From Chitinolyticbacter meiyuanensis (GTDB lineage: Bacteria; Pseudomonadota; Gammaproteobacteria; Burkholderiales; Chitinibacteraceae): 64,000 nt of DNA. The notes under the pieces were generated by a model. That model worked only from the letters and a program-made list of their open reading frames with translations, had not been told where the DNA came from and did no database searches. The stretch covers positions 124,001 through 188,000 of the forward strand of contig NZ_CP041335.1 of assembly GCF_008033135.1 (NCBI RefSeq), read 5' to 3'. Of the stretch, positions 1 through 64,000 are shown piece after piece. Both the position numbers and the translations under genes were made by a program. Every line of letters begins with the position of its first letter. Positions within the stretch are counted from its first letter, which is position 1.

Positions 1-1527
1 GTTGTCGTAATAGCCGGAGATCAGCCCGGCAAGGAACAGGCAGACCCCGGCAATGCCGGCATGGAATACCGCGAGGCTGGCGATCGGCGAGAGATCGTGC
101 AGCAGATGCTGCGCCTTGGTCGCGTCGACCGGCGCACTGCCGGAGGTATAGAGCCACAACCAGGCGATCCCAAGCGCCACCGGCATGGCGACGATCACGT
201 TGCCGAAGATGGCGATGAACTGCGTGCGCAGCACCTTCACGATCAGTACCGCCAGCTCGTCGAGATCGAGCTGCTTCTTGCCGCTCTTGGTGGTCTGCTG
301 GTGGATGGATGCGGCGATCTTGGCGGCGGTCATCGCCGGCTGCTTGGTGGCGATGGTGAAGTGCAGCATGTGGATCAGCATGAAGCCGAGCGAGTAGTTG
401 AGGCCGAACGCCAGGGCCTCGACCAGCAAGGGCAGGTGCATCTTGGAAGTCAGCAGCTTCAGCAGCGCCATGAAGCCGACGATGAAGCCGGCCCCGGCGG
501 CCGACCTGAACATCGACATCCATTCGCGGCGGTTCTCCGCGATGTAGTGCTCGCCGGTGCGGCTGGCATGATCGGTCACCTGCAACGCCAGCAACTCGGT
601 GTTCTCCGAGAACACGTCGCGGATACTGTGGCGGCGGTTCTCGGCGCGCACCAGGTTCATCATCGTGCTGAGCAGGCGCTCGGCGTGCTGGTCGCGATCG
701 CCATCCGGATCGACCAGGTCGAGCAATAGCCGGATGCGCTCGATGTGCTGGCGGATGCGCAGCAGGTGATAGGTGAGGCTGACCGACACGCCCTGCCGCG
801 CCGCGCTCTTCCTTACCTTGGCGATCTGTGCCTCGCACTGGTCGAGCAGCACCAGGATCTGCGCGTCGTCATCCTTGGGCAGGCCCTTCTCCACCAGCGC
901 GGCCCGATAGCGGGCGATATACGCCTGGGTCTCGACGTTCTGGTGCACGAATGGCGATTCGAAGCGCCGGGTATCGGGCAGGTTGTGGATGATCTCCGGC
1001 TCGGTGCCGATGGCAGCGAGGCGCGTCGACAGCACCTGGATCGCCTCCAGCATCTGCAGCCGGGTGCGCACGATGCTGTCGTTGTCGGTCTCTTCCTCGA
1101 AATGCAGCGCACGGCCGAGCTCGAACCAGTGCTCGCGCGGTACCACTTCCAGCCATTCGTAGTCGTCCGCCCGATTGAACAGCGCGGCCAGCCGATCCTT
1201 CAGCGACGCCGGATTCATCACCGGCGGCAACAACCGCAGGCCGATCCGCCGGCGCAGCGTGGAAAAGAAGGTCTCGTTGGAGAGGATGCCGGTCTCGGTA
1301 TAGAGCGGCACCTGCCAGCTGGTCGACAGCAGGTGCAGCAGGGCAGCACGCAAGGCGGCGCGGTAGTCCGGATGCTGCTCCAGCAGGTAGCACAGCGCCT
1401 GCACGCTGTTCACCGCGGCGCGCTGGTCGGTGGCCTTGCGTGGCCGCAGCTCGGCCACCAGTTGAGTCAGTAGCTCGAATGCGGCGTCGGGCGCCGTCTG
1501 TTTCAGTTTTGCGAGTATCGCCTGCAT
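1..1527 (-). CDS. Gcr/SpecificRecomb-family membrane protein (3' end outside window)
   Basis: The frame is open from an ATG at 1525-1527 down to base 1, giving 509 codons with no stop, so the C-terminus lies beyond the window. The N-terminal ~330 residues are soluble and helix-rich, with runs such as LLRIRQHIERIRLLLDLV. Four hydrophobic segments follow, at roughly residues 340-358, 366-388, 433-458 and 485-507. This layout fits the family databases call 'site-specific recombinase' (Gcr, known from Neisseria). I see no serine- or tyrosine-recombinase motif, so the name probably misleads and the protein is better described as a polytopic membrane protein of unknown role. It starts 10 bp after the stop of the upstream kinase gene, so the two are probably cotranscribed. 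Confidence 0.75.
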   Translation of the reverse strand, partial: MQAILAKLKQTAPDAAFELLTQLVAELRPRKATDQRAAVNSVQALCYLLEQHPDYRAALRAALLHLLSTSWQVPLYTETGILSNETFFSTLRRRIGLRLLPPVMNPASLKDRLAALFNRADDYEWLEVVPREHWFELGRALHFEEETDNDSIVRTRLQMLEAIQVLSTRLAAIGTEPEIIHNLPDTRRFESPFVHQNVETQAYIARYRAALVEKGLPKDDDAQILVLLDQCEAQIAKVRKSAARQGVSVSLTYHLLRIRQHIERIRLLLDLVDPDGDRDQHAERLLSTMMNLVRAENRRHSIRDVFSENTELLALQVTDHASRTGEHYIAENRREWMSMFRSAAGAGFIVGFMALLKLLTSKMHLPLLVEALAFGLNYSLGFMLIHMLHFTIATKQPAMTAAKIAASIHQQTTKSGKKQLDLDELAVLIVKVLRTQFIAIFGNVIVAMPVALGIAWLWLYTSGSAPVDATKAQHLLHDLSPIASLAVFHAGIAGVCLFLAGLISGYYDN

Positions 1528-1537
1528 GTGTGTCCCG

Positions 1538-2392
1538 TCAGGTCGTTGCCACCACGCGGTCCACCGCATCCTGCGCCGCAGCCAGGTAGCCGTCGCCGAA
1601 CAGGTTGAGGTGATTGAGGAGGTGGTAGAGCTGGTACAGCGCACGTCGGCGCGGATAGCCTGGATCGAGGGGCCAGGCTGCGTCGTAGGCGGTGCGGAAA
1701 GCGGGGCCGAAGCCGCCGAACAGTTCGGTCATCGCCAGGTCGGTTTCGCGGTCGCCGAAGTAGCAGGCCGGGTCGAACAGCACCGGCGCGCCATCGGCGA
1801 GGAAGCCGACGTTACCGGACCACAAATCGCCGTGCAAGCAGGAAGGCGGCGGCACATAGCCGGTAAAAAGCACGGGCACATGGTCGATCAACCGTGCGGT
1901 GCCGCGTAGCCGATAGCCGTTGCGCGCCGCCAGTTCCAGCTGCGGCAGCAGCCGGCGCTCGCACCAGAATGCCACCCAGTCGTCACACCAGTCGTTGGCC
2001 TGCGGCGTGGCACCGATGGTGTTGTCGCGATCCCAGCCGTGGTGCGGCCGGGTGATGCGGTGCAGCCCCGCCAGCATGCGCCCCAGCGCGGCATCGTCGC
2101 CGCGCGGCATCAGATCCAGCCATTCCAGCACCAGGAAGGCATGCTCGCCAGCCACGCCGTGGCACACTGCTCGCGGCACGCGCGCCGCGACCGCCAGTTC
2201 GGCCAGGCCCTGCGCCTCGGCCTCGAACATCGCCAGCCGGCTTGCCCGGTTCAGCTTGACGAAGTAGGCGCCGGCATCGCTCTCCACCCGGCAGGCGCGG
2301 TTGATGCTGCCGCCGCCGACACCGCGTGGTGACGCCAGCGTGACGGGGCGGCCCACGGTCTTGGCAATGGCGGCGGCGATGACATCCCACAT
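1538..2392 (-). CDS. Fructosamine kinase / YniA-family kinase
   Basis: The product has 284 residues. It has the small-molecule kinase fold of the fructosamine-3-kinase/APH superfamily: a glycine-rich loop (GVGGGSINRA, 25-34), a nucleotide lysine in YFVKLN (Lys46), the catalytic HGDLWSGN (Asp189) and the metal-binding FDPACYFGDRE (Asp207). Bacterial members are thought to phosphorylate ketosamines or other sugar adducts as protein or metabolite repair; the substrate here cannot be read from sequence. An in-frame start 72 bases upstream exists, but the extra residues are alanine-rich and unlike the family, so I chose the ATG giving MWDVIAAAI. It is upstream of, and probably cotranscribed with, the gcr-like gene. 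Confidence 0.85.
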   Translation of the reverse strand: MWDVIAAAIAKTVGRPVTLASPRGVGGGSINRACRVESDAGAYFVKLNRASRLAMFEAEAQGLAELAVAARVPRAVCHGVAGEHAFLVLEWLDLMPRGDDAALGRMLAGLHRITRPHHGWDRDNTIGATPQANDWCDDWVAFWCERRLLPQLELAARNGYRLRGTARLIDHVPVLFTGYVPPPSCLHGDLWSGNVGFLADGAPVLFDPACYFGDRETDLAMTELFGGFGPAFRTAYDAAWPLDPGYPRRRALYQLYHLLNHLNLFGDGYLAAAQDAVDRVVATT

Positions 2393-2462
2393 GGCGGCTC
2401 CGGCGCTGGGCAACCGGCCCAGTGTAGCGCACGGCCACGCCATGCCTGCGGCATGCGCCCAC

Positions 2463-2494
2463 AAAAAAGGCCGGTCCGGTCACCCGGTCCGGCC
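2463..2494 (-). terminator. Rho-independent terminator after exbD
   Basis: Read on the minus strand, a GC-rich hairpin with arms GGCCGG and CCGGCC, a single A/A mismatch, inner CCGG pairs and a GTGA loop is followed by six T residues. It lies 20 bp past the exbD stop and closes the exbBD unit. Confidence 0.85.
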
Positions 2495-2513
2495 CACGCG
2501 TGCAAAGGTAGGG

Positions 2514-2930
<417 letters not shown>

Positions 2931-2931
2931 C

Positions 2932-3663
2932 TCAGCGGCCTCCGGCGACGACGTTCAACGCCGGGGCCGGCGACGAGGCGGTGCCAACGCGGGCGCCAGT
3001 GATGAAGTAGGCGTGCAGGTCATGGGCAAAGCGGTTGAGCTGCGACAGCACCGACTTGTTGCCGCGCGCCAGCGCGTTGTAGCCGAGCACCGCAGGGATC
3101 GCTACCGCAAGGCCGAACGCGGTCATGATCAGCGCCTCGCCCACCGGGCCGGCCACCTTGTCGATGCTGGCCTGGCCGGATACGCCGATGCTGACAAGCG
3201 CGTGGTAGATGCCCCACACGGTGCCGAACAGCCCCACGAACGGCGCGGTCGAGCCAACCGAGGCGAGGATGGACAGGCCCGACTGCATCTGCTGCACGGC
3301 ATCGTCGATGGCGCGGCGCAGGTTACTGGTGACCCAGTCGCTGACATTGAGCGCGCCGTGCAGGTCCGACTTGTTGTGCGCATGGTGGGCCACGGCCTCT
3401 GCGCCTTCCTCGGCAAGGTTGCGGAACGGGTTATCCGCCTTGGTTTCGCCGAGCACGGCAAGGCCGGCAGCGAAATCGCGCTGGTGCCAGAAGTCGTGGC
3501 TGGCTGCGCGGGCCTGGCGCTTCAGATTCATCAGTCGCCAAGCCTTCATCAGGATCACGCACCACGAGGCGATCGACATGATGAGCAGCAACACGGCCAC
3601 GCCGCGCGTGACGAAGTCGCCCTGCGCCCAGAGCGCGGCGATGCCGTAGGGATTGTGTTCCAT
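2932..3663 (-). CDS. exbB: Biopolymer transport protein ExbB (MotA/TolQ/ExbB family)
   Basis: The 243-residue protein has three membrane helices (about 19-40, 130-158, 163-186) and the family's signature block around [20 protein letters not shown] and [21 protein letters not shown]. It forms the pentameric proton channel around the ExbD helices and energises TonB. The start is the ATG at 3661-3663, preceded by AAGGAG with good spacing; a longer frame begins 63 bases upstream but has no support. The region upstream (3664-3766) has no clear Fur box that I can recognise, so iron control cannot be claimed from sequence. Confidence 0.9.
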
Positions 3664-3766
3664 GGGGTGCAACTCCTTGATGCGGCAGGCAGGCCAGCCG
3701 GAAAAGCGGCATTTTAACGCGAACAATTCTCAACTTCAACGCAGCCGTCCTTCGCATCCCACCGCG

Positions 3767-4102
3767 TCACGCCGCGGCCACGGTGCTGGCAGTCTCCCGC
3801 GCTGGCGCAAACAGGCCAAAGTCCGGCCTCACCCCCAGCCAGCGCATGAAGGTCGGCGGATCGAAGCCATCTTCGGCATACCGGCGTTGCACCACGCCGC
3901 GCGCGGCGGCCATCGCGGCTTCACTTTCCCATTCGACGAGGGTGAGCACATTGAATTCGCCCTCCGCCTGGGTCAGCACCCGGTGCTGCACGCAGCCCGG
4001 CAGGGTGGCCAGCAGCCGGTCGATGCGCTGCAACTGGTCGAGGAAGGCAGGCAGTGCGTCGGCAGGCACGGCAAAACGATCGATGCGGAATATGGCAGTC
4101 AT
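3767..4102 (-). CDS. ABM-family (antibiotic biosynthesis monooxygenase-like) protein, putative SoxR target
   Basis: The 111-residue product begins [17 protein letters not shown] and continues with a typical ABM-type alpha-beta dimeric barrel pattern ([30 protein letters not shown]). These small proteins include quinone-oxidising monooxygenases and many of unknown role; no cofactor motif is expected. The ATG at 4100-4102 is 45 bases downstream of a -10 element that belongs to a SoxR-type promoter (see 4148-4178), and the gene is divergent from soxR. The context points to protection against redox-cycling compounds. Substrate is unknown. Confidence 0.75.
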
Positions 4103-4147
4103 GGCTGGGCTCCTGGGCAAGGCGGCCGGTTGGCACGCGGTACCGGC

Positions 4148-4178
4148 AGCGTAGAATCTCAAGTTAACTTGAGGTCAA
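4148..4178 (-). promoter_or_regulatory. SoxR-dependent promoter with sox box
   Basis: On the minus strand a -35 TTGACC (4173-4178) and a -10 TACGCT (4148-4153) are separated by exactly 19 bp, the overlong spacer that MerR-family activators such as SoxR act on. The spacer is occupied by the palindrome TCTCAAGTTAACTTGAGG read on the plus strand (4157-4174), which from memory differs at one base from the classic E. coli sox box. It serves the ABM gene and sits where SoxR could also control its own gene on the other strand. Confidence 0.88.
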
Positions 4179-4189
4179 GGAGTGCGACG

Positions 4190-4660
4190 ATGAATGGAGC
4201 CGAACGCACGGGCCTGCCCATGCAGCTGACCGTGGGCGAGGTCGCCCGCCGCAGCGGCGTGGCAGTGTCCACGCTGCATTTCTACGAAGCCAAGGGTCTG
4301 ATCGCCAGCCAGCGCAGCAGCGGTAACCAGCGCCGCTACGCCCGCGAGGTGCTGCGGCGGGTCGCCTTCATCCGCGTGGCGCAGCGGGTCGGCATTGCGC
4401 TGGCCGACATCGCCGCCGCGCTCGCCCACCTACCCAGCTACGCCGCACCGAGCCGGGAGGATTGGCAACGGCTGTCCGCCGCCTGGCGCACTGATCTCGA
4501 TGCCCGCATCGCCCAGCTCACCCGGCTGCGCGACGAACTGGACGACTGCATCGGCTGCGGCTGCCTGTCGATCGACCGCTGCCGGCTGCGCAATCCCTAC
4601 GACGAGCTCGCCACCCTTGGCCCCGGGCCGCGCCGGCTATGGGTGGGCAAGGTGGAATGA
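4190..4660 (+). CDS. soxR: Redox-sensitive transcriptional activator SoxR (MerR family)
   Basis: The 156-residue protein has an N-terminal MerR winged helix ([21 protein letters not shown], about 13-33), a dimerisation helix, and the [2Fe-2S] cluster motif C-x2-C-x-C-x5-C at Cys120, Cys123, Cys125 and Cys131, which is diagnostic of SoxR. It senses redox-cycling agents and activates promoters with a 19-bp spacer. I chose the ATG at 4190, with AAGGAG nearby, over a much longer upstream frame that would run through the neighbouring gene. It is divergent from the ABM gene, with its operator between them. No soxS is present, as is usual outside enterics. Confidence 0.95.
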
Positions 4661-4675
4661 CGACAGGAAGGATCG

Positions 4676-5620
4676 CTAGGCCGCAGCCCGCAGTAGCCGC
4701 GCCGCGCACTCGCGGAGCTCGTCGTTGAGTGCGTCCGGCGCGCGGACCGAAAACTCGAACGGCAACGCGGCGAGCTGGCGGGCGAACCAGCGCAGGCTGT
4801 CGGTGCTGGTCTGCAGGCGCACGCCGTCGTGCTGCTGCGTCAGCGCGCCAACGTGGCTACCGAGTTCAGACAAAGCAGTCGCCAGATCGGTGCGCAACAG
4901 AATATCCACCGGGTGGGCGCGCTGCATGTCGGCAAAGCTCTGCTGCAGGTAACGCGCGGCATCGAAGTCGGCCGGGCGCAGGAAAGAAGCCGGCAACGGC
5001 CGGGCATCGCGGATGCGGTCGAGCCGGAAGGTGCGCAGGTCGCGACGCAAATGGCAATGCCCGCACAGATACCAGCGGCCGCGTCGGTAAACGAGGCCGT
5101 AGGGATCGACATCGCGCTCGGTCGCTTCGCCATCCTCGGCCTGGTACGCCAGTCTTACCCGTTGCTGTGCATGCGCGGCACTCGCCAGCGTGACCAATGC
5201 CGCGCCGCCCTCCGGGCTGGCGGGCGCCAGATCGAGCGTGGCGCGCTCGGTGAGCGCACGCAGCCGGGGCTTGAGCGCCGTCGGCATCACCCGTTCCAGC
5301 TTGGCCTGGGCGCTCTCGACCGCCGGGCCGGCATCGGCAAGGCCCAGCCCACGGGCCGCGGCGAGGCCCAGCGAGATCGCCAGCGTTTCCTCGTCGGTGA
5401 ACATCATCGGTGGCAGCTTGAAGCCGGCGACCAGCTTGTAGCCGCCGTAGCGTCCGCGCTCGGCGATCACCGGAATGCCGATCTCCTCCAGTGCCGCGAT
5501 GTAGCGCCGCAGCGTACGGCCATCCACCGCCAGCCGCTCGGCCAATTCCCGGCCGGACTGCTGGCCGTGCGCCTGCAGCAGCTCCAGCACCGCCAGCACC
5601 CGGGTCGCCGGTTTGGTCAT
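4676..5620 (-). CDS. YafY-type HTH and WYL-domain transcriptional regulator
   Basis: The 314-residue product starts with a DeoR-like helix-turn-helix (RVLAVLELLQAHGQQSGRELAERLAVDGRTLRRYIAALEE split over about 7-48) and the RGRYGGYKL wing, then a WYL domain whose region around VDPYGLVYRRGRWYLCGHC is the usual ligand-sensing core, and a WCX-like C-terminus. The family often binds small ligands or nucleic acid and commonly represses neighbouring genes. It is divergent from a glutathione S-transferase gene 98 bp away, which is the obvious candidate target. The AT-rich stretch at 5645-5670 between them probably holds both promoters. Confidence 0.85.
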   Translation of the reverse strand: MTKPATRVLAVLELLQAHGQQSGRELAERLAVDGRTLRRYIAALEEIGIPVIAERGRYGGYKLVAGFKLPPMMFTDEETLAISLGLAAARGLGLADAGPAVESAQAKLERVMPTALKPRLRALTERATLDLAPASPEGGAALVTLASAAHAQQRVRLAYQAEDGEATERDVDPYGLVYRRGRWYLCGHCHLRRDLRTFRLDRIRDARPLPASFLRPADFDAARYLQQSFADMQRAHPVDILLRTDLATALSELGSHVGALTQQHDGVRLQTSTDSLRWFARQLAALPFEFSVRAPDALNDELRECAARLLRAAA

Positions 5621-5718
5621 GTTCTTTGCCCTTTCCTATTAGGGCGGAATATAGCCTATTTCGCTCGTATCTTGCGGTCATGCCGGGCCGCTGCCTGGCC
5701 ATCCACAGGAGAAACAAG

Positions 5719-6450
5719 ATGCAACCCGTACTGTTCTATGGCGTACCGCAAGGCTGCTCGTTCGGTTCCATCGTCGCGCTGGAATGGCTGGGCCAACCCT
5801 ATTGGCTGAGCCGGATCGAGATGCTGGAGCACCCATGGCCCGCCGCCTACGCCGCGATCAATCCGCTGAACCAGACACCGGCACTGCTGCTGGAGGAAGG
5901 CGAGGCGCTGACCGAGAGCCTGGCCATCCTGCTGAACATCGGCACGCGCGGCATCAGCCGCGGCCTGGGGTTCTATCAGGGCACGCCGGAATCGGACCGG
6001 CTGATCGAAACACTGGCCTACCTCAATAGCGATTTCTTCGCCGCATTCGGTCCGCTCTGGGCCGCCTACGAGATGCAGGATGCGGACCACACTACGCGCG
6101 CCGTGTTGCAGCGGCTCGGCAATGCCGATGTGACCAAGGCGCTGGCCCATGTCGATGCGCTGCTCGACTGCCGGCCATGGCTCGCCGGTGAACAGCGCAC
6201 GGTAGCCGATGCCTATTTCTCCGGCGTGGCCCGCTGGGCCGAGTATTTTCCGCAGTTCGATCTGGCGCGGGATTATCCCAACGTGCGGCGCCATCTGGAC
6301 CGGCTGCGCGCCGATCCAGCGGTGCGCTTCGCCATGGCGATCGAGGCGGGCGAGCCGGCACAGAGCAGCGGCCAGTACCTGGGCCACCTGGCGCTCGATG
6401 CGCTGCCTGGCAAGCTGCATACTGCGCGCGCCGTCGGCACTATCGCCTGA
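5719..6450 (+). CDS. Glutathione S-transferase family protein
   Basis: The 243-residue protein has a thioredoxin-like N-terminal domain (MQPVLFYGVPQGCSFGS; NQTPALLLEEGEALTES with the cis-Pro and Glu-Ser glutathione-binding motif) and an all-helical C-terminal domain (PWLAGEQRTVADAYFSG). This is the standard cytosolic GST layout. Substrate is unknown. The ATG at 5719 follows CAGGAG; an upstream in-frame extension would overlap the divergent regulator's promoter and is rejected. Regulation by the WYL protein is inferred from divergence only. Confidence 0.85.
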   Translation: MQPVLFYGVPQGCSFGSIVALEWLGQPYWLSRIEMLEHPWPAAYAAINPLNQTPALLLEEGEALTESLAILLNIGTRGISRGLGFYQGTPESDRLIETLAYLNSDFFAAFGPLWAAYEMQDADHTTRAVLQRLGNADVTKALAHVDALLDCRPWLAGEQRTVADAYFSGVARWAEYFPQFDLARDYPNVRRHLDRLRADPAVRFAMAIEAGEPAQSSGQYLGHLALDALPGKLHTARAVGTIA

Positions 6451-6491
6451 GTGCGTGGGCGAGTGCCGCGCCAGCGGCCGCATGTCGTAAC

Positions 6492-7178
6492 ATGCACGGC
6501 ATGTGGACCCTCAACGCGCTCGCCTCGCCCACGCCCGACGTTGCCCTGTGGCAATTGGACCTTGACCTCGAAACACCGTGGCAGGTCGGCTATCTGCGTG
6601 AACTGGCCGACGACGAAGGCGCGCGCGCGCTGCGCTACGTGCGCAGTGCCGACCGGCTGCGCTTCGTTGCCACCCGGCTCAGCCTGCGTCGCTTGCTGGG
6701 CGAACGGCTGGGCTGCACGCCGCTGGACGTCGGCTTCGTCCAGCGCGAGCACGGCAAGCCAGCACTTGCCGGTGGCGGGTTGGAGTTCAACGTGTCGCAC
6801 ACCGGCGGCCACGCACTGATTGCGATCTCCGAAACCCAGCCGGTCGGCGTCGATATCGAGGTGGTGAAGCCGGCCCGCGATACCGCAGCGCTGGCCGACA
6901 AGATCTACGCCCCGGCCGAGCTCGCCTGGCTGGCGGCGCAGGGCGATGCGGTAGGCGACTTCTACACGATCTGGTCGTGCAAGGAAGCAGTGCTCAAGGC
7001 CTGGGGTTGCGGCATTGCCGGCCATATGGCGCGGCTTTCCGCCGTGCCAGGCAAGGACCACCGAGTGGTGCTGACCTTCGACGATGCGCCACAGCCGGAT
7101 ACCCAGGCCTGGCTGCTGCCGGTGCCGGAAGGCCACACTGCGGCACTGGCGATCGGGCCGGCCCGCAGCCCGTTCTGA
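6492..7178 (+). CDS. 4'-phosphopantetheinyl transferase (Sfp/AcpT type)
   Basis: The 228-residue protein has the Sfp-type motifs: GVDIEVV with metal ligands Asp121 and Glu123, WSCKEAVLKA (Trp161, Lys164, Glu165, Lys169), and FNVSHTGGHAL near residue 100. It transfers the phosphopantetheine arm of CoA onto carrier-protein serines. At this length it belongs to the Sfp/AcpT group rather than the small AcpS. No carrier protein, NRPS or PKS gene is nearby, so the partner is unknown. The start could also be the ATG at 6501; neither has a strong ribosome-binding site. It is convergent with the next gene, with adjacent stop codons. Confidence 0.88.
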   Translation: MHGMWTLNALASPTPDVALWQLDLDLETPWQVGYLRELADDEGARALRYVRSADRLRFVATRLSLRRLLGERLGCTPLDVGFVQREHGKPALAGGGLEFNVSHTGGHALIAISETQPVGVDIEVVKPARDTAALADKIYAPAELAWLAAQGDAVGDFYTIWSCKEAVLKAWGCGIAGHMARLSAVPGKDHRVVLTFDDAPQPDTQAWLLPVPEGHTAALAIGPARSPF

Positions 7179-7700
7179 TCAGCGCCCCAGCCGTGCCACC
7201 AACTGCTGCAGCGCCTCCCGCGGCGTAACGGCATAAAACGCACCGGCAGCGGCCTGCCACAGCATCAAATTGAGCGGCGCACCAAAGTCCTCGACATGCC
7301 AGCCTTGTTGATCGATGGGCCGGCCCGCGCCATCCCGGGCATGCGCGGCACGATCGAGCATGGTTGCTCCCGGCGCTGTATCGGGCAGCCACAGCCACAC
7401 CGGCTTGCCCAGTGCATGCGCATAGCCGATCTCGAATGCCGTGCCGGAATCGGGCTCGCTCGCAGAGCGAAAGGCGCGCATATCCGCCAGCACCAGGTCG
7501 GCCTGTCGGATCAGGGCGCAGTTGGCCTCGAAGATCCATTGCCGCTGCGCGGCGGAATCCAATCCCTCCCGCACCGCGTTGTCGAGCGGGAACAGGCCTG
7601 TGAAGCCGTGTTCGGCGCAGGCGGCCTTGAGTTGCTCGCCCCAAGCCAGCGCATCGGGCCGGAACACACCGGGGCCGGCAAGATAGATGGACAAGGGCAT
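7179..7700 (-). CDS. Nucleoside 2-deoxyribosyltransferase family protein
   Basis: The 173-residue product has the family signature: an N-terminal LSIYLAGPGVFRPDA strand-loop, ADLVLADMRAF, and the active-site block SEPDSGTAFEIGYAHALGKPVW, where the GTAFE glutamate would be the nucleophile. The enzymes cleave or exchange the base of deoxynucleosides in salvage. Compared with classical enzymes the central part is about the usual length. The start is the ATG at 7698-7700; longer frames upstream encode arginine-rich sequence unlike the family. It is downstream of the APH-like gene on the same strand with a 62-bp gap. Confidence 0.82.
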   Translation of the reverse strand: MPLSIYLAGPGVFRPDALAWGEQLKAACAEHGFTGLFPLDNAVREGLDSAAQRQWIFEANCALIRQADLVLADMRAFRSASEPDSGTAFEIGYAHALGKPVWLWLPDTAPGATMLDRAAHARDGAGRPIDQQGWHVEDFGAPLNLMLWQAAAGAFYAVTPREALQQLVARLGR

Positions 7701-7762
7701 GGCAGGCTCCGTGGCGATCTCGATCGCCGCACTATAGCGCGGCAAGGCGGAAGCCAACGCGC

Positions 7763-8647
7763 TCAGCGCGTCGCCAGCGCAGCATCGAATTCGCCGAGCT
7801 TGCGCTCGAACCAGGCCTCGTCGCGCCAGCCCACCAGCATCGCGTGCTTCACGTCGTCCCACAGGCTGAACAGCCAGCGCCGCTGTGGCCAACCGGGGAC
7901 ACACGGGCTGTGCGCCAGGTAGCGATTCAACAGATCAAGTTGCGGTGCCGCGTCGGGCAGGTGAAACAGATCAAGCTCGCGATGGCTGTAGCGCGCCTGC
8001 GCCGGATCGATCACGCCGGTGAGATGGCCGCTGACCGGATCCGCGAGGAAGTTCCAGGCATGACCGTCATCATGGATGAACACCGGCGGCTCGCCGGCCA
8101 GTGGGGTGATCAGCGCCGAGGCCAGCTCGCCGGTGGCCAGGATGCGGGCACGAATGGCAGCACCAAAGCCATCTGCCGTGGCCAGCCAGCCGGACAGCCG
8201 CGAGAGATCGGTGCTGAAGCAACTGGCGAAATCGGCGTGGCGCTCGCCTTGTTGGTCCTCGAACGCATCACCTTGCTGCGCATGCCAGTGCAGCAGCACG
8301 GCAACAATCTCCTCGCCGAGCAAGGCGGCGAATTCGTGCGGCACCTCGCCCGAGGGCACGCCTTCGACGTAGGTCTGCACCAGCGTCTGCGGCTCGACTT
8401 CAAGCTCGAGTGCAATGGGCTCGGGAACCGCCACCTGCATCGGCGTATGGATGCGCAAGCGCTTGAGCGACCGAGCCTCGCGCGCGGCCATGCCCTGCTG
8501 GCGGAAGGATTTCGCCATGCGGCGGCGGCCATCGGCCAGGCCCAGCTGGTAGACCTTGGCGTAGAAGCCCTCGAAGGTGGCCTGCTGCACGGCAGCCTCG
8601 CCAAACCAGTGCGGTGCCTGTTCCGCGATCCATGCTTCGGTATCCAT
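7763..8647 (-). CDS. APH-family phosphotransferase-like protein
   Basis: The 294-residue protein shows the aminoglycoside phosphotransferase/choline kinase fold: a nucleotide-binding region with YAKVYQLGLADGRRRMAKSF, then a Brenner-type motif FIHDDGHAWNFLADP and the metal-binding IDPAQARYSHRELDL. The canonical catalytic HGDxxxxN appears as HDDGHAWN, so the catalytic Asp is kept but with an unusual spacing. Substrate unknown; chromosomal members of this family are seldom resistance genes. The ATG at 8645-8647 is preceded by AAGGAG, better than a GTG/ATG 24 bases upstream. Confidence 0.75.
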   Translation of the reverse strand: MDTEAWIAEQAPHWFGEAAVQQATFEGFYAKVYQLGLADGRRRMAKSFRQQGMAAREARSLKRLRIHTPMQVAVPEPIALELEVEPQTLVQTYVEGVPSGEVPHEFAALLGEEIVAVLLHWHAQQGDAFEDQQGERHADFASCFSTDLSRLSGWLATADGFGAAIRARILATGELASALITPLAGEPPVFIHDDGHAWNFLADPVSGHLTGVIDPAQARYSHRELDLFHLPDAAPQLDLLNRYLAHSPCVPGWPQRRWLFSLWDDVKHAMLVGWRDEAWFERKLGEFDAALATR

Positions 8648-8732
8648 CGGCTCTCCTTGCTGCGCTGTCACGCGTCTTTACGGCAAGGTAACGAAGGCGG
8701 CAGCCGCTGCCCAGCGATGACAAGCGGGAGGA

Positions 8733-8751
8733 CAAAACCGGCAAAGCCGGT
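8733..8751 (-). terminator. Terminator hairpin after the GNAT gene
   Basis: Directly after the stop of the 8754 gene the minus strand reads ACCGGC, loop TTT, GCCGGT, then TTTTG. It is a short but well-placed rho-independent terminator, likely ending the parE-GNAT unit. Confidence 0.6.
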
Positions 8752-8753
8752 GC

Positions 8754-9197
8754 CTACTGCAAATTCACCGCGGGACGGGCGTAGTAGTGATCCCACTCGC
8801 CACTTTCGACCCACACAAAGCCGTGCCGCTGGTAGAAGCGGTTGGACGCACTCTGCCTCAGCGCGCCAACCCGCAGCGGCACGCCCTGCGCATCCGCCTC
8901 GGCGAAGATCTGCACCAGCACTGCCGCTCCAATCCCCCGGCCTTGCCAGGCCGACGCAATGTAGAGATGGTCGAGCAGCAGCAGGCCATCCGCCGGCTTC
9001 ACCACTACGAAACCGACACGCTCGTCATTGACGACAATGTGGCGCGTCCGGGCCGGCTCGAAACCAGCGGCGAAGCGTTCCCGGGCACGATGTGGGTCAA
9101 AGCGACCCAGCCGCTCTAGGCTTTCCTGCATGGCGGCGATACGTAGAGCGATCAGCGCTTCGAGATCGGCAGCACACACCGATGTGAATGTGATCAT
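8754..9197 (-). CDS. GNAT-family N-acetyltransferase
   Basis: The 147-residue product has the GNAT core: DHLYIASAWQGRGIGAAVL is the acetyl-CoA pyrophosphate loop (Q/RxxGxG/A, here QGRGIG), followed by ASNRFYQRHGFVWVESG, the usual C-terminal motif B. Acceptor unknown. A GTG four codons upstream would start 3 bp after the parE stop; I prefer the ATG at 9195-9197, which has GGTGA eight bases before it. The short gap to parE suggests the two are read together. Confidence 0.8.
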   Translation of the reverse strand: MITFTSVCAADLEALIALRIAAMQESLERLGRFDPHRARERFAAGFEPARTRHIVVNDERVGFVVVKPADGLLLLDHLYIASAWQGRGIGAAVLVQIFAEADAQGVPLRVGALRQSASNRFYQRHGFVWVESGEWDHYYARPAVNLQ

Positions 9198-9212
9198 CGG
9201 CAGAGTCACCGA

Positions 9213-11186
9213 TTACAGGTCCGCCTCCACCTCGTTGCCGCGGGCTTCCAGCCAGGCACGGCGGCTGCTGGCTTCGCCCTTGCCCATCAGCATGTTCATC
9301 AGCTCGCGGGTATTGCGGCTCACGTCGCCGGGCACGCGCACGCGCAGCACGCGGCGGGTATCGGGGTTCATGGTGGTCTCGAACAGCTGCTCGGCGTTCA
9401 TTTCACCCAGGCCCTTGAAGCGGCTGATGCTCCAGGCGCCTTCGCGCACCTTCTCGGCGCGCAGCTTGTCGAGGATGGCGGTGAGCTCGCCCTCGTCGAG
9501 CGCATAGAACTTGCGCGGCGGCTTGTTCTTGCCGCTACCGGGCACATCGACACGATACAGCGGCGGCTGCGCCACGTACACATGGCCCGCCTCGATCAGG
9601 CGCGGGAAGTGGCGGTAGAACAGCGTGAGCAGCAACACCTGGATGTGCGAGCCGTCGACGTCGGCATCGGACATGATGATGACCTTGCCATAGCGCAGGT
9701 TCGACAGATCTGCCGCATCGTTCGGGCCATGGGCGTCGACGCCGATGGCCACCGCGATGTCGTGCACTTCGTTGTTGGCGAAGATCTGATCCTTGTCGAC
9801 CTCCCAGGTATTCAGCACCTTGCCGCGTAGCGGCAGGATGGCCTGGAAATCCTTCTCGCGGCCGGACTTGGCCGAGCCACCGGCCGAATCGCCCTCGACC
9901 AGGAACAGCTCGCAGCGCTCGGTCTCGTCGCTGGCGCAATCGGTGAGCTTGCCCGGCAGCACTGCCACGCCGGACGATTTCTTTTTCTCCACCTTGGTGG
10001 CGTTCTTCTGCCGGCTTTGCGCTGCGCGGATGGCAAGCTCGGCCAGCTTCTTGCCCAGGTCGACATGCTGGTTCAGCCACAGCTCGAACGGCGGCTTGAC
10101 CATGGTCGAAACGAGCTTGAGGCCATCGCGGCTGGTGAGCTTGTCCTTGGTCTGACCCTGGAACTGCGGATCGAGCACCTTGGCCGAGAGTACGAAGGAG
10201 CAGCGGCCAAACAGATCCTCGGGCAGCAGCTTCACCCCCTTGGGCTGCAGGCTGTGGAATTCGATGAAGGTCTTCACCGCCTGGAACACGCCATCGCGCA
10301 GGCCGGATTCGTGCGTGCCGCCGGCCGGGGTCGGGATCAGGTTCACGTACGATTCGCGGTTCACCGGGCCGGATTCGCTCCAGGTGAAGGCCCAGGCGCA
10401 GCCCTCGCCGGGCGCGAACGCCTCGTCGCCGGCATCGGCATACTTCTCGCCCTTGAAGATGGGGATCAGCGTGTCGTAGCCGGCGAGCTGCTCCGACAGA
10501 TAGCCGGTCAGGCCATCCGGGTAGCACCATTCCTTGCGCAGGAATTCGCCGCCCGCAGTTTCCACATCCAGCGTCACCACCAGGCCAGGCAGCAGCACGG
10601 CCTTGGACTTGAGCAGGTGTTCCAGCTCGCCCTGCGGGATGGTCGGGCTGTCGAAATAGCGCGGATCGGGCCGTACGGTGACGGTGGTACCGGTGTCCTT
10701 CTTGGCCACATTGCCAAGCAGGACCAGCGGCTCGAGCACATCGCCGTCGGCAAATACGATGCGGTGCTGCGTGGCATCGCGCTTCACTTCCACTTCCAGC
10801 CGGGTGGACAGCGCATTGGTCACCGAGACACCGACGCCGTGCAGGCCGCCAGAGAATGCGTAGGCACCGCCATCCTTCTTGTCGAACTTGCCGCCGGCGT
10901 GCAGCTGGGTGAACACCACCTGCACCGTGGGCACCCCCTCCTCGGGGTGGATGCCGACCGGAATGCCGCGACCGTCGTCGATCACCTTCAGCGACTGGTC
11001 GCGGTAGAGCGTGACGTGGATCTTGCTGGCAAAGCCGCCCAACGCCTCGTCGGCGGCGTTGTCGATCACTTCTTGGCAGATGTGCAGCGGATTGTCGGTG
11101 CGGGTGTACATGCCCGGCCGGTGCCGGACCGGGTCGAGACCCTTGAGAACCTTGACGGCGGATTCGTCGTAGCGCGCTGTGCTCAT
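9213..11186 (-). CDS. parE: DNA topoisomerase IV subunit B
   Basis: The 657-residue protein has the type IIA topoisomerase B-subunit order: a GHKL ATPase domain (VIDDGRGIPVGIHPEEG, GLHGVGVSVTNALS), a transducer domain, a TOPRIM domain (LVEGDSAGGSAKSGR, then SDADVDGSHIQVLLLTL) and a C-terminal region ending LEARGNEVEADL. Length and the lack of the GyrB insertion favour ParE over GyrB. It pairs with ParC, not in the window, to decatenate daughter chromosomes. The ATG at 11184-11186 matches the family start (MSTARYDESAVKVLKGLDPV). Large antisense frames over this gene are shadows. Confidence 0.95.
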   Translation of the reverse strand: MSTARYDESAVKVLKGLDPVRHRPGMYTRTDNPLHICQEVIDNAADEALGGFASKIHVTLYRDQSLKVIDDGRGIPVGIHPEEGVPTVQVVFTQLHAGGKFDKKDGGAYAFSGGLHGVGVSVTNALSTRLEVEVKRDATQHRIVFADGDVLEPLVLLGNVAKKDTGTTVTVRPDPRYFDSPTIPQGELEHLLKSKAVLLPGLVVTLDVETAGGEFLRKEWCYPDGLTGYLSEQLAGYDTLIPIFKGEKYADAGDEAFAPGEGCAWAFTWSESGPVNRESYVNLIPTPAGGTHESGLRDGVFQAVKTFIEFHSLQPKGVKLLPEDLFGRCSFVLSAKVLDPQFQGQTKDKLTSRDGLKLVSTMVKPPFELWLNQHVDLGKKLAELAIRAAQSRQKNATKVEKKKSSGVAVLPGKLTDCASDETERCELFLVEGDSAGGSAKSGREKDFQAILPLRGKVLNTWEVDKDQIFANNEVHDIAVAIGVDAHGPNDAADLSNLRYGKVIIMSDADVDGSHIQVLLLTLFYRHFPRLIEAGHVYVAQPPLYRVDVPGSGKNKPPRKFYALDEGELTAILDKLRAEKVREGAWSISRFKGLGEMNAEQLFETTMNPDTRRVLRVRVPGDVSRNTRELMNMLMGKGEASSRRAWLEARGNEVEADL

Positions 11187-11468
11187 TGAGAAAATTGCAG
11201 TGGAACGTTGCGCGGAGTCTAACAAATGCCGACCCACCCCGGCGATGTAACCGAACGTAATCACCCGGAACCGTTGCAATGACGATCCGGTCTTGTTGGA
11301 AGCACTTGGTCACCAACCGGTTGTGGATGCGTTCAGGGCACGCATCACGCTTCGCGATGCAGCTGGACCAACGCCCAGGCATGCGAGGTTTGGGCACGCA
11401 AATGCATCGCCAGCAGTGGTTGGTGCCAAGTGCAAACACAGGGCAGATAGAAAAACAGGAGTACCACG

Positions 11469-11822
11469 ATGCAAAAACTTGCCAGCCTGATCGGCTTTGA
11501 CACCATCGTCGCCGTTGTCGACGATTTCTTCCGCGCCGCGCTGCAGCACCCGATGCTGGCACCGTGGTTATCCCGCGCCAGCGACCTGCAACCCTACCGC
11601 CAGCGGCTGATCGCCTTCTGGTATGCCGCGCTCGATGGCGAGAGCTACCGCTTGCCAAGGCCGGCCAGCCAGTTGCCCGCGCTGATCGACGATATCGATC
11701 GCCGGCAATGGCGTTCCATCGAAACGCTGCTGCACCACGCGATCGATCGCCACGTGCCGGGCCATCTGGCCCAACACTGGCATCGGCGGGTGGATCAGTT
11801 GGGTGAAACCGTCGCGGTCTGA
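11469..11822 (+). CDS. Truncated-globin-like protein lacking the proximal histidine
   Basis: The 117-residue product resembles group III truncated haemoglobins in size and pattern: FDTIVAVVDDFFRAALQHPMLAPWL matches helices A-B, RQRLIAFWYAALDGESY matches the E helix with its Phe-Trp pair, and SQLPALIDDIDRRQWRSIETL matches F-G. Where group III globins have the haem-binding His (H-x-x-L-P-x-L), this protein reads A-S-Q-L-P-A-L. If my alignment is right it may not bind haem in the usual way. The ATG follows ACAGGAG. The 3' end overlaps the convergent NmrA-like gene by 28 bp. The 282 bp upstream hold nothing I can identify beyond the likely parE promoter. Confidence 0.55.
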   Translation: MQKLASLIGFDTIVAVVDDFFRAALQHPMLAPWLSRASDLQPYRQRLIAFWYAALDGESYRLPRPASQLPALIDDIDRRQWRSIETLLHHAIDRHVPGHLAQHWHRRVDQLGETVAV

Positions 11823-12724
11823 GCTGCGTCCTGCGGCAGGTTCGCATAGGTTGCGAACAGCCCCGGCAGCGCATCCTGCAGCGCGGTCGGTGTGGTGTTG
11901 GCCGCGTTGCGGCCCTGCGTTGTATGGATCAGGCCACTGTTGAAGGCTTCGACCAGTTCGACGCACAGCGCCGCCACGTCGGCCACAAAGCCAACCTGGC
12001 GCAAGCCCGCCAATAGCTCGGCCGAACTGATCTGCTGATAACGCAAATCGGGTCGGCCGGCATGCGCGGCGATCAACGCCGTCACTTCCACGAAATCGAG
12101 ATCGCGTGGCCCTAGCAGCTCTTGGATCTGCCTGCCCTGCCAGTCTGGATCGCGCAAGGCAGCGATGGCGGCATCGGCGATATCGTGTGTCGACAACATG
12201 GGCAGCTTGATGTGTGGGGCAACGGCATCGGCATGTACGCCACTCGCCAGCATGGCCGGCAGCGCGGGGCCGAAATTCTCGAAGAAATGGCTGGGATGCA
12301 GCAGCAGCAGATCAATGCCGGCGAGTTCACCCAACCGCGCTTCATGCGCATGCAGGCTGCGGATCATGCCGGTGGCCCCGGCCTGGTCTGCGCCCAGGCT
12401 GCTGAGCTGCACCACCCTGGCCACGCCAGCCTGCGCGATGGCCTCGACCATCGCCGTGCTCTGCCGCTCCTGGCTGGCCAAGTAGCCAGGCTGGGTCAGG
12501 TCGTACGGCAGCAGCGTGTAGACCGCATCCGCGCCCTCGAAGGCGCGTGCCAGATACGCGGTGTCGTCGACTTCCCCCAGCGCGATCTGCGCGCCCTGGC
12601 GCTGCAAGGCCGCGAGCCGTTGTGCATCGCGCCCCAGCGCAATCACATCAATGCCGGCCTGCAACAGACCCTGGGTGATACGGGAACCGGTGCGACCGCT
12701 CGCACCCATGACTGCAATCTTCAT
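11795..12724 (-). CDS. NmrA-like NAD(P)-binding SDR-family protein
   Basis: The 309-residue protein begins MKIAVMGASGRTGSRITQG, the GxxGxxG Rossmann motif of atypical SDRs, followed by ADAVYTLLPYD and RVVQLSSLGAD, and a C-terminal domain (IQELLGPRDLDFVEVTALIA) as in NmrA/YtfG-like quinone or NAD(P)H-binding proteins. It lacks a clear Tyr-x3-Lys active site, usual for this group, which can be a redox sensor or quinone reductase. It is divergent from the AraC gene at 12863 across a region with repeats, so it is a probable target of that regulator. Confidence 0.8.
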   Translation of the reverse strand: MKIAVMGASGRTGSRITQGLLQAGIDVIALGRDAQRLAALQRQGAQIALGEVDDTAYLARAFEGADAVYTLLPYDLTQPGYLASQERQSTAMVEAIAQAGVARVVQLSSLGADQAGATGMIRSLHAHEARLGELAGIDLLLLHPSHFFENFGPALPAMLASGVHADAVAPHIKLPMLSTHDIADAAIAALRDPDWQGRQIQELLGPRDLDFVEVTALIAAHAGRPDLRYQQISSAELLAGLRQVGFVADVAALCVELVEAFNSGLIHTTQGRNAANTTPTALQDALPGLFATYANLPQDAAQTATVSPN

Positions 12725-12810
12725 CTCGGCACTCCTTGCTGTGGATGGTTCGTCCACTATCCACCGCCACATCAGGATGATCCATGATGATGAGTCGCTG
12801 ATTCATGCTT

Positions 12811-12835
12811 CATCGTCCAGACCGTTTGGACGATG
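12811..12835. promoter_or_regulatory. 25-bp inverted repeat, candidate operator for the AraC-family gene
   Basis: CATCGTCCA (12811-12819) and TGGACGATG (12827-12835) are perfect 9-base arms seven bases apart. A further TCGTCCA lies at 12750-12756, close to the NmrA-like start. Three copies of TCGTCCA/TGGACGA in the 138-bp divergent gap fit binding sites of an AraC-family regulator, 28 bp upstream of its own start codon. Confidence 0.6.
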
Positions 12836-12862
12836 GTGTGATGCACCCGCTAAACTGCCCGC

Positions 12863-13813
12863 ATGTATCCAGACGACGCATGGGTCTGTGTCGACCCGCT
12901 GGCCGAAGCGCTGCATTTCCTGCGCATGAATGGCCTGATCTATTGCCGCTCGGAGCTGACCGCACCGTGGGGCGTGGCATTGCCGCCACTGCCCGATTGC
13001 CTGATGTTCCACTTCGTCGCGAGCGGCAGCGGCTGGCTGCATGCCCAGGGCCGTACGCCGGAACCGTTGCGTGCGGGCGATTTCGTGTTGTTGCCCCACG
13101 GCCACGGCCATACATTGACCAGCGCGCCTGGCGTGGCGACGACCGACCTATTCGAACTCGATCGCACGCTGCTCTCGCCCCGTTTCGAGGTACTGCGCCA
13201 CGGTGCAGGCGGCGAAGCCACGCAGGTGATCTGCGGCGCAGTGCACTTCGATGACCCCGCCGCGCACCGGCTGGTGGCGCTGCTACCGCCGGTGCTGCGG
13301 CTCGACGGCAGCACACACGGCCAACCTTGGCTGCACGATCTGTTGCGCTTCATGGCCGTCGAAGCGCAGACGCTGCAGCCTGGCGGCGATACGGTGATCG
13401 CCCGGCTCGCCGATGTGCTGGTGATCCAGGCCATCCGCGCGTGGATGGCCAGCGATCCGGCAGCCCGGCAAGGCTGGTTGGGTGCACTCCAGGACAGGCA
13501 GATCGGCCGGGCGATCGCGCTGATGCACCGCGATCCAGGCGAGGCGTGGACGCTGGCCACGCTGGCCAGCCAGATCGGCATGTCGCGTTCGGCCTTCGCC
13601 GCACGCTTCACCCAGCTGGTAGGGCAGCCCGCGATGCAATACCTCGCCGACTGGCGCATGCATGTGGCGCTGGCCAGCTTGAAGCGCAGCGCCGAGCCAC
13701 TCGCCAGCCTGGCACTGCGCATGGGTTATCAATCCGAGGCAGCGTTCAGCCGCGCGTTCAAGCGGGTGATCGGCGTCTCACCGAGCGCGATCCAGCCGCA
13801 GCGCCAAGGTTAA
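12863..13813 (+). CDS. AraC-family transcriptional regulator with cupin sensor
   Basis: The 316-residue protein has an N-terminal AraC-type cupin (PDCLMFHFVASGSGWLH, PLRAGDFVLLPHGHGHTL) and a C-terminal double helix-turn-helix (TLATLASQIGMSRSAFAARF, then SLALRMGYQSEAAFSRAFKR ending in GVSPSAI). This is the AraC_binding_2/cupin_6 arrangement that often regulates adjacent oxidoreductase genes. It is divergent from the NmrA-like gene and separated from it by the repeat set described at 12811. The 3' end overlaps comM by four bases on the other strand. Inducer unknown. Confidence 0.88.
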   Translation: MYPDDAWVCVDPLAEALHFLRMNGLIYCRSELTAPWGVALPPLPDCLMFHFVASGSGWLHAQGRTPEPLRAGDFVLLPHGHGHTLTSAPGVATTDLFELDRTLLSPRFEVLRHGAGGEATQVICGAVHFDDPAAHRLVALLPPVLRLDGSTHGQPWLHDLLRFMAVEAQTLQPGGDTVIARLADVLVIQAIRAWMASDPAARQGWLGALQDRQIGRAIALMHRDPGEAWTLATLASQIGMSRSAFAARFTQLVGQPAMQYLADWRMHVALASLKRSAEPLASLALRMGYQSEAAFSRAFKRVIGVSPSAIQPQRQG

Positions 13814-15300
13814 AGCGCGCGGCGATACTGGATGGCTTCGGCGACATGGCCAGCGCCAATGCCGGCGGTGCCATCGAGATCGGCGATGGTACGCGCCACC
13901 TTGAGCACGCGATGGTAGGCGCGGGCCGACAGGCCCAGCCGCGTCAATGCTGTACCGAGTAGCGCGCGGGCCGCCTCGTCCGGCGTACAGTGCGTGTCGA
14001 TTTGCCCCGCCTCCAATGCCGCATTGGCATGGCCTTGCCGTGCTTGCTGCCTTGCCCACGCACCGCCGACGCGCTCGCGCACGGCAGTGCTCGCTTCGCC
14101 GTCAGCGGCACCGGTGAGCGCGGTTTCCGGCAGTGCCGGGACCTCGACCAGCAGATCGACGCGATCCAGCAACGGGCCGGACAGCTTGCCGCGATAGCGC
14201 GCAACCTGATCCGGCGTACAGCGACACGCCTTCTGCGGATGACCAAGGTAACCGCAAGGGCATGGATTCATCGCCGCCACCAGCTGGAAGCGCGCCGGGA
14301 AATCGGCGGCATGCGCGGCCCGGCTGATCTGGATCTGGCCGTTTTCCAGCGGCTCTCGCAGCATCTCCAGCACTTTTCGATCGAACTCGGGGAGCTCGTC
14401 CAGAAATAAAACGCCGTGATGCGCCAGCGATACCTCACCCGGTTGCGGTACGCTACCGCCGCCCACCAAGGCCACTGCCGAAGCGGAATGGTGCGGGCTG
14501 CGATAAGGCCGGGCGCCGAACTGGGCAGGTGCAAAGCCACCTCGCCCCAGCGACTGGATGGCCGCGGCCTCTAGCGCCTCCTCGGTGGACATGGGCGGCA
14601 ACAAGCCGGGTAAACGCTTGGCCAGCATGCTCTTACCGGTACCCGGCGGCCCGACCAGCAAGATGCTATGCCCGCCAGCGGCAGCGATTTCCAGCGCACG
14701 CTTTGCCTGGGCCTGCCCCCGTACGTCGGCCAGATCGGGATAGCTGGCTGACATGGCTGCGGTCGGTGTGCTAACTGCGGTTAGCATCTCGCCTGCCGCA
14801 AAATGCTTACAAATTTCCAGTAAGTGTTGCGCGCCGTAGACAGTGGCTTGCGGGATCAACGCGGCTTCGCTGGCGCTGAGCAAGGGCACGATCAGCGCAC
14901 GCCCGGCCAGATGGGCGGCGCGTGCCAGCGCAATACCACCACGCACCGGGCGCAGATCGCCGGCCAAACCCAGCTCACCGGCAAATTCGTACTGCGCGAG
15001 CGTATCGGCAGGCAACTGCCCGCTGGCGACGAGGATGCCAACGGCGATGGCGAGGTCATAAACGCCGGACGACTTGGGGAGATCGGCCGGTGCCAGGTTC
15101 ACCGTGATGCGACGGGCCGGGAAGTCGAAGCCAGAGACGGTGAGTGCTGCGCGCACCCGTTCGCGGCTTTCCCTCACTTCGGTGTCAGGCAGGCCCACCA
15201 GGTTGAAAGCAGGCAGGCCGTTGGCCAGATGGACCTCGACCACCACAGGGTGAGCATTGAGGCCCAACAGGGCGCGGCTATGGACGATGGCAAGGGACAT
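13810..15300 (-). CDS. comM: ComM/YifB-family Mg-chelatase-like AAA+ ATPase
   Basis: The 496-residue product starts MSLAIVHSRALLGLNAHPV, with an N-terminal ChlI-like domain (LVGLPDTEVRESRERVRAAL), a central AAA+ module with Walker A GPPGTGKSMLAKRLPG and Walker B LFLDELPEF, a cysteine cluster (MNPCPCGYLGHPQKACRC) and a C-terminal Mg-chelatase domain. ComM is a branch-migration helicase that helps integrate DNA in natural transformation. The ATG at 15298-15300 is the family start; an upstream one adds ten residues only. Presence is consistent with, but does not prove, competence. Confidence 0.92.
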   Translation of the reverse strand: MSLAIVHSRALLGLNAHPVVVEVHLANGLPAFNLVGLPDTEVRESRERVRAALTVSGFDFPARRITVNLAPADLPKSSGVYDLAIAVGILVASGQLPADTLAQYEFAGELGLAGDLRPVRGGIALARAAHLAGRALIVPLLSASEAALIPQATVYGAQHLLEICKHFAAGEMLTAVSTPTAAMSASYPDLADVRGQAQAKRALEIAAAGGHSILLVGPPGTGKSMLAKRLPGLLPPMSTEEALEAAAIQSLGRGGFAPAQFGARPYRSPHHSASAVALVGGGSVPQPGEVSLAHHGVLFLDELPEFDRKVLEMLREPLENGQIQISRAAHAADFPARFQLVAAMNPCPCGYLGHPQKACRCTPDQVARYRGKLSGPLLDRVDLLVEVPALPETALTGAADGEASTAVRERVGGAWARQQARQGHANAALEAGQIDTHCTPDEAARALLGTALTRLGLSARAYHRVLKVARTIADLDGTAGIGAGHVAEAIQYRRAL

Positions 15301-15390
15301 GCAACGGGTCAGGGAGGCCCTGCTTGGCAAAATCGGACTTTGTTTATAGTGTAGGCAGCGCTTTCAACATAAACATTCAGCGAGCTCAGG

Positions 15391-16428
15391 GTGAATCCAG
15401 CGACCGAGCCGGACTTGTTGCCGGATTTCCGCAATATGGGCGTGGTGCTGCGCGTGCTCGTGTTTGCGCATCTGGCACTGTTCGTCTACTCGCTCATCGG
15501 GCTGTCCAACTGGACGCTATGGGCTTCGCGCTTCTCCGATGCCGTGCTCTGGCTGGAGTTTTCCCTGCTGCCGGCGCTGCTGCTGCTCGGGCTGGCGAGC
15601 CCTTTGCTCGCACGCCTGCCCTACAATTGGGGCGCCGCGGTGGTCTGCCTGATCGCCATCCTTGGCGGCAGTATCGGTCGGGCCATCGTGCTGCCTGTAG
15701 AAGGTGGCGGCCCGACGCTGCTCGCAGGCGCACTCGCCATCCTCGCCATCACGCTGACGCTGCTCGGCTATTTCCGTTTGCGCCAGCGTTCGCTGTCGCC
15801 GCGCCTGTCGGAGGCACGGCTCGCCGCACTGCAATCGCGCATCCGCCCCCATTTTTTCTTCAACAGCCTCAACGCCGTGCTGTCGCTGATCCGCTACGAG
15901 CCGGTGAAAGCCGAGCAGATGCTGGAAGATCTGGCCGACCTGTTTCGCGTGCTGATGAAGGACAATCGCCAACTGGCCCGGCTCGATCGCGAGGTCGACC
16001 TGACCAAGCGCTATCTCAATATCGAAGCGGTGCGCCTCGGGGCACGACTCAAGGTGGACTGGCATATCGACAACATGCCGGGCGATGCCGCGGTGCCGCC
16101 CTTGATGTTGCAGCCACTTGTCGAAAATGCCATCTATCATGGCATCGAGCCGGCGCTGGAACCGGCGCCGATCCAGGTCAATATTTTCCGCATCCGCGAC
16201 CAGCTCCATCTGGACGTGCGCAATCCGCTGCCGCCAGTGGACGCGGTAAGACAGCATCAGGGGAACGGCATTGCGCTGGAGAACATCCGCGAGCGCTTGC
16301 TGTTGCATTTCGACGCCGAAGCCAACCTCACGACGCAAGCCGTGAACGGCTATTATCAAGTACACATTGTGGTCCCTTACCGGGAGATTGCTCATGACGA
16401 CGCCATTGCGCCTTTTTCTGGTCGATGA
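15391..16428 (+). CDS. LytS/AlgZ-type sensor histidine kinase
   Basis: The 345-residue protein starts at a GTG. About four hydrophobic segments lie between residues 17 and 128, then a His_kinase domain with LQSRIRPHFFFNSLNAVLS (phospho-acceptor His154) and an HATPase domain with PLMLQPLVENAIYHG (N box) and GNGIALENIRERL (G box). Such kinases signal to LytTR regulators, and the next gene is one, overlapping by 35 bp. The AlgZ/AlgR pair is the nearest well-known parallel, controlling surface polysaccharide and pili in pseudomonads; here the targets are unknown. No periplasmic sensor domain is apparent. Confidence 0.88.
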   Translation: MNPATEPDLLPDFRNMGVVLRVLVFAHLALFVYSLIGLSNWTLWASRFSDAVLWLEFSLLPALLLLGLASPLLARLPYNWGAAVVCLIAILGGSIGRAIVLPVEGGGPTLLAGALAILAITLTLLGYFRLRQRSLSPRLSEARLAALQSRIRPHFFFNSLNAVLSLIRYEPVKAEQMLEDLADLFRVLMKDNRQLARLDREVDLTKRYLNIEAVRLGARLKVDWHIDNMPGDAAVPPLMLQPLVENAIYHGIEPALEPAPIQVNIFRIRDQLHLDVRNPLPPVDAVRQHQGNGIALENIRERLLLHFDAEANLTTQAVNGYYQVHIVVPYREIAHDDAIAPFSGR

Positions 16429-17149
16429 CGAGTTACCGGCGCTGCGCCGCCTGGAAGACGTACTGAACGACTGTGCCGCCGAGTTTCCACTGGAAATCGT
16501 CGGTACCGCCACCAACGGGGTGTCGGCGCTGTCGCAGCTGGCCGAGGCCGATGCCGATGCCGCCATCATCGATATCCAGATGCCGCAAATGAGCGGGATC
16601 GAATTGGCGCGTGAGCTGCAGGGGCTGTCGCAGCCGCCGGCGGTGATCTTTGCCACCGCCTTCGAGGAATACGGCGTGGCCGCCTTCGAAGTGCGCGCGA
16701 TCGACTATCTGCTCAAGCCCATCCGGCGCGAGCGCCTGCTCGACGCGCTCAATCGCGTGCGCGAGCAGCGCGAGGCCAAGAGCGTGGCCGAACCGTCATC
16801 CACCGCGCGTAGCCATTTCAGCGTGACCGAACGCGGCCGCCTGCACCTGATCCCGGTGGCCGAGGCGCGTTACCTGAAGGCCGAACAGAAATACATCACG
16901 CTGCGCACCCGCGAGCGCGAGTACCTGCTGGAGGATTCGCTGACGCGGCTGGAAGAGGAGTTTGGCAGCCGCTTCGTGCGGATACACCGCAATTGCCTAG
17001 TCGCCCGCGATTCCCTGATCGGCTTCGAGAAGGTACCCTCCAACGGGGGCGAGACGCACTGGGTGGCCGTGCTGCGCGATGTGCCGGATCGCCTGGCCGT
17101 CAGCCGTCGGCAGCAACATGTGATCAAGGATTTCAAGAAGAATGGATGA
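16394..17149 (+). CDS. LytTR-family response regulator (AlgR-like)
   Basis: The 251-residue protein has a receiver domain with acidic LVDDE (Asp11, Asp12), phospho-acceptor in AIIDIQMPQMSG (Asp60) and YLLKP (Lys108), then a LytTR DNA-binding domain (about 150-245) with RYLKAEQKYITLRT and RFVRIHRNCLVA. It is translated from inside the kinase gene's 3' end and overlaps the following gene by eight bases. The ATG at 16394 gives MTTPLRLFLVDDE; a longer frame has no support. It is the output partner of the LytS-type kinase. Confidence 0.9.
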   Translation: MTTPLRLFLVDDELPALRRLEDVLNDCAAEFPLEIVGTATNGVSALSQLAEADADAAIIDIQMPQMSGIELARELQGLSQPPAVIFATAFEEYGVAAFEVRAIDYLLKPIRRERLLDALNRVREQREAKSVAEPSSTARSHFSVTERGRLHLIPVAEARYLKAEQKYITLRTREREYLLEDSLTRLEEEFGSRFVRIHRNCLVARDSLIGFEKVPSNGGETHWVAVLRDVPDRLAVSRRQQHVIKDFKKNG

Positions 17150-17552
17150 GTTCAGCATTACGACGCCATCGCTGCTTTTCCCTGCGATTTCGTTGCTGAT
17201 GCTCGCCTATACCAACCGTTTTCTTGCACTTTCCACCATCATCCGCCAGCTCTACGAGGCCCATCACCGCGAGCCGCATGCGAACAACCTGCGCCAGCTG
17301 GGCAACCTGCGCCGGCGCGTGGCGCTGATCCGCGGCATGCAGGCCTTCGGCATCGTCAGCCTGCTGTGCTGCCTCGTGTCGATGGTGCTGATGTTCGTCC
17401 ACCAGCCGGTGGGCGCACAGCTGTTGTTCGGTGGCAGCCTGCTGTTGATGGTCGTCTCGCTGATGCTGTGCCTGGGCGAGATCCTGATCTCCGATTCGGC
17501 GCTCAACATCCTGCTGGCCGATATCGAATCCGAGCTGCGCAAGCTGGAGTGA
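17142..17552 (+). CDS. DUF2721-family membrane protein
   Basis: The 136-residue protein has three hydrophobic segments: about 11-30 (LFPAISLLMLAYTNRFLALS), 66-87 (QAFGIVSLLCCLVSMVLMFV) and 92-115 (AQLLFGGSLLLMVVSLMLCLGE), with a basic loop between the first two. This matches the DUF2721 family, whose function is not known. It overlaps the response regulator gene by eight bases and precedes a terminator, so it is the third gene of the two-component operon and may act with the kinase at the membrane. Confidence 0.75.
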   Translation: MDEFSITTPSLLFPAISLLMLAYTNRFLALSTIIRQLYEAHHREPHANNLRQLGNLRRRVALIRGMQAFGIVSLLCCLVSMVLMFVHQPVGAQLLFGGSLLLMVVSLMLCLGEILISDSALNILLADIESELRKLE

Positions 17553-17568
17553 ATCGAGACCGACGACG

Positions 17569-17596
17569 AAAAAACGCCCGTGACCGGGCGTTTTTT
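17569..17596. terminator. Bidirectional terminator between the LytTR operon and dgkA
   Basis: Six A, CGCCCG, loop TGAC, CGGGCG and six T make a hairpin that works in both directions. It lies between convergent transcription units. Confidence 0.9.
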
Positions 17597-17615
17597 ATTG
17601 CGGCCTCGCGTGCAG

Positions 17616-17987
17616 TCAGCGAAGCAGTGCCAAGCCCCACATCAGCGCAAGATTCACCAGACAGACCAGTTGCGCGGCGCTGCCAAGATCCTTGGCACGC
17701 TTGGCGAGGTGATGCTTTTCCAGCGACGTATGATCGACCGCCGCTTCGATGGCCGAATTGAGCAGCTCGACGATGACGGTGAGCAGGTGGCTGGCGATCA
17801 CTGCCACCCGGGCCCAGCCCGGCAGCGGCAGGATGAAGGCCAGCGGCACGCCGACACAGGCCAGCAGCGACACCTGGCGGAACGCCGCCTCGTTGTCCCA
17901 ACCCGCCTTGAGGCCGTCGATGGAATAGCCCAGTGCATTGATCACCCGCTGCACACCGGTCTTGCCCTTGAATGGACTCTCGGACAC
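17616..17987 (-). CDS. dgkA: Diacylglycerol kinase
   Basis: The 123-residue integral membrane protein has an amphipathic N-terminus (GVQRVINALGYSIDGLKAGW), three membrane helices and the DgkA signature ELLNSAIEAAVDH. It phosphorylates diacylglycerol released by membrane-derived oligosaccharide or lipid turnover. I prefer the GTG at 17985-17987, with GAAGGGAAC just upstream, to a TTG six codons earlier. It begins immediately after the stop of the 17989 gene, so the two are coupled. Confidence 0.92.
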   Translation of the reverse strand: MSESPFKGKTGVQRVINALGYSIDGLKAGWDNEAAFRQVSLLACVGVPLAFILPLPGWARVAVIASHLLTVIVELLNSAIEAAVDHTSLEKHHLAKRAKDLGSAAQLVCLVNLALMWGLALLR

Positions 17988-17988
17988 G

Positions 17989-18744
17989 TCAGTTCCCTTC
18001 GCCAAAGATATCGATGAAGCTGGTGTAACTCACCAGCGCTGCGAATGGCATCAACACAAGCAGCGCCAACCCAAACGTAAGCGGCACAAGAAGCAGTACT
18101 GGTAGGCAAATCAGCGCGAGCAACGAAAACGGCAGGATGTTTCTGCAGCACGCCACTACGCTCAATTTCATCGCATCCATCGCCTTGAACCGACGGAGAA
18201 CCACCAGCATGGGGGCATACATGAACGCACTATTCACCAGTTGCACCACCAGCCCACAAGTCAGCATGACTGCGAGTACACCGGCTGCGATTTCGGGGGA
18301 TTTGAGAAGCTCAGGGGTCAACTGCCCTTTTGTGATCATCAACAGGTAGGGACTGCCGATTGCAATCATGATGACGAACAAAACGAACAAGGTGGAGATG
18401 CTCACAGCCAGCAGAAGCACCCCTGTCAGCAGCAATTCTCCAAGAGAGTGCTTGAACCCAACAAACAACCCACCAAGTTCAAGTTTCTTACCATTACGGG
18501 CAGCATCGATCGATGCGATCAGTCCACCAAACAACATGACGTTCAGTAGTGATGATGCCGTTCCCAGCAAAGGAATGAACATACAAAACAGCACCATCAA
18601 GAACATCAGCCAAAACATGGTGGACCACGTGAGGCCATGTACGGAGAACAGCATCCATGCATCCTTTAACCAGCGGATACAACCCGTCGGATTGATTCGC
18701 CGCGGCTCAAGCGACATATCGATGACCGCATCGAGGTCTTGCAT
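17989..18744 (-). CDS. BPSS1780-family multi-pass membrane protein
   Basis: The 251-residue protein has about six hydrophobic segments, starting with TWSTMFWLMFLMVLFCMFIPLL and ending with LALLVLMPFAALVSYTSF. It resembles the BPSS1780 family of unknown function. The ATG at 18742-18744 follows GGAGTAGCC. Base composition is somewhat lower in GC than the neighbours. It sits directly upstream of dgkA and probably shares its transcript. I would not infer a function. Confidence 0.7.
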   Translation of the reverse strand: MQDLDAVIDMSLEPRRINPTGCIRWLKDAWMLFSVHGLTWSTMFWLMFLMVLFCMFIPLLGTASSLLNVMLFGGLIASIDAARNGKKLELGGLFVGFKHSLGELLLTGVLLLAVSISTLFVLFVIMIAIGSPYLLMITKGQLTPELLKSPEIAAGVLAVMLTCGLVVQLVNSAFMYAPMLVVLRRFKAMDAMKLSVVACCRNILPFSLLALICLPVLLLVPLTFGLALLVLMPFAALVSYTSFIDIFGEGN

Positions 18745-18840
18745 CTGGCTACTCCGCGTGAAAGAGCCGCTATCGTAGGGATGGGACGAGGTCGCTGACA
18801 AGCGTCGCAGTATTGGCGTTCCAGATGAAGCGCGCATGAC

Positions 18841-18864
18841 AAGGGCGGCCCGCGGGCCGCCCTT
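18841..18864 (-). terminator. Hairpin after ackA
   Basis: AAGGGCGGCC and GGCCGCCCTT form perfect 10-base arms around CGCG, 17 bp past the ackA stop. The following T tract is poor, so termination may be incomplete. Confidence 0.6.
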
Positions 18865-18880
18865 GTGCTGACTAGTGCGA

Positions 18881-20080
18881 TCAGTGCGCCAGACAATGCA
18901 GCGCGTGGCGGGCGATCATCAGCTCTTCGTTGGTGGGAATCACATAGACGCTGACGCGACTCTCCGGCAGCGACACCCGCCGCGGTGCGCTGCTGCGCCC
19001 GGCATTGGCCGCCTCGTCGAGCTCCACGCCCAGCCAGCGCAGCTGTCGGCACACATCGCGACGCGTCAGCACGTCGTTCTCGCCGATGCCGGCGGTGAAT
19101 ACCAGTGCATCGAAGCCTTGCAGCGCCGTCGCGAGCGAGGCGCCTTCGCGGGCGATCTTGCTGACGAAGTAGTCGATGGCAAAGCGGGCGTGCTCGTCGT
19201 CGCTACCACGCAGCTCGCGCATGTCGCTGGAGAGCCCGGATAGCCCCAAGAGGCCGGATTGCTTGTACAGCAGGTCCTCGATGGCTTTGGCGTCGAGCTT
19301 CAGGTGGTTGAGGAAGTGCAGCACCACGCCAGCATCGATCGAGCCGCTGCGCGTGCCCATGGGCAGCCCTTCCAGCGCGGTGAAGCCCATGGTAGAGGCA
19401 ATGCTGCGGCAGCGGTCGAGCGCCGCCATCGACGAACCATTGCCCAAGTGGGCAACCACGGTACGGCCCTCGGCGGCGCGGGTATCAATGCCGGGCAGGA
19501 CGCTGGCGATGTACTCGTACGACAGCCCGTGAAAACCATAGCGGCGGATGCCCTCGGCTTCCGAGAGCTGGTGCGGCAGCGCGTAGAGCTGGTTCACGTC
19601 GGGTTGGGTAGTGTGGAAGGCGGTATCGAAGCACACCACCTGAGGCACCTCGGGCAGCAGCTCGGCTAGGATGCGGATCGGCGTGATGTTGTGTGGCTCA
19701 TGCAGCGGCGCCAGCGGCACCAGCAGCTCCAGCTCGGCGATGACTTCCGGCGTAACTCGCTCGGGGTGCGAGAAGCGCCGGCCGCCATGCACCACACGGT
19801 GGCCGATCACCGCCAGCGTGCGTCCGGCGGTGTGCTCGCGCAGCCACGCCAGGATGTGGCGCAGCGCGCTGTCGTGGCTCTTGGGCTGGCTGGCCGGCAA
19901 TGCTTCATCCGCAAGCTTGGTGTCGGCCGCATCCTTGGCCGAGAAATGCGGCTCGGTATAGATGCCTTCGACCTGCCCCTTGTACAGCAGGGTGGGGTCG
20001 GTCGAGCCTTGCTCGAACAGTGAGAACTTGATGCTGGACGAGCCGGCGTTGATGACGAGGATCAGTTGTTGCTCAGGCAT
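18881..20080 (-). CDS. ackA: Acetate kinase (acetate/propionate kinase family)
   Basis: The 399-residue protein has all the acetokinase signatures: LVINAGSSSIKFSLF at the N-terminus, GHRVVHGGRRFSHPE, HLGNGSSMAAL, GLPMGTRSGSID and FTAGIGENDVLTR. It interconverts acyl phosphate and ADP with carboxylic acid and ATP. It overlaps the upstream phosphate acyltransferase gene by eight bases, so substrates probably pass between the two. Because the partner is a MaoC-Pta fusion, the natural acyl group could be longer than acetyl; sequence alone cannot tell. Confidence 0.93.
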   Translation of the reverse strand: MPEQQLILVINAGSSSIKFSLFEQGSTDPTLLYKGQVEGIYTEPHFSAKDAADTKLADEALPASQPKSHDSALRHILAWLREHTAGRTLAVIGHRVVHGGRRFSHPERVTPEVIAELELLVPLAPLHEPHNITPIRILAELLPEVPQVVCFDTAFHTTQPDVNQLYALPHQLSEAEGIRRYGFHGLSYEYIASVLPGIDTRAAEGRTVVAHLGNGSSMAALDRCRSIASTMGFTALEGLPMGTRSGSIDAGVVLHFLNHLKLDAKAIEDLLYKQSGLLGLSGLSSDMRELRGSDDEHARFAIDYFVSKIAREGASLATALQGFDALVFTAGIGENDVLTRRDVCRQLRWLGVELDEAANAGRSSAPRRVSLPESRVSVYVIPTNEELMIARHALHCLAH

Positions 20081-21431
20081 GCGGGGCTCCCTTGCGACCG
20101 GCGTGCGCCACCAGCACCATCACGGCGGCGGAGGCGAGGCGGGTCTTCACATCATCGGCGCGGCTGGTCAGCACGATGGGCACGCGCGCGCCAAGCACGA
20201 TGCCGGCCGAATCAGCACCGGCGAAATAGCTCATCTGCTTGGCCAGCATGTTGCCAGCCTCGATATCGGGTACCACCAGGATGTCGGCCTGCCCGGCCAC
20301 CGGCGACTTGATGCCTTTGGTCTTGGCAGCGGACATCGAGATGGCATTGTCGAACGCCAGCGGGCCGTCGAGCACGCCGCCGGTGATCTGGCCACGATCG
20401 GCCATCTTGCACAGCAAGGCGGCATCGAGCGTCGACGGCATCTTGTCGTACACCGTTTCCACCGCCGACAGGATGGCGACCTTGGGCTCGGCGATGCCGA
20501 GGATGTGCGCGAGATTGATCGCGTTCTGGGTGATGTCCACCTTGCCGGCAAGATCGGGGGCGATGTTGATCGCGGCATCGGTTACCAGCAGCGGGCGGCC
20601 ATAGGCGGGCACATCCATCACGAACACGTGCGACACGCGCTTGCCACTGCGCAGGCCGGTGGTGGAGCTCATCGCAGCGCGCATCATCTCATCAGTATGC
20701 AAGCTACCCTTCATCAGCGCCTCGGCCTCGCCATTGCGGCACAGTGCCACCGCCTTGTTGGCGGCGTCGTGGCTGTGCTCGGCATCGACGATGCGCACGC
20801 CCGAGAGATCAGCATCCTCGGCCTGCGCCAGCGCTTCGATCTTGGTACGTGGCCCAACCAGGATCGGGATGATGAGGCCGGCCTTGGCTGCTTCCAGCGC
20901 GCCCAGCAGCGAATCGTGATCGCAAGGATGGACCACGGCGGTGGGCACCGGCGGCAGATCGTCCGCCTTGGCGCGCAGCGCGGCGAACACGTGGTGTTGC
21001 CGCAACGTGAGCTGCGGTGGGTCATCGAAGCGGTTCAGCCGCTTTTCAGTGGGCGGAACCACCACGATGGGGCCGGAGGCGATGGTTTCGCCGGACTGGT
21101 TGGTGCAGCGGCACGCCACCACCACCTGCTTGGAGACCTCGTGCTTTTCCGTCACCTGCAATTCGATGGTCAGCTCGTCGCCTTCACGGATCCAGCCGTG
21201 CGATTTCAGCTCATGCCCGGCAAGGATGGAACCATTGCCTGGAAAGAAATTGACGGTGGTCGACGAGAACAACGGGAAGGCGCCGATGGCGGGCACGCTA
21301 CACAACTCGCCCTCCCCGCGCGAACCGGCGATCATGCCGAACAGCGTGACGTCATTCGTCTTCACCGTGTGCTTGCGCGCATAGCGCATGCCCGGACGGA
21401 TGTCGTCGAACAGGATGTTTTCGTGGACCAT
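20073..21431 (-). CDS. Bifunctional enoyl-CoA hydratase (MaoC) / phosphate acetyltransferase
   Basis: The 452-residue protein fuses a MaoC-like hotdog domain (about 1-135: DIRPGMRYARKHTVKTNDVTLF, GMIAGSRGEGELCSVPAIGAF) to a phosphate acetyl/butyryltransferase domain (about 160-450: LIIPILVGPRTKIEALAQ, EALMKGSLHTDEMMRA, VSHVFVMDVPAYGRPL, DILVVPDIEAGNMLAKQ). The MaoC part is short and its catalytic Asp/His pair is not obvious to me, so it may bind rather than hydrate acyl-CoA. The start is the ATG giving MVHENILFDD; 21 further in-frame codons upstream look non-coding. It forms an operon with ackA. Confidence 0.88.
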   Translation of the reverse strand: MVHENILFDDIRPGMRYARKHTVKTNDVTLFGMIAGSRGEGELCSVPAIGAFPLFSSTTVNFFPGNGSILAGHELKSHGWIREGDELTIELQVTEKHEVSKQVVVACRCTNQSGETIASGPIVVVPPTEKRLNRFDDPPQLTLRQHHVFAALRAKADDLPPVPTAVVHPCDHDSLLGALEAAKAGLIIPILVGPRTKIEALAQAEDADLSGVRIVDAEHSHDAANKAVALCRNGEAEALMKGSLHTDEMMRAAMSSTTGLRSGKRVSHVFVMDVPAYGRPLLVTDAAINIAPDLAGKVDITQNAINLAHILGIAEPKVAILSAVETVYDKMPSTLDAALLCKMADRGQITGGVLDGPLAFDNAISMSAAKTKGIKSPVAGQADILVVPDIEAGNMLAKQMSYFAGADSAGIVLGARVPIVLTSRADDVKTRLASAAVMVLVAHAGRKGAPHA

Positions 21432-21653
21432 GTGTGCTCCTGCGGGGTCACCGGGTTTGGGCTGCGGAACATCGTAGGCGTGCGGATGTTGCACTGCAAT
21501 GTCCGAGCCGCTTTCTGCGTCGCCGATACATGGATGGCATCGGCTGCAGACACCCCAGCATCATAGTTCGGCGAACGGCGGACGATCTTGGTTCAGATCA
21601 AGCCGCGATGGGCCAGGGTGGCGTGGCGGGCGCGCTCGTGGAATAGTCACGTC

Positions 21654-22124
21654 ATGCGCCAGACCACCACCCATTTGATTTGCGCCCCCACGCTTGGCCA
21701 GCCCGCCACAGTGATCGATATCCACGCCGCCCCGGGCCTGTGGGTGGGCAACGATGCGCCACTGGTCTCGCTGCAGGCGGGCGGGGAACGCCTCGTGGTG
21801 CATGCGCCATCGGCCGGCGTGGTTGCCAGCCTCGTCGTCGCGGTGGATGACCAGGTCGGCAGCGATGAGCTGCTGCTGATGATGGAAATCGAGGAAGAGG
21901 AATCGGATTGGCTGGCGCTGGTCGACGGGCTACCCCCTGCCTGCGCCATCGCCGATGTGCCACCCGTTGCCGCAGTCCATGCCGATCTCTTGCAGGTCAG
22001 CCGCGATGCTGCGGCGCTGGCCGCCCGGCTCGGCGTCGATCTGTCGCAGGTCAGCCCTGGCCCCGACGGGGTGATCGACGAAGGCGCGGTCGAGCGCTGG
22101 GTACGACAGGCACTGGGCCGTTAG
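21654..22124 (+). CDS. Lipoyl/biotinyl-like domain protein with E3-binding-like tail, no attachment lysine
   Basis: The 156-residue product has an N-terminal half like a lipoyl domain (ATVIDIHAAPGLWVGN, then VVHAPSAGVVASLVVAVDDQVGSDELLLMMEIEE) and a C-terminal half like the peripheral subunit-binding domain of 2-oxoacid dehydrogenase E2 proteins (SRDAAALAARLGVDLSQVSPGPDGVIDEGAVERW). The DK-type lysine expected before VVHAP is replaced by a glycine pair. There is no catalytic acyltransferase domain. It may bind an E3 or E1 component without carrying lipoate. It is convergent with the FUSC gene, overlapping by four bases. Confidence 0.65.
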   Translation: MRQTTTHLICAPTLGQPATVIDIHAAPGLWVGNDAPLVSLQAGGERLVVHAPSAGVVASLVVAVDDQVGSDELLLMMEIEEEESDWLALVDGLPPACAIADVPPVAAVHADLLQVSRDAAALAARLGVDLSQVSPGPDGVIDEGAVERWVRQALGR

Positions 22125-23161
22125 CGCCCGCCCAGGCGCGCCAGCAGGTGTCGCCGCGCTGCACTGTTGAACAGCGCCACGCCCACCAACGCCACCAGGG
22201 ATCCCAGCATCACATCGTTCAGCCGCTCGCGCAGGATGGCCGCCCCGGCCGTACCGCCGGCCGGCAGCAGCGCAATCTCGAACAGCAGCAGGATGAAGGC
22301 CGTGAGCGTGGCGCTGTGCAGCCATACGTTGTGCACCATGGCGAGCGGCCGATAGAACGCCAGTGCCAGCACCCCGATCAGCAGCATCAAAGGATGCGGC
22401 GTCAGGTGGGCCAGCAGCCAGGCGCCGGCCACCCCCACCAGCGTGCCGAACGCGGTCTGGAACAAGCGGCGCAGGCTGTCCGGCCCATCCGGGCGAATGG
22501 CAAACAGCGTCGCCGCTGCCACCCAGGCCGGCCGTGCCGAGTGCAGGTCCAGCGCCAGCCACAGCGCGAAGCAACAGGTCGCGGCATAGCCCACAGCATG
22601 ACGCCAGCCAGCCGTTTCACCGCGGGCGATCTGCCGCACGCTGTTGGCAAGCCCCGGGTGCTGGCGTGGCAAGGCGCGGGGCCAGAACAGGCTGTCAACG
22701 CCCACAGCAACCAAGCCCACCGCGATGCCGACGGCAGCGAAGGCCAGCGCTTCAGCCGGCGGCGCGGGAACGAACGCGTAGAGCAGGAAGGCGAGTAGCG
22801 CGAAGCGGAAGATCGATTCCAGTGCCACGCCGCTGCCATCGGCCCAGCTGGTCCCCAGCGCCAGCGCGGCGAACAGCGGGAACAACCAGGGCGAGTTCGC
22901 ACCGACCAGATGGCCGAGCACGGCCGCCCCCACGATCAACGCCAAGCCTGCAGCCTGCGTCAGCAACCGGTGGCGCAACGTGCCGCCGAAATCGAGAAAG
23001 CTGGCATAGAGCCCGCCGATGGCGCCGAACAGTACGCCCCACGGCTGGCCGATGGCGAGTGCGGCTATCGCTGGCACGGCCACGGCAAGCAGCGCGCAAA
23101 AGGCCTTGCGCCAGGGCAGCGGCGCATTGCGCGGGGTGAGCAGATGCAGTGGAAGCGCCAT
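22121..23161 (-). CDS. FUSC-family inner-membrane transporter
   Basis: The 346-residue protein has two sets of closely packed membrane helices (about 18-160 and 195-320) and the FUSC/aromatic-acid-exporter-like second half (ARPAWVAAATLFAIRPDGPDSLRRLFQTAFGTLVG). Family members such as AaeB and YccS are linked to efflux of aromatic acids. It lacks the long soluble domain of full-length AaeB. Substrate unknown. The ATG at 23159-23161 gives MALPLHLLTPRNAPLPWRKA; the longer start is poorly supported. Confidence 0.8.
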   Translation of the reverse strand: MALPLHLLTPRNAPLPWRKAFCALLAVAVPAIAALAIGQPWGVLFGAIGGLYASFLDFGGTLRHRLLTQAAGLALIVGAAVLGHLVGANSPWLFPLFAALALGTSWADGSGVALESIFRFALLAFLLYAFVPAPPAEALAFAAVGIAVGLVAVGVDSLFWPRALPRQHPGLANSVRQIARGETAGWRHAVGYAATCCFALWLALDLHSARPAWVAAATLFAIRPDGPDSLRRLFQTAFGTLVGVAGAWLLAHLTPHPLMLLIGVLALAFYRPLAMVHNVWLHSATLTAFILLLFEIALLPAGGTAGAAILRERLNDVMLGSLVALVGVALFNSAARRHLLARLGGR

Positions 23162-23220
23162 GGCAAGCTCGGTACGACGACAAGCCAGCATAGCGAGGCC
23201 GTGCAAACGTGGGCAACGCC

Positions 23221-23251
23221 AAAAACGACAACGCCCCGCAAAGCGGGGCGC
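23221..23251 (-). terminator. Terminator after aroG
   Basis: On the minus strand GCGCCCCGC and GCGGGGCGT pair around TTT, then GTCG and five T. It is 20 bp past the aroG stop. Confidence 0.75.
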
Positions 23252-23270
23252 TGGCTAGCAAGCAATATGC

Positions 23271-24350
23271 TCAGGCGGTGGCAGTTTCCAGCCGGCTGAA
23301 GGCGCGGCGCTCGGCTACGGCATTGGCCAGATCGGCCAGCAACTGCTCGGTGCTTTCCCAACCGATGCAAGCATCGGTGATCGACTGGCCGTAGCAGGCT
23401 GCATTGTCGCCAATCAGGTCCTGACGTCCTTCGACCAGGTGCGATTCGATCATCACGCCGAACAGGCCGTCGTTACCGGAAGAGATCTGCGCACAGACGT
23501 CGTTGCAGACCTCCACCTGACGGCGGTAATCCTTGCGGCTGTTGGCATGGCTGAAATCGACCATCACCTTCTGCGGCAGGCCGGAAGCAGCCAGGTCCGC
23601 CTGGGCGGCACGCACATGGTTGGCGTCGTAGTTCGGCTCCTTGCCGCCGCGCAGGATCACATGGCAATCCGGGTTGCCGGCGGTGGAGACGATGGCCGAA
23701 TGGCCGTACTTGGTCACCGACAGGAAATGGTGCGGGCGCCCGGCGGCATGGATCGCATCGATGGCGATCTTGAGATTGCCGTCGGTACCGTTCTTGAAGC
23801 CGACCGGGCAGGACAAGCCGGACGAAAGCTCACGGTGTACCTGCGATTCGGTGGTGCGCGCGCCAATGGCACCCCAGCTCATCAGATCGGCCATGTACTG
23901 CGGCGTGATCATGTCGAGGAACTCGCCTGCCGTCGGCAGCGCCATGTCGTTCAGGTCGAGCAGCAGCTTGCGCGCGATGCGCAGGCCGTCATTGATATTG
24001 AAGCTGCCGTTGAGGTACGGATCGTTGATCAGGCCCTTCCAGCCTACGGTGGTACGCGGCTTCTCGAAATAGACCCGCATCACGATCTCGAGGCGATCCT
24101 TGTACTGCTCGCGCAGCACCTTGAGCTTGCGGCCATATTCCAGCGCGGCGTCGATATCGTGGATGGAACAGGGGCCGACGATGACCAGCAGGCGATCGTC
24201 CTGATCATTCAGGATGCGATGGATGGCCTGACGGGATTCAAATGCAGTGGCCGACGCGGTCTCGGTGACAGGATATTTCTCGAGCAGCGCGATCGGGGGC
24301 AGCAGCTCCTTGATCTCGCGGATGCGTACGTCGTCGGTCTGGTATTGCAT
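23271..24350 (-). CDS. aroG: 3-deoxy-7-phosphoheptulonate synthase (DAHP synthase, class I)
   Basis: The 359-residue enzyme catalyses the first step of the shikimate pathway, joining phosphoenolpyruvate and erythrose 4-phosphate. Recognisable segments are VIVGPCSIHD, MRVYFEKPRTTVGWKGLINDP, MSWGAIGARTTESQVHRELSSG, FKNGTDGN, ILRGGKEPNYD and MVDFSHANSRKD. The N-terminal extension of type Ialpha enzymes that carries feedback inhibition is present; which amino acid inhibits cannot be decided from sequence here. The ATG at 24348-24350 gives MQYQTDDVRI, the family start. Confidence 0.93.
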   Translation of the reverse strand: MQYQTDDVRIREIKELLPPIALLEKYPVTETASATAFESRQAIHRILNDQDDRLLVIVGPCSIHDIDAALEYGRKLKVLREQYKDRLEIVMRVYFEKPRTTVGWKGLINDPYLNGSFNINDGLRIARKLLLDLNDMALPTAGEFLDMITPQYMADLMSWGAIGARTTESQVHRELSSGLSCPVGFKNGTDGNLKIAIDAIHAAGRPHHFLSVTKYGHSAIVSTAGNPDCHVILRGGKEPNYDANHVRAAQADLAASGLPQKVMVDFSHANSRKDYRRQVEVCNDVCAQISSGNDGLFGVMIESHLVEGRQDLIGDNAACYGQSITDACIGWESTEQLLADLANAVAERRAFSRLETATA

Positions 24351-24446
24351 GGGCGGTCCTGACAGCATGGCGACGACTCCGAGGATAGCGCTGAGGCTAT
24401 CGTATGTCGCAATGCATTAAATTTTGGCGAAGGGCTAGATTAGCGC

Positions 24447-24872
24447 CTATCGACAGTCCGCGCAAATGCCTTTGACCGTGATTTCAACGGCTTCGGCGGC
24501 AAAACCGGAGGGAAGAGTGACCGGCAGATCGGCGCTCACATCCTCGAGGCAATAGAAATGCCCGCAGACGTGACAGTGGAAGTGCGCGTGCCGGTGCGGC
24601 GCCGGGGACGATACCGAAAAACGCCAAACGCGATCATCGCCCGCCAGCTTGTGCGCGAGGCCCACTTCCGTCAGCCATTCGAGCACGCGGTAGACCGTGA
24701 CGCGGTCCGCCTCGTCATCGAGCGCGGCTAGGACGTCCTGATGCGACAGCGGCCGGTGCGCATCGAGCAGCGCCTGCAGCACCTTCACCCGCCAGGGGGT
24801 GATGCGCGCGCCGGACCGGGCGACCAGCGCGCGGGCGCCGGTCTCGCGATCAGACGCAACGGCGCGGGTCAT
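24447..24872 (-). CDS. Fur-family metalloregulator (Zur-like)
   Basis: The 141-residue product has a winged helix (RITPWRVKVLQALLDAHRPLSHQDVLAAL, DRVTVYRVLEWLTEVGLAHKL) and a C-terminal metal-binding half with HRHAHFHCHVCGHFYCLED and a final KGICADCR. The four cysteines (CHVC and CADC) form the structural zinc site. I call it Zur-like because of the His/Cys-rich core, but Fur or PerR roles are not excluded. Its ATG overlaps the dksA stop (TGATG), so translation is coupled to dksA. Confidence 0.75.
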   Translation of the reverse strand: MTRAVASDRETGARALVARSGARITPWRVKVLQALLDAHRPLSHQDVLAALDDEADRVTVYRVLEWLTEVGLAHKLAGDDRVWRFSVSSPAPHRHAHFHCHVCGHFYCLEDVSADLPVTLPSGFAAEAVEITVKGICADCR

Positions 24873-25288
24873 CAGTCGGCGTACTGCTTCTTCAGCCGCT
24901 CGCGACGTTCCTGCGCTTCCAGCGACAGCGATGCTGTCGGCCGGGCGAGCAGGCGGGCAAGGCCGATCGGCTCGCCGGTGTCCTCGCAATAGCCGTAGGA
25001 GCCGTCGTCGATCTTGCGCACGGTGGAGTCGATCTTGAGCAGCAGCTTGCGCTCGCGATCCCGGGTGCGCAGCTCCAGCGCATACTCTTCCTCGAGCGTG
25101 GCGCGGTCGGCCGGATCGGGGGTGGCTTCCTGCTCCTGCAGGTGCTGACTGGTCTGGTTGGCGTTGGCCAGCAGCTCGGCCTTCATCTGCAACAGCCTAT
25201 CCCTGAAGAACGCCAGGTGATCTGCGTTCATGTAATCCTCTTCCGGACCATTCCAGGCGAGGATGTCTTGTTCCGTGAGTTTGGCCAT
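24872..25288 (-). CDS. dksA: RNA polymerase-binding transcription factor DksA (single-cysteine form)
   Basis: The 138-residue protein has the DksA coiled coil (FFRDRLLQMKAELLANANQT ... RATLEEEYALELRTRDRER) with the tip acidic pair in ATPDPADRAT, and a globular zinc-finger region. Of the four zinc cysteines of E. coli DksA, only the first is kept (GYCEDTGEPIGLARLLARPTASLSLEAQERRE); the others are Thr, Ser and Ala. This degenerate form is, as I recall, common in alphaproteobacteria and Neisseriales and still works with ppGpp. It is the first gene of a pair with the Fur-family gene. Confidence 0.9.
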   Translation of the reverse strand: MAKLTEQDILAWNGPEEDYMNADHLAFFRDRLLQMKAELLANANQTSQHLQEQEATPDPADRATLEEEYALELRTRDRERKLLLKIDSTVRKIDDGSYGYCEDTGEPIGLARLLARPTASLSLEAQERRERLKKQYAD

Positions 25289-25418
25289 TGTTGTGCTCGC
25301 TTCTCAGAACTGCAGCGGCGGGTACCTTACGGCACTTTACCGCCAAATGGGCAGGGAGCTTAATCAGTTGGCGTGCGCTACGCAATACGCACGAACACCG
25401 CCTGTTCAGACCCTCCTG

Positions 25419-25724
25419 CTACTGCGCCAGTACCCAGTGCACGATGGTGCGCAGGTCCTGGTCGCCAATCTGCTGCGCCGGCATCGGGATCTGCCCCCAG
25501 ACGCCAGCGCCGCCCTGCTTGATCTTGGCCATCAACTTCGCTTCGATGCCTTTCTGGCCCCGGTACTTCTTCGCGATGTCCTTGTAGGCCGGGCCGACGA
25601 TCTTGTGATCGACGGCATGGCAGGCCAGGCAGTTGTACTTGGCCGCCACCTTGGCACCATCTTCGGCCGCATGGCTACAGGACAGGGCAAGGGCAAAAAC
25701 CAGGGTCGGAGCTAGAACGCGCAT
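25419..25724 (-). CDS. Small periplasmic class I cytochrome c (c551/c552 type)
   Basis: The 101-residue precursor has a signal peptide (MRVLAPTLVFALALSCSHA, cleavage near AHA-AE), one haem motif CLACH at about 32-36, and an axial-methionine region QIPMPAQQIGDQDL near residue 80. The C-terminus LRTIVHWVLAQ is the packing helix. It is the right size for a soluble mono-haem electron carrier such as c551, donating to terminal oxidases, denitrification enzymes or peroxidases. The partner is not visible locally. Confidence 0.9.
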   Translation of the reverse strand: MRVLAPTLVFALALSCSHAAEDGAKVAAKYNCLACHAVDHKIVGPAYKDIAKKYRGQKGIEAKLMAKIKQGGAGVWGQIPMPAQQIGDQDLRTIVHWVLAQ

Positions 25725-25905
25725 CTGATTCTCTCTTACGTGAGGATATAGCGCAGTTTATGCAAGGCCCCCACCGCCCGCAACGCAACAGCCGGCCGTG
25801 TATCCCGCGTGGCGCAACGGTCACCATGGTCGCACGCAGGGCGGCGGACCCCCATGCTACACTCGCCCGATTCTCTTTTACTTGGCATTGCTTACGGAAC
25901 CACCG

Positions 25906-26766
25906 ATGGATCGCGCGCAACGTTTCATGGCAGTCGCCGTGCTCCTGTCCGTGCTGGTGCACGCAGCGCCCATCTTCGGCATCCGCTTCGTGATGCCCGA
26001 CCCGCGCACGCTGTTCTCCGGCCAGCCGCTGGAAGTGGTGCTGGTGAACCAGCGCACCGAGAGCGCGCCGACCAAGGCCGACGTCGAAGCCCAGGTCAAT
26101 CTCGACGGCGGCGGCAACACCGATGCCGAGAATCGCCGGGTGAAGAGTCCCCTGCCGGTGCAGGCGCAAACCAGCTCGGTCGAGCTCGAACGCACGCAAC
26201 GCAAGCAGAAGCAGCTGGAGCAGGAAGCCCAGCAGCTGATGACCAAGCTCGATCGCCGCGAGGCCACGCTGCCCGCGCCGCAAAAGAGCGACAAGCCGGC
26301 GGAATCGCAGGACGGGCTCGATCCCGAGGACCTGCGCCAGCAGGCGCGCGAGCTGTCCGGCTCGGCCGCCCAGATCAGCAAGCGCTGGGAGCAGTACCAG
26401 ACCCGGCCGCGCAAGACCTTCATCGGCGCCCGCGCCAAGGAATACCGCTTCGCCCGCTATGTCGAGGACTGGCGGATGAAGGTCGAGCGCCTCGGCAACC
26501 TCTCCTACCCGGTCGACAAGTACGGCCAGAAGCTCTACGGCCGCCTGCTGCTCAACATCGAGATCGATGCCAGCGGCAATCTGATGCTGGCCGAGGTCGC
26601 CAAGTCCTCGGGCAACGCCGAGCTCGATGCCGCTGCCATCGCCATCGTCAAGCGGGCTGCACCGTTCGGCCCCTTCCCGCCGGAAATCCGCAAGGACACC
26701 GACATCATCGGCATCAGCCGCACCTGGACCTTCGCCAAGGGCGACTCGGTGATCGGGGACGATTGA
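25906..26766 (+). CDS. TonB-family energy transducer-like protein
   Basis: The 286-residue protein has a short cytoplasmic start (MDRAQRF), one membrane helix ([19 protein letters not shown], about 8-26), a charged Gln/Lys/Glu-rich coiled linker (about 85-165) and a TonB C-terminal domain ([23 protein letters not shown] ... [50 protein letters not shown], quoted in parts). The linker lacks TonB's Pro-Lys/Glu-Pro repeats and is helical instead. It ends in TGATG shared with the ruvC start, an unusual partner. It might work with the exbBD at 2.5-3.7 kb or with another motor. Confidence 0.8.
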
Positions 26767-27287
26767 TGCGCGTGCTCGGCATCGATCCGGGCTCGCGCGT
26801 CGCCGGCTTCGGCGTGATCGACGTGGCCGGGCAGAACCGGCATTACGTCGCCTCCGGCTGCATCAAGACCCCCACCAACGGCACGCTGCCCGAGCGGGTG
26901 AAGGCGCTGCTCGACGGCGTAGCCCAGGTCGTGGCCACTTACCAGCCCGACATCGCCGCGGTCGAGATCGTGTTCGTCAACGTCAACCCGCAATCGACAC
27001 TGCTGCTGGGGCAGGCCCGCGGCGCGCTGATCGCCGGCCTCGTCACCGCCAACCTGCCGATCGCCGAATACACGGCGCTACAGGTGAAGCAGGCGGTGGT
27101 CGGCAACGGCCACGCCGACAAGGACCAGGTCGGCCACATGGTGCAGCGGCTGCTGCGGCTCTCCGGCATGCCGCAGGCGGATGCCGCCGACGCGCTCGCG
27201 GTGGCGCTGACCCACGCGCAGCATCAAGGCGGCGTGGCTCGGCAGCTGGGCAGCGGGCTGACCATCCGTCGCGGCCGGCTGGGCTGA
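26766..27287 (+). CDS. ruvC: Crossover junction endodeoxyribonuclease RuvC
   Basis: The 173-residue enzyme resolves Holliday junctions made by RecA. The four catalytic acidic residues are visible: Asp7 in LGIDPGS, Glu67 in AAVEIVFV, and Asp139 and Asp142 in [11 protein letters not shown]. The start ATG overlaps the previous stop by one base. In this window ruvC, ruvA and ruvB are in that order but interrupted by a zinc-ribbon gene and a PAP2 phosphatase gene. Confidence 0.95.
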
Positions 27288-27361
27288 ACCCGCATCACGC
27301 GAACGGAACTCGTCGGCACGGCAACCCGTCTCAGCAGCTTTGCCTGCCTGAGGAATGAAGC

Positions 27362-27661
27362 ATGGATTGTCCCGTCTGCAAGACCGCGCAACTGGTGATG
27401 AGCGAGCGCGCCGGCGTCGAAATCGACTATTGCCCGCAATGCCGCGGCGTGTGGCTCGATCGCGGCGAGCTCGACAAGATCATCGAGCGGGCCACGCGCG
27501 AGATGGCACCGTCCCAGCCGCCGGCACCACAGCCCGCCCCCGCCTACCAGCAGCAACCGCCGCAGCAATTCCAGCAGCCACAGCAGTATCACGGCGATCA
27601 CTACCAGAAGGGCCACAAGCCCTATCGCAAGAAGAGCTTCCTGGAAGAACTGTTCGACTGA
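27362..27661 (+). CDS. TFIIB-type zinc-ribbon protein
   Basis: The 99-residue protein opens with a zinc ribbon, CPVC at 3-6 and CPQC at 24-27 in DYCPQCRGVWLDRGELDKII, the zf-TFIIB family pattern. A Pro/Gln-rich low-complexity stretch follows (about 50-78), and a basic tail ends KKSFLEELFD. Small proteins of this type are widespread and their role is unknown. The conserved C-terminal FLEELFD looks like a short interaction motif. It lies between ruvC and ruvA, all on one strand. Confidence 0.82.
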   Translation: MDCPVCKTAQLVMSERAGVEIDYCPQCRGVWLDRGELDKIIERATREMAPSQPPAPQPAPAYQQQPPQQFQQPQQYHGDHYQKGHKPYRKKSFLEELFD

Positions 27662-27760
27662 TCGCCCAGCGGTTCGGGGCGCACGCATGCCATCGCGCCG
27701 CCACTGCGGCGCGATTTCGCATCCACCGTATACTGGCGGCTTTCTTCCCGGGTTTCCCTC

Positions 27761-28363
27761 ATGATCGGTCGCCTTGCCGGCAAACTGCTGGAAAAACAAC
27801 CACCGCAGATCGTGCTCGATGTGCACGGCGTCGGCTACGAGCTCGATGTGCCGATGAGCACCTTCTACGTGCTGCCCGTACTCGGCGCCGATACCCAGCT
27901 CTACACCCATCTGGTAGTGCGCGAGGATGCACAGCTGTTGTACGGCTTCGCCACCCGTGCCGAGCGCGACCTGTTCCGCCACCTGATCAAGATCACCGGC
28001 ATCGGCGCCAAGATCGCACTGGCCATCCTCTCCGGCCTGTCCAGCGACGAGCTGGCATTGGCCATCGCCGGCGAGGACGTGGCACGACTGTCCAAGGTGC
28101 CGGGCATAGGCAAGAAGACAGCCGAGCGACTGGTGCTGGAGCTGAAAGGCAAGCTCGGCAGCCTGCCGACCACGCCGGCTGTCGCTGCCAAGGTCAGCGG
28201 CCCGCTGTTCGCCGCCGGCGACGCCACCAACGACATCCAGCACGCGCTGTTGGCGCTCGGCTACAACGAGCGCGAAGCTACCGCGGCGATCAAGGCGCTA
28301 CCGGTCGATGTCGACGTCAATGACGGCATCCGCCTCGCGCTGAAGAGCCTCGCCAAGGTGTGA
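27761..28363 (+). CDS. ruvA: Holliday junction branch migration protein RuvA
   Basis: The 200-residue protein has domain I ([28 protein letters not shown]), domain II with two helix-hairpin-helix motifs ([33 protein letters not shown]) and a C-terminal domain III ([20 protein letters not shown]) that binds RuvB. It forms the tetramer holding the junction. Its stop overlaps the following PAP2 start by one base (TGATG). Confidence 0.95.
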
Positions 28364-28955
28364 TGCGGGCGGGCGCACTGACCGCCGCGATCGCGGCCCT
28401 ACTCTACCTGCTGCTGGCGGCCAGCCTGTCCGCGTCCTGGCTCGGCCAGCTCGATACCGCCGCCTTTGCCTGGCTGTACGACGCCCGGCCCGGCTGGGTC
28501 GCCACCGCGCGGGCGCTGGGCCTTGCCGGTAGCCTTGTCGGCACGCTGCTGGTCGCCAGTGTGCTCGGCTGGCTGCTGCGCCAGCTCGGTCGCCCCGCCT
28601 GGCCTGGCCTGCCGCTGTTCCTGCTCGGCACCTGGGGCGTGAACTGGCTGCTCAAATACCTGACCGATCGGCCGCGACCTGCGCTGGAAGCGCTGATGCA
28701 CACGCACAGCTCGTCCTTTCCCAGTGGGCACGCCATGGCTGCCGCTGCGTTGGGCTTGGCCGCCGCTGGTTTGCTGGCACGGCGCTGGCCGCACCACCGG
28801 CAGCTGTGGTGGGCGCTCGGCCTGGCGTGGCTGCTGGCTGGTGGCCTCGCCCGCGTGGTACTGGGCGTGCATCATTTCTCCGATATCATGGCCGGATACA
28901 TGGCGGCCGTGGTACTGGTCGCCGGCTTCCACTTCCTTGCCAGCCGTTATTGCCG

Positions 28956-28959
<4 letters not shown>
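28363..28959 (+). CDS. PAP2-family membrane phosphatase
   Basis: The 198-residue protein has five or six membrane helices and the three PAP2 motifs in order: [21 protein letters not shown] and [15 protein letters not shown], with the catalytic His in each of the last two. These enzymes dephosphorylate undecaprenyl pyrophosphate, phosphatidic acid or similar lipids. It is locked between ruvA and ruvB with overlaps of one and four bases, so it is cotranslated with the branch-migration genes. No biochemical link between the two is known to me. Confidence 0.88.
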
Positions 28960-29999
<1,040 letters not shown>

Positions 30000-30113
30000 A
30001 AGCTTGCAGTGAGCAGGCAAACAGCGAATGCAATGCATTTGCGGCATTATTACGGGTCATCATCGGCCGTCCTGGTGTAAAAACGGCCTGAACACGAATC
30101 GAGGGAGAACAGG

Positions 30114-30797
30114 GTGGACGTCGCAATCGGCGCACAAGACATGTCGATACTGACGCTGGTGCTGGAAGCCAGCTTCGTCGTGCAACTGGTGATGGCGCTG
30201 CTGGCGCTGCTATCGCTGCTGTCGTGGTGGCACATCTTCAGCAAGTTCTTCACGCTGAGGTCGGCGATTCGCCGCACCGACGAGTTCGAGGACCGCTTCT
30301 GGAGCGGCACCGACCTCGCCGCGCTGTACGACAGCACCCGGCGCAACAACAACATCGGGCTGGAGAAGATCTTCGTCGCCGGCTTCACCGAGTTCCAGAA
30401 GCTGCGCCAGCGCGGCGGCATGGAGCTGTCGGACATCATGGACGGCACCCGCCGCGCCATGCGTGCCGCCACCCAGCGCGAGCTCGATTTTCTCGACAAG
30501 CACACGGCCTTCCTTGCCTCGGTCGGCTCGGTCTCGCCCTATATCGGCCTGTTTGGCACCGTGTGGGGCATCATGCATGCCTTCCGCGGCCTGGCAAACG
30601 TGGGCCAGGCGACACTCGCCACCGTCGCCCCCGGCATTGCCGAAGCACTGGTCGCCACAGCAATCGGCCTCTTTGCCGCGATTCCGGCCACCGTGGCCTA
30701 CAACCGTTTCGCGCACGATGTCGACGGTCTTGCCAGCCGCTTCGATGCCTTCTCCGAGGAATTCCTCAACATCCTGCAGCGGCAGGCCGCGAAGTAA
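30114..30797 (+). CDS. tolQ: Tol-Pal system protein TolQ
   Basis: The 227-residue inner-membrane protein has three helices: about 12-40, 133-160 and 172-195, with the family block [20 protein letters not shown]. With TolR it makes the proton-driven motor that energises TolA during outer-membrane constriction at division. The start is a GTG with GAGGGAG seven bases upstream; an ATG nine codons later is the alternative. It begins the canonical tolQRAB-pal-cpoB order that runs to 34985. Confidence 0.92.
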   Translation: MDVAIGAQDMSILTLVLEASFVVQLVMALLALLSLLSWWHIFSKFFTLRSAIRRTDEFEDRFWSGTDLAALYDSTRRNNNIGLEKIFVAGFTEFQKLRQRGGMELSDIMDGTRRAMRAATQRELDFLDKHTAFLASVGSVSPYIGLFGTVWGIMHAFRGLANVGQATLATVAPGIAEALVATAIGLFAAIPATVAYNRFAHDVDGLASRFDAFSEEFLNILQRQAAK

Positions 30798-30807
30798 GGG
30801 GAGCACC

Positions 30808-31233
30808 ATGGCCGGACATCGCCGCCCCCGTCGCGCAATGAACGACATCAACGTCGTACCCTACATCGACGTGATGCTGGTGCTGCTCGTCATCTTCATG
30901 GTGACCGCGCCGATGATGCAGCAGGGCACCATCAACCTGCCCTCGGTGGGCGCCACCACCGATCGCGAGCTTGCGGCCAAGCCCTTGCGCGTGGAAATCG
31001 ATGGTAGTGGCCAGCTCAAGCTGATCGTCGACGGTACCAGCAGCGCCGCCGCCGACAATGCCGCACTGGTCGCCGCCATCCAGGGCCAGCTCGCCGCTAC
31101 GCCGGATCGCCCGGTGGTGATCGCCGCCGACAAGGACGTGAAGTACGAAGTGGTGATGCAGACCATGGATGCGCTGCGCCGCGCCCAGGTGCCGCGCGTG
31201 GGCCTGTTGGTGGAGCAGAAGCCGGGACAATGA
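30808..31233 (+). CDS. tolR: Tol-Pal system protein TolR
   Basis: The 141-residue protein has one membrane helix (about 18-38) with the proton-pathway aspartate in VVPYIDVMLVLLVIF and a periplasmic domain ending VPRVGLLVEQKPGQ. It pairs with TolQ. The ATG at 30808 follows GGGGAG; longer frames start within tolQ. Its stop overlaps the tolA start by four bases. Confidence 0.92.
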   Translation: MAGHRRPRRAMNDINVVPYIDVMLVLLVIFMVTAPMMQQGTINLPSVGATTDRELAAKPLRVEIDGSGQLKLIVDGTSSAAADNAALVAAIQGQLAATPDRPVVIAADKDVKYEVVMQTMDALRRAQVPRVGLLVEQKPGQ

Positions 31234-32090
31234 GCCCCCGACTCCAGCTCCAAGCGCGCGAGGCGCACCAGGGACTGAGCTTTGCGCTCGCCATCGTCGT
31301 GCACCTGCTGTTCGGCGCCTTCCTCTTGATCTCGGTGCAATGGCAGACCAAGAAACCCGAGCCGGTGGTGGTCGAGCTGTGGGGCCCGCCGCCTGCGGCG
31401 CCGAGCGAAGCCCGCGAAGTGCCGAAATCCGAGCCAGTGCGCCCGGAACCACCGCGACCACCGCAACCTGAGGTGAAACAGCCGGATATCGCCACCGAGC
31501 GCATCAAGCCCAAGCCGACACCGGCCAAGGTGACCCCGACGCCTGCTCCCACGCCAACGCCGCTGCCCAAGGCCACGCCGACACCGAAACCGGCACCAAC
31601 GCCGGCCGCCAAGCCCACGCAGCAACCGACGCAACCGCCGAAACCCAAGCCGACGAAAAAGCCGAGCGAGATGGACCAGCTGCTTGGCACCGATGCGCTG
31701 ATCAAGCCCGATGCCAAGCCACAACCGGGCGGCAAGGCCGGCGGACAAGGCAGCAATCCGGATGCGCCGGCTGGCAGCACTGGCCGCGGCAGCAGCGCCA
31801 ATGGCGCCGACCTGGCCAATTACAAGGGCCGGGTGATCGACCTGATCCGCTCACGTACGGTGTTCGATGACAACACCGCCGGGAACCCGACCGCCGTCTA
31901 CAAGATCAGTCTGTTGCCCAGCGGCGAAATCCAGAGCGCGATGCTGGTGCGCTCATCCGGTGACGCCGCCTACAACGAGGCCACGCATCGCGCCATCATG
32001 GCGCTGGGCCAGTTCCCGCCGTTGCCATCGAACAAGCCGTTCACCGGCGGCGAGCGTGAATGGACGATTACCTTCCGCCTGCGCGACTGA
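31230..32090 (+). CDS. tolA: Tol-Pal system protein TolA, proline-rich form
   Basis: The 286-residue protein has an N-terminal membrane anchor (LSFALAIVVHLLFGAFLLISV, about 16-36), a long Pro/Thr/Lys-rich periplasmic linker (about 60-150, with PTPAPTPTPLPKATPTPKPA) and a C-terminal TolA/TonB domain (YKGRVIDLIRSRTVFDDNT ... KISLLPSGEIQSAML). E. coli TolA has a helical Ala/Lys-rich linker and is ~420 residues; this one is shorter with a TonB-like linker. Position in the operon fixes the assignment. Confidence 0.9.
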   Translation: MSPRLQLQAREAHQGLSFALAIVVHLLFGAFLLISVQWQTKKPEPVVVELWGPPPAAPSEAREVPKSEPVRPEPPRPPQPEVKQPDIATERIKPKPTPAKVTPTPAPTPTPLPKATPTPKPAPTPAAKPTQQPTQPPKPKPTKKPSEMDQLLGTDALIKPDAKPQPGGKAGGQGSNPDAPAGSTGRGSSANGADLANYKGRVIDLIRSRTVFDDNTAGNPTAVYKISLLPSGEIQSAMLVRSSGDAAYNEATHRAIMALGQFPPLPSNKPFTGGEREWTITFRLRD

Positions 32091-32118
32091 CGCGGCGGAG
32101 ACGATAAGGAGAAACGCG

Positions 32119-33390
32119 TTGAGAGCCTTGCTGAAATGGATGATGGCGAGCCTGCTGCTCGCCGCCACCGCCGCCCGCGCCGACATGACCATCGAAGTGG
32201 TCGGCGTCGGTGCCAACCAGTATCCGATCGCCATCGCCCCGTTCCAGAACGAGGTCAGCCAGCCGCAGCCGGTCAGCACCGTGATCAGCGATGATCTGGC
32301 GCGCAGCGGCCTGTTCAAGGTGATCGGCGCCGGCAACCTGTCGCCGGTGCCGTACAGCGATACGCAGGTGCCACATGGCGAACTGACCAGCCGTGGCGCG
32401 CAGACCGCCGTGGTCGGGCAGGTCACGCCGGCCGGTGATGGCACGCTATCGGTGAAGTTCTGGCTGGTCGACCTGGCCACCAAGCAGACGCTGATCGCCC
32501 ACGAAAAGCGCGCCAAGCCGACGCAGCTACGGCGCGTGGCGCACCAGATCGCCGACATGATCTACCAGAAGATCACCGGCGAGCCCGGCGCCTTCTCCAG
32601 CCGTATCGCCTACGTGGTGAAGACCGGAGCCCGTTACCAATTGCAGGTGGCCGATGCCGACGGCTTCGGCGCGCAGACCCTCGTCGCCTCGAACGAACCC
32701 ATCATGTCGCCCAAGTGGTCGCCCGAAGGCGGGCGCCTGGCCTACGTGTCCTTCGAGGACAAGAAACCCATCGTCTACGTGCAGGAGCTCGCCTCCGGCA
32801 AGCGCTGGCAGGCGGCGGCGTTCAAGGGCAGCAATTCAGCCCCGGCCTGGTCGCCCGATGGCCAGACGCTGGCCGTGGTGCTGACACGTGATGGCGGCAG
32901 CCAGATCTTCACTGTGCCGGTGACCGGTGGCACGCCGCGCCGGCTGACCCATACCGGTGAAATCAATACGGAGCCCTATTTCACGCCGGACGGCGGCAGC
33001 ATCTTGTTCACCTCCGACCGTGGCGGCAGCCCGCAGATCTACAAAATGACGGTGAATGGTGGCGGCACCGAGCGGCTGACCTTCAGCGGCAGCTACAACG
33101 CCTCGCCCAAACTGTCGCGCGACGGCAAGACCCTCACCTATATCACCCGTGATGGCGGCTACCGCGTAGCGGTGATGGACATGGCCAGCCGCCAGGTACA
33201 GGTACTGACGGACACCAGCCTCGACGATTCACCGACCTTTGCCCCCAATGGCCGGATGATCCTCTACGAAACCGATATCGGTGGTCGCGGCACGTTGGCC
33301 GCCGTGTCGCGCGACGGCCGCGTCAAGCAACGGCTGCGTGCGCAGGCCGGCGACGTGCGCCAGCCGGCTTGGGGGCCGATGGTCCGCTGA
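32119..33390 (+). CDS. tolB: Tol-Pal system beta-propeller protein TolB
   Basis: The 423-residue periplasmic precursor has a signal peptide (KWMMASLLLAATAARA), a TolB N-terminal domain (IAIAPFQNEVSQPQPVSTVISDDLARSGLF) and a six-bladed propeller with repeated SPDG/TPDGG-type blades (APAWSPDGQTLAVVL, EPYFTPDGGSILFTSDRGG, SPKLSRDGKTLTYITRDGG). It binds Pal and recycles it. The start appears to be a TTG seven bases after AAGGAG; the next ATG is within the signal peptide and too far from the ribosome-binding site. Confidence 0.93.
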   Translation: MRALLKWMMASLLLAATAARADMTIEVVGVGANQYPIAIAPFQNEVSQPQPVSTVISDDLARSGLFKVIGAGNLSPVPYSDTQVPHGELTSRGAQTAVVGQVTPAGDGTLSVKFWLVDLATKQTLIAHEKRAKPTQLRRVAHQIADMIYQKITGEPGAFSSRIAYVVKTGARYQLQVADADGFGAQTLVASNEPIMSPKWSPEGGRLAYVSFEDKKPIVYVQELASGKRWQAAAFKGSNSAPAWSPDGQTLAVVLTRDGGSQIFTVPVTGGTPRRLTHTGEINTEPYFTPDGGSILFTSDRGGSPQIYKMTVNGGGTERLTFSGSYNASPKLSRDGKTLTYITRDGGYRVAVMDMASRQVQVLTDTSLDDSPTFAPNGRMILYETDIGGRGTLAAVSRDGRVKQRLRAQAGDVRQPAWGPMVR

Positions 33391-33539
33391 GCGGGGTTGG
33401 ACGGCCTGTCAGCATGGCGGGGCACGCAGTAAGCTGCGCCGGCTATGTTGGGGGAATCGCAAGCCAGGGCCGGGTGGGAAGCCCGGTCGAGCGCACGGCG
33501 TGGCCGTGCATGGAATCACGATGAGAAGGAGCTAGCACC

Positions 33540-34082
33540 ATGAAGAAGATTGCACTGAGCCTGATGATGACCGCGCTGCTCGCCGCGTGCTCGAGCACGC
33601 CGAAGAACGAGGGTGGCGCCGCGCCGACGCCGGCCCCGGTCACCAATGGCACCACCACTTCGGGCACCACCTCCGGCGGTACCAGCGGCAACGATCTGGC
33701 GCAGAAGGGCTACAGCCCGCTGACCGATCCGAACAACGTGCTGTCGCAGCGCCGCGTGTACTTCGATTACGACTCCTTCGCGGTCAAGCAGGAATTCACC
33801 CCGCTGGTCGAAGCCCATTCGAAGTACCTGCTCGACAACAAGAGCGCACGCGTCATCGTCCAGGGCCACACCGACAACCGCGGCACCGCCGAATACAACC
33901 TGGCACTGGGCCAGAAGCGGGCCGATGCGGTGAAGAAGCTGATGAATGCCTACGGCGTGCAGGATGCCCAGATCGAGACCGTGAGCTTCGGCGAGGAGAA
34001 ACCGCTGGAGCAGGGCGACACCGAAGAGGCGTGGGAACGCAACCGTCGCGCCGAGATCGTCTACCCCGGCGAGCAGCAGTAA
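33540..34082 (+). CDS. pal: Peptidoglycan-associated lipoprotein Pal
   Basis: The 180-residue precursor has a lipobox LLAACS (lipidated Cys about 17), a flexible Gly/Thr/Ser/Asn-rich linker (about 20-52) and an OmpA-like domain with VYFDYDSFAVKQEFTPLVEAH and VQGHTDNRGTAEYNLALGQKRA, the peptidoglycan-binding loop. It tethers the outer membrane to the wall and is the target of TolB. Upstream, at 33493-33509, GCACGGC and GCCGTGC form a 7-bp hairpin about 30 bases before the ATG, which has AAGGAG. Confidence 0.95.
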   Translation: MKKIALSLMMTALLAACSSTPKNEGGAAPTPAPVTNGTTTSGTTSGGTSGNDLAQKGYSPLTDPNNVLSQRRVYFDYDSFAVKQEFTPLVEAHSKYLLDNKSARVIVQGHTDNRGTAEYNLALGQKRADAVKKLMNAYGVQDAQIETVSFGEEKPLEQGDTEEAWERNRRAEIVYPGEQQ

Positions 34083-34085
34083 GCG

Positions 34086-34146
34086 CCTGTTCAATGTCTT
34101 TTCACCGCAGCGTTCGGCGCGGTGGCGAAAAGGCGTTGAACAGGCT
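34086..34146 (+). other. Long stem-loop between pal and cpoB
   Basis: Outer arms GCCTGTTCAA (34086-34095) and TTGAACAGGC (34137-34146) are perfect. Inside, CTTTTC (34099-34104) pairs with GAAAAG (34128-34133) and ACCGC (34105-34109) with GCGGT (34120-34124) across a 3-nt bulge. No T run follows. It starts four bases after the pal stop and may stabilise the upstream mRNA or reduce read-through into cpoB. Confidence 0.65.
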
Positions 34147-34241
34147 CTCGGCCGCGTCGCGACGCTTGCCCCGCGCGATGCGGCCGCTTAGTCTTGCGGC
34201 GACGCCTTGCCGTCGCCGCTTTCACGAACGGATCACCTACC

Positions 34242-34985
34242 ATGACACTGCCGCACTCGAGATTGCTCACCATCGTCGCCGCGCTCGCCCTCACCGCGCC
34301 GGCCCATGCCTTCCTGTCGGATACCCAGGCCCGTGAGGACATCGCGGCGCTGCAGACGCAGGTGAAGCAACAGCAGGACAAGCTGACCCAACTGGAAGCT
34401 GCATCGCGCCGCATCGTCGATCTGACCAACCAGATCGAATCGCTGAAGCAGGAGATCGCCAACCTGCGTGGCCAGATCGAGGTGCTGCAGTACAACGCGC
34501 AGGCGACCGAGAAGCGGCAGAAGGACCTGTACGTCGATCTCGACAACCGCGTGCGTGCGATCGAGGAGGCCAAGGTGCAGCAGGCACAAGCACAGGCCCA
34601 GGCACAGCAAGCGGCAGCCGGCCAGTCGCTCGATACGGCCATCGCCTTATCGCGCAACGGCAAGCACAAGGAAGCCGTGCCGGCGCTGAAGCGCTTCCTC
34701 GCCGAGAACCCGGGCAACGACAAGGCGCCCGAAGCCATGTACTGGCTCGGCACCAGCCAGACCGCACTCAAGGATTACAAGGGCGCAGCCGCCTCGTACA
34801 GCGAGGTAGTGAACGCCGCGCCGAACGATCCAGTGGCACCCGACGCGCTGTTCGGCCTTGCCGTCGTCTCCAACGCCAAGGGCGACAAGAAGGGTGCACG
34901 CAGCTACCTGCTGCAGCTGATCGAGAAGTATCCGAACTCGGACAAGGCCGAGGCAGCCAAGAAGGCGCTGATCGCCGTCGATTGA
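34242..34985 (+). CDS. cpoB: Cell division coordinator CpoB (YbgF)
   Basis: The 247-residue periplasmic precursor has a signal peptide (LLTIVAALALTAPAHA), an N-terminal coiled coil (LQTQVKQQQDKLTQLEAASRR through about residue 105) that trimerises and binds TolA, and C-terminal TPR repeats (ALKRFLAENPGNDKAPEAMYWLG, ASYSEVVNAAPNDPVAPDALF). It links Tol-Pal to peptidoglycan synthesis at division. The ATG at 34242 gives MTLPHSRLL; an upstream ATG adds an unlikely arginine-rich stretch. Confidence 0.92.
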   Translation: MTLPHSRLLTIVAALALTAPAHAFLSDTQAREDIAALQTQVKQQQDKLTQLEAASRRIVDLTNQIESLKQEIANLRGQIEVLQYNAQATEKRQKDLYVDLDNRVRAIEEAKVQQAQAQAQAQQAAAGQSLDTAIALSRNGKHKEAVPALKRFLAENPGNDKAPEAMYWLGTSQTALKDYKGAAASYSEVVNAAPNDPVAPDALFGLAVVSNAKGDKKGARSYLLQLIEKYPNSDKAEAAKKALIAVD

Positions 34986-35042
34986 CCCTATCGGCAAGCC
35001 GCTGATTCGGCGAGACTTTTTTCGCCACCCGGCTTACAATAC

Positions 35043-35089
35043 GCACCGGCCGCACCGCAGGCGATTTCCTGCAAGGGCGGCCGTTGTGC
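35043..35089 (+). promoter_or_regulatory. Structured leader of queE
   Basis: Just after a TACAAT (35035-35040) comes a stem of GCAC/GTGC (35043-35046/35086-35089, with a TT bulge), CGGCCGC/GCGGCCG (35047-35053/35077-35083) and GCAGG/CCTGC (35057-35061/35068-35072) with a six-base loop. I looked for a preQ1 riboswitch because queE is a typical target, but the preQ1-I consensus (a short CU-rich hairpin plus an A-rich tail) is not there. Confidence 0.45.
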
Positions 35090-35132
35090 TTTCCATCGTC
35101 CGTCGGGCTGTCTTCCCGGCAAGGAGCTTCCC

Positions 35133-35780
35133 ATGCGCGCCGAAAACCTGCGCATCACCGAGATTTTCCATTCGCTGCAAGGCGAGACCAGCCGCATCGG
35201 GCTGCCCACCGTATTCGTGCGCCTCACCGGCTGTCCCTTGCGCTGCACCTGGTGCGATTCGGCCTACGCCTTCCACGGCGGCGAGACCATGACGATCGAT
35301 GCCATCGTCGAGCGCGTTGCCGAGCTCAAGGCCCGCCATGTCTGCGTCACCGGCGGTGAGCCGCTGGCGCAGAAGCCGGTGCACACATTGATGACGAAGC
35401 TATGTGATGCCGGCTACAGCGTCAGCCTGGAAACCAGCGGCGCGCTGCCGGTAAACGAGGTCGACCCCCGCGTCTCGCGCATCGTCGACCTGAAGGCCCC
35501 CGGCTCGGGCGAAGTCGCCAAGAACCTGTGGTCCAACCTCGACGTGCTCACGCGCAACGACGAGATCAAGTTCGTGCTCGCCGACCGCGGTGATTACGAC
35601 TGGGCACGCCAGATGATTGCCGAGCGTGGCCTAGCCGATATCGCGCCGGTGCTGTTCTCTCCGGTATGGGAGACGCTGCCGCCGGCCCAGCTCGCCGAAT
35701 GGGTGGTGGCAGACAAGCTGCCGGTGCGGATGCAGGTGCAGCTGCACAAGATCCTCTGGGGTGAGAAACCCGGTGTGTGA
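35133..35780 (+). CDS. queE: 7-carboxy-7-deazaguanine synthase QueE
   Basis: The 215-residue radical SAM enzyme has the C-x3-C-x2-C cluster motif at Cys34, Cys38 and Cys41 (LTGCPLRCTWCDS) and the SAM-binding CVTGGEPLAQ. It converts 6-carboxytetrahydropterin to 7-carboxy-7-deazaguanine in queuosine biosynthesis. The CX3CX2C form is the standard one, not the CX14CX2C variant. The next step, QueC, is encoded at 37241 after clcA. QueD, QueF and Tgt are not in the window. Confidence 0.94.
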   Translation: MRAENLRITEIFHSLQGETSRIGLPTVFVRLTGCPLRCTWCDSAYAFHGGETMTIDAIVERVAELKARHVCVTGGEPLAQKPVHTLMTKLCDAGYSVSLETSGALPVNEVDPRVSRIVDLKAPGSGEVAKNLWSNLDVLTRNDEIKFVLADRGDYDWARQMIAERGLADIAPVLFSPVWETLPPAQLAEWVVADKLPVRMQVQLHKILWGEKPGV

Positions 35781-35781
35781 A

Positions 35782-35805
35782 CACAGCGGTGCCCGCGCCG
35801 CTGTG
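35782..35805 (+). terminator. Hairpin after queE
   Basis: CACAGCGG and CCGCTGTG are perfect 8-base arms two bases past the queE stop. A second hairpin, GCCCGGCA/TGCCGGGC, lies at 35858-35875. Neither has a T tract, so they may be weak terminators or only structured spacer before clcA. Confidence 0.4.
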
Positions 35806-35915
35806 ACACATTCCCCCAAATTGATCTGCGCCACCGCGCTACCATGGCAGCGCCGAGGCCCGGCAAGTGCCGGGCTCACGCCTAAACTGGCTTTATCCCA
35901 AACCGCCCACCCACC

Positions 35916-37244
35916 ATGCAGCTCAAACGCCTGTTGGTCCGCTTTCGCGACTTGCCCGAACGCTCTCGCGCCACGCTGGTGCTGTGGGGCGGCGCAGCCA
36001 TGGTCGGCCTCGTCGCCGTGCTGCTGGCCAAGGCGGCAGAATGGGCGTTCGCCGGCTTCGACGCGCTGACCGCACGCTGGTGGTGGTGGCCCCTGCTGTC
36101 GCTGCCGCTGGGCGGCATGGCGATACGCTGGCTGATGACCCGCATCGGCCAGGGCGCCGAAGGCAGCGGCATCCCGCAGGCGATGGCTGCGCTGGAAGTG
36201 GCCGACCGCCCCGAGATCGCCGAGCGCCTGCTCGGATTGCGCATCGCCGCCGCCAAGTTCGTCGGTATCGTGCTGGGCCTGGGTTCCGGCTTCGTGCTCG
36301 GCCGCGAAGGGCCCACGGTGCAGATCGGCGCCAGCATCATGTACGCCTGCCGGCGCTTCGTGCCACTGGCCGACGCAGCGTTCCGCCGCCAGCTGATCCT
36401 TGCTGGCGGTGCGGCCGGCATTGCCGCCGCCTTCAATACCCCGCTCGCCGGCATCGTGTTCGCCTTCGAGGAGCTGGCTCGCTCAGTGGAGGAGCGCACC
36501 AGTGGCAAGTTGATCGGCGCGGTGATTCTCGCCGGGGTGGTCGCGCTGGCACTGCTCGGCAACTACACCTATTTCGGCCAGATCAACGTGCCCGGCTTTT
36601 CCTACGGCATCCTGCTGCCCACGGTACTGATCGCCGTGGTTGCCGGCCTCGTCGGCGGGGCGTTTTCCTGGTTGTGCGTGCACCCGCAGCGCTGGCTGCC
36701 GGCCCCGCTGTTGGCCTGGCGCCTGGGTCATCAGTACGCGTTCGTTGCCGGCTGCGGTGTGCTGATCGCCGGCTGCGGCCTGATCGCACCGATCTTCGGC
36801 AGCGGTGCCGAGGCCACCAGCGCCGCCATCGCCAGCGGCGACGGGCTGGCCTGGTATTTCCTGCCGCTCAAGTTCATCGGCCTCTTGGCCACCTTCCTCA
36901 CCGGACTGCCCGGTGGCATCTTCGCGCCGTCGCTGTCGCTCGGCGCCGGCGTCGGCAGCTGGTTCCTGCCGTTGTTCGATCCCAGCCTGCACGTCAAGCT
37001 GATCGCCATCGGCATGGCGGCAATGCTGGCCGCAGTGACCCGCGCGCCGCTGACCTCGGCCATCATCCTGATGGAAATGACCGGCGGCCAGGACATGGTG
37101 ATCTCCACGCTGGCAGCGACCATGATCGCCGCCAGCGTCGCCCGCATCTTCCGCACCAATCTCTATCACGACCTTGCCGAACGCGCGCTGCGCACCCTCG
37201 CGCCCGCCCCCGCGGCATTGGTCAGCGACAAGGACAAACCATGA
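35916..37244 (+). CDS. clcA: CLC-family chloride channel / H+-Cl- antiporter
   Basis: The 442-residue membrane protein has the three CLC selectivity motifs: GSGIP ([12 protein letters not shown]), GREGP ([16 protein letters not shown], with the gating glutamate) and GGIFAPSL ([18 protein letters not shown]). The GREGP glutamate indicates an exchanger rather than a pure channel; the internal gating Glu of E. coli ClcA is not something I can align with confidence. It has no CBS domains. It overlaps queC by four bases. Confidence 0.92.
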
Positions 37245-37939
37245 CCACCAGCAAACCCGCCGTCATCCTGCTCTCGGGCGGGCTCGATTCGGCCACCTGC
37301 CTTGCCTTGGCGCGCGACGCCGGCTTTGCGCCCTATGCGCTGTCGTTCGACTATGGCCAGCGCCACAATGCCGAACTCAAGGCCGCCGCCCGCGTGGCTG
37401 CCGCGCTCGGCGCGGTCGAGCACCGTATCGCGCGCATCGACTTGGCTGCTTTCGGCGGATCGGCGCTGACCGATGCCAGCATCGCCGTGCCGGTCGACGG
37501 CGTGGTCGATGGTGAAATCCCCGTTACCTACGTGCCGGCGCGCAACACCATCCTGCTGTCATACGCGCTGGCCTGGGCCGAGGTGCTGAAGGCCGACGAC
37601 ATCTACATCGGCGTGAACGCGGTCGACTATTCCGGCTACCCGGACTGCCGGCCCGAGTACATCGCCGCCTTCCAGGCCATGGCCCGCCTCGCGACCAAGG
37701 TCGGCGTCGAAGGCTCGCCGCTCACCATCCACACCCCGCTGATCCAGCTGTCCAAGGCCGAGATCGTAGCAACCGGCACCCGGCTCGGCGTCGACTACGG
37801 CCTCACCGTCAGCTGCTACCAGGCCGACGACGAAGGCCGCGCCTGCGGCGCCTGCGATGCCTGCCGGCTGCGGCGTGCCGGGTTCGAAGCGGCTGGCGTG
37901 CCCGATCCGACGCTTTATCGATCCGTTTCCCGTACGTAG
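37241..37939 (+). CDS. queC: 7-cyano-7-deazaguanine synthase QueC
   Basis: The 232-residue enzyme has the N-type ATP pyrophosphatase loop [15 protein letters not shown] near the N-terminus and a C-terminal four-cysteine zinc site ([20 protein letters not shown]). It makes preQ0 from the QueE product. The ATG lies inside the clcA stop region (ATGA), so translation is coupled. The 3' end overlaps the convergent serine hydrolase gene by 25 bp. Confidence 0.94.
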
Positions 37940-39180
37940 TCCTGTGCAGTGCCGTCGGGTGCGATCAGGCGTAGCCGGCCGTCACGATGCAGCTCGATGT
38001 GCTCGTCGAAAGCATCGGCCCGCCAGTATTGGGCCGCACCGCAGTCGGCATAGGGTCGGATGCGGTAACGGCAGGCCATGCCATAGTCTCGCGCCATCGA
38101 CAAGCAACCCTGCTCGGTATCGAGTTGCAGCGCCCCGCCATCGGGGTTCCGATAGTCGCCACTGCCCCAAGGCGCAGCCATCGCAATCGCAGGCGGATAG
38201 TTCGGCCAGGACTCGCCGAGTGCCAACCCCAGCATCCGCGGGGCCGTGGCGAGAGCGGGAGTGGATGAGGTATTGAACAGCACCACCGCGCAGAGATGCG
38301 GCGCCGGCAGGCCCAGCAGCATCGCGGTATAGCCGTTGACGTCACCCATATAGCCAACGCTGCGCCAGCGCTGCCCGTCGACGACCAGCTCGTCCAGCCA
38401 CCAACCACAGCCGAAACCACCGGCCGGGCCATCCAGCATGGCGGCGGCATGGCGCGCATCAAGTACTTCTCCCGCAACGAGCGCGGTCCACCAACGCGCA
38501 AGATCATCCGCCGATGCGGCAAGGTCGTAAGCGCCCAAGGCAACGCTGGCATCCAGCGGCGCGGCGTGTGGGCGTGTTGGCAGCAGCTGGTGGCCTTGCG
38601 TATCGGCACTCGCCAGCGTACCAGTCCGGCTCAGCCCCAGCGGTTGCCAGAACAGCGTGTCCAGCAACGTGTAGTAGGGCTGCCCGCCAACCAGTTCGGC
38701 CACGCGGGCCAGCGCCAGATACCCGGTGTTGCTGTAGTGCGTTGCATCGCCGGGCTCGGCGAGCAACGGCGTGGCCGTGACGCGCCGGATCAGCGCCTCG
38801 GGCGTATGGCGCGTCTGCATCAGCGTCGGCCAGTAGTCCGGCAGCGCGGTATGGTTTCCCAGGCCACTGCGGTGCTGCAGCAACTGCAGCAGGGAGATCC
38901 TCGGATCGATCCCGCAATCGGGCAGGTAGCGGGCAACCGGGTCGGCGAGATCCAACCGGCCGCGCTGCGCCAGCGCAAGGATGGCAGCGGCGGTAAAGCT
39001 CTTGCTGAGCGAGCCGATGCGAAAGCGCCTGTCGATCTCGTTGCGCGCCGTGCCCTGGCTATCCGCCAGCCCGAACGCGCGCTGCGCCAACGGGGCGCCA
39101 TCGGCAAACACGGCGATCACGCCGTGCAGTTCGGCGTAGGCGGCAAGTTGGCCGAGATAGGCGTTGAGGGCGGCAGTCAT
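37915..39180 (-). CDS. Beta-lactamase-family serine hydrolase (class C / EstB type)
   Basis: The 421-residue protein has the SxxK nucleophile motif SLSK at Ser57-Lys60 ([18 protein letters not shown]) and a YSN motif ([18 protein letters not shown]), with the usual class C-like fold order. The third motif (KTG/HxG) is not clear to me, and there is no signal peptide, so an esterase or D-aminopeptidase role is more likely than antibiotic resistance. The C-terminal ~100 residues form an extra beta-rich domain ([16 protein letters not shown] ... [15 protein letters not shown]). Confidence 0.8.
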
Positions 39181-39254
39181 GGCGCGAGCAGGCAAAACAG
39201 CCACGCTGCCTCAGCCTGATCGACGCGGCAACCGCCCGGCTTGCCCTGCAGCGC

Positions 39255-40421
39255 TCAGCCCAGCAATTCCGCCCGCTTTCCGGTCAACAAATAGTCGATC
39301 AGCTCGCGCACCGGGCGGATCGCGTCGCCGAAGGGCAACGGGTCGGCGCCGCGGAAGAACAGGCCTTTAGCCACTTCGCCACGCATCGCGGCGGCAAGCT
39401 TGAGGTCGATGCAGAACTGGCCGATCTTGGCGAGGCCGTCGCGCAGGCCGCAACTGGTCAGGCAGTTGAGGCCCTGGGTGCAGCGGCGCGGATCGGCCTT
39501 GGCGTTGCCTTGCAGCCGCGCCTCGCGGTTGAGGTAGTTCTTCAGCCACGGCGTCAGCACGGCACGCGCCGGCAAGCCGGCCACGCTCATGAATTCGACG
39601 ATGTCGTCGGGCTTGGCCCCCGCCAGCACCGCCTTGAAATTGGGATGGGCATCGCCTTCCTCGGTCACCGCGAACGCCGTGCCAAGCTGCACCGCCGAGG
39701 CACCGAGCCCCAGGTAGTGGCTGACCTTCTGGTGGCTGTTCACACCGCCGGCAACGATCAACGGCACCGAGCCGCGGGCCACGCCCAGTTCGTCGAACAG
39801 TGCCAGCGTTTCCGGTACCACGCGCTCGAACTCGAACTTGGCATCACGGATGTCGCTGATACGGGTCGCGCCCAGATGGCCGCCTGCGTGTGCCGGGTGC
39901 TCGATCACGATGGCATCGGGTTGTCGCCCCTTCTTCAGCCACTTCTTCATCAGCACAGCAATGCCGCGCACGTCCGACAGGATGGGAATCAATGCGACAT
40001 CGGGATGCTCGCCGGCGAGCTCGGGCAGATCGAGCGGCAAGCCGGCGCCCATCACGATGGCGTCGGCACCGGCAGCGCAGGCAGCGCGTACCAGCTGCGG
40101 GTGGGTATCGACCGCCTTCATCACGTTGACGGCAACGAGGCCATTGCCCTGCGCCAGCTGCTTGGCCTGGTGGACTTCGCGCTGCAGCGCCTCGCAGTTG
40201 ATCGCTTCCAGCTCGGCCACGTCGCGGGTGTGCTGCGAGCGCTCCAGCAGATCCGGGTGGTGGTGGCGCAGATCCACCGAGGCCAGCGTGCCCACGGCAC
40301 CTTCGCGCGCCACGCTCCCGGCCAGCCGGTGCGCGGATACGCCCACCCCCATGCCTCCCTGCACGATGGGCAGCAGCGCGCGCCCCTTGATGATCAGCGG
40401 TTTGAAGGCGTGGGCAAGCAT
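39255..40421 (-). CDS. Nitronate monooxygenase (2-nitropropane dioxygenase-like) family protein
   Basis: The 388-residue flavoprotein has the TIM-barrel pattern: LPIVQGGMGVGVSAHRLAGSVAREGAVGT at the N-terminus, AGADAIVMGAGLPLDLPEL, IVIEHPAHAGGHLGATR with the catalytic His region, PLIVAGGVNSHQKVSHYLGLGASAVQLGT for the phosphate site. The long C-terminus has cysteines (RCTQGLNCLTSCGLRDGLAK), seen in the anaerobe/PfaD-like branch of the family. Substrate unknown. The ATG at 40419-40421 fixes the N-terminus; a much longer frame upstream is the shadow of the GH16 gene. Confidence 0.85.
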   Translation of the reverse strand: MLAHAFKPLIIKGRALLPIVQGGMGVGVSAHRLAGSVAREGAVGTLASVDLRHHHPDLLERSQHTRDVAELEAINCEALQREVHQAKQLAQGNGLVAVNVMKAVDTHPQLVRAACAAGADAIVMGAGLPLDLPELAGEHPDVALIPILSDVRGIAVLMKKWLKKGRQPDAIVIEHPAHAGGHLGATRISDIRDAKFEFERVVPETLALFDELGVARGSVPLIVAGGVNSHQKVSHYLGLGASAVQLGTAFAVTEEGDAHPNFKAVLAGAKPDDIVEFMSVAGLPARAVLTPWLKNYLNREARLQGNAKADPRRCTQGLNCLTSCGLRDGLAKIGQFCIDLKLAAAMRGEVAKGLFFRGADPLPFGDAIRPVRELIDYLLTGKRAELLG

Positions 40422-40505
40422 GGTTTTTATCCGTATCGGTGTGGTGTCGCAGTGTGCGGGCGCCCGCCCGCCCGACCCTTGACCTGGATCAAGGGCGCCG
40501 GACGT

Positions 40506-40535
40506 AAAAAAGGCCACGCCGATGAAGGCATGGCC
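40506..40535 (-). terminator. Terminator after the GH16 gene
   Basis: On the minus strand GGCCATGCC, loop TTCATC, GGCGTGGCC (one G-T pair) and six T form a strong rho-independent terminator 29 bp past the stop. Confidence 0.88.
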
Positions 40536-40564
40536 CAAGTCGCGGAAGGATGGAGACGCGACGA

Positions 40565-41899
40565 TCAGTTCAGCGGCTGCCAGAGCACCGGCACCACCAC
40601 CGGCGTCCAGCCACCACCTACGGGCGCGGTATGCGCGATCAGCGCGCGGTAGCGCTTGCCTTGGTAACTGACCACATCGCCCACGGCGTAGTGACCCCCT
40701 TCGGTCCATGGCTGCACACCCGGCACCGGCGTCGGCGTGACCGCCGGGGTGGGCGTCGGTACGGGCCCCGGAGTAGGTGTCGGTGTCGCTTGCGGCGTCG
40801 GGGTGACCGGCGTGGCGCCGTCGAGCCGCTTCCACGGTCCCCATTCACCGGACTGCGCCGGATTGTTGCCCTGCGTCCACCAGCGCGCCTCGTAGTTCAC
40901 GCCTTGGTAGCTGACACGCTGGCCGGTGGTGTAGACGGCGCTGGCCGACCAGGCCGCATACTGCCCGACCGGCGTCGGCGTGGCGGTGGGGCCGGGCGTC
41001 GGCGTCGCTCCTGGCGTGGGGGTGGCCGTGGGAACAGGTGTTGGGCCCGGCGTGGGTGAAGGGCCCGGCGTCGGGCTCGGCACGGTGCCATTCGGTACAT
41101 GGGTGAACTCGGTCAACACCAGCTCGATTTCCTGGTTGTCCGACGGCGCGCGGCCCCCAACTTGCCACAGGTTGATCAGGAAGTACTGCGGCTTCTGTGC
41201 GATGCATTGCAGCGGATCGCCGGAACGGCAATAGAACTGCGTGTCGCGGGTGTCGGTGTTGAGCGGTGGCATCCGTGGGTCGAACACCCGGCGGATGAAT
41301 TCGCCATCGTTGCGCCCCACGTCGGTGAAGCCAGCCATCGATTGCCAAGTGACCCGCTCCGACTCCCAGACGAAACGATGGGTCGAGCGATTGTCCGGCA
41401 GCGTGAAATCAAAGCCGTACCAGCTGCGATTGGCGCCGTTCACCGCCGGCCACACCGTGTAGTTGCCAAGCAGGGCGAAATCGTTGCCCCAGCGCGAGAA
41501 CTCGATGTCGATCTCGTTGGTGGCATCGCCGCCGACATCCTTGGGCGGATAGGTGTAGAAGCCGAACACGGCGTTCTTGTCGAGCAGGTCCGGCCGGCCC
41601 AGCATCTTGAACTGATAGGTGCCAAAGCCCAGCCGCTGCAGGTTGGCGAGCTGGATCTCGGCCGATGACCAGACACCGTCGCGGTTGGCGATTTTCAGGT
41701 GCAGGTAGCCGTTCTCGTCCACCCAGGCGTTACGATCGTCCCATACATTGGGGCCGGGCCCGCCGCCGCCGGCGCGCACTTCCCAGGTGTAGCCGGACCA
41801 GGTCAGCGTCTTGGGCGTATCTGCAGCGAACAGGGTCTGCCCGATCAGCAACAGGGCCAGCGGCAGGCTGGCCAGCCTGCCCACGGTATGCGTGTTCAT
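40565..41899 (-). CDS. Secreted family 16 glycoside hydrolase with two CBM5/12 chitin-binding modules
   Basis: The 444-residue precursor has a signal peptide (LASLPLALLLIGQTLFA, cleaved near residue 26), a GH16 domain (about 30-265) with the active-site signature NEIDIEF (nucleophile Glu119, Asp121, acid/base Glu123), and two CBM5/12-type modules: YAAWSASAVYTTGQRVSYQG...ARWWTQG and QPWTEGGHYAVGDVVSYQGKRY. Pro/Thr-rich linkers separate the parts. GH16 acts on beta-1,3/1,4-glucans, xyloglucan or galactans; the chitin-binding modules suggest action on fungal or insect material where glucan and chitin occur together. Substrate cannot be fixed here. The start MNTHTVGRL is the ATG followed by the signal peptide. 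Confidence 0.88.
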   Translation of the reverse strand: MNTHTVGRLASLPLALLLIGQTLFAADTPKTLTWSGYTWEVRAGGGGPGPNVWDDRNAWVDENGYLHLKIANRDGVWSSAEIQLANLQRLGFGTYQFKMLGRPDLLDKNAVFGFYTYPPKDVGGDATNEIDIEFSRWGNDFALLGNYTVWPAVNGANRSWYGFDFTLPDNRSTHRFVWESERVTWQSMAGFTDVGRNDGEFIRRVFDPRMPPLNTDTRDTQFYCRSGDPLQCIAQKPQYFLINLWQVGGRAPSDNQEIELVLTEFTHVPNGTVPSPTPGPSPTPGPTPVPTATPTPGATPTPGPTATPTPVGQYAAWSASAVYTTGQRVSYQGVNYEARWWTQGNNPAQSGEWGPWKRLDGATPVTPTPQATPTPTPGPVPTPTPAVTPTPVPGVQPWTEGGHYAVGDVVSYQGKRYRALIAHTAPVGGGWTPVVVPVLWQPLN

Positions 41900-42288
41900 G
41901 TGTAGCTCCTCATGGCGCCGGGCAGTCGCCCGGTCTTGCTTCAGGTCCAACGCCGTGGCGGCGTCGCTCGGGGCACACGGGCCGACCGGCCCAACCGCGC
42001 TCCGTGAAGGTGCTGCTGCCTAGTGGCCAGCCCTTCATTGTCTTGAACCATCCATTTCTTCCCATCCAGATTCAACGTTAAGCCAATGAAGAAAAACAAT
42101 GAATGTCGCAACCTCGCAATATGATTTGTCTTAATCGAGCAAAATTGTGTTTGCACGGTGCCCGGCACGCCCGGCTGCGACAGCCGGTGCCATGTTGCCG
42201 CTGGCCGCGTTGCCTATAGTGGAGCTAGCATTCGTCCACCTGCCCCGGCCTACGGCCGGGCGCTCCACTCCAGACCGGAATCCACAGC
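41900..42288. other. Intergenic region between GH16 and the Hpt/HD-GYP gene
   Basis: These 389 bases separate two divergent genes. The part at 42060-42140 is AT-rich compared with its surroundings and probably holds the GH16 promoter. A TATAGT at 42215-42220, 69 bases before the HD-GYP start, is a possible -10, but no matching -35 stands out. No ORF, repeat or RNA gene is visible to me. Confidence 0.5.
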
Positions 42289-43359
42289 GTGGCACTCCCG
42301 ACCCCCGGCAACGATTTCGTCGGCCTGGCCGACTTTCATGAAGCGCTCGCCGATTACGCCCCGGAAGCAGAACGGCTGATCGAATCGCTGCGGCAGCAAC
42401 CGGAAGACCCGAAACGCGTGGCGGACTTGTTCCGGCTACTGCACAACATCAAGGGCGATGCCACGCTATGCCGCGTGCAATGGGCTGTGCCGGTGATGCA
42501 TGCCGTCGAATCGCTGCTGGAGCGGGTACGCTCCGGCAAACAGCCGTTCGGCGACGGCATGCGTCAGCTGCTGCTGCTGGCGCTCGATCGCATCGTGGAA
42601 GCCACCGAGCTCGCCGTCGATCGCCAGCCGGTGGACCCGGCGCCGTTCGATGCATTGACCGTCGGCCTGGGTCGCCTGCAGCAAACCGATATCAGCCGTT
42701 TCGAGACCGAAGCGCAACAGCTGGTGGTGGCGCTGATCCATGGCGCCGAAGGCGATCAACCCGGGCCTGCGCACGATCCGGATGGCGACCTGGCGTTCTT
42801 CCGCTCGCTGGCACTGCAACTGGAGCAGCATGCGCCGACATTGGTCGGCCGCACCCAGCGCAACCTGACGCTGGCACTCGCCGCCAACGAGGCCGCCGGT
42901 AATCCGGTCGACCCGGCCCAACTCAGCGCGGCGGTCTACATGCACGACATCGGCATGATGCTGCTGCCCGAACACCTCTGGCTGACCACCGACGCGCTGC
43001 CAGAGCGCGAACGGATGCGATTGCACCAGCACCCCGGCTGGGCCGCAGGGCTGATCGGCCGCATGCCGGGCTGGCAAGACGCCGCGCGCATGGTGGCGCA
43101 GCACCATGAGCGCGCAAATGGCTCAGGCTATCCGCAAGGGCTGCAACAGGGCGAGATCTGCCAGGGCGCCGGCATCCTCGCGCTGGTCGATACTTTCGAG
43201 GCGGTGATGGTCAAGCACGCCCACCGCAGTCTCTCCAGCGCCATGCTGCGTGCCGCCACCGAGGTGAACGCCAGCGCCCAGCAATTCGATCCGGCGTTGC
43301 TGCCGCACTTCAACCTGGCCGTACGCGCACTGGCCGATGAAGCGCGTGGCGATCGTTGA
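42289..43359 (+). CDS. Hpt-HD-GYP fusion, putative c-di-GMP phosphodiesterase
   Basis: The 356-residue protein, starting at a GTG, has an N-terminal histidine phosphotransfer domain (FRLLHNIKGDATLCRV, phospho-acceptor His in HNIKGD, about residue 52) and a C-terminal HD-GYP domain with the metal-binding HD in AAVYMHDIGMM, the HH pair in MVAQHHERANGSGYPQGL and the later D in ILALVDTFEAV. All main HD-GYP residues look present, so cleavage of cyclic di-GMP is plausible. An Hpt domain fused to HD-GYP without a receiver is unusual: it would take phosphate from a response regulator rather than be one. Confidence 0.85.
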   Translation: MALPTPGNDFVGLADFHEALADYAPEAERLIESLRQQPEDPKRVADLFRLLHNIKGDATLCRVQWAVPVMHAVESLLERVRSGKQPFGDGMRQLLLLALDRIVEATELAVDRQPVDPAPFDALTVGLGRLQQTDISRFETEAQQLVVALIHGAEGDQPGPAHDPDGDLAFFRSLALQLEQHAPTLVGRTQRNLTLALAANEAAGNPVDPAQLSAAVYMHDIGMMLLPEHLWLTTDALPERERMRLHQHPGWAAGLIGRMPGWQDAARMVAQHHERANGSGYPQGLQQGEICQGAGILALVDTFEAVMVKHAHRSLSSAMLRAATEVNASAQQFDPALLPHFNLAVRALADEARGDR

Positions 43360-43372
43360 TGCTGCAGCGGTT

Positions 43373-43393
43373 GAAGCCGGCGCAACCGGCTTC
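43373..43393 (+). terminator. Hairpin after the HD-GYP gene
   Basis: GAAGCCGG and CCGGCTTC form perfect 8-base arms around CGCAA, 13 bp past the stop. No T run follows, so it is a weak terminator at best. Confidence 0.4.
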
Positions 43394-43426
43394 ATCTATG
43401 CGGGACCACTCACGCGGAGCCCCGCC

Positions 43427-44128
43427 ATGATCGACCTCTACTACTGGACCACCCCCAACGGCCACAAGATCACGCTGTTCCTCGAGGAAACCGGCCTCGA
43501 GTACCGCATCCATCCGGTCAACATCGGCAAGGGCGAGCAGTTCGCGCCGGACTTCCTCAAGATCGCGCCGAACAATCGCATCCCGGCCATCGTCGACCGT
43601 GCGCCGGCAGGCGGCGGTGCGCCAGTGTCGCTGTTCGAATCGGGTGCCATCCTGCTGTATCTCGCGGAGAAGACCGGCAAGCTGATTCCGCCGGATCTGC
43701 ACGGTCGTGCCGAGGTGCTGCAGTGGCTGTTCTGGCAGATGGGCGGCTTGGGGCCCATGGCCGGACAGAACCACCACTTCAGCCAGTACGCGCCGGAGAA
43801 GCTGCCCTACGCCATCGAGCGCTACACCAAGGAGACCGCGCGGCTCTACGCGGTGATGAACAAACGGCTGGCTGATCGTGAGTACCTGGCTGGCGAGTAT
43901 TCGATCGCCGATATCGCGAGCTACCCGTGGGTGGTGCCGTATGCGGCCCAAGGGCAGAACCTCGACGACTTCCCGCACCTGAAGCGCTGGTTCAACGCCA
44001 TTGCGGCACGCCCGGCTACCGAGCGCGCTTACGCCAAGGCCCAGCAGATCAACCCGACCAAACCATTGAGTGACGATGAGAAGAAAGTGTTGTTTGGCCA
44101 GGGCGCCGAGGTGGTGAAGCGCGACTGA
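43427..44128 (+). CDS. yfcG: YfcG-type glutathione S-transferase (disulfide reductase)
   Basis: The 233-residue protein begins MIDLYYWTTPNGHKITLFLEE and continues with SPNNRIPAIVD-like APNNRIPAIVDRAP and LFESGAILLYLAEKTGKL, closely matching the E. coli YfcG/YghU branch of Nu-class GSTs. Those enzymes use two glutathione molecules and have disulfide-bond reductase activity; the Thr-Pro-Asn near the N-terminus is the active-site loop. It is 67 bp after the HD-GYP gene on the same strand. Confidence 0.88.
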   Translation: MIDLYYWTTPNGHKITLFLEETGLEYRIHPVNIGKGEQFAPDFLKIAPNNRIPAIVDRAPAGGGAPVSLFESGAILLYLAEKTGKLIPPDLHGRAEVLQWLFWQMGGLGPMAGQNHHFSQYAPEKLPYAIERYTKETARLYAVMNKRLADREYLAGEYSIADIASYPWVVPYAAQGQNLDDFPHLKRWFNAIAARPATERAYAKAQQINPTKPLSDDEKKVLFGQGAEVVKRD

Positions 44129-44349
44129 GCACAGCAGCTCGGAGCTGCACCGGGCCATCCGAATTTCTTACTTAGAATGGAAGCAGGCCCAGGCCGGCTT
44201 TTTCCTTGCCGCCGCGCCGGATCGGCCTGCAAATCATGCATTTATTGGCTACAAACAAGAACAGTATCGCGCGCACGGCTGTAATATCAGCGTATCCTTA
44301 CGCAAAGCCGGCAAAACCGGCGTGATCGCAATCCATAGGGAGTAGCGCC

Positions 44350-45969
44350 ATGACCTTGCGCCAGAAAGCCTGGGGCCTCACTGTCATTGTTCTCGTGTTC
44401 CTGCTCGGCATGATGCTGGTCGGGCTGTATGTGCTGCGCGAGGCCAGCGACCAGGACAACCGCGCTCGCGTGAAGCAGTTGCTCAAGAGCGCTTACAGTA
44501 CCGTGGTGCAGATGGAAAACATGGCGACTGAAGGCAAGTTGCCGGAAGACCAGGCCAAGGCCATCGCCACGCAGATCCTGCGCGAAAACAAGTATCACGA
44601 TTCCGAATACGTCTGGGTGGCCGACCAGAACATGAACTTCGTCGCCACGCCGCTCGAACCCAAGTTGCATGGCACCAGTTTCAACGAGTTCAAGGATGCC
44701 AGCGGCAATGGCGTCGGCTCGGTGGTCAAGGCCGCACTCGACAAATCAGGCGGCGCACTGACTGAGTACTGGTGGAAATCCGAGCGCGACGGCAACGTGG
44801 TCGACATCCTTTCCGTGGCCGTGCGCACGCCGAAGTGGGGCTGGGCGATCGGCAACGGTATCAGCATGGCCGAGGCCGATGGCCGCTTCTGGAGCAACGC
44901 GCGCTGGCAGGTCATCGTCTGCCTGGTCTTCGCCGGCATCATCGGCGCGCTGCTGGTGTTCTCGGTGCGTAAGCTGATCGACACGCTGGGCGGCGAGCCG
45001 GACCAAGTGACCGCCGTGGTCACCCGCGTGGCCGACGGCAACCTCGCCGACGACGGCCGCCTGCGTTACGCCGCCGAGGGCAGCATCCTGGGCGCCGTGC
45101 TGCGTATGCAGAAGTCGCTGCGCGACATGGTCAGCGAAATCCAGCGCGATGCCGGCCAGCTGGCGCAGCATTCGTCGCAGATTTCCACCGCCAGCCGCGA
45201 GATCTCGGTGGCCGCCGGCCGCCAGACCGACGCCACTGCATCCATGGCCGCGGCGATGGAACAACTCACCGTCAGCATCAACCACATCTCGGACAACACT
45301 GCCGACACCGAGCAATCGTCGCGCGAAGCCACCGGTTTGGCTGCCGAGGGCGTCAGCCAGGTGAACAGCGCCACCAACGCAATGGAAACGATCGCCGAGA
45401 GCGTGTCGCAGGCTTCCGGCCAGATCCGTGAGCTCGACAGCAAGGCACGCGAAATTTCCAGCATTGCCGCGGTGATCAAGGAAATCGCCGGCCAGACCAA
45501 CCTGCTGGCGCTGAATGCTGCCATCGAGGCCGCCCGTGCTGGCGAACAGGGCCGCGGCTTCGCCGTGGTGGCCGACGAGGTGCGCAAGCTGGCCGAACGG
45601 ACCAGCAGCGCCACCATCGATATCGAGAACATGCTCGCCTCGATCCAGGGCGAAACCGATTCAGTGGTGCAGGTGATGGACGAGGCGCTACCGCGCGTGC
45701 AAAACGGTGTGGAGCTCGCTCGCCATGTAGCCGATTCGCTGAACCACATCCATTCCGGCGCCGAGGGCACGCTGCACCGGCTGCACGAGATGAGCACGGC
45801 CACCCGCGAGCAGAGCCAGGCGAGCAACAGCATTGCCAGCCGGGTCGAGGACATCTCGCAGATGGTCGAGGAGACCACCGCCTCCATCCACCGCGCCGCC
45901 GACACGGCCCAGGAGATCGAGCGCGTAGCGCAGAGCCTCAACCACGTGGTCAGCCGCTTCCGGTTGTAA
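44350..45969 (+). CDS. Methyl-accepting chemotaxis protein with Cache sensor
   Basis: The 539-residue receptor has a first membrane helix (about 8-29), a periplasmic single-Cache domain of the sCache_2 type (about 33-185, with [25 protein letters not shown] and [15 protein letters not shown]), a second membrane helix (about 188-207), a HAMP-like linker, and a methyl-accepting signalling domain with the highly conserved hairpin tip [26 protein letters not shown], quoted here in part. The C-terminus lacks a CheR-binding pentapeptide. sCache_2 receptors often sense small organic acids. No chemotaxis genes are adjacent. Confidence 0.93.
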
Positions 45970-45980
45970 CCGTTGGCTTC

Positions 45981-46021
45981 CCCCAGCAAAAAGCCCGCGT
46001 GATGCGGGCTTTTTGCTGGGG
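45981..46021. terminator. Bidirectional terminator with 18-bp perfect arms
   Basis: CCCCAGCAAAAAGCCCGC at 45981-45998 and its exact reverse complement at 46004-46021 flank a five-base loop. The A and T runs inside the arms let it act in both directions: after the chemoreceptor gene on the plus strand and after the peroxidase operon on the minus strand. Confidence 0.92.
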
Positions 46022-46031
46022 GGGCGGCAGC

Positions 46032-46340
46032 CTAGTCTTCTGGCAGTCGTCCTCTGGATTCAAGTGTTGCCCTTGCTGTTCGTGTACATGCCAGCAGTAC
46101 GCCCCATTCGGGCAACGCCCTGGCGGCCAGATCGTCCGTGATGAAAGTCGGGGTCGCCTCGCAGAACTGCAGCCATGCTTGGTGCACATCCAGCAGCGCG
46201 GCCCGTTCCTGCAACGTGTAAACCGGCTCTGGAAACGATGAAGGGTCGGCATCATCCGCGACCAGGTCCGCCCACAGTTCCAGAACCTCGTTGAGATCAA
46301 ACGGCGGTGGGTCAGATTCGTAATCGGTCACCAACTCCAC
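46032..46340 (-). CDS. Hypothetical acidic protein, last gene of the DyP operon
   Basis: The 102-residue product is rich in Asp, Glu, Leu and Trp (NEVLELWADLVADDADPSSF; LLDVHQAWLQFCEATPTFITDD) and looks like a soluble helical protein. I recognise no family. It starts at a GTG eight bases after the stop of the preceding small ORF and ends 11 bp from the strong terminator, which supports it being a real gene. Base composition is lower in GC than its neighbours. Acidic helical proteins of this size are sometimes immunity or adaptor proteins, but nothing here shows that. Confidence 0.5.
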   Translation of the reverse strand: MELVTDYESDPPPFDLNEVLELWADLVADDADPSSFPEPVYTLQERAALLDVHQAWLQFCEATPTFITDDLAARALPEWGVLLACTRTARATLESRGRLPED

Positions 46341-46348
46341 CCACTCGA

Positions 46349-46480
46349 TCAGACGATTACGCGCATCCGTTGCTCGACCAGCTGTGCATCACATGACGCG
46401 ACCGGCTCGCCGTGCTGCGATGGCTGACTAGCTTCGCGCGGAGGAAAGATGAGCTGCCAGATCCTGTTACCCCAGCCCAT
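46349..46480 (-). CDS. Small ORF after the DyP peroxidase gene
   Basis: A 43-codon frame begins at an ATG two bases past the peroxidase stop (46483) and ends eight bases before the next ORF. It starts MGWGNRIWQLIFPPREASQ and ends LVEQRMRVIV. Position suggests translational coupling, but length is short, third-position GC is lower than in neighbouring genes, and I recognise no relative. It could also be spacer. Confidence 0.3.
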   Translation of the reverse strand: MGWGNRIWQLIFPPREASQPSQHGEPVASCDAQLVEQRMRVIV

Positions 46481-46482
46481 CG

Positions 46483-47409
46483 TCAGCCCGCCAGCCCCTG
46501 CAGTACCTCGCGGCTCGGCACAAAGAATGCGGCACCGCTGACGGCGCGCGTGTAGGTCAGCAGGTGATCGACCCGGCCATCGTGGGTCGGAGCGATCATG
46601 CGCGCCAGCATCTTCTCGAAGTTCAGCGGCGTGGCGCAGTAGGAGGCGAACATCAGGCCCATCTCGCCACCCGGCGTGCCGTAGGGCAGCGAATGGCGCA
46701 GCACTTCGAGCTCCTGGCCCTTCTCCTCGATCACCACGCGGCTGATGTGCGCGGTGCGCGGCTTGTCCTCGTCCGGCAGTTCCTCGTCGCCTTCCTTGGT
46801 CCGCCCGACCACCGCCTCCTGTTGCTTCACCGGCAGCTTGTTCCACTCCTTCATCCGGTGCACATAGCGCTGCACGTGCAGGTAGCTGCCGCCAGCCCAG
46901 TCCGCGTCCTCGGCACCGACCAGTGCCACAGCGGCGCGCTCGTCGCCTTCCGGATTTTCGCTGCCATCGACGAAGCCGGTCAGGTCGCGCAGGTCGCGGT
47001 AACGGAAACACGGCACGGTCTCGACCGGGTCAAACCATTCGGCAAGCTCGACCACCAGCTTCTCGCTGAGCTCGAACAGCAGGTCGTAGCGCTCGCCGCG
47101 CAGATGCAGGATCAAGTCGGCATCGGTGATCGGCGCCGGGTGGATGGCGCCGGGAATGCGTGGGAATGGCCGCAGCAGCTTGGGCTGGGCGCTGCCGACA
47201 AGCTCATGCCAGGCATCGGCACCGATGCCGACGCAGCCGACGATCAGGCTGCCCGGATTTTCCGTCGCCAGCGCATCGATGCGGGCGGGAATGCCGGCCA
47301 GCAGCCGGCGCAGGTTATCGTCACCGCGCCGCCCCAGACGGCGACGCAACAACACGAATTGGGCTTGGCGCGAGGCAAGCGGCAGGATACCGCCTTGCGG
47401 CGTCGTCAT
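46483..47409 (-). CDS. DyP-type haem peroxidase (YfeX-like)
   Basis: The 308-residue protein starts MTTPQGGILPLASRQAQFVLL, as in YfeX/class B DyPs, and has the GxxDG motif in LTGFVDGSENPEGDERAA, with the catalytic aspartate, and a downstream TAHISRVVIEEKG that should hold the proximal His. There is no Tat signal, so it is cytoplasmic. DyPs oxidise porphyrins and dyes with peroxide. The C-terminus (FFVPSREVLQGLAG) has no encapsulin cargo peptide that I recognise and no encapsulin gene is near. The ATG overlaps the yqiA stop by four bases. Confidence 0.9.
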   Translation of the reverse strand: MTTPQGGILPLASRQAQFVLLRRRLGRRGDDNLRRLLAGIPARIDALATENPGSLIVGCVGIGADAWHELVGSAQPKLLRPFPRIPGAIHPAPITDADLILHLRGERYDLLFELSEKLVVELAEWFDPVETVPCFRYRDLRDLTGFVDGSENPEGDERAAVALVGAEDADWAGGSYLHVQRYVHRMKEWNKLPVKQQEAVVGRTKEGDEELPDEDKPRTAHISRVVIEEKGQELEVLRHSLPYGTPGGEMGLMFASYCATPLNFEKMLARMIAPTHDGRVDHLLTYTRAVSGAAFFVPSREVLQGLAG

Positions 47410-47984
47410 GCATGCGACTCCTGTGCAAAGGCCCAGATGGCGGGCAGCCACCGGCCGTAATCCTGAAAGGCATGGTCACCGCCCTCGATCACATCCTGGC
47501 GGCTGCCCCGGTATTTGGTGACGGCTTCGCGATAGTCGAGCACCTCGTCGCCGGTCTGCGTCAGCAGCCAGTAGCGCGACGGATCGCTCACGGCGCGCTC
47601 CAGTGCGTGCAGATCGTCGGCGTAGCGCTCATCGATCTGGTGGATCTCGCCGGTGTAGTAGTTGTGCTGCGGCCCGACGTACTGCTTAAGCAGGATATAG
47701 GGATGGACGGCTGGATTGATCAGCACCGCGCGGTCGCCGTATTCCTCGACCAGCCAAGTGGCGAGATAGCCGCCAAGCGAGCTGCCGATGTAGCACACCG
47801 GCTCGCCGCCGAGCTTGGCGCGTGCGGCCAGTAGCGCCTCGGTGGCAGCCTTGGGCTCCATCGGGATCTCGGGGCAGTGGAAATAGTCGGCCAGCCCCTG
47901 TTCGGCCATCCAGACGGCCGTATCCTGCGCTTTCTTGGAGAACGGGCTGGACAGGAAGCCGTGCAGATAAACGAGATGGACCAT
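47406..47984 (-). CDS. YqiA/UPF0227-family alpha/beta hydrolase (esterase)
   Basis: The 192-residue protein begins MVHLVYLHGFLSSPFSKKAQ, has the nucleophile elbow CYIGSSLGGYLATWLVEE (Ser in GSSLGG), an acid in TQTGDEVLDY and the His in IEGGDHAFQDYGRWLP. This matches YqiA-like small esterases. Natural substrate unknown. It lies seven bases after qor and overlaps the peroxidase gene by four. Confidence 0.88.
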   Translation of the reverse strand: MVHLVYLHGFLSSPFSKKAQDTAVWMAEQGLADYFHCPEIPMEPKAATEALLAARAKLGGEPVCYIGSSLGGYLATWLVEEYGDRAVLINPAVHPYILLKQYVGPQHNYYTGEIHQIDERYADDLHALERAVSDPSRYWLLTQTGDEVLDYREAVTKYRGSRQDVIEGGDHAFQDYGRWLPAIWAFAQESHA

Positions 47985-47991
47985 ATGGACC

Positions 47992-48972
47992 TCAGGGCAG
48001 CAGCAGAGTGGAACCCGTGGTGCGGCGCGCCTCGAGATCGCGGTGCGCCTGGGCCGCATCGGCCAGCGGATAGCGCTGATCCACGCTGGCGACCACGTCG
48101 CCACGGATCACCGTGGTGAAGTAGTCCGCCGCGGTATCGACGAGTTCCTCCCGGGTGGCCGTGTAATGCCCCAGCGTCGGCCGGGTGAGGAACAGCGACC
48201 CCTTGCTGGACAGAAGCGCCGGCGAGAATGGCGGCACAGCGCCGGAGGCATTGCCAAAGCTCACCATGGTACCGCGCAGCGCCAGGCAGTCGAGCGAGCC
48301 GTCGAAGGTGTCGGCACCGACACCGTCGTACACCACCGGCACGCCCTGGCCATGGGTGAACAGCCGTACCGATTCCACCCAGCCCGGCTGGCTGTAGTCG
48401 AGCACATGGTCGCACCAGGGCGCAGCCAGCTGCGCCTTGGCACTCGATCCCACGGTGCCGATCACGGTGGCCCCGAGTTTCCTGGCCCACTGGCAGGCAA
48501 TCTGGCCAACGCCACCTGCCGCGGCATGGATCAGCACAGTCATGCCAGGTTCAACCTTGAAGGTGCGCTTGAGCAGGTATTGCGCAGTCATGCCGCGCAG
48601 CAGCGTGGCAGCGGCAATCTCGTCGGGCACTTCGGCCGGCACCGGCACCAGGCGGGCCGCCGGCATCACGCGGTGGCTGGCGTAGGAGCCAGGCGTGCCG
48701 CCGGCGTAGGCCACGCGATCTCCCGGCTGGAACTCGACTACGCCTTCGCCGACTGCCAGCACTTCACCAGCCGCCTCCTGGCCCAAGCCGGATGGCAGCA
48801 GCAACGGATACAGCCCGGAACGGTGGTAGGTATCGATGAAGTTCACGCCGATGGCGGTATGCCGCAGCAACACTTCGCCGGGGCCGGGTGGCGCCAGCGT
48901 GGTATCGACAAGTTCCAGCACGTCGGGCGTGCCGTGGCGGGCAAGGCGGATCTGGCGGGCGGTCTGGGCCAT
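47992..48972 (-). CDS. Zinc-independent quinone oxidoreductase (Qor-type MDR)
   Basis: The 326-residue medium-chain reductase has the GroES-like N-terminal half (IGVNFIDTYHRSGLYPLLLP, GDRVAYAGG) and a Rossmann half with AAAGGVGQIACQWARKLGA. No structural or catalytic zinc cysteines are present, as expected for NADPH:quinone reductase. It is the first gene of the minus-strand operon running to 46032. With the peroxidase, its context suggests a role in redox handling of aromatic compounds. Confidence 0.88.
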   Translation of the reverse strand: MAQTARQIRLARHGTPDVLELVDTTLAPPGPGEVLLRHTAIGVNFIDTYHRSGLYPLLLPSGLGQEAAGEVLAVGEGVVEFQPGDRVAYAGGTPGSYASHRVMPAARLVPVPAEVPDEIAAATLLRGMTAQYLLKRTFKVEPGMTVLIHAAAGGVGQIACQWARKLGATVIGTVGSSAKAQLAAPWCDHVLDYSQPGWVESVRLFTHGQGVPVVYDGVGADTFDGSLDCLALRGTMVSFGNASGAVPPFSPALLSSKGSLFLTRPTLGHYTATREELVDTAADYFTTVIRGDVVASVDQRYPLADAAQAHRDLEARRTTGSTLLLP

Positions 48973-49103
48973 GGCGTCGGTTCGGGGAGGGTTGCCGTCA
49001 TTGTACGGGCTGATTGCGCGAAAGCCGCCGACGGTGAAGGTCTACCCAGCTTAGACCGGGGCGCCGGGCAGCACCAGCGCGGCGCGCCAGCCCGACAGCC
49101 GCG

Positions 49104-49134
49104 GAAAAGGCAGCGCGGCGCCTTAGCGCCGCGC
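49104..49134 (-). terminator. Terminator after fabI
   Basis: GCGCGGCGC and GCGCCGCGC form perfect 9-base arms with a four-base loop (49113-49134), and TTTT follows on the minus strand at 49107-49104. It is 23 bp past the fabI stop. Confidence 0.65.
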
Positions 49135-49156
49135 AAGGGGCAGGATTAGCCCGCCA

Positions 49157-49921
49157 TCAGGCGAGGATATGCAGGCCGCCGTCGACGTGAATCACCGAGC
49201 CGGTCAGCATCGCGGCACCGGGCTCGCAGAGGAAGGCGGTCGCGGCGCCGACATCGTCGATATCGATCAACGCCTGCAGCGGCGCCCGCTCAACCGCCTC
49301 GTCCAGCATCGACGAGAACTCCGGAATACCGCTGGCGGCGCGCGTCTTCACCGGGCCGGGCGATACGGCGTGGACGCGGATGCGGCTCTTGCCGAGCTCA
49401 TACGCGAGATAGCGGGTGGTGGCTTCCAGCGCCGCCTTCACCGGTCCCATCACGCCGTAGTTGGGCACCACCTTCTCGGCGCCGTAGTAGCTCATGGTGA
49501 TCAGCGTGCCGCCATCGGTCATCAGCGGTTCGGCCAGGTGCGCCAGCCGCACGAAGGAATGGCAGGAAATATCCATCGCCTGCAGAAAGCCATCGCGGCT
49601 GGTATCGACCACCCGGCCATGCAGGTCGTCCTTCGGCGCGAAGGCGATCGAGTGCAGCGCGATATCGAGCCGGCCGAAACGCTTGCGGATCTCTTCGAAC
49701 ACCGCTTCGAGCGAGCCATCGACGGTGACGTCGCACTTGGCGACGATGGCAGGCTCGAGTTCGGGCAGCAGCGGCTCGATGAAGTCACGGGTGCGATCGG
49801 TGGCATAGGTGATCACCAGCTCCGCGCCACGCGCCTTCAGCGCCTTGGCCACGCCGTAGGCGATCGAATGCTCGTTGGCGATACCGGTGACGAGGGCGAT
49901 CTTGCCGGTCAGGGTGCTCAT
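49157..49921 (-). CDS. fabI: FabI-family enoyl-ACP reductase (NADH)
   Basis: The 254-residue protein has the FabI-type nucleotide motif ALVTGIANEHSIAYGVAKAL, the segment LHSIAFAPKDDLHGRVVD, and the active-site Tyr-x6-Lys in NYGVMGPVKAALEA, with a preceding tyrosine in SYYGAEK. It reduces enoyl-ACP at the end of each fatty-acid elongation round. Because it is coupled to a DUF3141 gene (three-base gap) it might be a specialised paralogue rather than the only FabI. Confidence 0.88.
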   Translation of the reverse strand: MSTLTGKIALVTGIANEHSIAYGVAKALKARGAELVITYATDRTRDFIEPLLPELEPAIVAKCDVTVDGSLEAVFEEIRKRFGRLDIALHSIAFAPKDDLHGRVVDTSRDGFLQAMDISCHSFVRLAHLAEPLMTDGGTLITMSYYGAEKVVPNYGVMGPVKAALEATTRYLAYELGKSRIRVHAVSPGPVKTRAASGIPEFSSMLDEAVERAPLQALIDIDDVGAATAFLCEPGAAMLTGSVIHVDGGLHILA

Positions 49922-49924
49922 GGC

Positions 49925-52375
49925 TTACTCCTTGGTGGCACGCATGCGGCGTGCAGCAGGCTTGGTGGCGGACGGAACGGACTGGGCGGCCGGCTCCATG
50001 GCCGAGCTGGCCACAACGGCGGGCTCGGTCCCGCCGTCCGGCTTGGTCGCGGTAGCCTTGCTGCGCGTGCGCGGCTTGCCATTGCCTGCCGCGGCCGGGC
50101 CCGCTGCGGCGCGGTCTGTTTGCGGCGCGGCGGCCTCGACCAGCGCATCGCCCGTCGCCGGCAACACCGTGCCCAGCACTTCGGCTTCCAGCAGCGCCAA
50201 GCTGGCCAGTGCTTCGGTTGCATCCGGAATCACTTGCGCCAAGCCGCCCAGTCGGGCAAACGCGGCACGCAGTGCTGCCTCGTCGACGAACAGCGCGGGC
50301 AGCGTCTTGCGCGCCTCGGCGGGGAAGCGCCATACCAGCAACGACTGGTGGCGCACGCGGGCGTTGAGATCATCGCGCTGCAAGGCAGCCAGTTGCGGAT
50401 CGGCCAGTAGCCAATCCTGCGCGGCAGCACGGCGATCCAGCCGGATGCTCGGCAGGCCGCGGCGGATCAGCAGCGCGGCACGGATCAGCCCGTCCGCGGC
50501 ATCACCCTGGCCCAGCTGGCTGAACAGCAACGTGTCGTCGATGCCGAGCGGTGCCGCCGGCTGCCGACGCAGGTAGTCCGGGATGTCCTCGTTGCCGACA
50601 CCAGCCAGCGCAGCCGGTGCGTAGACGCCGAAGAACAGCGCCTCGGTCGCCGCATCGCGCACTTCGCGATACACATCGAGCGAGTTGGCGAGCTGCGCCG
50701 AACCGTAGCGCTCCCATTGCCGCCATTCGGGCTGGCGCGGCGTGCGCATCTGGCGCACATGCTCGGCAGCGTGGCGGTTGAGCACCGCCAGCGGGTTAAG
50801 GCTGGACCAGCCCCAGTGCTGTACGCGCAGCGGATGGAGCTGCCGGCCGAGCTCGGCGGCGCCGGCCCGCACCCACGGTGCCAGCCACGGCCGCACCAGC
50901 GTGCTGTAGGCAGCGGTGGTCAGTTCGGAGACGGCCTCGACCGCGGCAAAGGGTGCCTCGTCGTTGCGCGCGTAGCGCTGCAGGCCACGCAGTTCCTCGA
51001 CGCTGCGTTCGGTCAGCGTTGCCACGTGCTGCAGCTTGCCGTTCACCGTCTCGTCATGGATTTCCAGCTGATAGAGGCCCGGTGGCAGCGTCTCGATCAC
51101 TTCCAGCAGTTCGACGATCTGCGCGTGTTCGCGCAGCGCGATCTTGGCGGAAACAAAAATGCCCAGGTGGCCGGTGGTCTGATGCGCCAAACCCACCACC
51201 ACTTGGCCGGCGGCCTTCAATGCATCGGTGGTCGGGTACAGGTCGAGCACCCAGTTGATCGCCTGCTGTGGCGGCGTGATGTTGTCGCCGAACGAGGCGA
51301 ACACCACGATGGGCGAGCGGACGCGGCGCAGGTCATAGGCTTCGCCGCGACCCAGCGCACGGCCCTCGGTGAGGTTGTTGCCGACGAACAGATTCTCGAC
51401 GATCCAGCGGATCTCCTCCTCGTTCATCAGGTAGTAGCCACCCCACCAACGCTCGAATTCGAGGAAGCGTGGCGGCTCGGTATCGACCTGGTCGTAGAGG
51501 TGGTAGCTCTTCTTGACGAGGGTATTGGCCGGATCGAGGTTCTCGAAGTTCTGCACCAGGTAGGCGCCGTCGAACTTGCCACCACCAAGGTCGGATGCCA
51601 GCAGTGCGCTCCAGGCGCCCCCCAGCAGGCCACCGGCGTAGCGCATCGGGTTCTTGCCGTCGTTACCGGCCCAGTAGGAGACCGGAGCACCGGCCACCAC
51701 CAGCGCGCCGACGAGCTCGGGCGCATGGGCCGCCACCAGCATCGCCGCCCAGCCACCCTGGCAGTTGCCGACGATGGCGGGCTTGGGCGCTTCCGGATGG
51801 CGGCGGATGATCTCGCGCAGGAACTCGGCTTCGGCAAGGGTCACGTCTTCCAGCGTCTGGCCCGGCTCGGGCTCAGGGAAGAACAGGCAGAAATACACCG
51901 GATGGCCTTCGCGCAGCGCCATGCCGACTTCGGAGTCGTCCTTGAAGCCGCCGATGCCGGGGCCATGACCAGCACGCGGATCGATGATCACGTAGGGCCG
52001 CTTGGCCTCGTCGATCTGCACGCCGGCAGGGGGAGTGATGCGCACCAGCATGTAGTTCACCGGCTGGGCGAACTGCCGGGCGTCGAGCACCGGCTGGTAG
52101 TCGAAATGCAGCAGCGGCGGCTTGCCGGCCTGGTTGTGTGCGATGTAGTTGTCGCCGCGCTGGCGCAGCGTGTCCCAGAACAGGATCTGCCGTTCGAGCG
52201 CATCGCTGGCGTAATCCCAGGCGGCCGTGATGGGATTGTCGGTGCGGACTTGTGGCGGCGGCGTCTGCGCCTGCCACCATTGCTGCGTTGCATCGAGCAG
52301 CCGGCGCTGCCAGACCAGGCCCAGCCGCCAGGGCAAGGTGGCGGCAGCGGCAAGGCGTTCATGACGGGTCTGCAT
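49925..52375 (-). CDS. DUF3141-family protein (PHA synthase/depolymerase-like alpha/beta hydrolase)
   Basis: The 816-residue protein has an N-terminal alpha/beta hydrolase domain related to poly(3-hydroxyalkanoate) synthase: HFDYQPVLDARQFAQPVNYMLVRITPP, PYVIIDPRAGHGPGIGGF, and the nucleophile elbow AIVGNCQGGWAAML, with Cys where lipases have Ser, as in PHA synthases. The C-terminal ~350 residues are helical, and the last ~80 are Ala/Thr/Lys-rich and probably disordered. The ATG at 52373-52375 gives MQTRHERLAAA. It is upstream of, and coupled to, fabI. Confidence 0.85.
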   Translation of the reverse strand: MQTRHERLAAAATLPWRLGLVWQRRLLDATQQWWQAQTPPPQVRTDNPITAAWDYASDALERQILFWDTLRQRGDNYIAHNQAGKPPLLHFDYQPVLDARQFAQPVNYMLVRITPPAGVQIDEAKRPYVIIDPRAGHGPGIGGFKDDSEVGMALREGHPVYFCLFFPEPEPGQTLEDVTLAEAEFLREIIRRHPEAPKPAIVGNCQGGWAAMLVAAHAPELVGALVVAGAPVSYWAGNDGKNPMRYAGGLLGGAWSALLASDLGGGKFDGAYLVQNFENLDPANTLVKKSYHLYDQVDTEPPRFLEFERWWGGYYLMNEEEIRWIVENLFVGNNLTEGRALGRGEAYDLRRVRSPIVVFASFGDNITPPQQAINWVLDLYPTTDALKAAGQVVVGLAHQTTGHLGIFVSAKIALREHAQIVELLEVIETLPPGLYQLEIHDETVNGKLQHVATLTERSVEELRGLQRYARNDEAPFAAVEAVSELTTAAYSTLVRPWLAPWVRAGAAELGRQLHPLRVQHWGWSSLNPLAVLNRHAAEHVRQMRTPRQPEWRQWERYGSAQLANSLDVYREVRDAATEALFFGVYAPAALAGVGNEDIPDYLRRQPAAPLGIDDTLLFSQLGQGDAADGLIRAALLIRRGLPSIRLDRRAAAQDWLLADPQLAALQRDDLNARVRHQSLLVWRFPAEARKTLPALFVDEAALRAAFARLGGLAQVIPDATEALASLALLEAEVLGTVLPATGDALVEAAAPQTDRAAAGPAAAGNGKPRTRSKATATKPDGGTEPAVVASSAMEPAAQSVPSATKPAARRMRATKE

Positions 52376-52562
52376 GGCAACGGCTCCTTCGGGCGATAGC
52401 GGCACATCCGCTGTTATGGCAGTTGAATGTTACAGCGACAAGAGAAAAATGTTGCACCGCAATGTGGCAGTTGATGTTCGGCAGATCCAGCCCATGCCGC
52501 CGGGCGAGAAGGCGGGTCTGCTGTGATAAAATTGCCCGTTTTCGCTTACGAATCAATCGACC

Positions 52563-56300
<3,738 letters not shown>

Positions 56301-56306
56301 CCGGTT

Positions 56307-56333
56307 AACGGGGTATCGGATCGGTGCCCCGTT
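56307..56333 (+). terminator. Possible hairpin after metH
   Basis: AACGGGG (56307-56313) and CCCCGTT (56327-56333) pair across a 13-base loop just after the stop. There is no T tract, so the terminator call is weak. Confidence 0.3.
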
Positions 56334-56469
56334 GCATGGCCATCCCCTTCTGAATCGACACCTCTCGGCCGGACGCTGCACCGCCGTAATCGGCGCGCCA
56401 CTGTGCTCGCGGCGCGAGGGAGGCTTGCCGTACAATCAAGCGCTTACCCCCACCACGCCCGACATCGCC

Positions 56470-57990
56470 ATGCCCGCGCCGACTCCCGATTACCTTGAAC
56501 GCATCCTCGCCGCCCGCGTCTACGACGTGGCGGTGGAAACCCCGCTGGAACTCGCGCCCAACCTGTCGCGCCGCATCGGCAACAAGGTGTACCTGAAGCG
56601 CGAGGACATGCAGCCGGTGTTCAGCTTCAAGATCCGCGGCGCGTACAACAAGATGGTGAAGCTCAGCGCCGCCGAGCTGCAGCGCGGCGTGGTCACTGCC
56701 TCGGCCGGCAACCATGCGCAGGGCGTGGCGCTGTCGGCACAACACCTGGGCTGTCGCGCCACCATCGTGATGCCAGCGACCACGCCGCACATCAAGGTCG
56801 ACGCCGTGGCCCGCCGCGGCGCCGAGGTGGTACTGATCGGCGATTCTTATTCCGATTGCTACCTGCACGCGATCAAGATCGCCGAGGAAACCGGCGCCAC
56901 CTTCGTCCACCCATATGACGACGCCGAAGTGATCGCCGGCCAGGGCACGGTGGCAATGGAGATTCTGCGCCAGCACCCGGACCCGCTCGACGCGATCTTC
57001 ATTCCGGTGGGCGGCGGTGGCCTGATCGCCGGCGTGGCGGCCTATATCAAGCGGCTGCGCCCGGACGTGAAGATCATCGGCGTGGAACCAACCGACGCCA
57101 ACGCGATGTACCTGTCACTCAAGCTCGGCGAGCGCGTACAGCTGCCGCAGGTGGGCATCTTCGCCGATGGGGTGGCGGTGAAGCAGGTCGGTGAGGAAAC
57201 CTTCCGCCTGTGCCAAAACCTGGTCGACGAGGTGATCCTGGTCGATACCGATGCGATGTGCGCGGCGATCAAGGATGTGTTCGAGGACACCCGCTCCATT
57301 CTGGAGCCGTCCGGCGCGCTGGCCATCGCCGGCGCCAAGCTGTGGACGCAACGCACCGGCCAGCAGGGTCAGACCTATGTCGCCATCGCCTCGGGCGCCA
57401 ACATGAACTTCGACCGGCTGCGCTATGTGGCCGAGCAGGCCGAGATGGGCGAGGAGCGCGAAGCCATCATCGCCGTCACCATCCCGGAAAAGCCGGGTGC
57501 CTACCGCGATTTCTGTAGTCTGCTAGGCGCACGCAGCGTCACCGAGTTCAATTACCGCTATGCCGACGACAATGTGGCGCACATCTTCGTCGGCCTCGCC
57601 ATCCAGAGCCGCGGCGAAGTGGCCGACCTGATCGCGCGACTGGCCGACCATGGCCTGCCCGCGATCGACCTCACCGACAACGACGTGGCCAAGATGCACA
57701 TCCGCCACCTGGTCGGCGGCCGTACGGCGCATGCCAAGGATGAGCGCCTGCTGCGCTTCGAATTCCCGGAGCGCCCGGGCGCGCTAATGAACTTCCTCAA
57801 CCAGATGGGTGGCAACTGGAACATCAGCCTGTTCCACTACCGCAACCACGGCGCGGACTACGGCCGTGTGCTGGTCGGCATCCAGGTGCCCGCCAACGAC
57901 GATGAAGCGTTCGCCGCCTTCCTGGAAAAGCTCGGCTACCCGCACTGGGACGAGAGCGGGAATCTGGCATACCGACTGTTCCTGGCCTGA
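56470..57990 (+). CDS. ilvA: Threonine ammonia-lyase, biosynthetic
   Basis: The 506-residue enzyme has a PLP-dependent catalytic half with YLKREDMQPVFSFKIRGAYNK (Schiff-base lysine in SFKIRGA), TASAGNHAQGVALSA and PVGGGGLIAGVAAYIK, and a regulatory half with two ACT-like domains (AIIAVTIPEKPGAYRDFCSLL and LLRFEFPERPGALMNFLNQ). The double ACT arrangement is that of isoleucine-inhibited biosynthetic IlvA. It makes 2-oxobutanoate for isoleucine. The ATG at 56470 gives MPAPTPDYLERIL; the longer frame upstream is unlikely. Confidence 0.95.
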   Translation: MPAPTPDYLERILAARVYDVAVETPLELAPNLSRRIGNKVYLKREDMQPVFSFKIRGAYNKMVKLSAAELQRGVVTASAGNHAQGVALSAQHLGCRATIVMPATTPHIKVDAVARRGAEVVLIGDSYSDCYLHAIKIAEETGATFVHPYDDAEVIAGQGTVAMEILRQHPDPLDAIFIPVGGGGLIAGVAAYIKRLRPDVKIIGVEPTDANAMYLSLKLGERVQLPQVGIFADGVAVKQVGEETFRLCQNLVDEVILVDTDAMCAAIKDVFEDTRSILEPSGALAIAGAKLWTQRTGQQGQTYVAIASGANMNFDRLRYVAEQAEMGEEREAIIAVTIPEKPGAYRDFCSLLGARSVTEFNYRYADDNVAHIFVGLAIQSRGEVADLIARLADHGLPAIDLTDNDVAKMHIRHLVGGRTAHAKDERLLRFEFPERPGALMNFLNQMGGNWNISLFHYRNHGADYGRVLVGIQVPANDDEAFAAFLEKLGYPHWDESGNLAYRLFLA

Positions 57991-58347
57991 ACCTGCGGCC
58001 TTGGCGCACCCGGCTTGTAGTCGGGTGCTTCAACAAGCCACTTGAAATGCCCGGCCGATTCACACCAGTGACATACGGATCGCTACAGCGGTCAATTGCC
58101 GTTCGCATATGACGAATGGCCTTCCGTAAGAAAACCTGTCGAGCGCGCACGAAGCGCAGCCGCCTGTTCGCCGAAAACCAGCACACGTTTGACCTCAAAT
58201 CCTGTTATTTGCAAGCTTGCTGTTCTTAAATTGTGCAAGCAATTGCTGATATGAAATTTCCGACCGCACCTTTGGTCGGATGGCACTATATCCCGCTCGG
58301 TCATGCGCTCTAGATTTGGCTTCCCACTTTCTGCCCGAGGAGGCCGT
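57991..58347 (+). other. AT-rich upstream region of the PEP-CTERM gene
   Basis: The 357 bases hold no ORF of note. GC content falls markedly from about 58080 onward. It contains the palindrome GCAAGCTTGC at 58211-58220 and a hairpin CCGACC/GGTCGG at 58260-58279. A TGGCAC at 58281-58286 recalls the -24 half of a sigma-54 promoter, but the -12 GC is one base off. AGGAGG precedes the ATG at 58348. Confidence 0.5.
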
Positions 58348-59187
58348 ATGCTGCGCAAGAAATATCTGGCATTGCTGGGCATTTATTCCGCACTACTCGT
58401 ATTGAGTCCTAGCGCCAATGCTGCATTTTCTGACTATTCAAGATGGCTAAAATTAAACGGTGTGTACGATCCAAACACCGGAACTCGCATACCTATTGAT
58501 GGCGCTACTGTAGCAGGAAAAAGTTATGACGTTTTCTATGGCGGCACTCGCTATACCAGATATGATCTGACGTTTGACATGCAACATGTTTCGCACTCTA
58601 GCAGTGCAATTTATTCAGCCGAAGCAGCGGCAAGTGGCACCCTAATGGGCGCTCATTTGTTGTCGTTCCGCCATGGAAAACTTGAAACTGAAGACCACAG
58701 CGCCAACCGTTACGACGGCGAAATGGTTTATCTTGCAGCCCTCGCAGGCGCATATGCCTATGTGTCGATTAACCAAGCCTATTTTTCATCCCCAAGGGAT
58801 TACAGCTTCAACTACGGTGAGCATCCTGACCCATGGCTCCCCCAATTCAAGGGCGGATATTCGGAAATAAAGACCACGATCAACCCCTATGAACACCAGT
58901 TTCAGTTCGATGGTAGCTTTGCCAAGAAAACAAATTTTTTTGCCAATGCTTATTTAACAAGGGACCTAATATATGAGCCCTACTTCGGCACCACCGGCTC
59001 TATATTTTTTGATCCCCGCATTTCCATATCCTTTATTGCCCCTCCCGTACCGGAACCCGCCAGCTATGCACTGCTCGGTTTCGGTGGGCTGGCTGGCTGG
59101 CTGCGTTTGCGACGACGCAAGGCCTTGAGCCGTGCGGTTGGGAGCCAAACCCCGGCGATTCGAAGGCTTCGTGTATGGGACTTTTGA
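58348..59187 (+). CDS. PEP-CTERM sorting-domain protein
   Basis: The 279-residue exported protein has a signal peptide (YLALLGIYSALLVLSPSANA), a beta-rich body of unknown function, and a C-terminal PEP-CTERM signal: VPEPASYALLGFGGLAGW then LRLRRRK. Such proteins are processed by an exosortase (EpsH/XrtA), not in the window, and often end in the extracellular matrix. The 21 residues after the basic cluster (ALSRAVGSQTPAIRRLRVWDF) are an unusual tail, as the signal normally ends there. The coding sequence is visibly richer in A and T than every neighbour, suggesting later acquisition. The ATG follows a perfect AGGAGG. Confidence 0.85.
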   Translation: MLRKKYLALLGIYSALLVLSPSANAAFSDYSRWLKLNGVYDPNTGTRIPIDGATVAGKSYDVFYGGTRYTRYDLTFDMQHVSHSSSAIYSAEAAASGTLMGAHLLSFRHGKLETEDHSANRYDGEMVYLAALAGAYAYVSINQAYFSSPRDYSFNYGEHPDPWLPQFKGGYSEIKTTINPYEHQFQFDGSFAKKTNFFANAYLTRDLIYEPYFGTTGSIFFDPRISISFIAPPVPEPASYALLGFGGLAGWLRLRRRKALSRAVGSQTPAIRRLRVWDF

Positions 59188-59284
59188 TAGATAAGCGACC
59201 AATCCGCGCACGACCCAGCACCGGCTGCGATGACCAACCCAGGCAGAACGGCCGCAGCGATGAACAGCGCTGACCAGCGGTACT

Positions 59285-59315
59285 CTTGAAATACGATGCC
59301 ATGCACCGATCTAGT
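59285..59315 (+). promoter_or_regulatory. Possible hsp20 promoter
   Basis: CTTGAAA at 59285-59291 fits the -35 of sigma-32 promoters (and TTGAAA that of sigma-70). A clear sigma-32 -10 (CCCCAT-type) is missing; TCTAGT at 59310-59315 is a weak sigma-70 -10 with an 18-bp spacer. If used, transcription would start near 59322. Confidence 0.3.
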
Positions 59316-59351
59316 GGTTAACGGACGCTCACGTTGAGGTCTGTTAACCAC
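59314..59351 (+). other. Hairpin in the hsp20 leader
   Basis: GTGGTTAAC and GTTAACCAC are perfect outer arms (59314-59322, 59343-59351); GGAC pairs with GTCT-type bases inside, and CTCA with TGAG (59328-59331/59335-59338), for about 17 pairs with one bulge. It may be the first stem of the RNA thermometer or, if transcription starts within it, a DNA operator. Confidence 0.55.
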
Positions 59352-59378
59352 ATATCGCTTGAATTTCAACGAGGATAT
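59352..59378 (+). promoter_or_regulatory. ROSE-type RNA thermometer covering the hsp20 ribosome-binding site
   Basis: The UCGCU at 59355-59359 matches the conserved U(U/C)GCU of ROSE elements. It can pair with the Shine-Dalgarno AGGA at 59372-59375 exactly as in ROSE: U355-A375, C356-G374, G357 bulged, C358-G373, U359-A372, extended by AUA/UAU (59352-59354 with 59376-59378) and U360-G371, G361-C370. The ATG of hsp20 is nine bases after AGGA. Melting at high temperature would free the ribosome-binding site. Confidence 0.7.
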
Positions 59379-59384
59379 TCGATC

Positions 59385-59837
59385 ATGGCAACTTTTGACT
59401 TTGCTCCGCTGTACCGTTCCGCCATCGGCTTTGACCGCTTTGCCCAATTGGTCGACGACGCGCTACGCAGCGATGCGCAAGTGAGCTACCCGCCGTACAA
59501 CATCGAGCTGGTCGCCGAAGACCAGTACCGCATCACCATGGCCGTTGCCGGCTTCTCGCGCGACGAGCTGGAACTGGAAACCGAGCGCGATGTGCTCAAG
59601 GTCACCGGTCGCCGCCAGCGCAGCGAAACCAAGTCCACCTACCTGCACCGCGGTATCGCCGCGCGCGATTTCGAGCACCGCTTCAGCCTCGCCGACCACG
59701 TCAAGGTCGTTGGCGCCAGCCTCGACAACGGCCTGCTGCACATCGACCTGGTGCGCGAAGTGCCCGAGGCGTTGAAGCCGCGCCGCATCGCCATCGGCGG
59801 CGCCGATGTGCATCTGATCGATCAGAAAGCCGCCTGA
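59385..59837 (+). CDS. ibpA: Small heat shock protein Hsp20 (IbpA-like)
   Basis: The 150-residue chaperone has an alpha-crystallin domain (about 37-130): YPPYNIELVAEDQYRITMAVAGFSRDEL, RHRGIA-like YLHRGIAARDFEHRFSLADHV and a short tail with IAIGGA near the C-terminus, where an I-x-I-type anchor (RRIAI) can be read. The N-terminus MATFDFAPLYRSAIGFDRF is IbpA-like. It holds unfolding proteins for DnaK/ClpB. The 5' leader carries a ROSE-like thermometer (59352-59378), the typical control for IbpA. Confidence 0.93.
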   Translation: MATFDFAPLYRSAIGFDRFAQLVDDALRSDAQVSYPPYNIELVAEDQYRITMAVAGFSRDELELETERDVLKVTGRRQRSETKSTYLHRGIAARDFEHRFSLADHVKVVGASLDNGLLHIDLVREVPEALKPRRIAIGGADVHLIDQKAA

Positions 59838-59851
59838 TCGCAACGCGCATG

Positions 59852-59879
59852 AAAAAGCCGGGCATTGCCCGGCTTTTTC
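59852..59879. terminator. Bidirectional terminator between hsp20 and the DUF4124 gene
   Basis: A-run, AGCCGGGC, loop ATT, GCCCGGCT and a T-run. It lies between convergent genes and works on both strands. Confidence 0.9.
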
Positions 59880-59898
59880 TCGTTCATGTCCGCCATGC

Positions 59899-60414
59899 CT
59901 ACTGGTAGCCATGTTCCTTCATGCAGGCGAGGGCAAGGTTATAGCCACTCGACATGCAGGTATAGAAGTCCTTGGTCTTGCCGGAACTCGACCGGCACTC
60001 CGACTCGGAAATCCGCCCACGCGCCTTGGTCAGCAGCGGCGCCATCTTGTCGTAATCCGCCTGCTTGACCTGACCACTCTTCACATTGCGCCGGCCGGTC
60101 TCCAGCATCTGGTCCAGGCTGTAGTGGCTGTTCTCCACCGCCTTGGCGCAATCGAGCGTGCCGCCTGGCTTCACCTTCATCATGCCCTCGGCCATCTCGT
60201 TGGCAAGCTGCTTCGATTCAGCATCCACATTAGGAGTCTTTCCCGAGCTGAAGGTATTGCCCCCCTGCACCTTGAGCTCCTTGGCTTTCTTGTTCGGCGG
60301 CGGCTCGCTGCTGTACTGGGTGACGCCATTCTCGTCGACCCATTTGTAGACGGCAGCGGAAGCCGTTGCGGCGAGAGCCACCATGGCAAAGGCCAGCAGG
60401 GTTCGTTGCAGCAT
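59899..60414 (-). CDS. Exported DUF4124-domain protein
   Basis: The 171-residue precursor has a signal peptide (LLAFAMVALAATASA) followed by a DUF4124 domain (AVYKWVDENGVTQYSSEPPP). The remainder is helical, with several cysteines (LDCAKAVEN, SESECRSS, FYTCMSSGYNLALACMKEHGYQ) that probably form disulfides in the periplasm. Function unknown. It begins two bases after the stop of the ankyrin gene, so the pair form an operon. Confidence 0.8.
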   Translation of the reverse strand: MLQRTLLAFAMVALAATASAAVYKWVDENGVTQYSSEPPPNKKAKELKVQGGNTFSSGKTPNVDAESKQLANEMAEGMMKVKPGGTLDCAKAVENSHYSLDQMLETGRRNVKSGQVKQADYDKMAPLLTKARGRISESECRSSSGKTKDFYTCMSSGYNLALACMKEHGYQ

Positions 60415-60416
60415 GC

Positions 60417-60983
60417 TTATCTCCGGTTTGATTCGAACAGTTGCATCATCTTGGGAACAGCGCGTTTTGCAGCATAGTCTCGGATACGCGCGGGTTGCTC
60501 ACCGCTGGTGTAGATCTGGTCGGGGTCGGCGCCGAGCTTGAGCAGCAGGCTGGCGATGGCCACATCGTCTCCGGCCACCGCCCAGAACAGTGGCGTGCGC
60601 CCTTCCTCGTCCACCGTGGTGAACCGTGCGCCCGCCAGCAACAAGGTGGCAGCGCTATCGCTGGCACCGCGCTTGATGGCGACCAGCAAGGCAGTCTCGC
60701 CGACGGCATTCTCCAGATCGATATCGGCACCCGCCGCCAGCAGCTGCTCGATCAGCGCTGGGCGGTCATAGCGAGCGGCCTGATGCAGCGGTGCGCTTTC
60801 CCAGATATCGCTCGGATCATGGGCATTGATGCCGGTCTGGTTCAGCAGGCAGGACAGTGCCTCACCCCGGCCTTCACGGATCGCGACCGCCAGCGTCAGC
60901 CAGGGGTCGGCCACCGCAGTGCATGCCACGGCCTGCTGTACCAGCAGCAGGCCAGCCAGCCACATGGTCGGCGCCAGGCGCAT
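60417..60983 (-). CDS. Exported ankyrin-repeat protein
   Basis: The 188-residue protein has a signal peptide (MWLAGLLLVQQAVACTAVA) and about four ankyrin repeats: ESAPLHQAARYDRPALIEQLLAAGADIDL, GETALLVAIKRGASDSAATLLLAGARF, GRTPLFWAVAGDDVAIASLLLKLGADP (each quoted in shortened form by position 62-155). It is a periplasmic or surface interaction protein, partner unknown. Cotranscribed with the DUF4124 gene. Confidence 0.85.
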   Translation of the reverse strand: MRLAPTMWLAGLLLVQQAVACTAVADPWLTLAVAIREGRGEALSCLLNQTGINAHDPSDIWESAPLHQAARYDRPALIEQLLAAGADIDLENAVGETALLVAIKRGASDSAATLLLAGARFTTVDEEGRTPLFWAVAGDDVAIASLLLKLGADPDQIYTSGEQPARIRDYAAKRAVPKMMQLFESNRR

Positions 60984-61066
60984 TTCGATTCCCCCGTCAT
61001 TGTTCAGCCGATGCTAATGCACAACGTGGCCACAGGGAAGCACAGCACTTCGCCGACGCGTGGCAC

Positions 61067-61930
61067 TCACCTTGGCGAGGCGGTACCCGCAAGCAGCGTA
61101 TCAAGCCGGGCCGCGACGTCAGCCTGCAGCCGTTCTGCCGCCAGTGCCACCGTGGCGTGGCCAAGCACACGGTAAGCAGGCTGTAGCATGGGCGGCAGGG
61201 CAGCGAGATGGCGGGCCACAGTGTCGACATCGCCACGAGCAATGGGCCCCGTCAAGGCACCGGACGGGCCTAGCGTCAGCGCGTTATCCAACGTCTGTCG
61301 CATCAACGGGGCGAGCATTGCAAGTGCTTGCGACTCACCCAGACCCGCCGCCGTCGCGGCCTCGGCGGCCAGCGCCGTGAGGGCGACCAAGTAGTTGGAC
61401 GCCAGCACCGTGGCGGCGTGGTAGCAGGCCTTGCCACCGGGTGCCAGACGGAACGGCTGACCGCCGAGCGCGGCAGCCAACGCTTCCAGTTCAGCCGCCG
61501 CCGCGCCTTCGATCGCACATGGCGTACCCGGCAACTGCAGCAATGCGCGGCTGGGCTCGGCGAAGCTCAGCGCCGGGTGCAGGCTGCCGGTCGACGCGCC
61601 TGCCATGGCAAGGGCGTGCAGGACCATCGCATCGAGCGCGCCACTGGCGTGGAACACCACGTCACCTTGCCGGATCAAGCCACTCGCAGCTAGCTGGATC
61701 GCGGCTTCGGCAATGGCATCGTCCGGCGTGGCGATCAGCCACCAGCGTGCCACTGGCAGCGATGCGAGCGTCGCGGCGGCGGAGCCGGCGCCGATGAAAG
61801 CGACGGCGTCTGCGGCGTGCGCCGGCGTCCGGCACAGCACGCCACCGATCGCCAACGTTCCCGCCTGATGCCAGGCGCGAGCCAAAGTGCGGCCCAACTT
61901 GCCGGCCCCGATCACGTTCAAGCTGTCCAT
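61067..61930 (-). CDS. Rossmann-like and DUF2520-domain protein
   Basis: The 287-residue protein has an N-terminal NAD(P)-binding fold (LNVIGAGKLGRTLARAWHQAG, then WWLIATPDDAIAEAA and VVFHASGALDAMVL) and a helical DUF2520 domain (CYHAATVLASNYLVALTALAAEAA). It belongs to the 6-phosphogluconate/pyrroline-carboxylate reductase-like superfamily. Family substrate unknown. The start ATG follows AAGGAGGG. Confidence 0.85.
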   Translation of the reverse strand: MDSLNVIGAGKLGRTLARAWHQAGTLAIGGVLCRTPAHAADAVAFIGAGSAAATLASLPVARWWLIATPDDAIAEAAIQLAASGLIRQGDVVFHASGALDAMVLHALAMAGASTGSLHPALSFAEPSRALLQLPGTPCAIEGAAAAELEALAAALGGQPFRLAPGGKACYHAATVLASNYLVALTALAAEAATAAGLGESQALAMLAPLMRQTLDNALTLGPSGALTGPIARGDVDTVARHLAALPPMLQPAYRVLGHATVALAAERLQADVAARLDTLLAGTASPR

Positions 61931-61956
61931 GCCCCCTCCTTGCCTGTATTGTGCCC

Positions 61957-61986
61957 AAAAACGAAACGGCCCCGCGAGCGGGGCCG
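61957..61986 (-). terminator. Terminator after the GGDEF gene
   Basis: On the minus strand CGGCCCCG, loop CTCG, CGGGGCCG, then TTTCGTTTTT. It is 25 bp past the stop of the 62012 gene. Confidence 0.88.
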
Positions 61987-62011
61987 TCCAAGGCAGGGGG
62001 CAACTACGGCT

Positions 62012-63157
62012 TCAGGCAGCCACAACGCTTTGCGGCGCGGTGTCGGCAAAGGCGATCGGGCCTTTTTTCTCATGCGAGATCCGCTTGGCAGCCACCCGGT
62101 AGAGCGTGTCGAAGTCGGTGCCGTCCTGGCCGAAGCGTGCAAGGCTGGCGCTGGCGGAGAAACGGATCAACAGATCGTCGTACTCCACTTCCAGATCCGC
62201 CACCGCCAGCCGGACCTTGGCAAGCAGTGTATCCAGTTCCGCCTCGTCAGCGCCGGGCGCCACGATACAGAATTCCTCGCCGCCAACACGGCCGAGGTAG
62301 GCACTGCGTCCAACGTGTTCGCGCACCGCATCGGCACAGGCGCGCAGCGCCACATCGCCGGCGCCATGACCATAGCGACCATTCAAGGTACGAAAGCGAT
62401 CCATATCGATCAGCAACAGGCCGAGCTGGCCCTGGTGCTTGCGCACGCGACGCAGCTCACGCAGCGCAGCTTCTTCCAGGCCGCGCCGATTCAGCGCGCC
62501 GGTGAGCGCGTCGAAGCGTGCCAGCCGCGAAATCCGCGAGCGCAGCCGCTGGCTGACCAACTGCGGCCAGGCCATGGCAGACACCAGCAACATCGCCAGC
62601 GGCGGCAGGTAGGCAAACGGCAGCTGCGCCCACTGTCCCGGCGAACCGACCAGCCAGGCCATGGCCACCGCGATCCAATAGGCCGCATGCACCACATGGG
62701 CCACCGCAAACAGCTGGCGTGGAGGAGCCCAGCGCTCCTCGACCACCCGCGGCATCAGCGAGCTGACATGCATCAGTGCCAGCGGCAGGATGGACAAGGC
62801 GAAGCACAGACCCTGGACCGAGGCTGTCTTTTGTTGAAGAAAGCTGTAAGAATAAACAGCAATCGATAACAGAGGCCAAGGCAGCGTTGTAAGGTATTGC
62901 GTGGCTTGGCCGAGATAGGCACGGCCACCGATCAACAGCAGCGCATCGGCCAGCACCAACGCCGCAAACGCGGCAGGCGGCGCATCGAAGAAATAGACAA
63001 TGCTGCCACCGAACCCAACAACGGCGCCACTTGCCAGCATGGCCAAGCCGCGCTCGCGGTGACCGAGCGCCAGCAGCGCCAAGCTGCCACAGGCCATCAG
63101 CCCGATCGCGGCCCACACACCGGCGATCGTGAGCTCAAGATCGAGCACAATCTCCAT
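62012..63157 (-). CDS. Membrane-bound GGDEF diguanylate cyclase
   Basis: The 381-residue protein has seven or so membrane helices in the first ~210 residues, reminiscent of a 7TM-type sensor but without a named domain I recognise, followed by a GGDEF domain (about 215-375): RLARFDALTGALNRRGLEEA, LLLIDMDRFRTLNGRYGHGAGD and the active GGEEF in YLGRVGGEEFCIVAPG. An RxxD inhibitory site is not evident just upstream of GGEEF. It should make cyclic di-GMP. The start MEIVLDLELT is preferred to a longer one 49 codons upstream. It is divergent from the PfkB-family gene. Confidence 0.88.
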   Translation of the reverse strand: MEIVLDLELTIAGVWAAIGLMACGSLALLALGHRERGLAMLASGAVVGFGGSIVYFFDAPPAAFAALVLADALLLIGGRAYLGQATQYLTTLPWPLLSIAVYSYSFLQQKTASVQGLCFALSILPLALMHVSSLMPRVVEERWAPPRQLFAVAHVVHAAYWIAVAMAWLVGSPGQWAQLPFAYLPPLAMLLVSAMAWPQLVSQRLRSRISRLARFDALTGALNRRGLEEAALRELRRVRKHQGQLGLLLIDMDRFRTLNGRYGHGAGDVALRACADAVREHVGRSAYLGRVGGEEFCIVAPGADEAELDTLLAKVRLAVADLEVEYDDLLIRFSASASLARFGQDGTDFDTLYRVAAKRISHEKKGPIAFADTAPQSVVAA

Positions 63158-63296
63158 ACATCCCGTTTTTTGTAAAGTTATATTCAAGTTGGAGCTTAAC
63201 ACGGGTGTAAAAGCAGCCTGTCCCTGCCGGGCTGTGCGGTCGAGGGCCCTGACGAGTGGCATAATCGCGCACGACAATCCATCGGAGTTACCGACA

Positions 63297-64000
63297 ATGG
63301 CCACGCTGATCTGCGGCTCGCTCGCCTACGACACCATCATGGTGTTCCCCGACCGCTTCAAGCACCACATCCTGCCCGAGCAGATCCACATGCTGTCGAT
63401 CTCGTTCCTGGTTCCCGAGATGCGGCGGGAATTCGGCGGATGCGCGGGCAATATCGCCTACACGCTGAAGCTGTTGGGCGACGATCCATTGATCATGGCC
63501 ACCGCCGGCAGCGACTTTGCGCCCTACGCCGCACGGCTCGACGAGCTGGGTATTCGCCGCGACGGCATCCGCGAGCTGGCCGAGCAGTTCACCGGGCAGT
63601 GCTTTGTCACCACTGATCTGGACGACAATCAGATCAACGCCTTCCACCCCGGCGCGATGGGCTTTTCGCATTTCAACCGGGTGAACGAACTCGCGGTACC
63701 GGTCGAGCTCGCCATCGTCTCGCCCGACGGCAAGCAGGGCATGCAGGAACACTGTACGCAGCTGCACCAAGCGGGCATTCCCTTCATCTTCGATCCAGGC
63801 CAGGGCCTGCCGATGTTCAGCGGCGAGGAACTGCTGACCATGATCGGCCAGGCCAACTACCTATCGTTCAACGACTACGAAGCCGAAATGGTGATGCAGA
63901 AAACCGGGCTCACTCTGCAAACGCTGGCGCAGCAGGTGAAGGCGCTGATCGTGACGCTCGGCGCCGAAGGTGCGCACATCTACGCCGACGGCGTGCGCCA
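63297..64000 (+). CDS. PfkB-family carbohydrate kinase (3' end outside window)
   Basis: The visible 234 residues begin MATLICGSLAYDTIMVFPDRF and include the PfkB N-terminal motif FGGCAGNIAYTLKLLGDDPLIMATAGSDFAPY (in part), FDPGQGLPMFSGEELL and LSFNDYEAEMV, then IVTLGAEGAHIYADG. This matches adenosine kinase-like or ribokinase-like enzymes that phosphorylate a sugar or nucleoside. The catalytic GAGD motif would lie past the end of the window. A CATAAT at 63260-63265 is a possible -10. Confidence 0.88.
   Translation, partial: MATLICGSLAYDTIMVFPDRFKHHILPEQIHMLSISFLVPEMRREFGGCAGNIAYTLKLLGDDPLIMATAGSDFAPYAARLDELGIRRDGIRELAEQFTGQCFVTTDLDDNQINAFHPGAMGFSHFNRVNELAVPVELAIVSPDGKQGMQEHCTQLHQAGIPFIFDPGQGLPMFSGEELLTMIGQANYLSFNDYEAEMVMQKTGLTLQTLAQQVKALIVTLGAEGAHIYADGVR

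Follow-up and report, generated by a model that had tools for sequence, protein, structure and literature searches.

A probable two-hairpin ROSE-type RNA thermometer in the leader of the ibpA-type hsp20 gene of Chitinolyticbacter meiyuanensis

The leader of the only hsp20 (ibpA-type) gene found in Chitinolyticbacter meiyuanensis is, with high probability, a short two-hairpin RNA thermometer of the ROSE type, carried on a transcript that starts at about position 59320 and opening on heating at its second hairpin (hairpin II). Positions are those of the window, the stretch of 64,000 nucleotides that was analysed (contig NZ_CP041335.1, positions 124,001 to 188,000). This reading is built on sequences, conservation, covariation, promoter position and predicted folds, from which sigma-32 use, the start site, melting and translational control are inferred. 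The ROSE assignment, already made in a first-pass annotation of this DNA, is borne out by the anatomy of the leader, its gene context, its promoter and its conservation; as an RNA thermometer, the element is of a known kind and an ordinary example of it.

The gene (59385–59837, forward strand) is predicted to encode a small heat-shock protein of 150 amino acids that matches PF00011 with an E-value of 4.6e-18, the only such match in the 4.33-Mb genome; among NCBIfam models IbpA ranks best and IbpB second, neither reaching its cut-off. The nearest relative, 92% identical, is from Chitinolyticbacter albus of the same genus, and the host, suspected from the letters alone to be a betaproteobacterium, is one (Chitinolyticbacter, Neisseriales). 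Of 120 genomes sampled from the order, only 8, that of the window among them, gave an Hsp20 match at E ≤ 1e-15, a patchiness suggestive of loss or transfer. G373, G421 and G465, all from the family of the window genome, had no match to the window protein at this threshold. Downstream of the gene, a probable intrinsic terminator (59852–59878) can be seen directly in the sequence as GCCGGGC-ATT-GCCCGGC between A5 and T5; it was absent from the list of the program scan. The upstream neighbour of hsp20 (58303–59187) encodes a protein with a PEP-CTERM motif (PF07589).

Folding of 59314–59390 gave two hairpins as both the minimum free energy and the centroid structure. In the predicted thermosensing hairpin II (59352–59378, forward strand) the anti-Shine–Dalgarno (anti-SD) sequence UCGCU (59355–59359) lies opposite the SD sequence AGGA (59372–59375) with G59357 bulged, and the SD is followed by nine bases and then by the ATG of hsp20 at 59385. 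The pairing of UCGCU with AGGA around one bulged G, as first proposed, was thus recovered in both folds and is matched by the conservation described below. Hairpin II alone has a predicted stability of -5.3 kcal/mol at 37°C, which is ordinary (z = -0.34; 71 of 200 shuffled sequences were equally stable), so that stability proves nothing here and conservation is the evidence. Removal of the bulged G in silico shifted this value to -9.1 kcal/mol. In an equilibrium folding model the SD was unpaired at 6% at 25°C, 17% at 42°C and 36% at 55°C, a modest opening on heating that lends weak backing to melting, and hairpin I stayed closed up to 55°C.

Hairpin I was originally described as a longer hairpin at 59314–59351, and this inverted repeat is real (forward strand, -23.4 kcal/mol). 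Its conserved part is the core at 59320–59345, which reads AACGGAC, bulged G59327, CUCA, the loop CGU, UGAG and GUCUGUU, and which is supported by covariation, by RNAalifold and by covariance model R1 (below). The unbroken pairs below the pair flanking the bulge number 12 in the window and from 1 to 8, mostly 5 or 6, in 32 other leaders, none of which has the unbroken extension; the outer six pairs (59314–59319 with 59346–59351) probably lie upstream of or at the start site and would then be untranscribed. Folded from 59320, the leader adopted the same structure at -17.5 kcal/mol (z = -2.1, 3 of 200 shuffled sequences being equally good); with some coding sequence added (59320–59420) the fold was no better than shuffled sequences (z = 0.03). 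An exchange of arms between the hairpins, both of which contain CGCU and GAGG, was rejected as an equilibrium alternative because forcing the leader into the exchanged folds raised its energy by 8.8 and 12.8 kcal/mol over the native one.

Upstream of the hairpins is a sigma-32-type promoter identified by pattern match (59285–59312, forward strand), consisting of CTTGAAA (59285–59291), a 13-nt spacer and ACCGATCT (59305–59312). The pattern searched, CTTGAAA-N12-15-CCNATNT, follows the sigma-32 promoter consensus; it matched the window only at the hsp20 promoter, by comparison with 0.00 matches in shuffled sequences. A slightly looser pattern gave three matches in the genome, equal to the backward control, and one of these is a well-formed site directly upstream of grpE-dnaK (L186 96–123; G000:C1:1202395–1202422), which supports the heat-shock reading of the promoter. 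In 32 of 33 leaders TTGA lies 38–42 nt ahead of the base preceding the hairpin I bulge (sd 0.88, with the scan limited to 33–48 nt upstream), while the distance between that base and UYGCU ranged from 25 to 77 nt (sd 14.6). A constant distance on one side and a variable one on the other indicate that hairpin I keeps its place relative to the transcript's 5' end; and together with the promoter position the constant distance places the probable start at about 59320 (59318–59321). It had been left uncertain whether the start might fall inside the first hairpin: judged by promoter and distance it most likely does fall inside the longer repeat, yet the conserved core would remain whole. One leader, L032, has a UGCCC variant and is without a promoter at the usual distance.

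Conservation was assessed in an orthologue set made up of the window and the 33 loci with the best E-values (L002–L032, L044 and L048) of 80 from the genome collection; L013, L018 and L024 were placed in this 'beta' set by similarity, their records naming Moraxellaceae or Proteobacteria. UYGCU and AGGA were both found in all 34 leaders, with core columns that are invariant or nearly so. In a broader sample of the class, 369 genomes were searched with the Hsp20 protein and 45 matched at E ≤ 1e-15; exclusion of the window leader left 44 ibpA-type leaders, and 40 of these have the UYGCU/SD arrangement (AGGA, GGAG, GAGG or AGGG being accepted as SD); 100 shuffled sets averaged 0.25 such leaders and never exceeded 2. 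Although the ordinary stability of hairpin II would fit a chance pairing between a pyrimidine run and a purine-rich SD downstream of it, without any regulation, these counts leave that explanation scarcely credible. The four class-sample leaders without the arrangement were L132 and three from one genus (L125, L127 and L129); the latter three lack UYGCU and have GGCUCAC...GAGC ahead of an AGGAGA site, possibly another form of SD masking. The order sample (120 genomes) includes, apart from the window genome, seven that carry eight such hsp20 genes between them, and all eight leaders have the arrangement, a count made without a shuffle control.

Covariation in hairpin II can scarcely be tested since four of its eight pairs are invariant, and the near-invariance of the SD strand could be due in part to the SD itself. 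Hairpin I is more informative: across the 33 leaders 98.3% of alignment cells are paired, both partners have changed in six of nine pairs and covariation scores 0.43 versus 0.23 in shuffles, none of 500 scoring as high. Shifted registers of the same alignment are only 30–49% paired, and RNAalifold, run unguided, recovered the same nine pairs; leader L005 is without hairpin I. These data also bear on whether hairpin I could be a DNA operator, CIRCE or another palindrome, instead of an RNA structure, as the long perfect inverted repeat at the promoter of this genome might suggest. The consensus of CIRCE is TTAGCACTC-N9-GAGTGCTAA; allowing up to three mismatches, a search for it in the window gave no match. 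Moreover, 24 of the 33 beta leaders have a U-G wobble as the pair beneath the bulge, an invariant single-base bulge breaks the symmetry expected of DNA, and the outer repeat is peculiar to this genome among the leaders compared, all of which makes an operator very unlikely.

The leader alignment also yielded a working covariance model, R1, for which 21 of the 33 orthologous leaders were used. Neither the window nor its genus is represented in it. MAFFT had shifted the SD of the window and of L002, which were excluded for that reason, and the window was also to be kept for testing; also left out were L017, L026, L027 and L029, the long-linker leaders L007, L009, L010, L015, L019 and L025, and L005. 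R1 matched the window at 59320–59387 with 47.9 bits (E = 5.6e-11) and nothing further up to an E-value of 10; over the whole genome the same element scored E = 3.8e-9 and the next match E = 2.1. In the class sample 23 of 369 genomes were matched at E ≤ 0.01, 13 at hsp20 by position and ten elsewhere, so that R1 recovered 13 of the 45 genomes having such an hsp20. When the reading frames at the ends of the ten other matches were judged by eye, none read as hsp20, and these matches are probably due to chance, including L092 at E = 1.3e-6. L092 (G060:C276:6690–6751; 38.1 bits) precedes an open frame of 219 codons that does not read as hsp20. In the order sample, 20 of 120 genomes were matched at E ≤ 0.1, with fourteen matches elsewhere than hsp20; R1 found the leader in six of the eight genomes having the gene and missed G372 and G435. 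R1 is a beta-centred model and no universal finder.

Some R1 matches were paired. Three Aeromonas loci (L037 1929–1992, L040 1945–2009 and L042 1945–2009) have a second match just downstream of hsp20 that is stronger than the upstream one, perhaps an ibpB-like gene with its own thermometer. One genome of the same order as the window has two adjoining matches before a single hsp20 (L158 and L161, G479:C127:17936–18055); another contig of that genome carries a second hsp20, which has its own leader.

A covariance search with the Rfam ROSE models had been suggested as a check on the element, and this gave no match at E ≤ 10 in either 58900–59600 or 59300–59400; by covariance match, the leader thus lies outside the Rfam ROSE families (RF01832, RF02523 and RF00435) as these are now modelled. 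Searches of 20 relatives returned 24 matches, among which only one to ROSE_2 (L046) and one to ROSE_3 (L058), both below threshold, were to ROSE models, the rest being to unrelated families. ROSE_2 matched none of 274 class genomes under stricter filters and, among 14 controls, only E. coli. As the models are this narrow, a missing Rfam match says little.

The unpaired G of hairpin I is invariant in all 33 leaders. Its occurrence was measured with a descriptor of leader hairpins with one bulged base, after leaders without a recognised UYGCU-type/SD arrangement had been dropped (4 of 34 in the 'alpha and other' group, namely L055, L056, L071 and L073, and 4 of 44 in the class sample); L005, L047 and L050 were also excluded. 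A bulged G on the 5' side was found in 27 of 33 beta leaders (1.3 expected), 10 of 11 gamma leaders (0.1 expected), 23 of 30 alpha and other leaders (3.1 expected), 7 of 8 order leaders (0.1 expected) and 17 of 40 class-sample leaders (1.1 expected), these being counts from related leaders and not independent events. Other bulged bases and bulges on the 3' side were at or near chance in most groups, the exceptions being four bulged A in the class sample (0.9 expected) and five 3'-side bulged C in the alpha group (2.8 expected). The pair below the bulged G was Y-G in 27 of 27 beta and 22 of 23 alpha best matches, and that above it C-G in all of them; in the gamma and class-sample leaders the flanking pairs were mixed.

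A table of 23 alpha leaders, illustrative and giving no count of prevalence, likewise has a lower stem that varies around a YGC/GG step that is kept, with one U-A exception. This table was anchored by hand, as MAFFT placed no useful gaps in the alpha hairpins; it combines 18 of the 23 descriptor matches with five leaders missed by the descriptor and picked by eye, the 3' anchor of each row being chosen for most pairs, and L052, L053 and L061 (near-duplicates), L069 and L079 were left out. The opposite strand in the table is mostly CGGG or similar, and a role of the hairpin I GAGG as an SD mimic was accordingly rejected as a conserved property. An unpaired base is also drawn in the Rfam ROSE_2 and ROSE_3 consensus structures, so the bulge itself has been seen before; the word 'bulge' is absent from the main text of PMC3669281, and no discussion of a hairpin I bulge was found in the literature examined.

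What hairpin I does is less clear, the role of 5' hairpins being described as not fully understood (PMC3669281). It may be merely a stabiliser of the mRNA 5' end and a folding aid, its bulged G reflecting common descent, an explanation that is compatible with a thermometer and to which we give a little less than an even chance. Such a role has been suggested for the Pseudomonas hairpin I, where disruption of four G-C pairs opened the SD (PMC3669281), and a hairpin tied in position to the 5' end rather than to the SD would suit it. Against this, a pure stabiliser would have no need of a destabilising bulge, and in the beta leaders and the hand-made alpha table it is the lower-stem bases that vary freely while the bulged G and its neighbours are fixed.

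A second possibility is that the leader is primarily a site of autorepression by IbpA, an aggregation sensor in which hairpin I and its bulged G are recognised and temperature sensing is secondary or absent. In E. coli, Cedecea neteri and Vibrio harveyi, IbpA binds its own leader and R93 (R94 in Vibrio) is required, and repression by E. coli IbpA also requires an aromatic residue at position 34 (PMC10474464). The window protein has both of these features of a self-repressing IbpA, Y35 and R94 aligning with E. coli Y34 and R93; among the 33 orthologues Y is present at position 35 in all and R at 94 in 32, with one gap. The invariance of a bulged G in a hairpin predicted not to melt is also in favour. 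Replacement of E. coli R97 by Ala abolished repression while Lys retained it (PMC10474464), however, and this residue is H98 in the window protein and H in 31 of 33 orthologues. The literature examined yielded neither binding data for a betaproteobacterial IbpA nor the part of the leader that IbpA recognises. Primary autorepression is possible but doubtful, and both activities could operate together.

A combination of thermometer and autorepression would be that ibpA ROSE leaders of alpha- and betaproteobacteria have two YGC/GG modules, each a bulged G flanked by a Y-G and a C-G pair; the copy in the weak SD hairpin would melt, and the stable 5' copy, unable to do so, would serve as a landing site, most likely for IbpA, so that temperature and free chaperone would both be sensed. 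The YGC/GG step of hairpin I resembles that of the thermosensor itself (YGC versus GG) and that of the oppF thermometer described in PMC11342760. We consider this reading rather unlikely, and hairpin I as a binding site for IbpA is a conjecture; if a stable YGC/GG copy were a landing site, the unexplained 5' hairpin of ROSE elements would gain a function. In any case, with a bulged G that is invariant and recurs in alpha and beta leaders, the role of this 5'-anchored hairpin becomes a question about one base.

For the thermometer itself, we propose that a heat-shock sigma factor would start the transcript at about 59320 and that hairpin I would form at the 5' end and remain closed. At low temperature, UCGCU of hairpin II would pair with the SD AGGA and exclude 30S subunits; the bulged G would hold this hairpin weak enough to open with heat, allowing IbpA to be made.

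PMC3669281 and PMC11182007 describe ROSE-like elements by features that the leader shares: a 3'-proximal hairpin in which U(U/C)GCU and the SD form an imperfect pairing around a predicted bulged G; a total of two hairpins where the class has two to four, the first with covariation; and the usual context of a small heat-shock gene behind a heat-shock promoter, here recognised by pattern only. ROSE elements are spoken of for alpha- and gammaproteobacteria (PMC2873474; PMC10474464), and no report of one at a betaproteobacterial ibpA or hsp20 was found among the open-licence PMC papers that the searches listed. The ROSE thermometer of ibpA-type genes is a well-conserved two-hairpin element across the betaproteobacterial orthologues examined, and the window example is missed by Rfam. 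The species name 'boronicumulans' presumably belongs to Variovorax, a betaproteobacterial genus. A related ROSE-G thermometer has been tested from a species of that name (PMC12857270), and betaproteobacteria are among the ROSE-like ABC-transporter cases of PMC11342760; the expectation that a betaproteobacterial ROSE element would be an addition has to be narrowed to this extent, ROSE-like elements being not wholly new there.

The leader resembles the Rfam ROSE_2 consensus (RF01832; enterobacterial ibpA, including a match in E. coli), which has five pairs, an unpaired G and three pairs, followed by a hairpin of UCGCU with AGGA. It differs in having two hairpins, whereas those of E. coli and Salmonella comprise three to four (PMC3669281), and ROSE_2 has no match in the window. 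Hairpin I of ROSE_3 (RF02523), AUGCCG...CGGGU, as seen in a weak match at an alphaproteobacterial locus, likewise has a U-G pair, an unpaired G and a C-G pair; unlike the window element, ROSE_3 has the anti-SD strand ACUCGCU, and it too is without a match in the window. The fourU thermometers of Salmonella place four U residues against the SD and are without UYGCU. Mentioned in PMC3669281, they have the masking of the SD in common with this leader. The crystal structure of the ROSE-like thermometer of P. stuartii oppF contains a U-G wobble, an extruded G and a C-G pair (PMC11342760). Hairpin I of 24 of the 33 beta leaders shares this step, the window itself having C-G, G and C-G; in oppF, unlike hairpin I, the step sits in the SD hairpin of an ABC-transporter gene (PMC11342760).

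Pseudomonas ibpA, as described in PMC3669281, has the same plan of two hairpins with a stable 5' hairpin I, U(U/C)GCU set against the SD, a sigma-32-type promoter and an ibpA gene, in a host that is not betaproteobacterial. G-C pairs enclose its SD core above and below, whereas the window has A-U below and U-G above. Pseudomonas hairpin II energies range from -4.1 to -7.6 kcal/mol (PMC3669281), and the value for the window, -5.3 kcal/mol, falls within them. In Pseudomonas, hairpin II melts between 25°C and 42°C and hairpin I does not; reporters of five species rose 3.3- to 8.3-fold from 25°C to 42°C; and hairpin II became too stable when the bulged G was deleted, a deletion that in P. putida was combined with a further change (PMC3669281).
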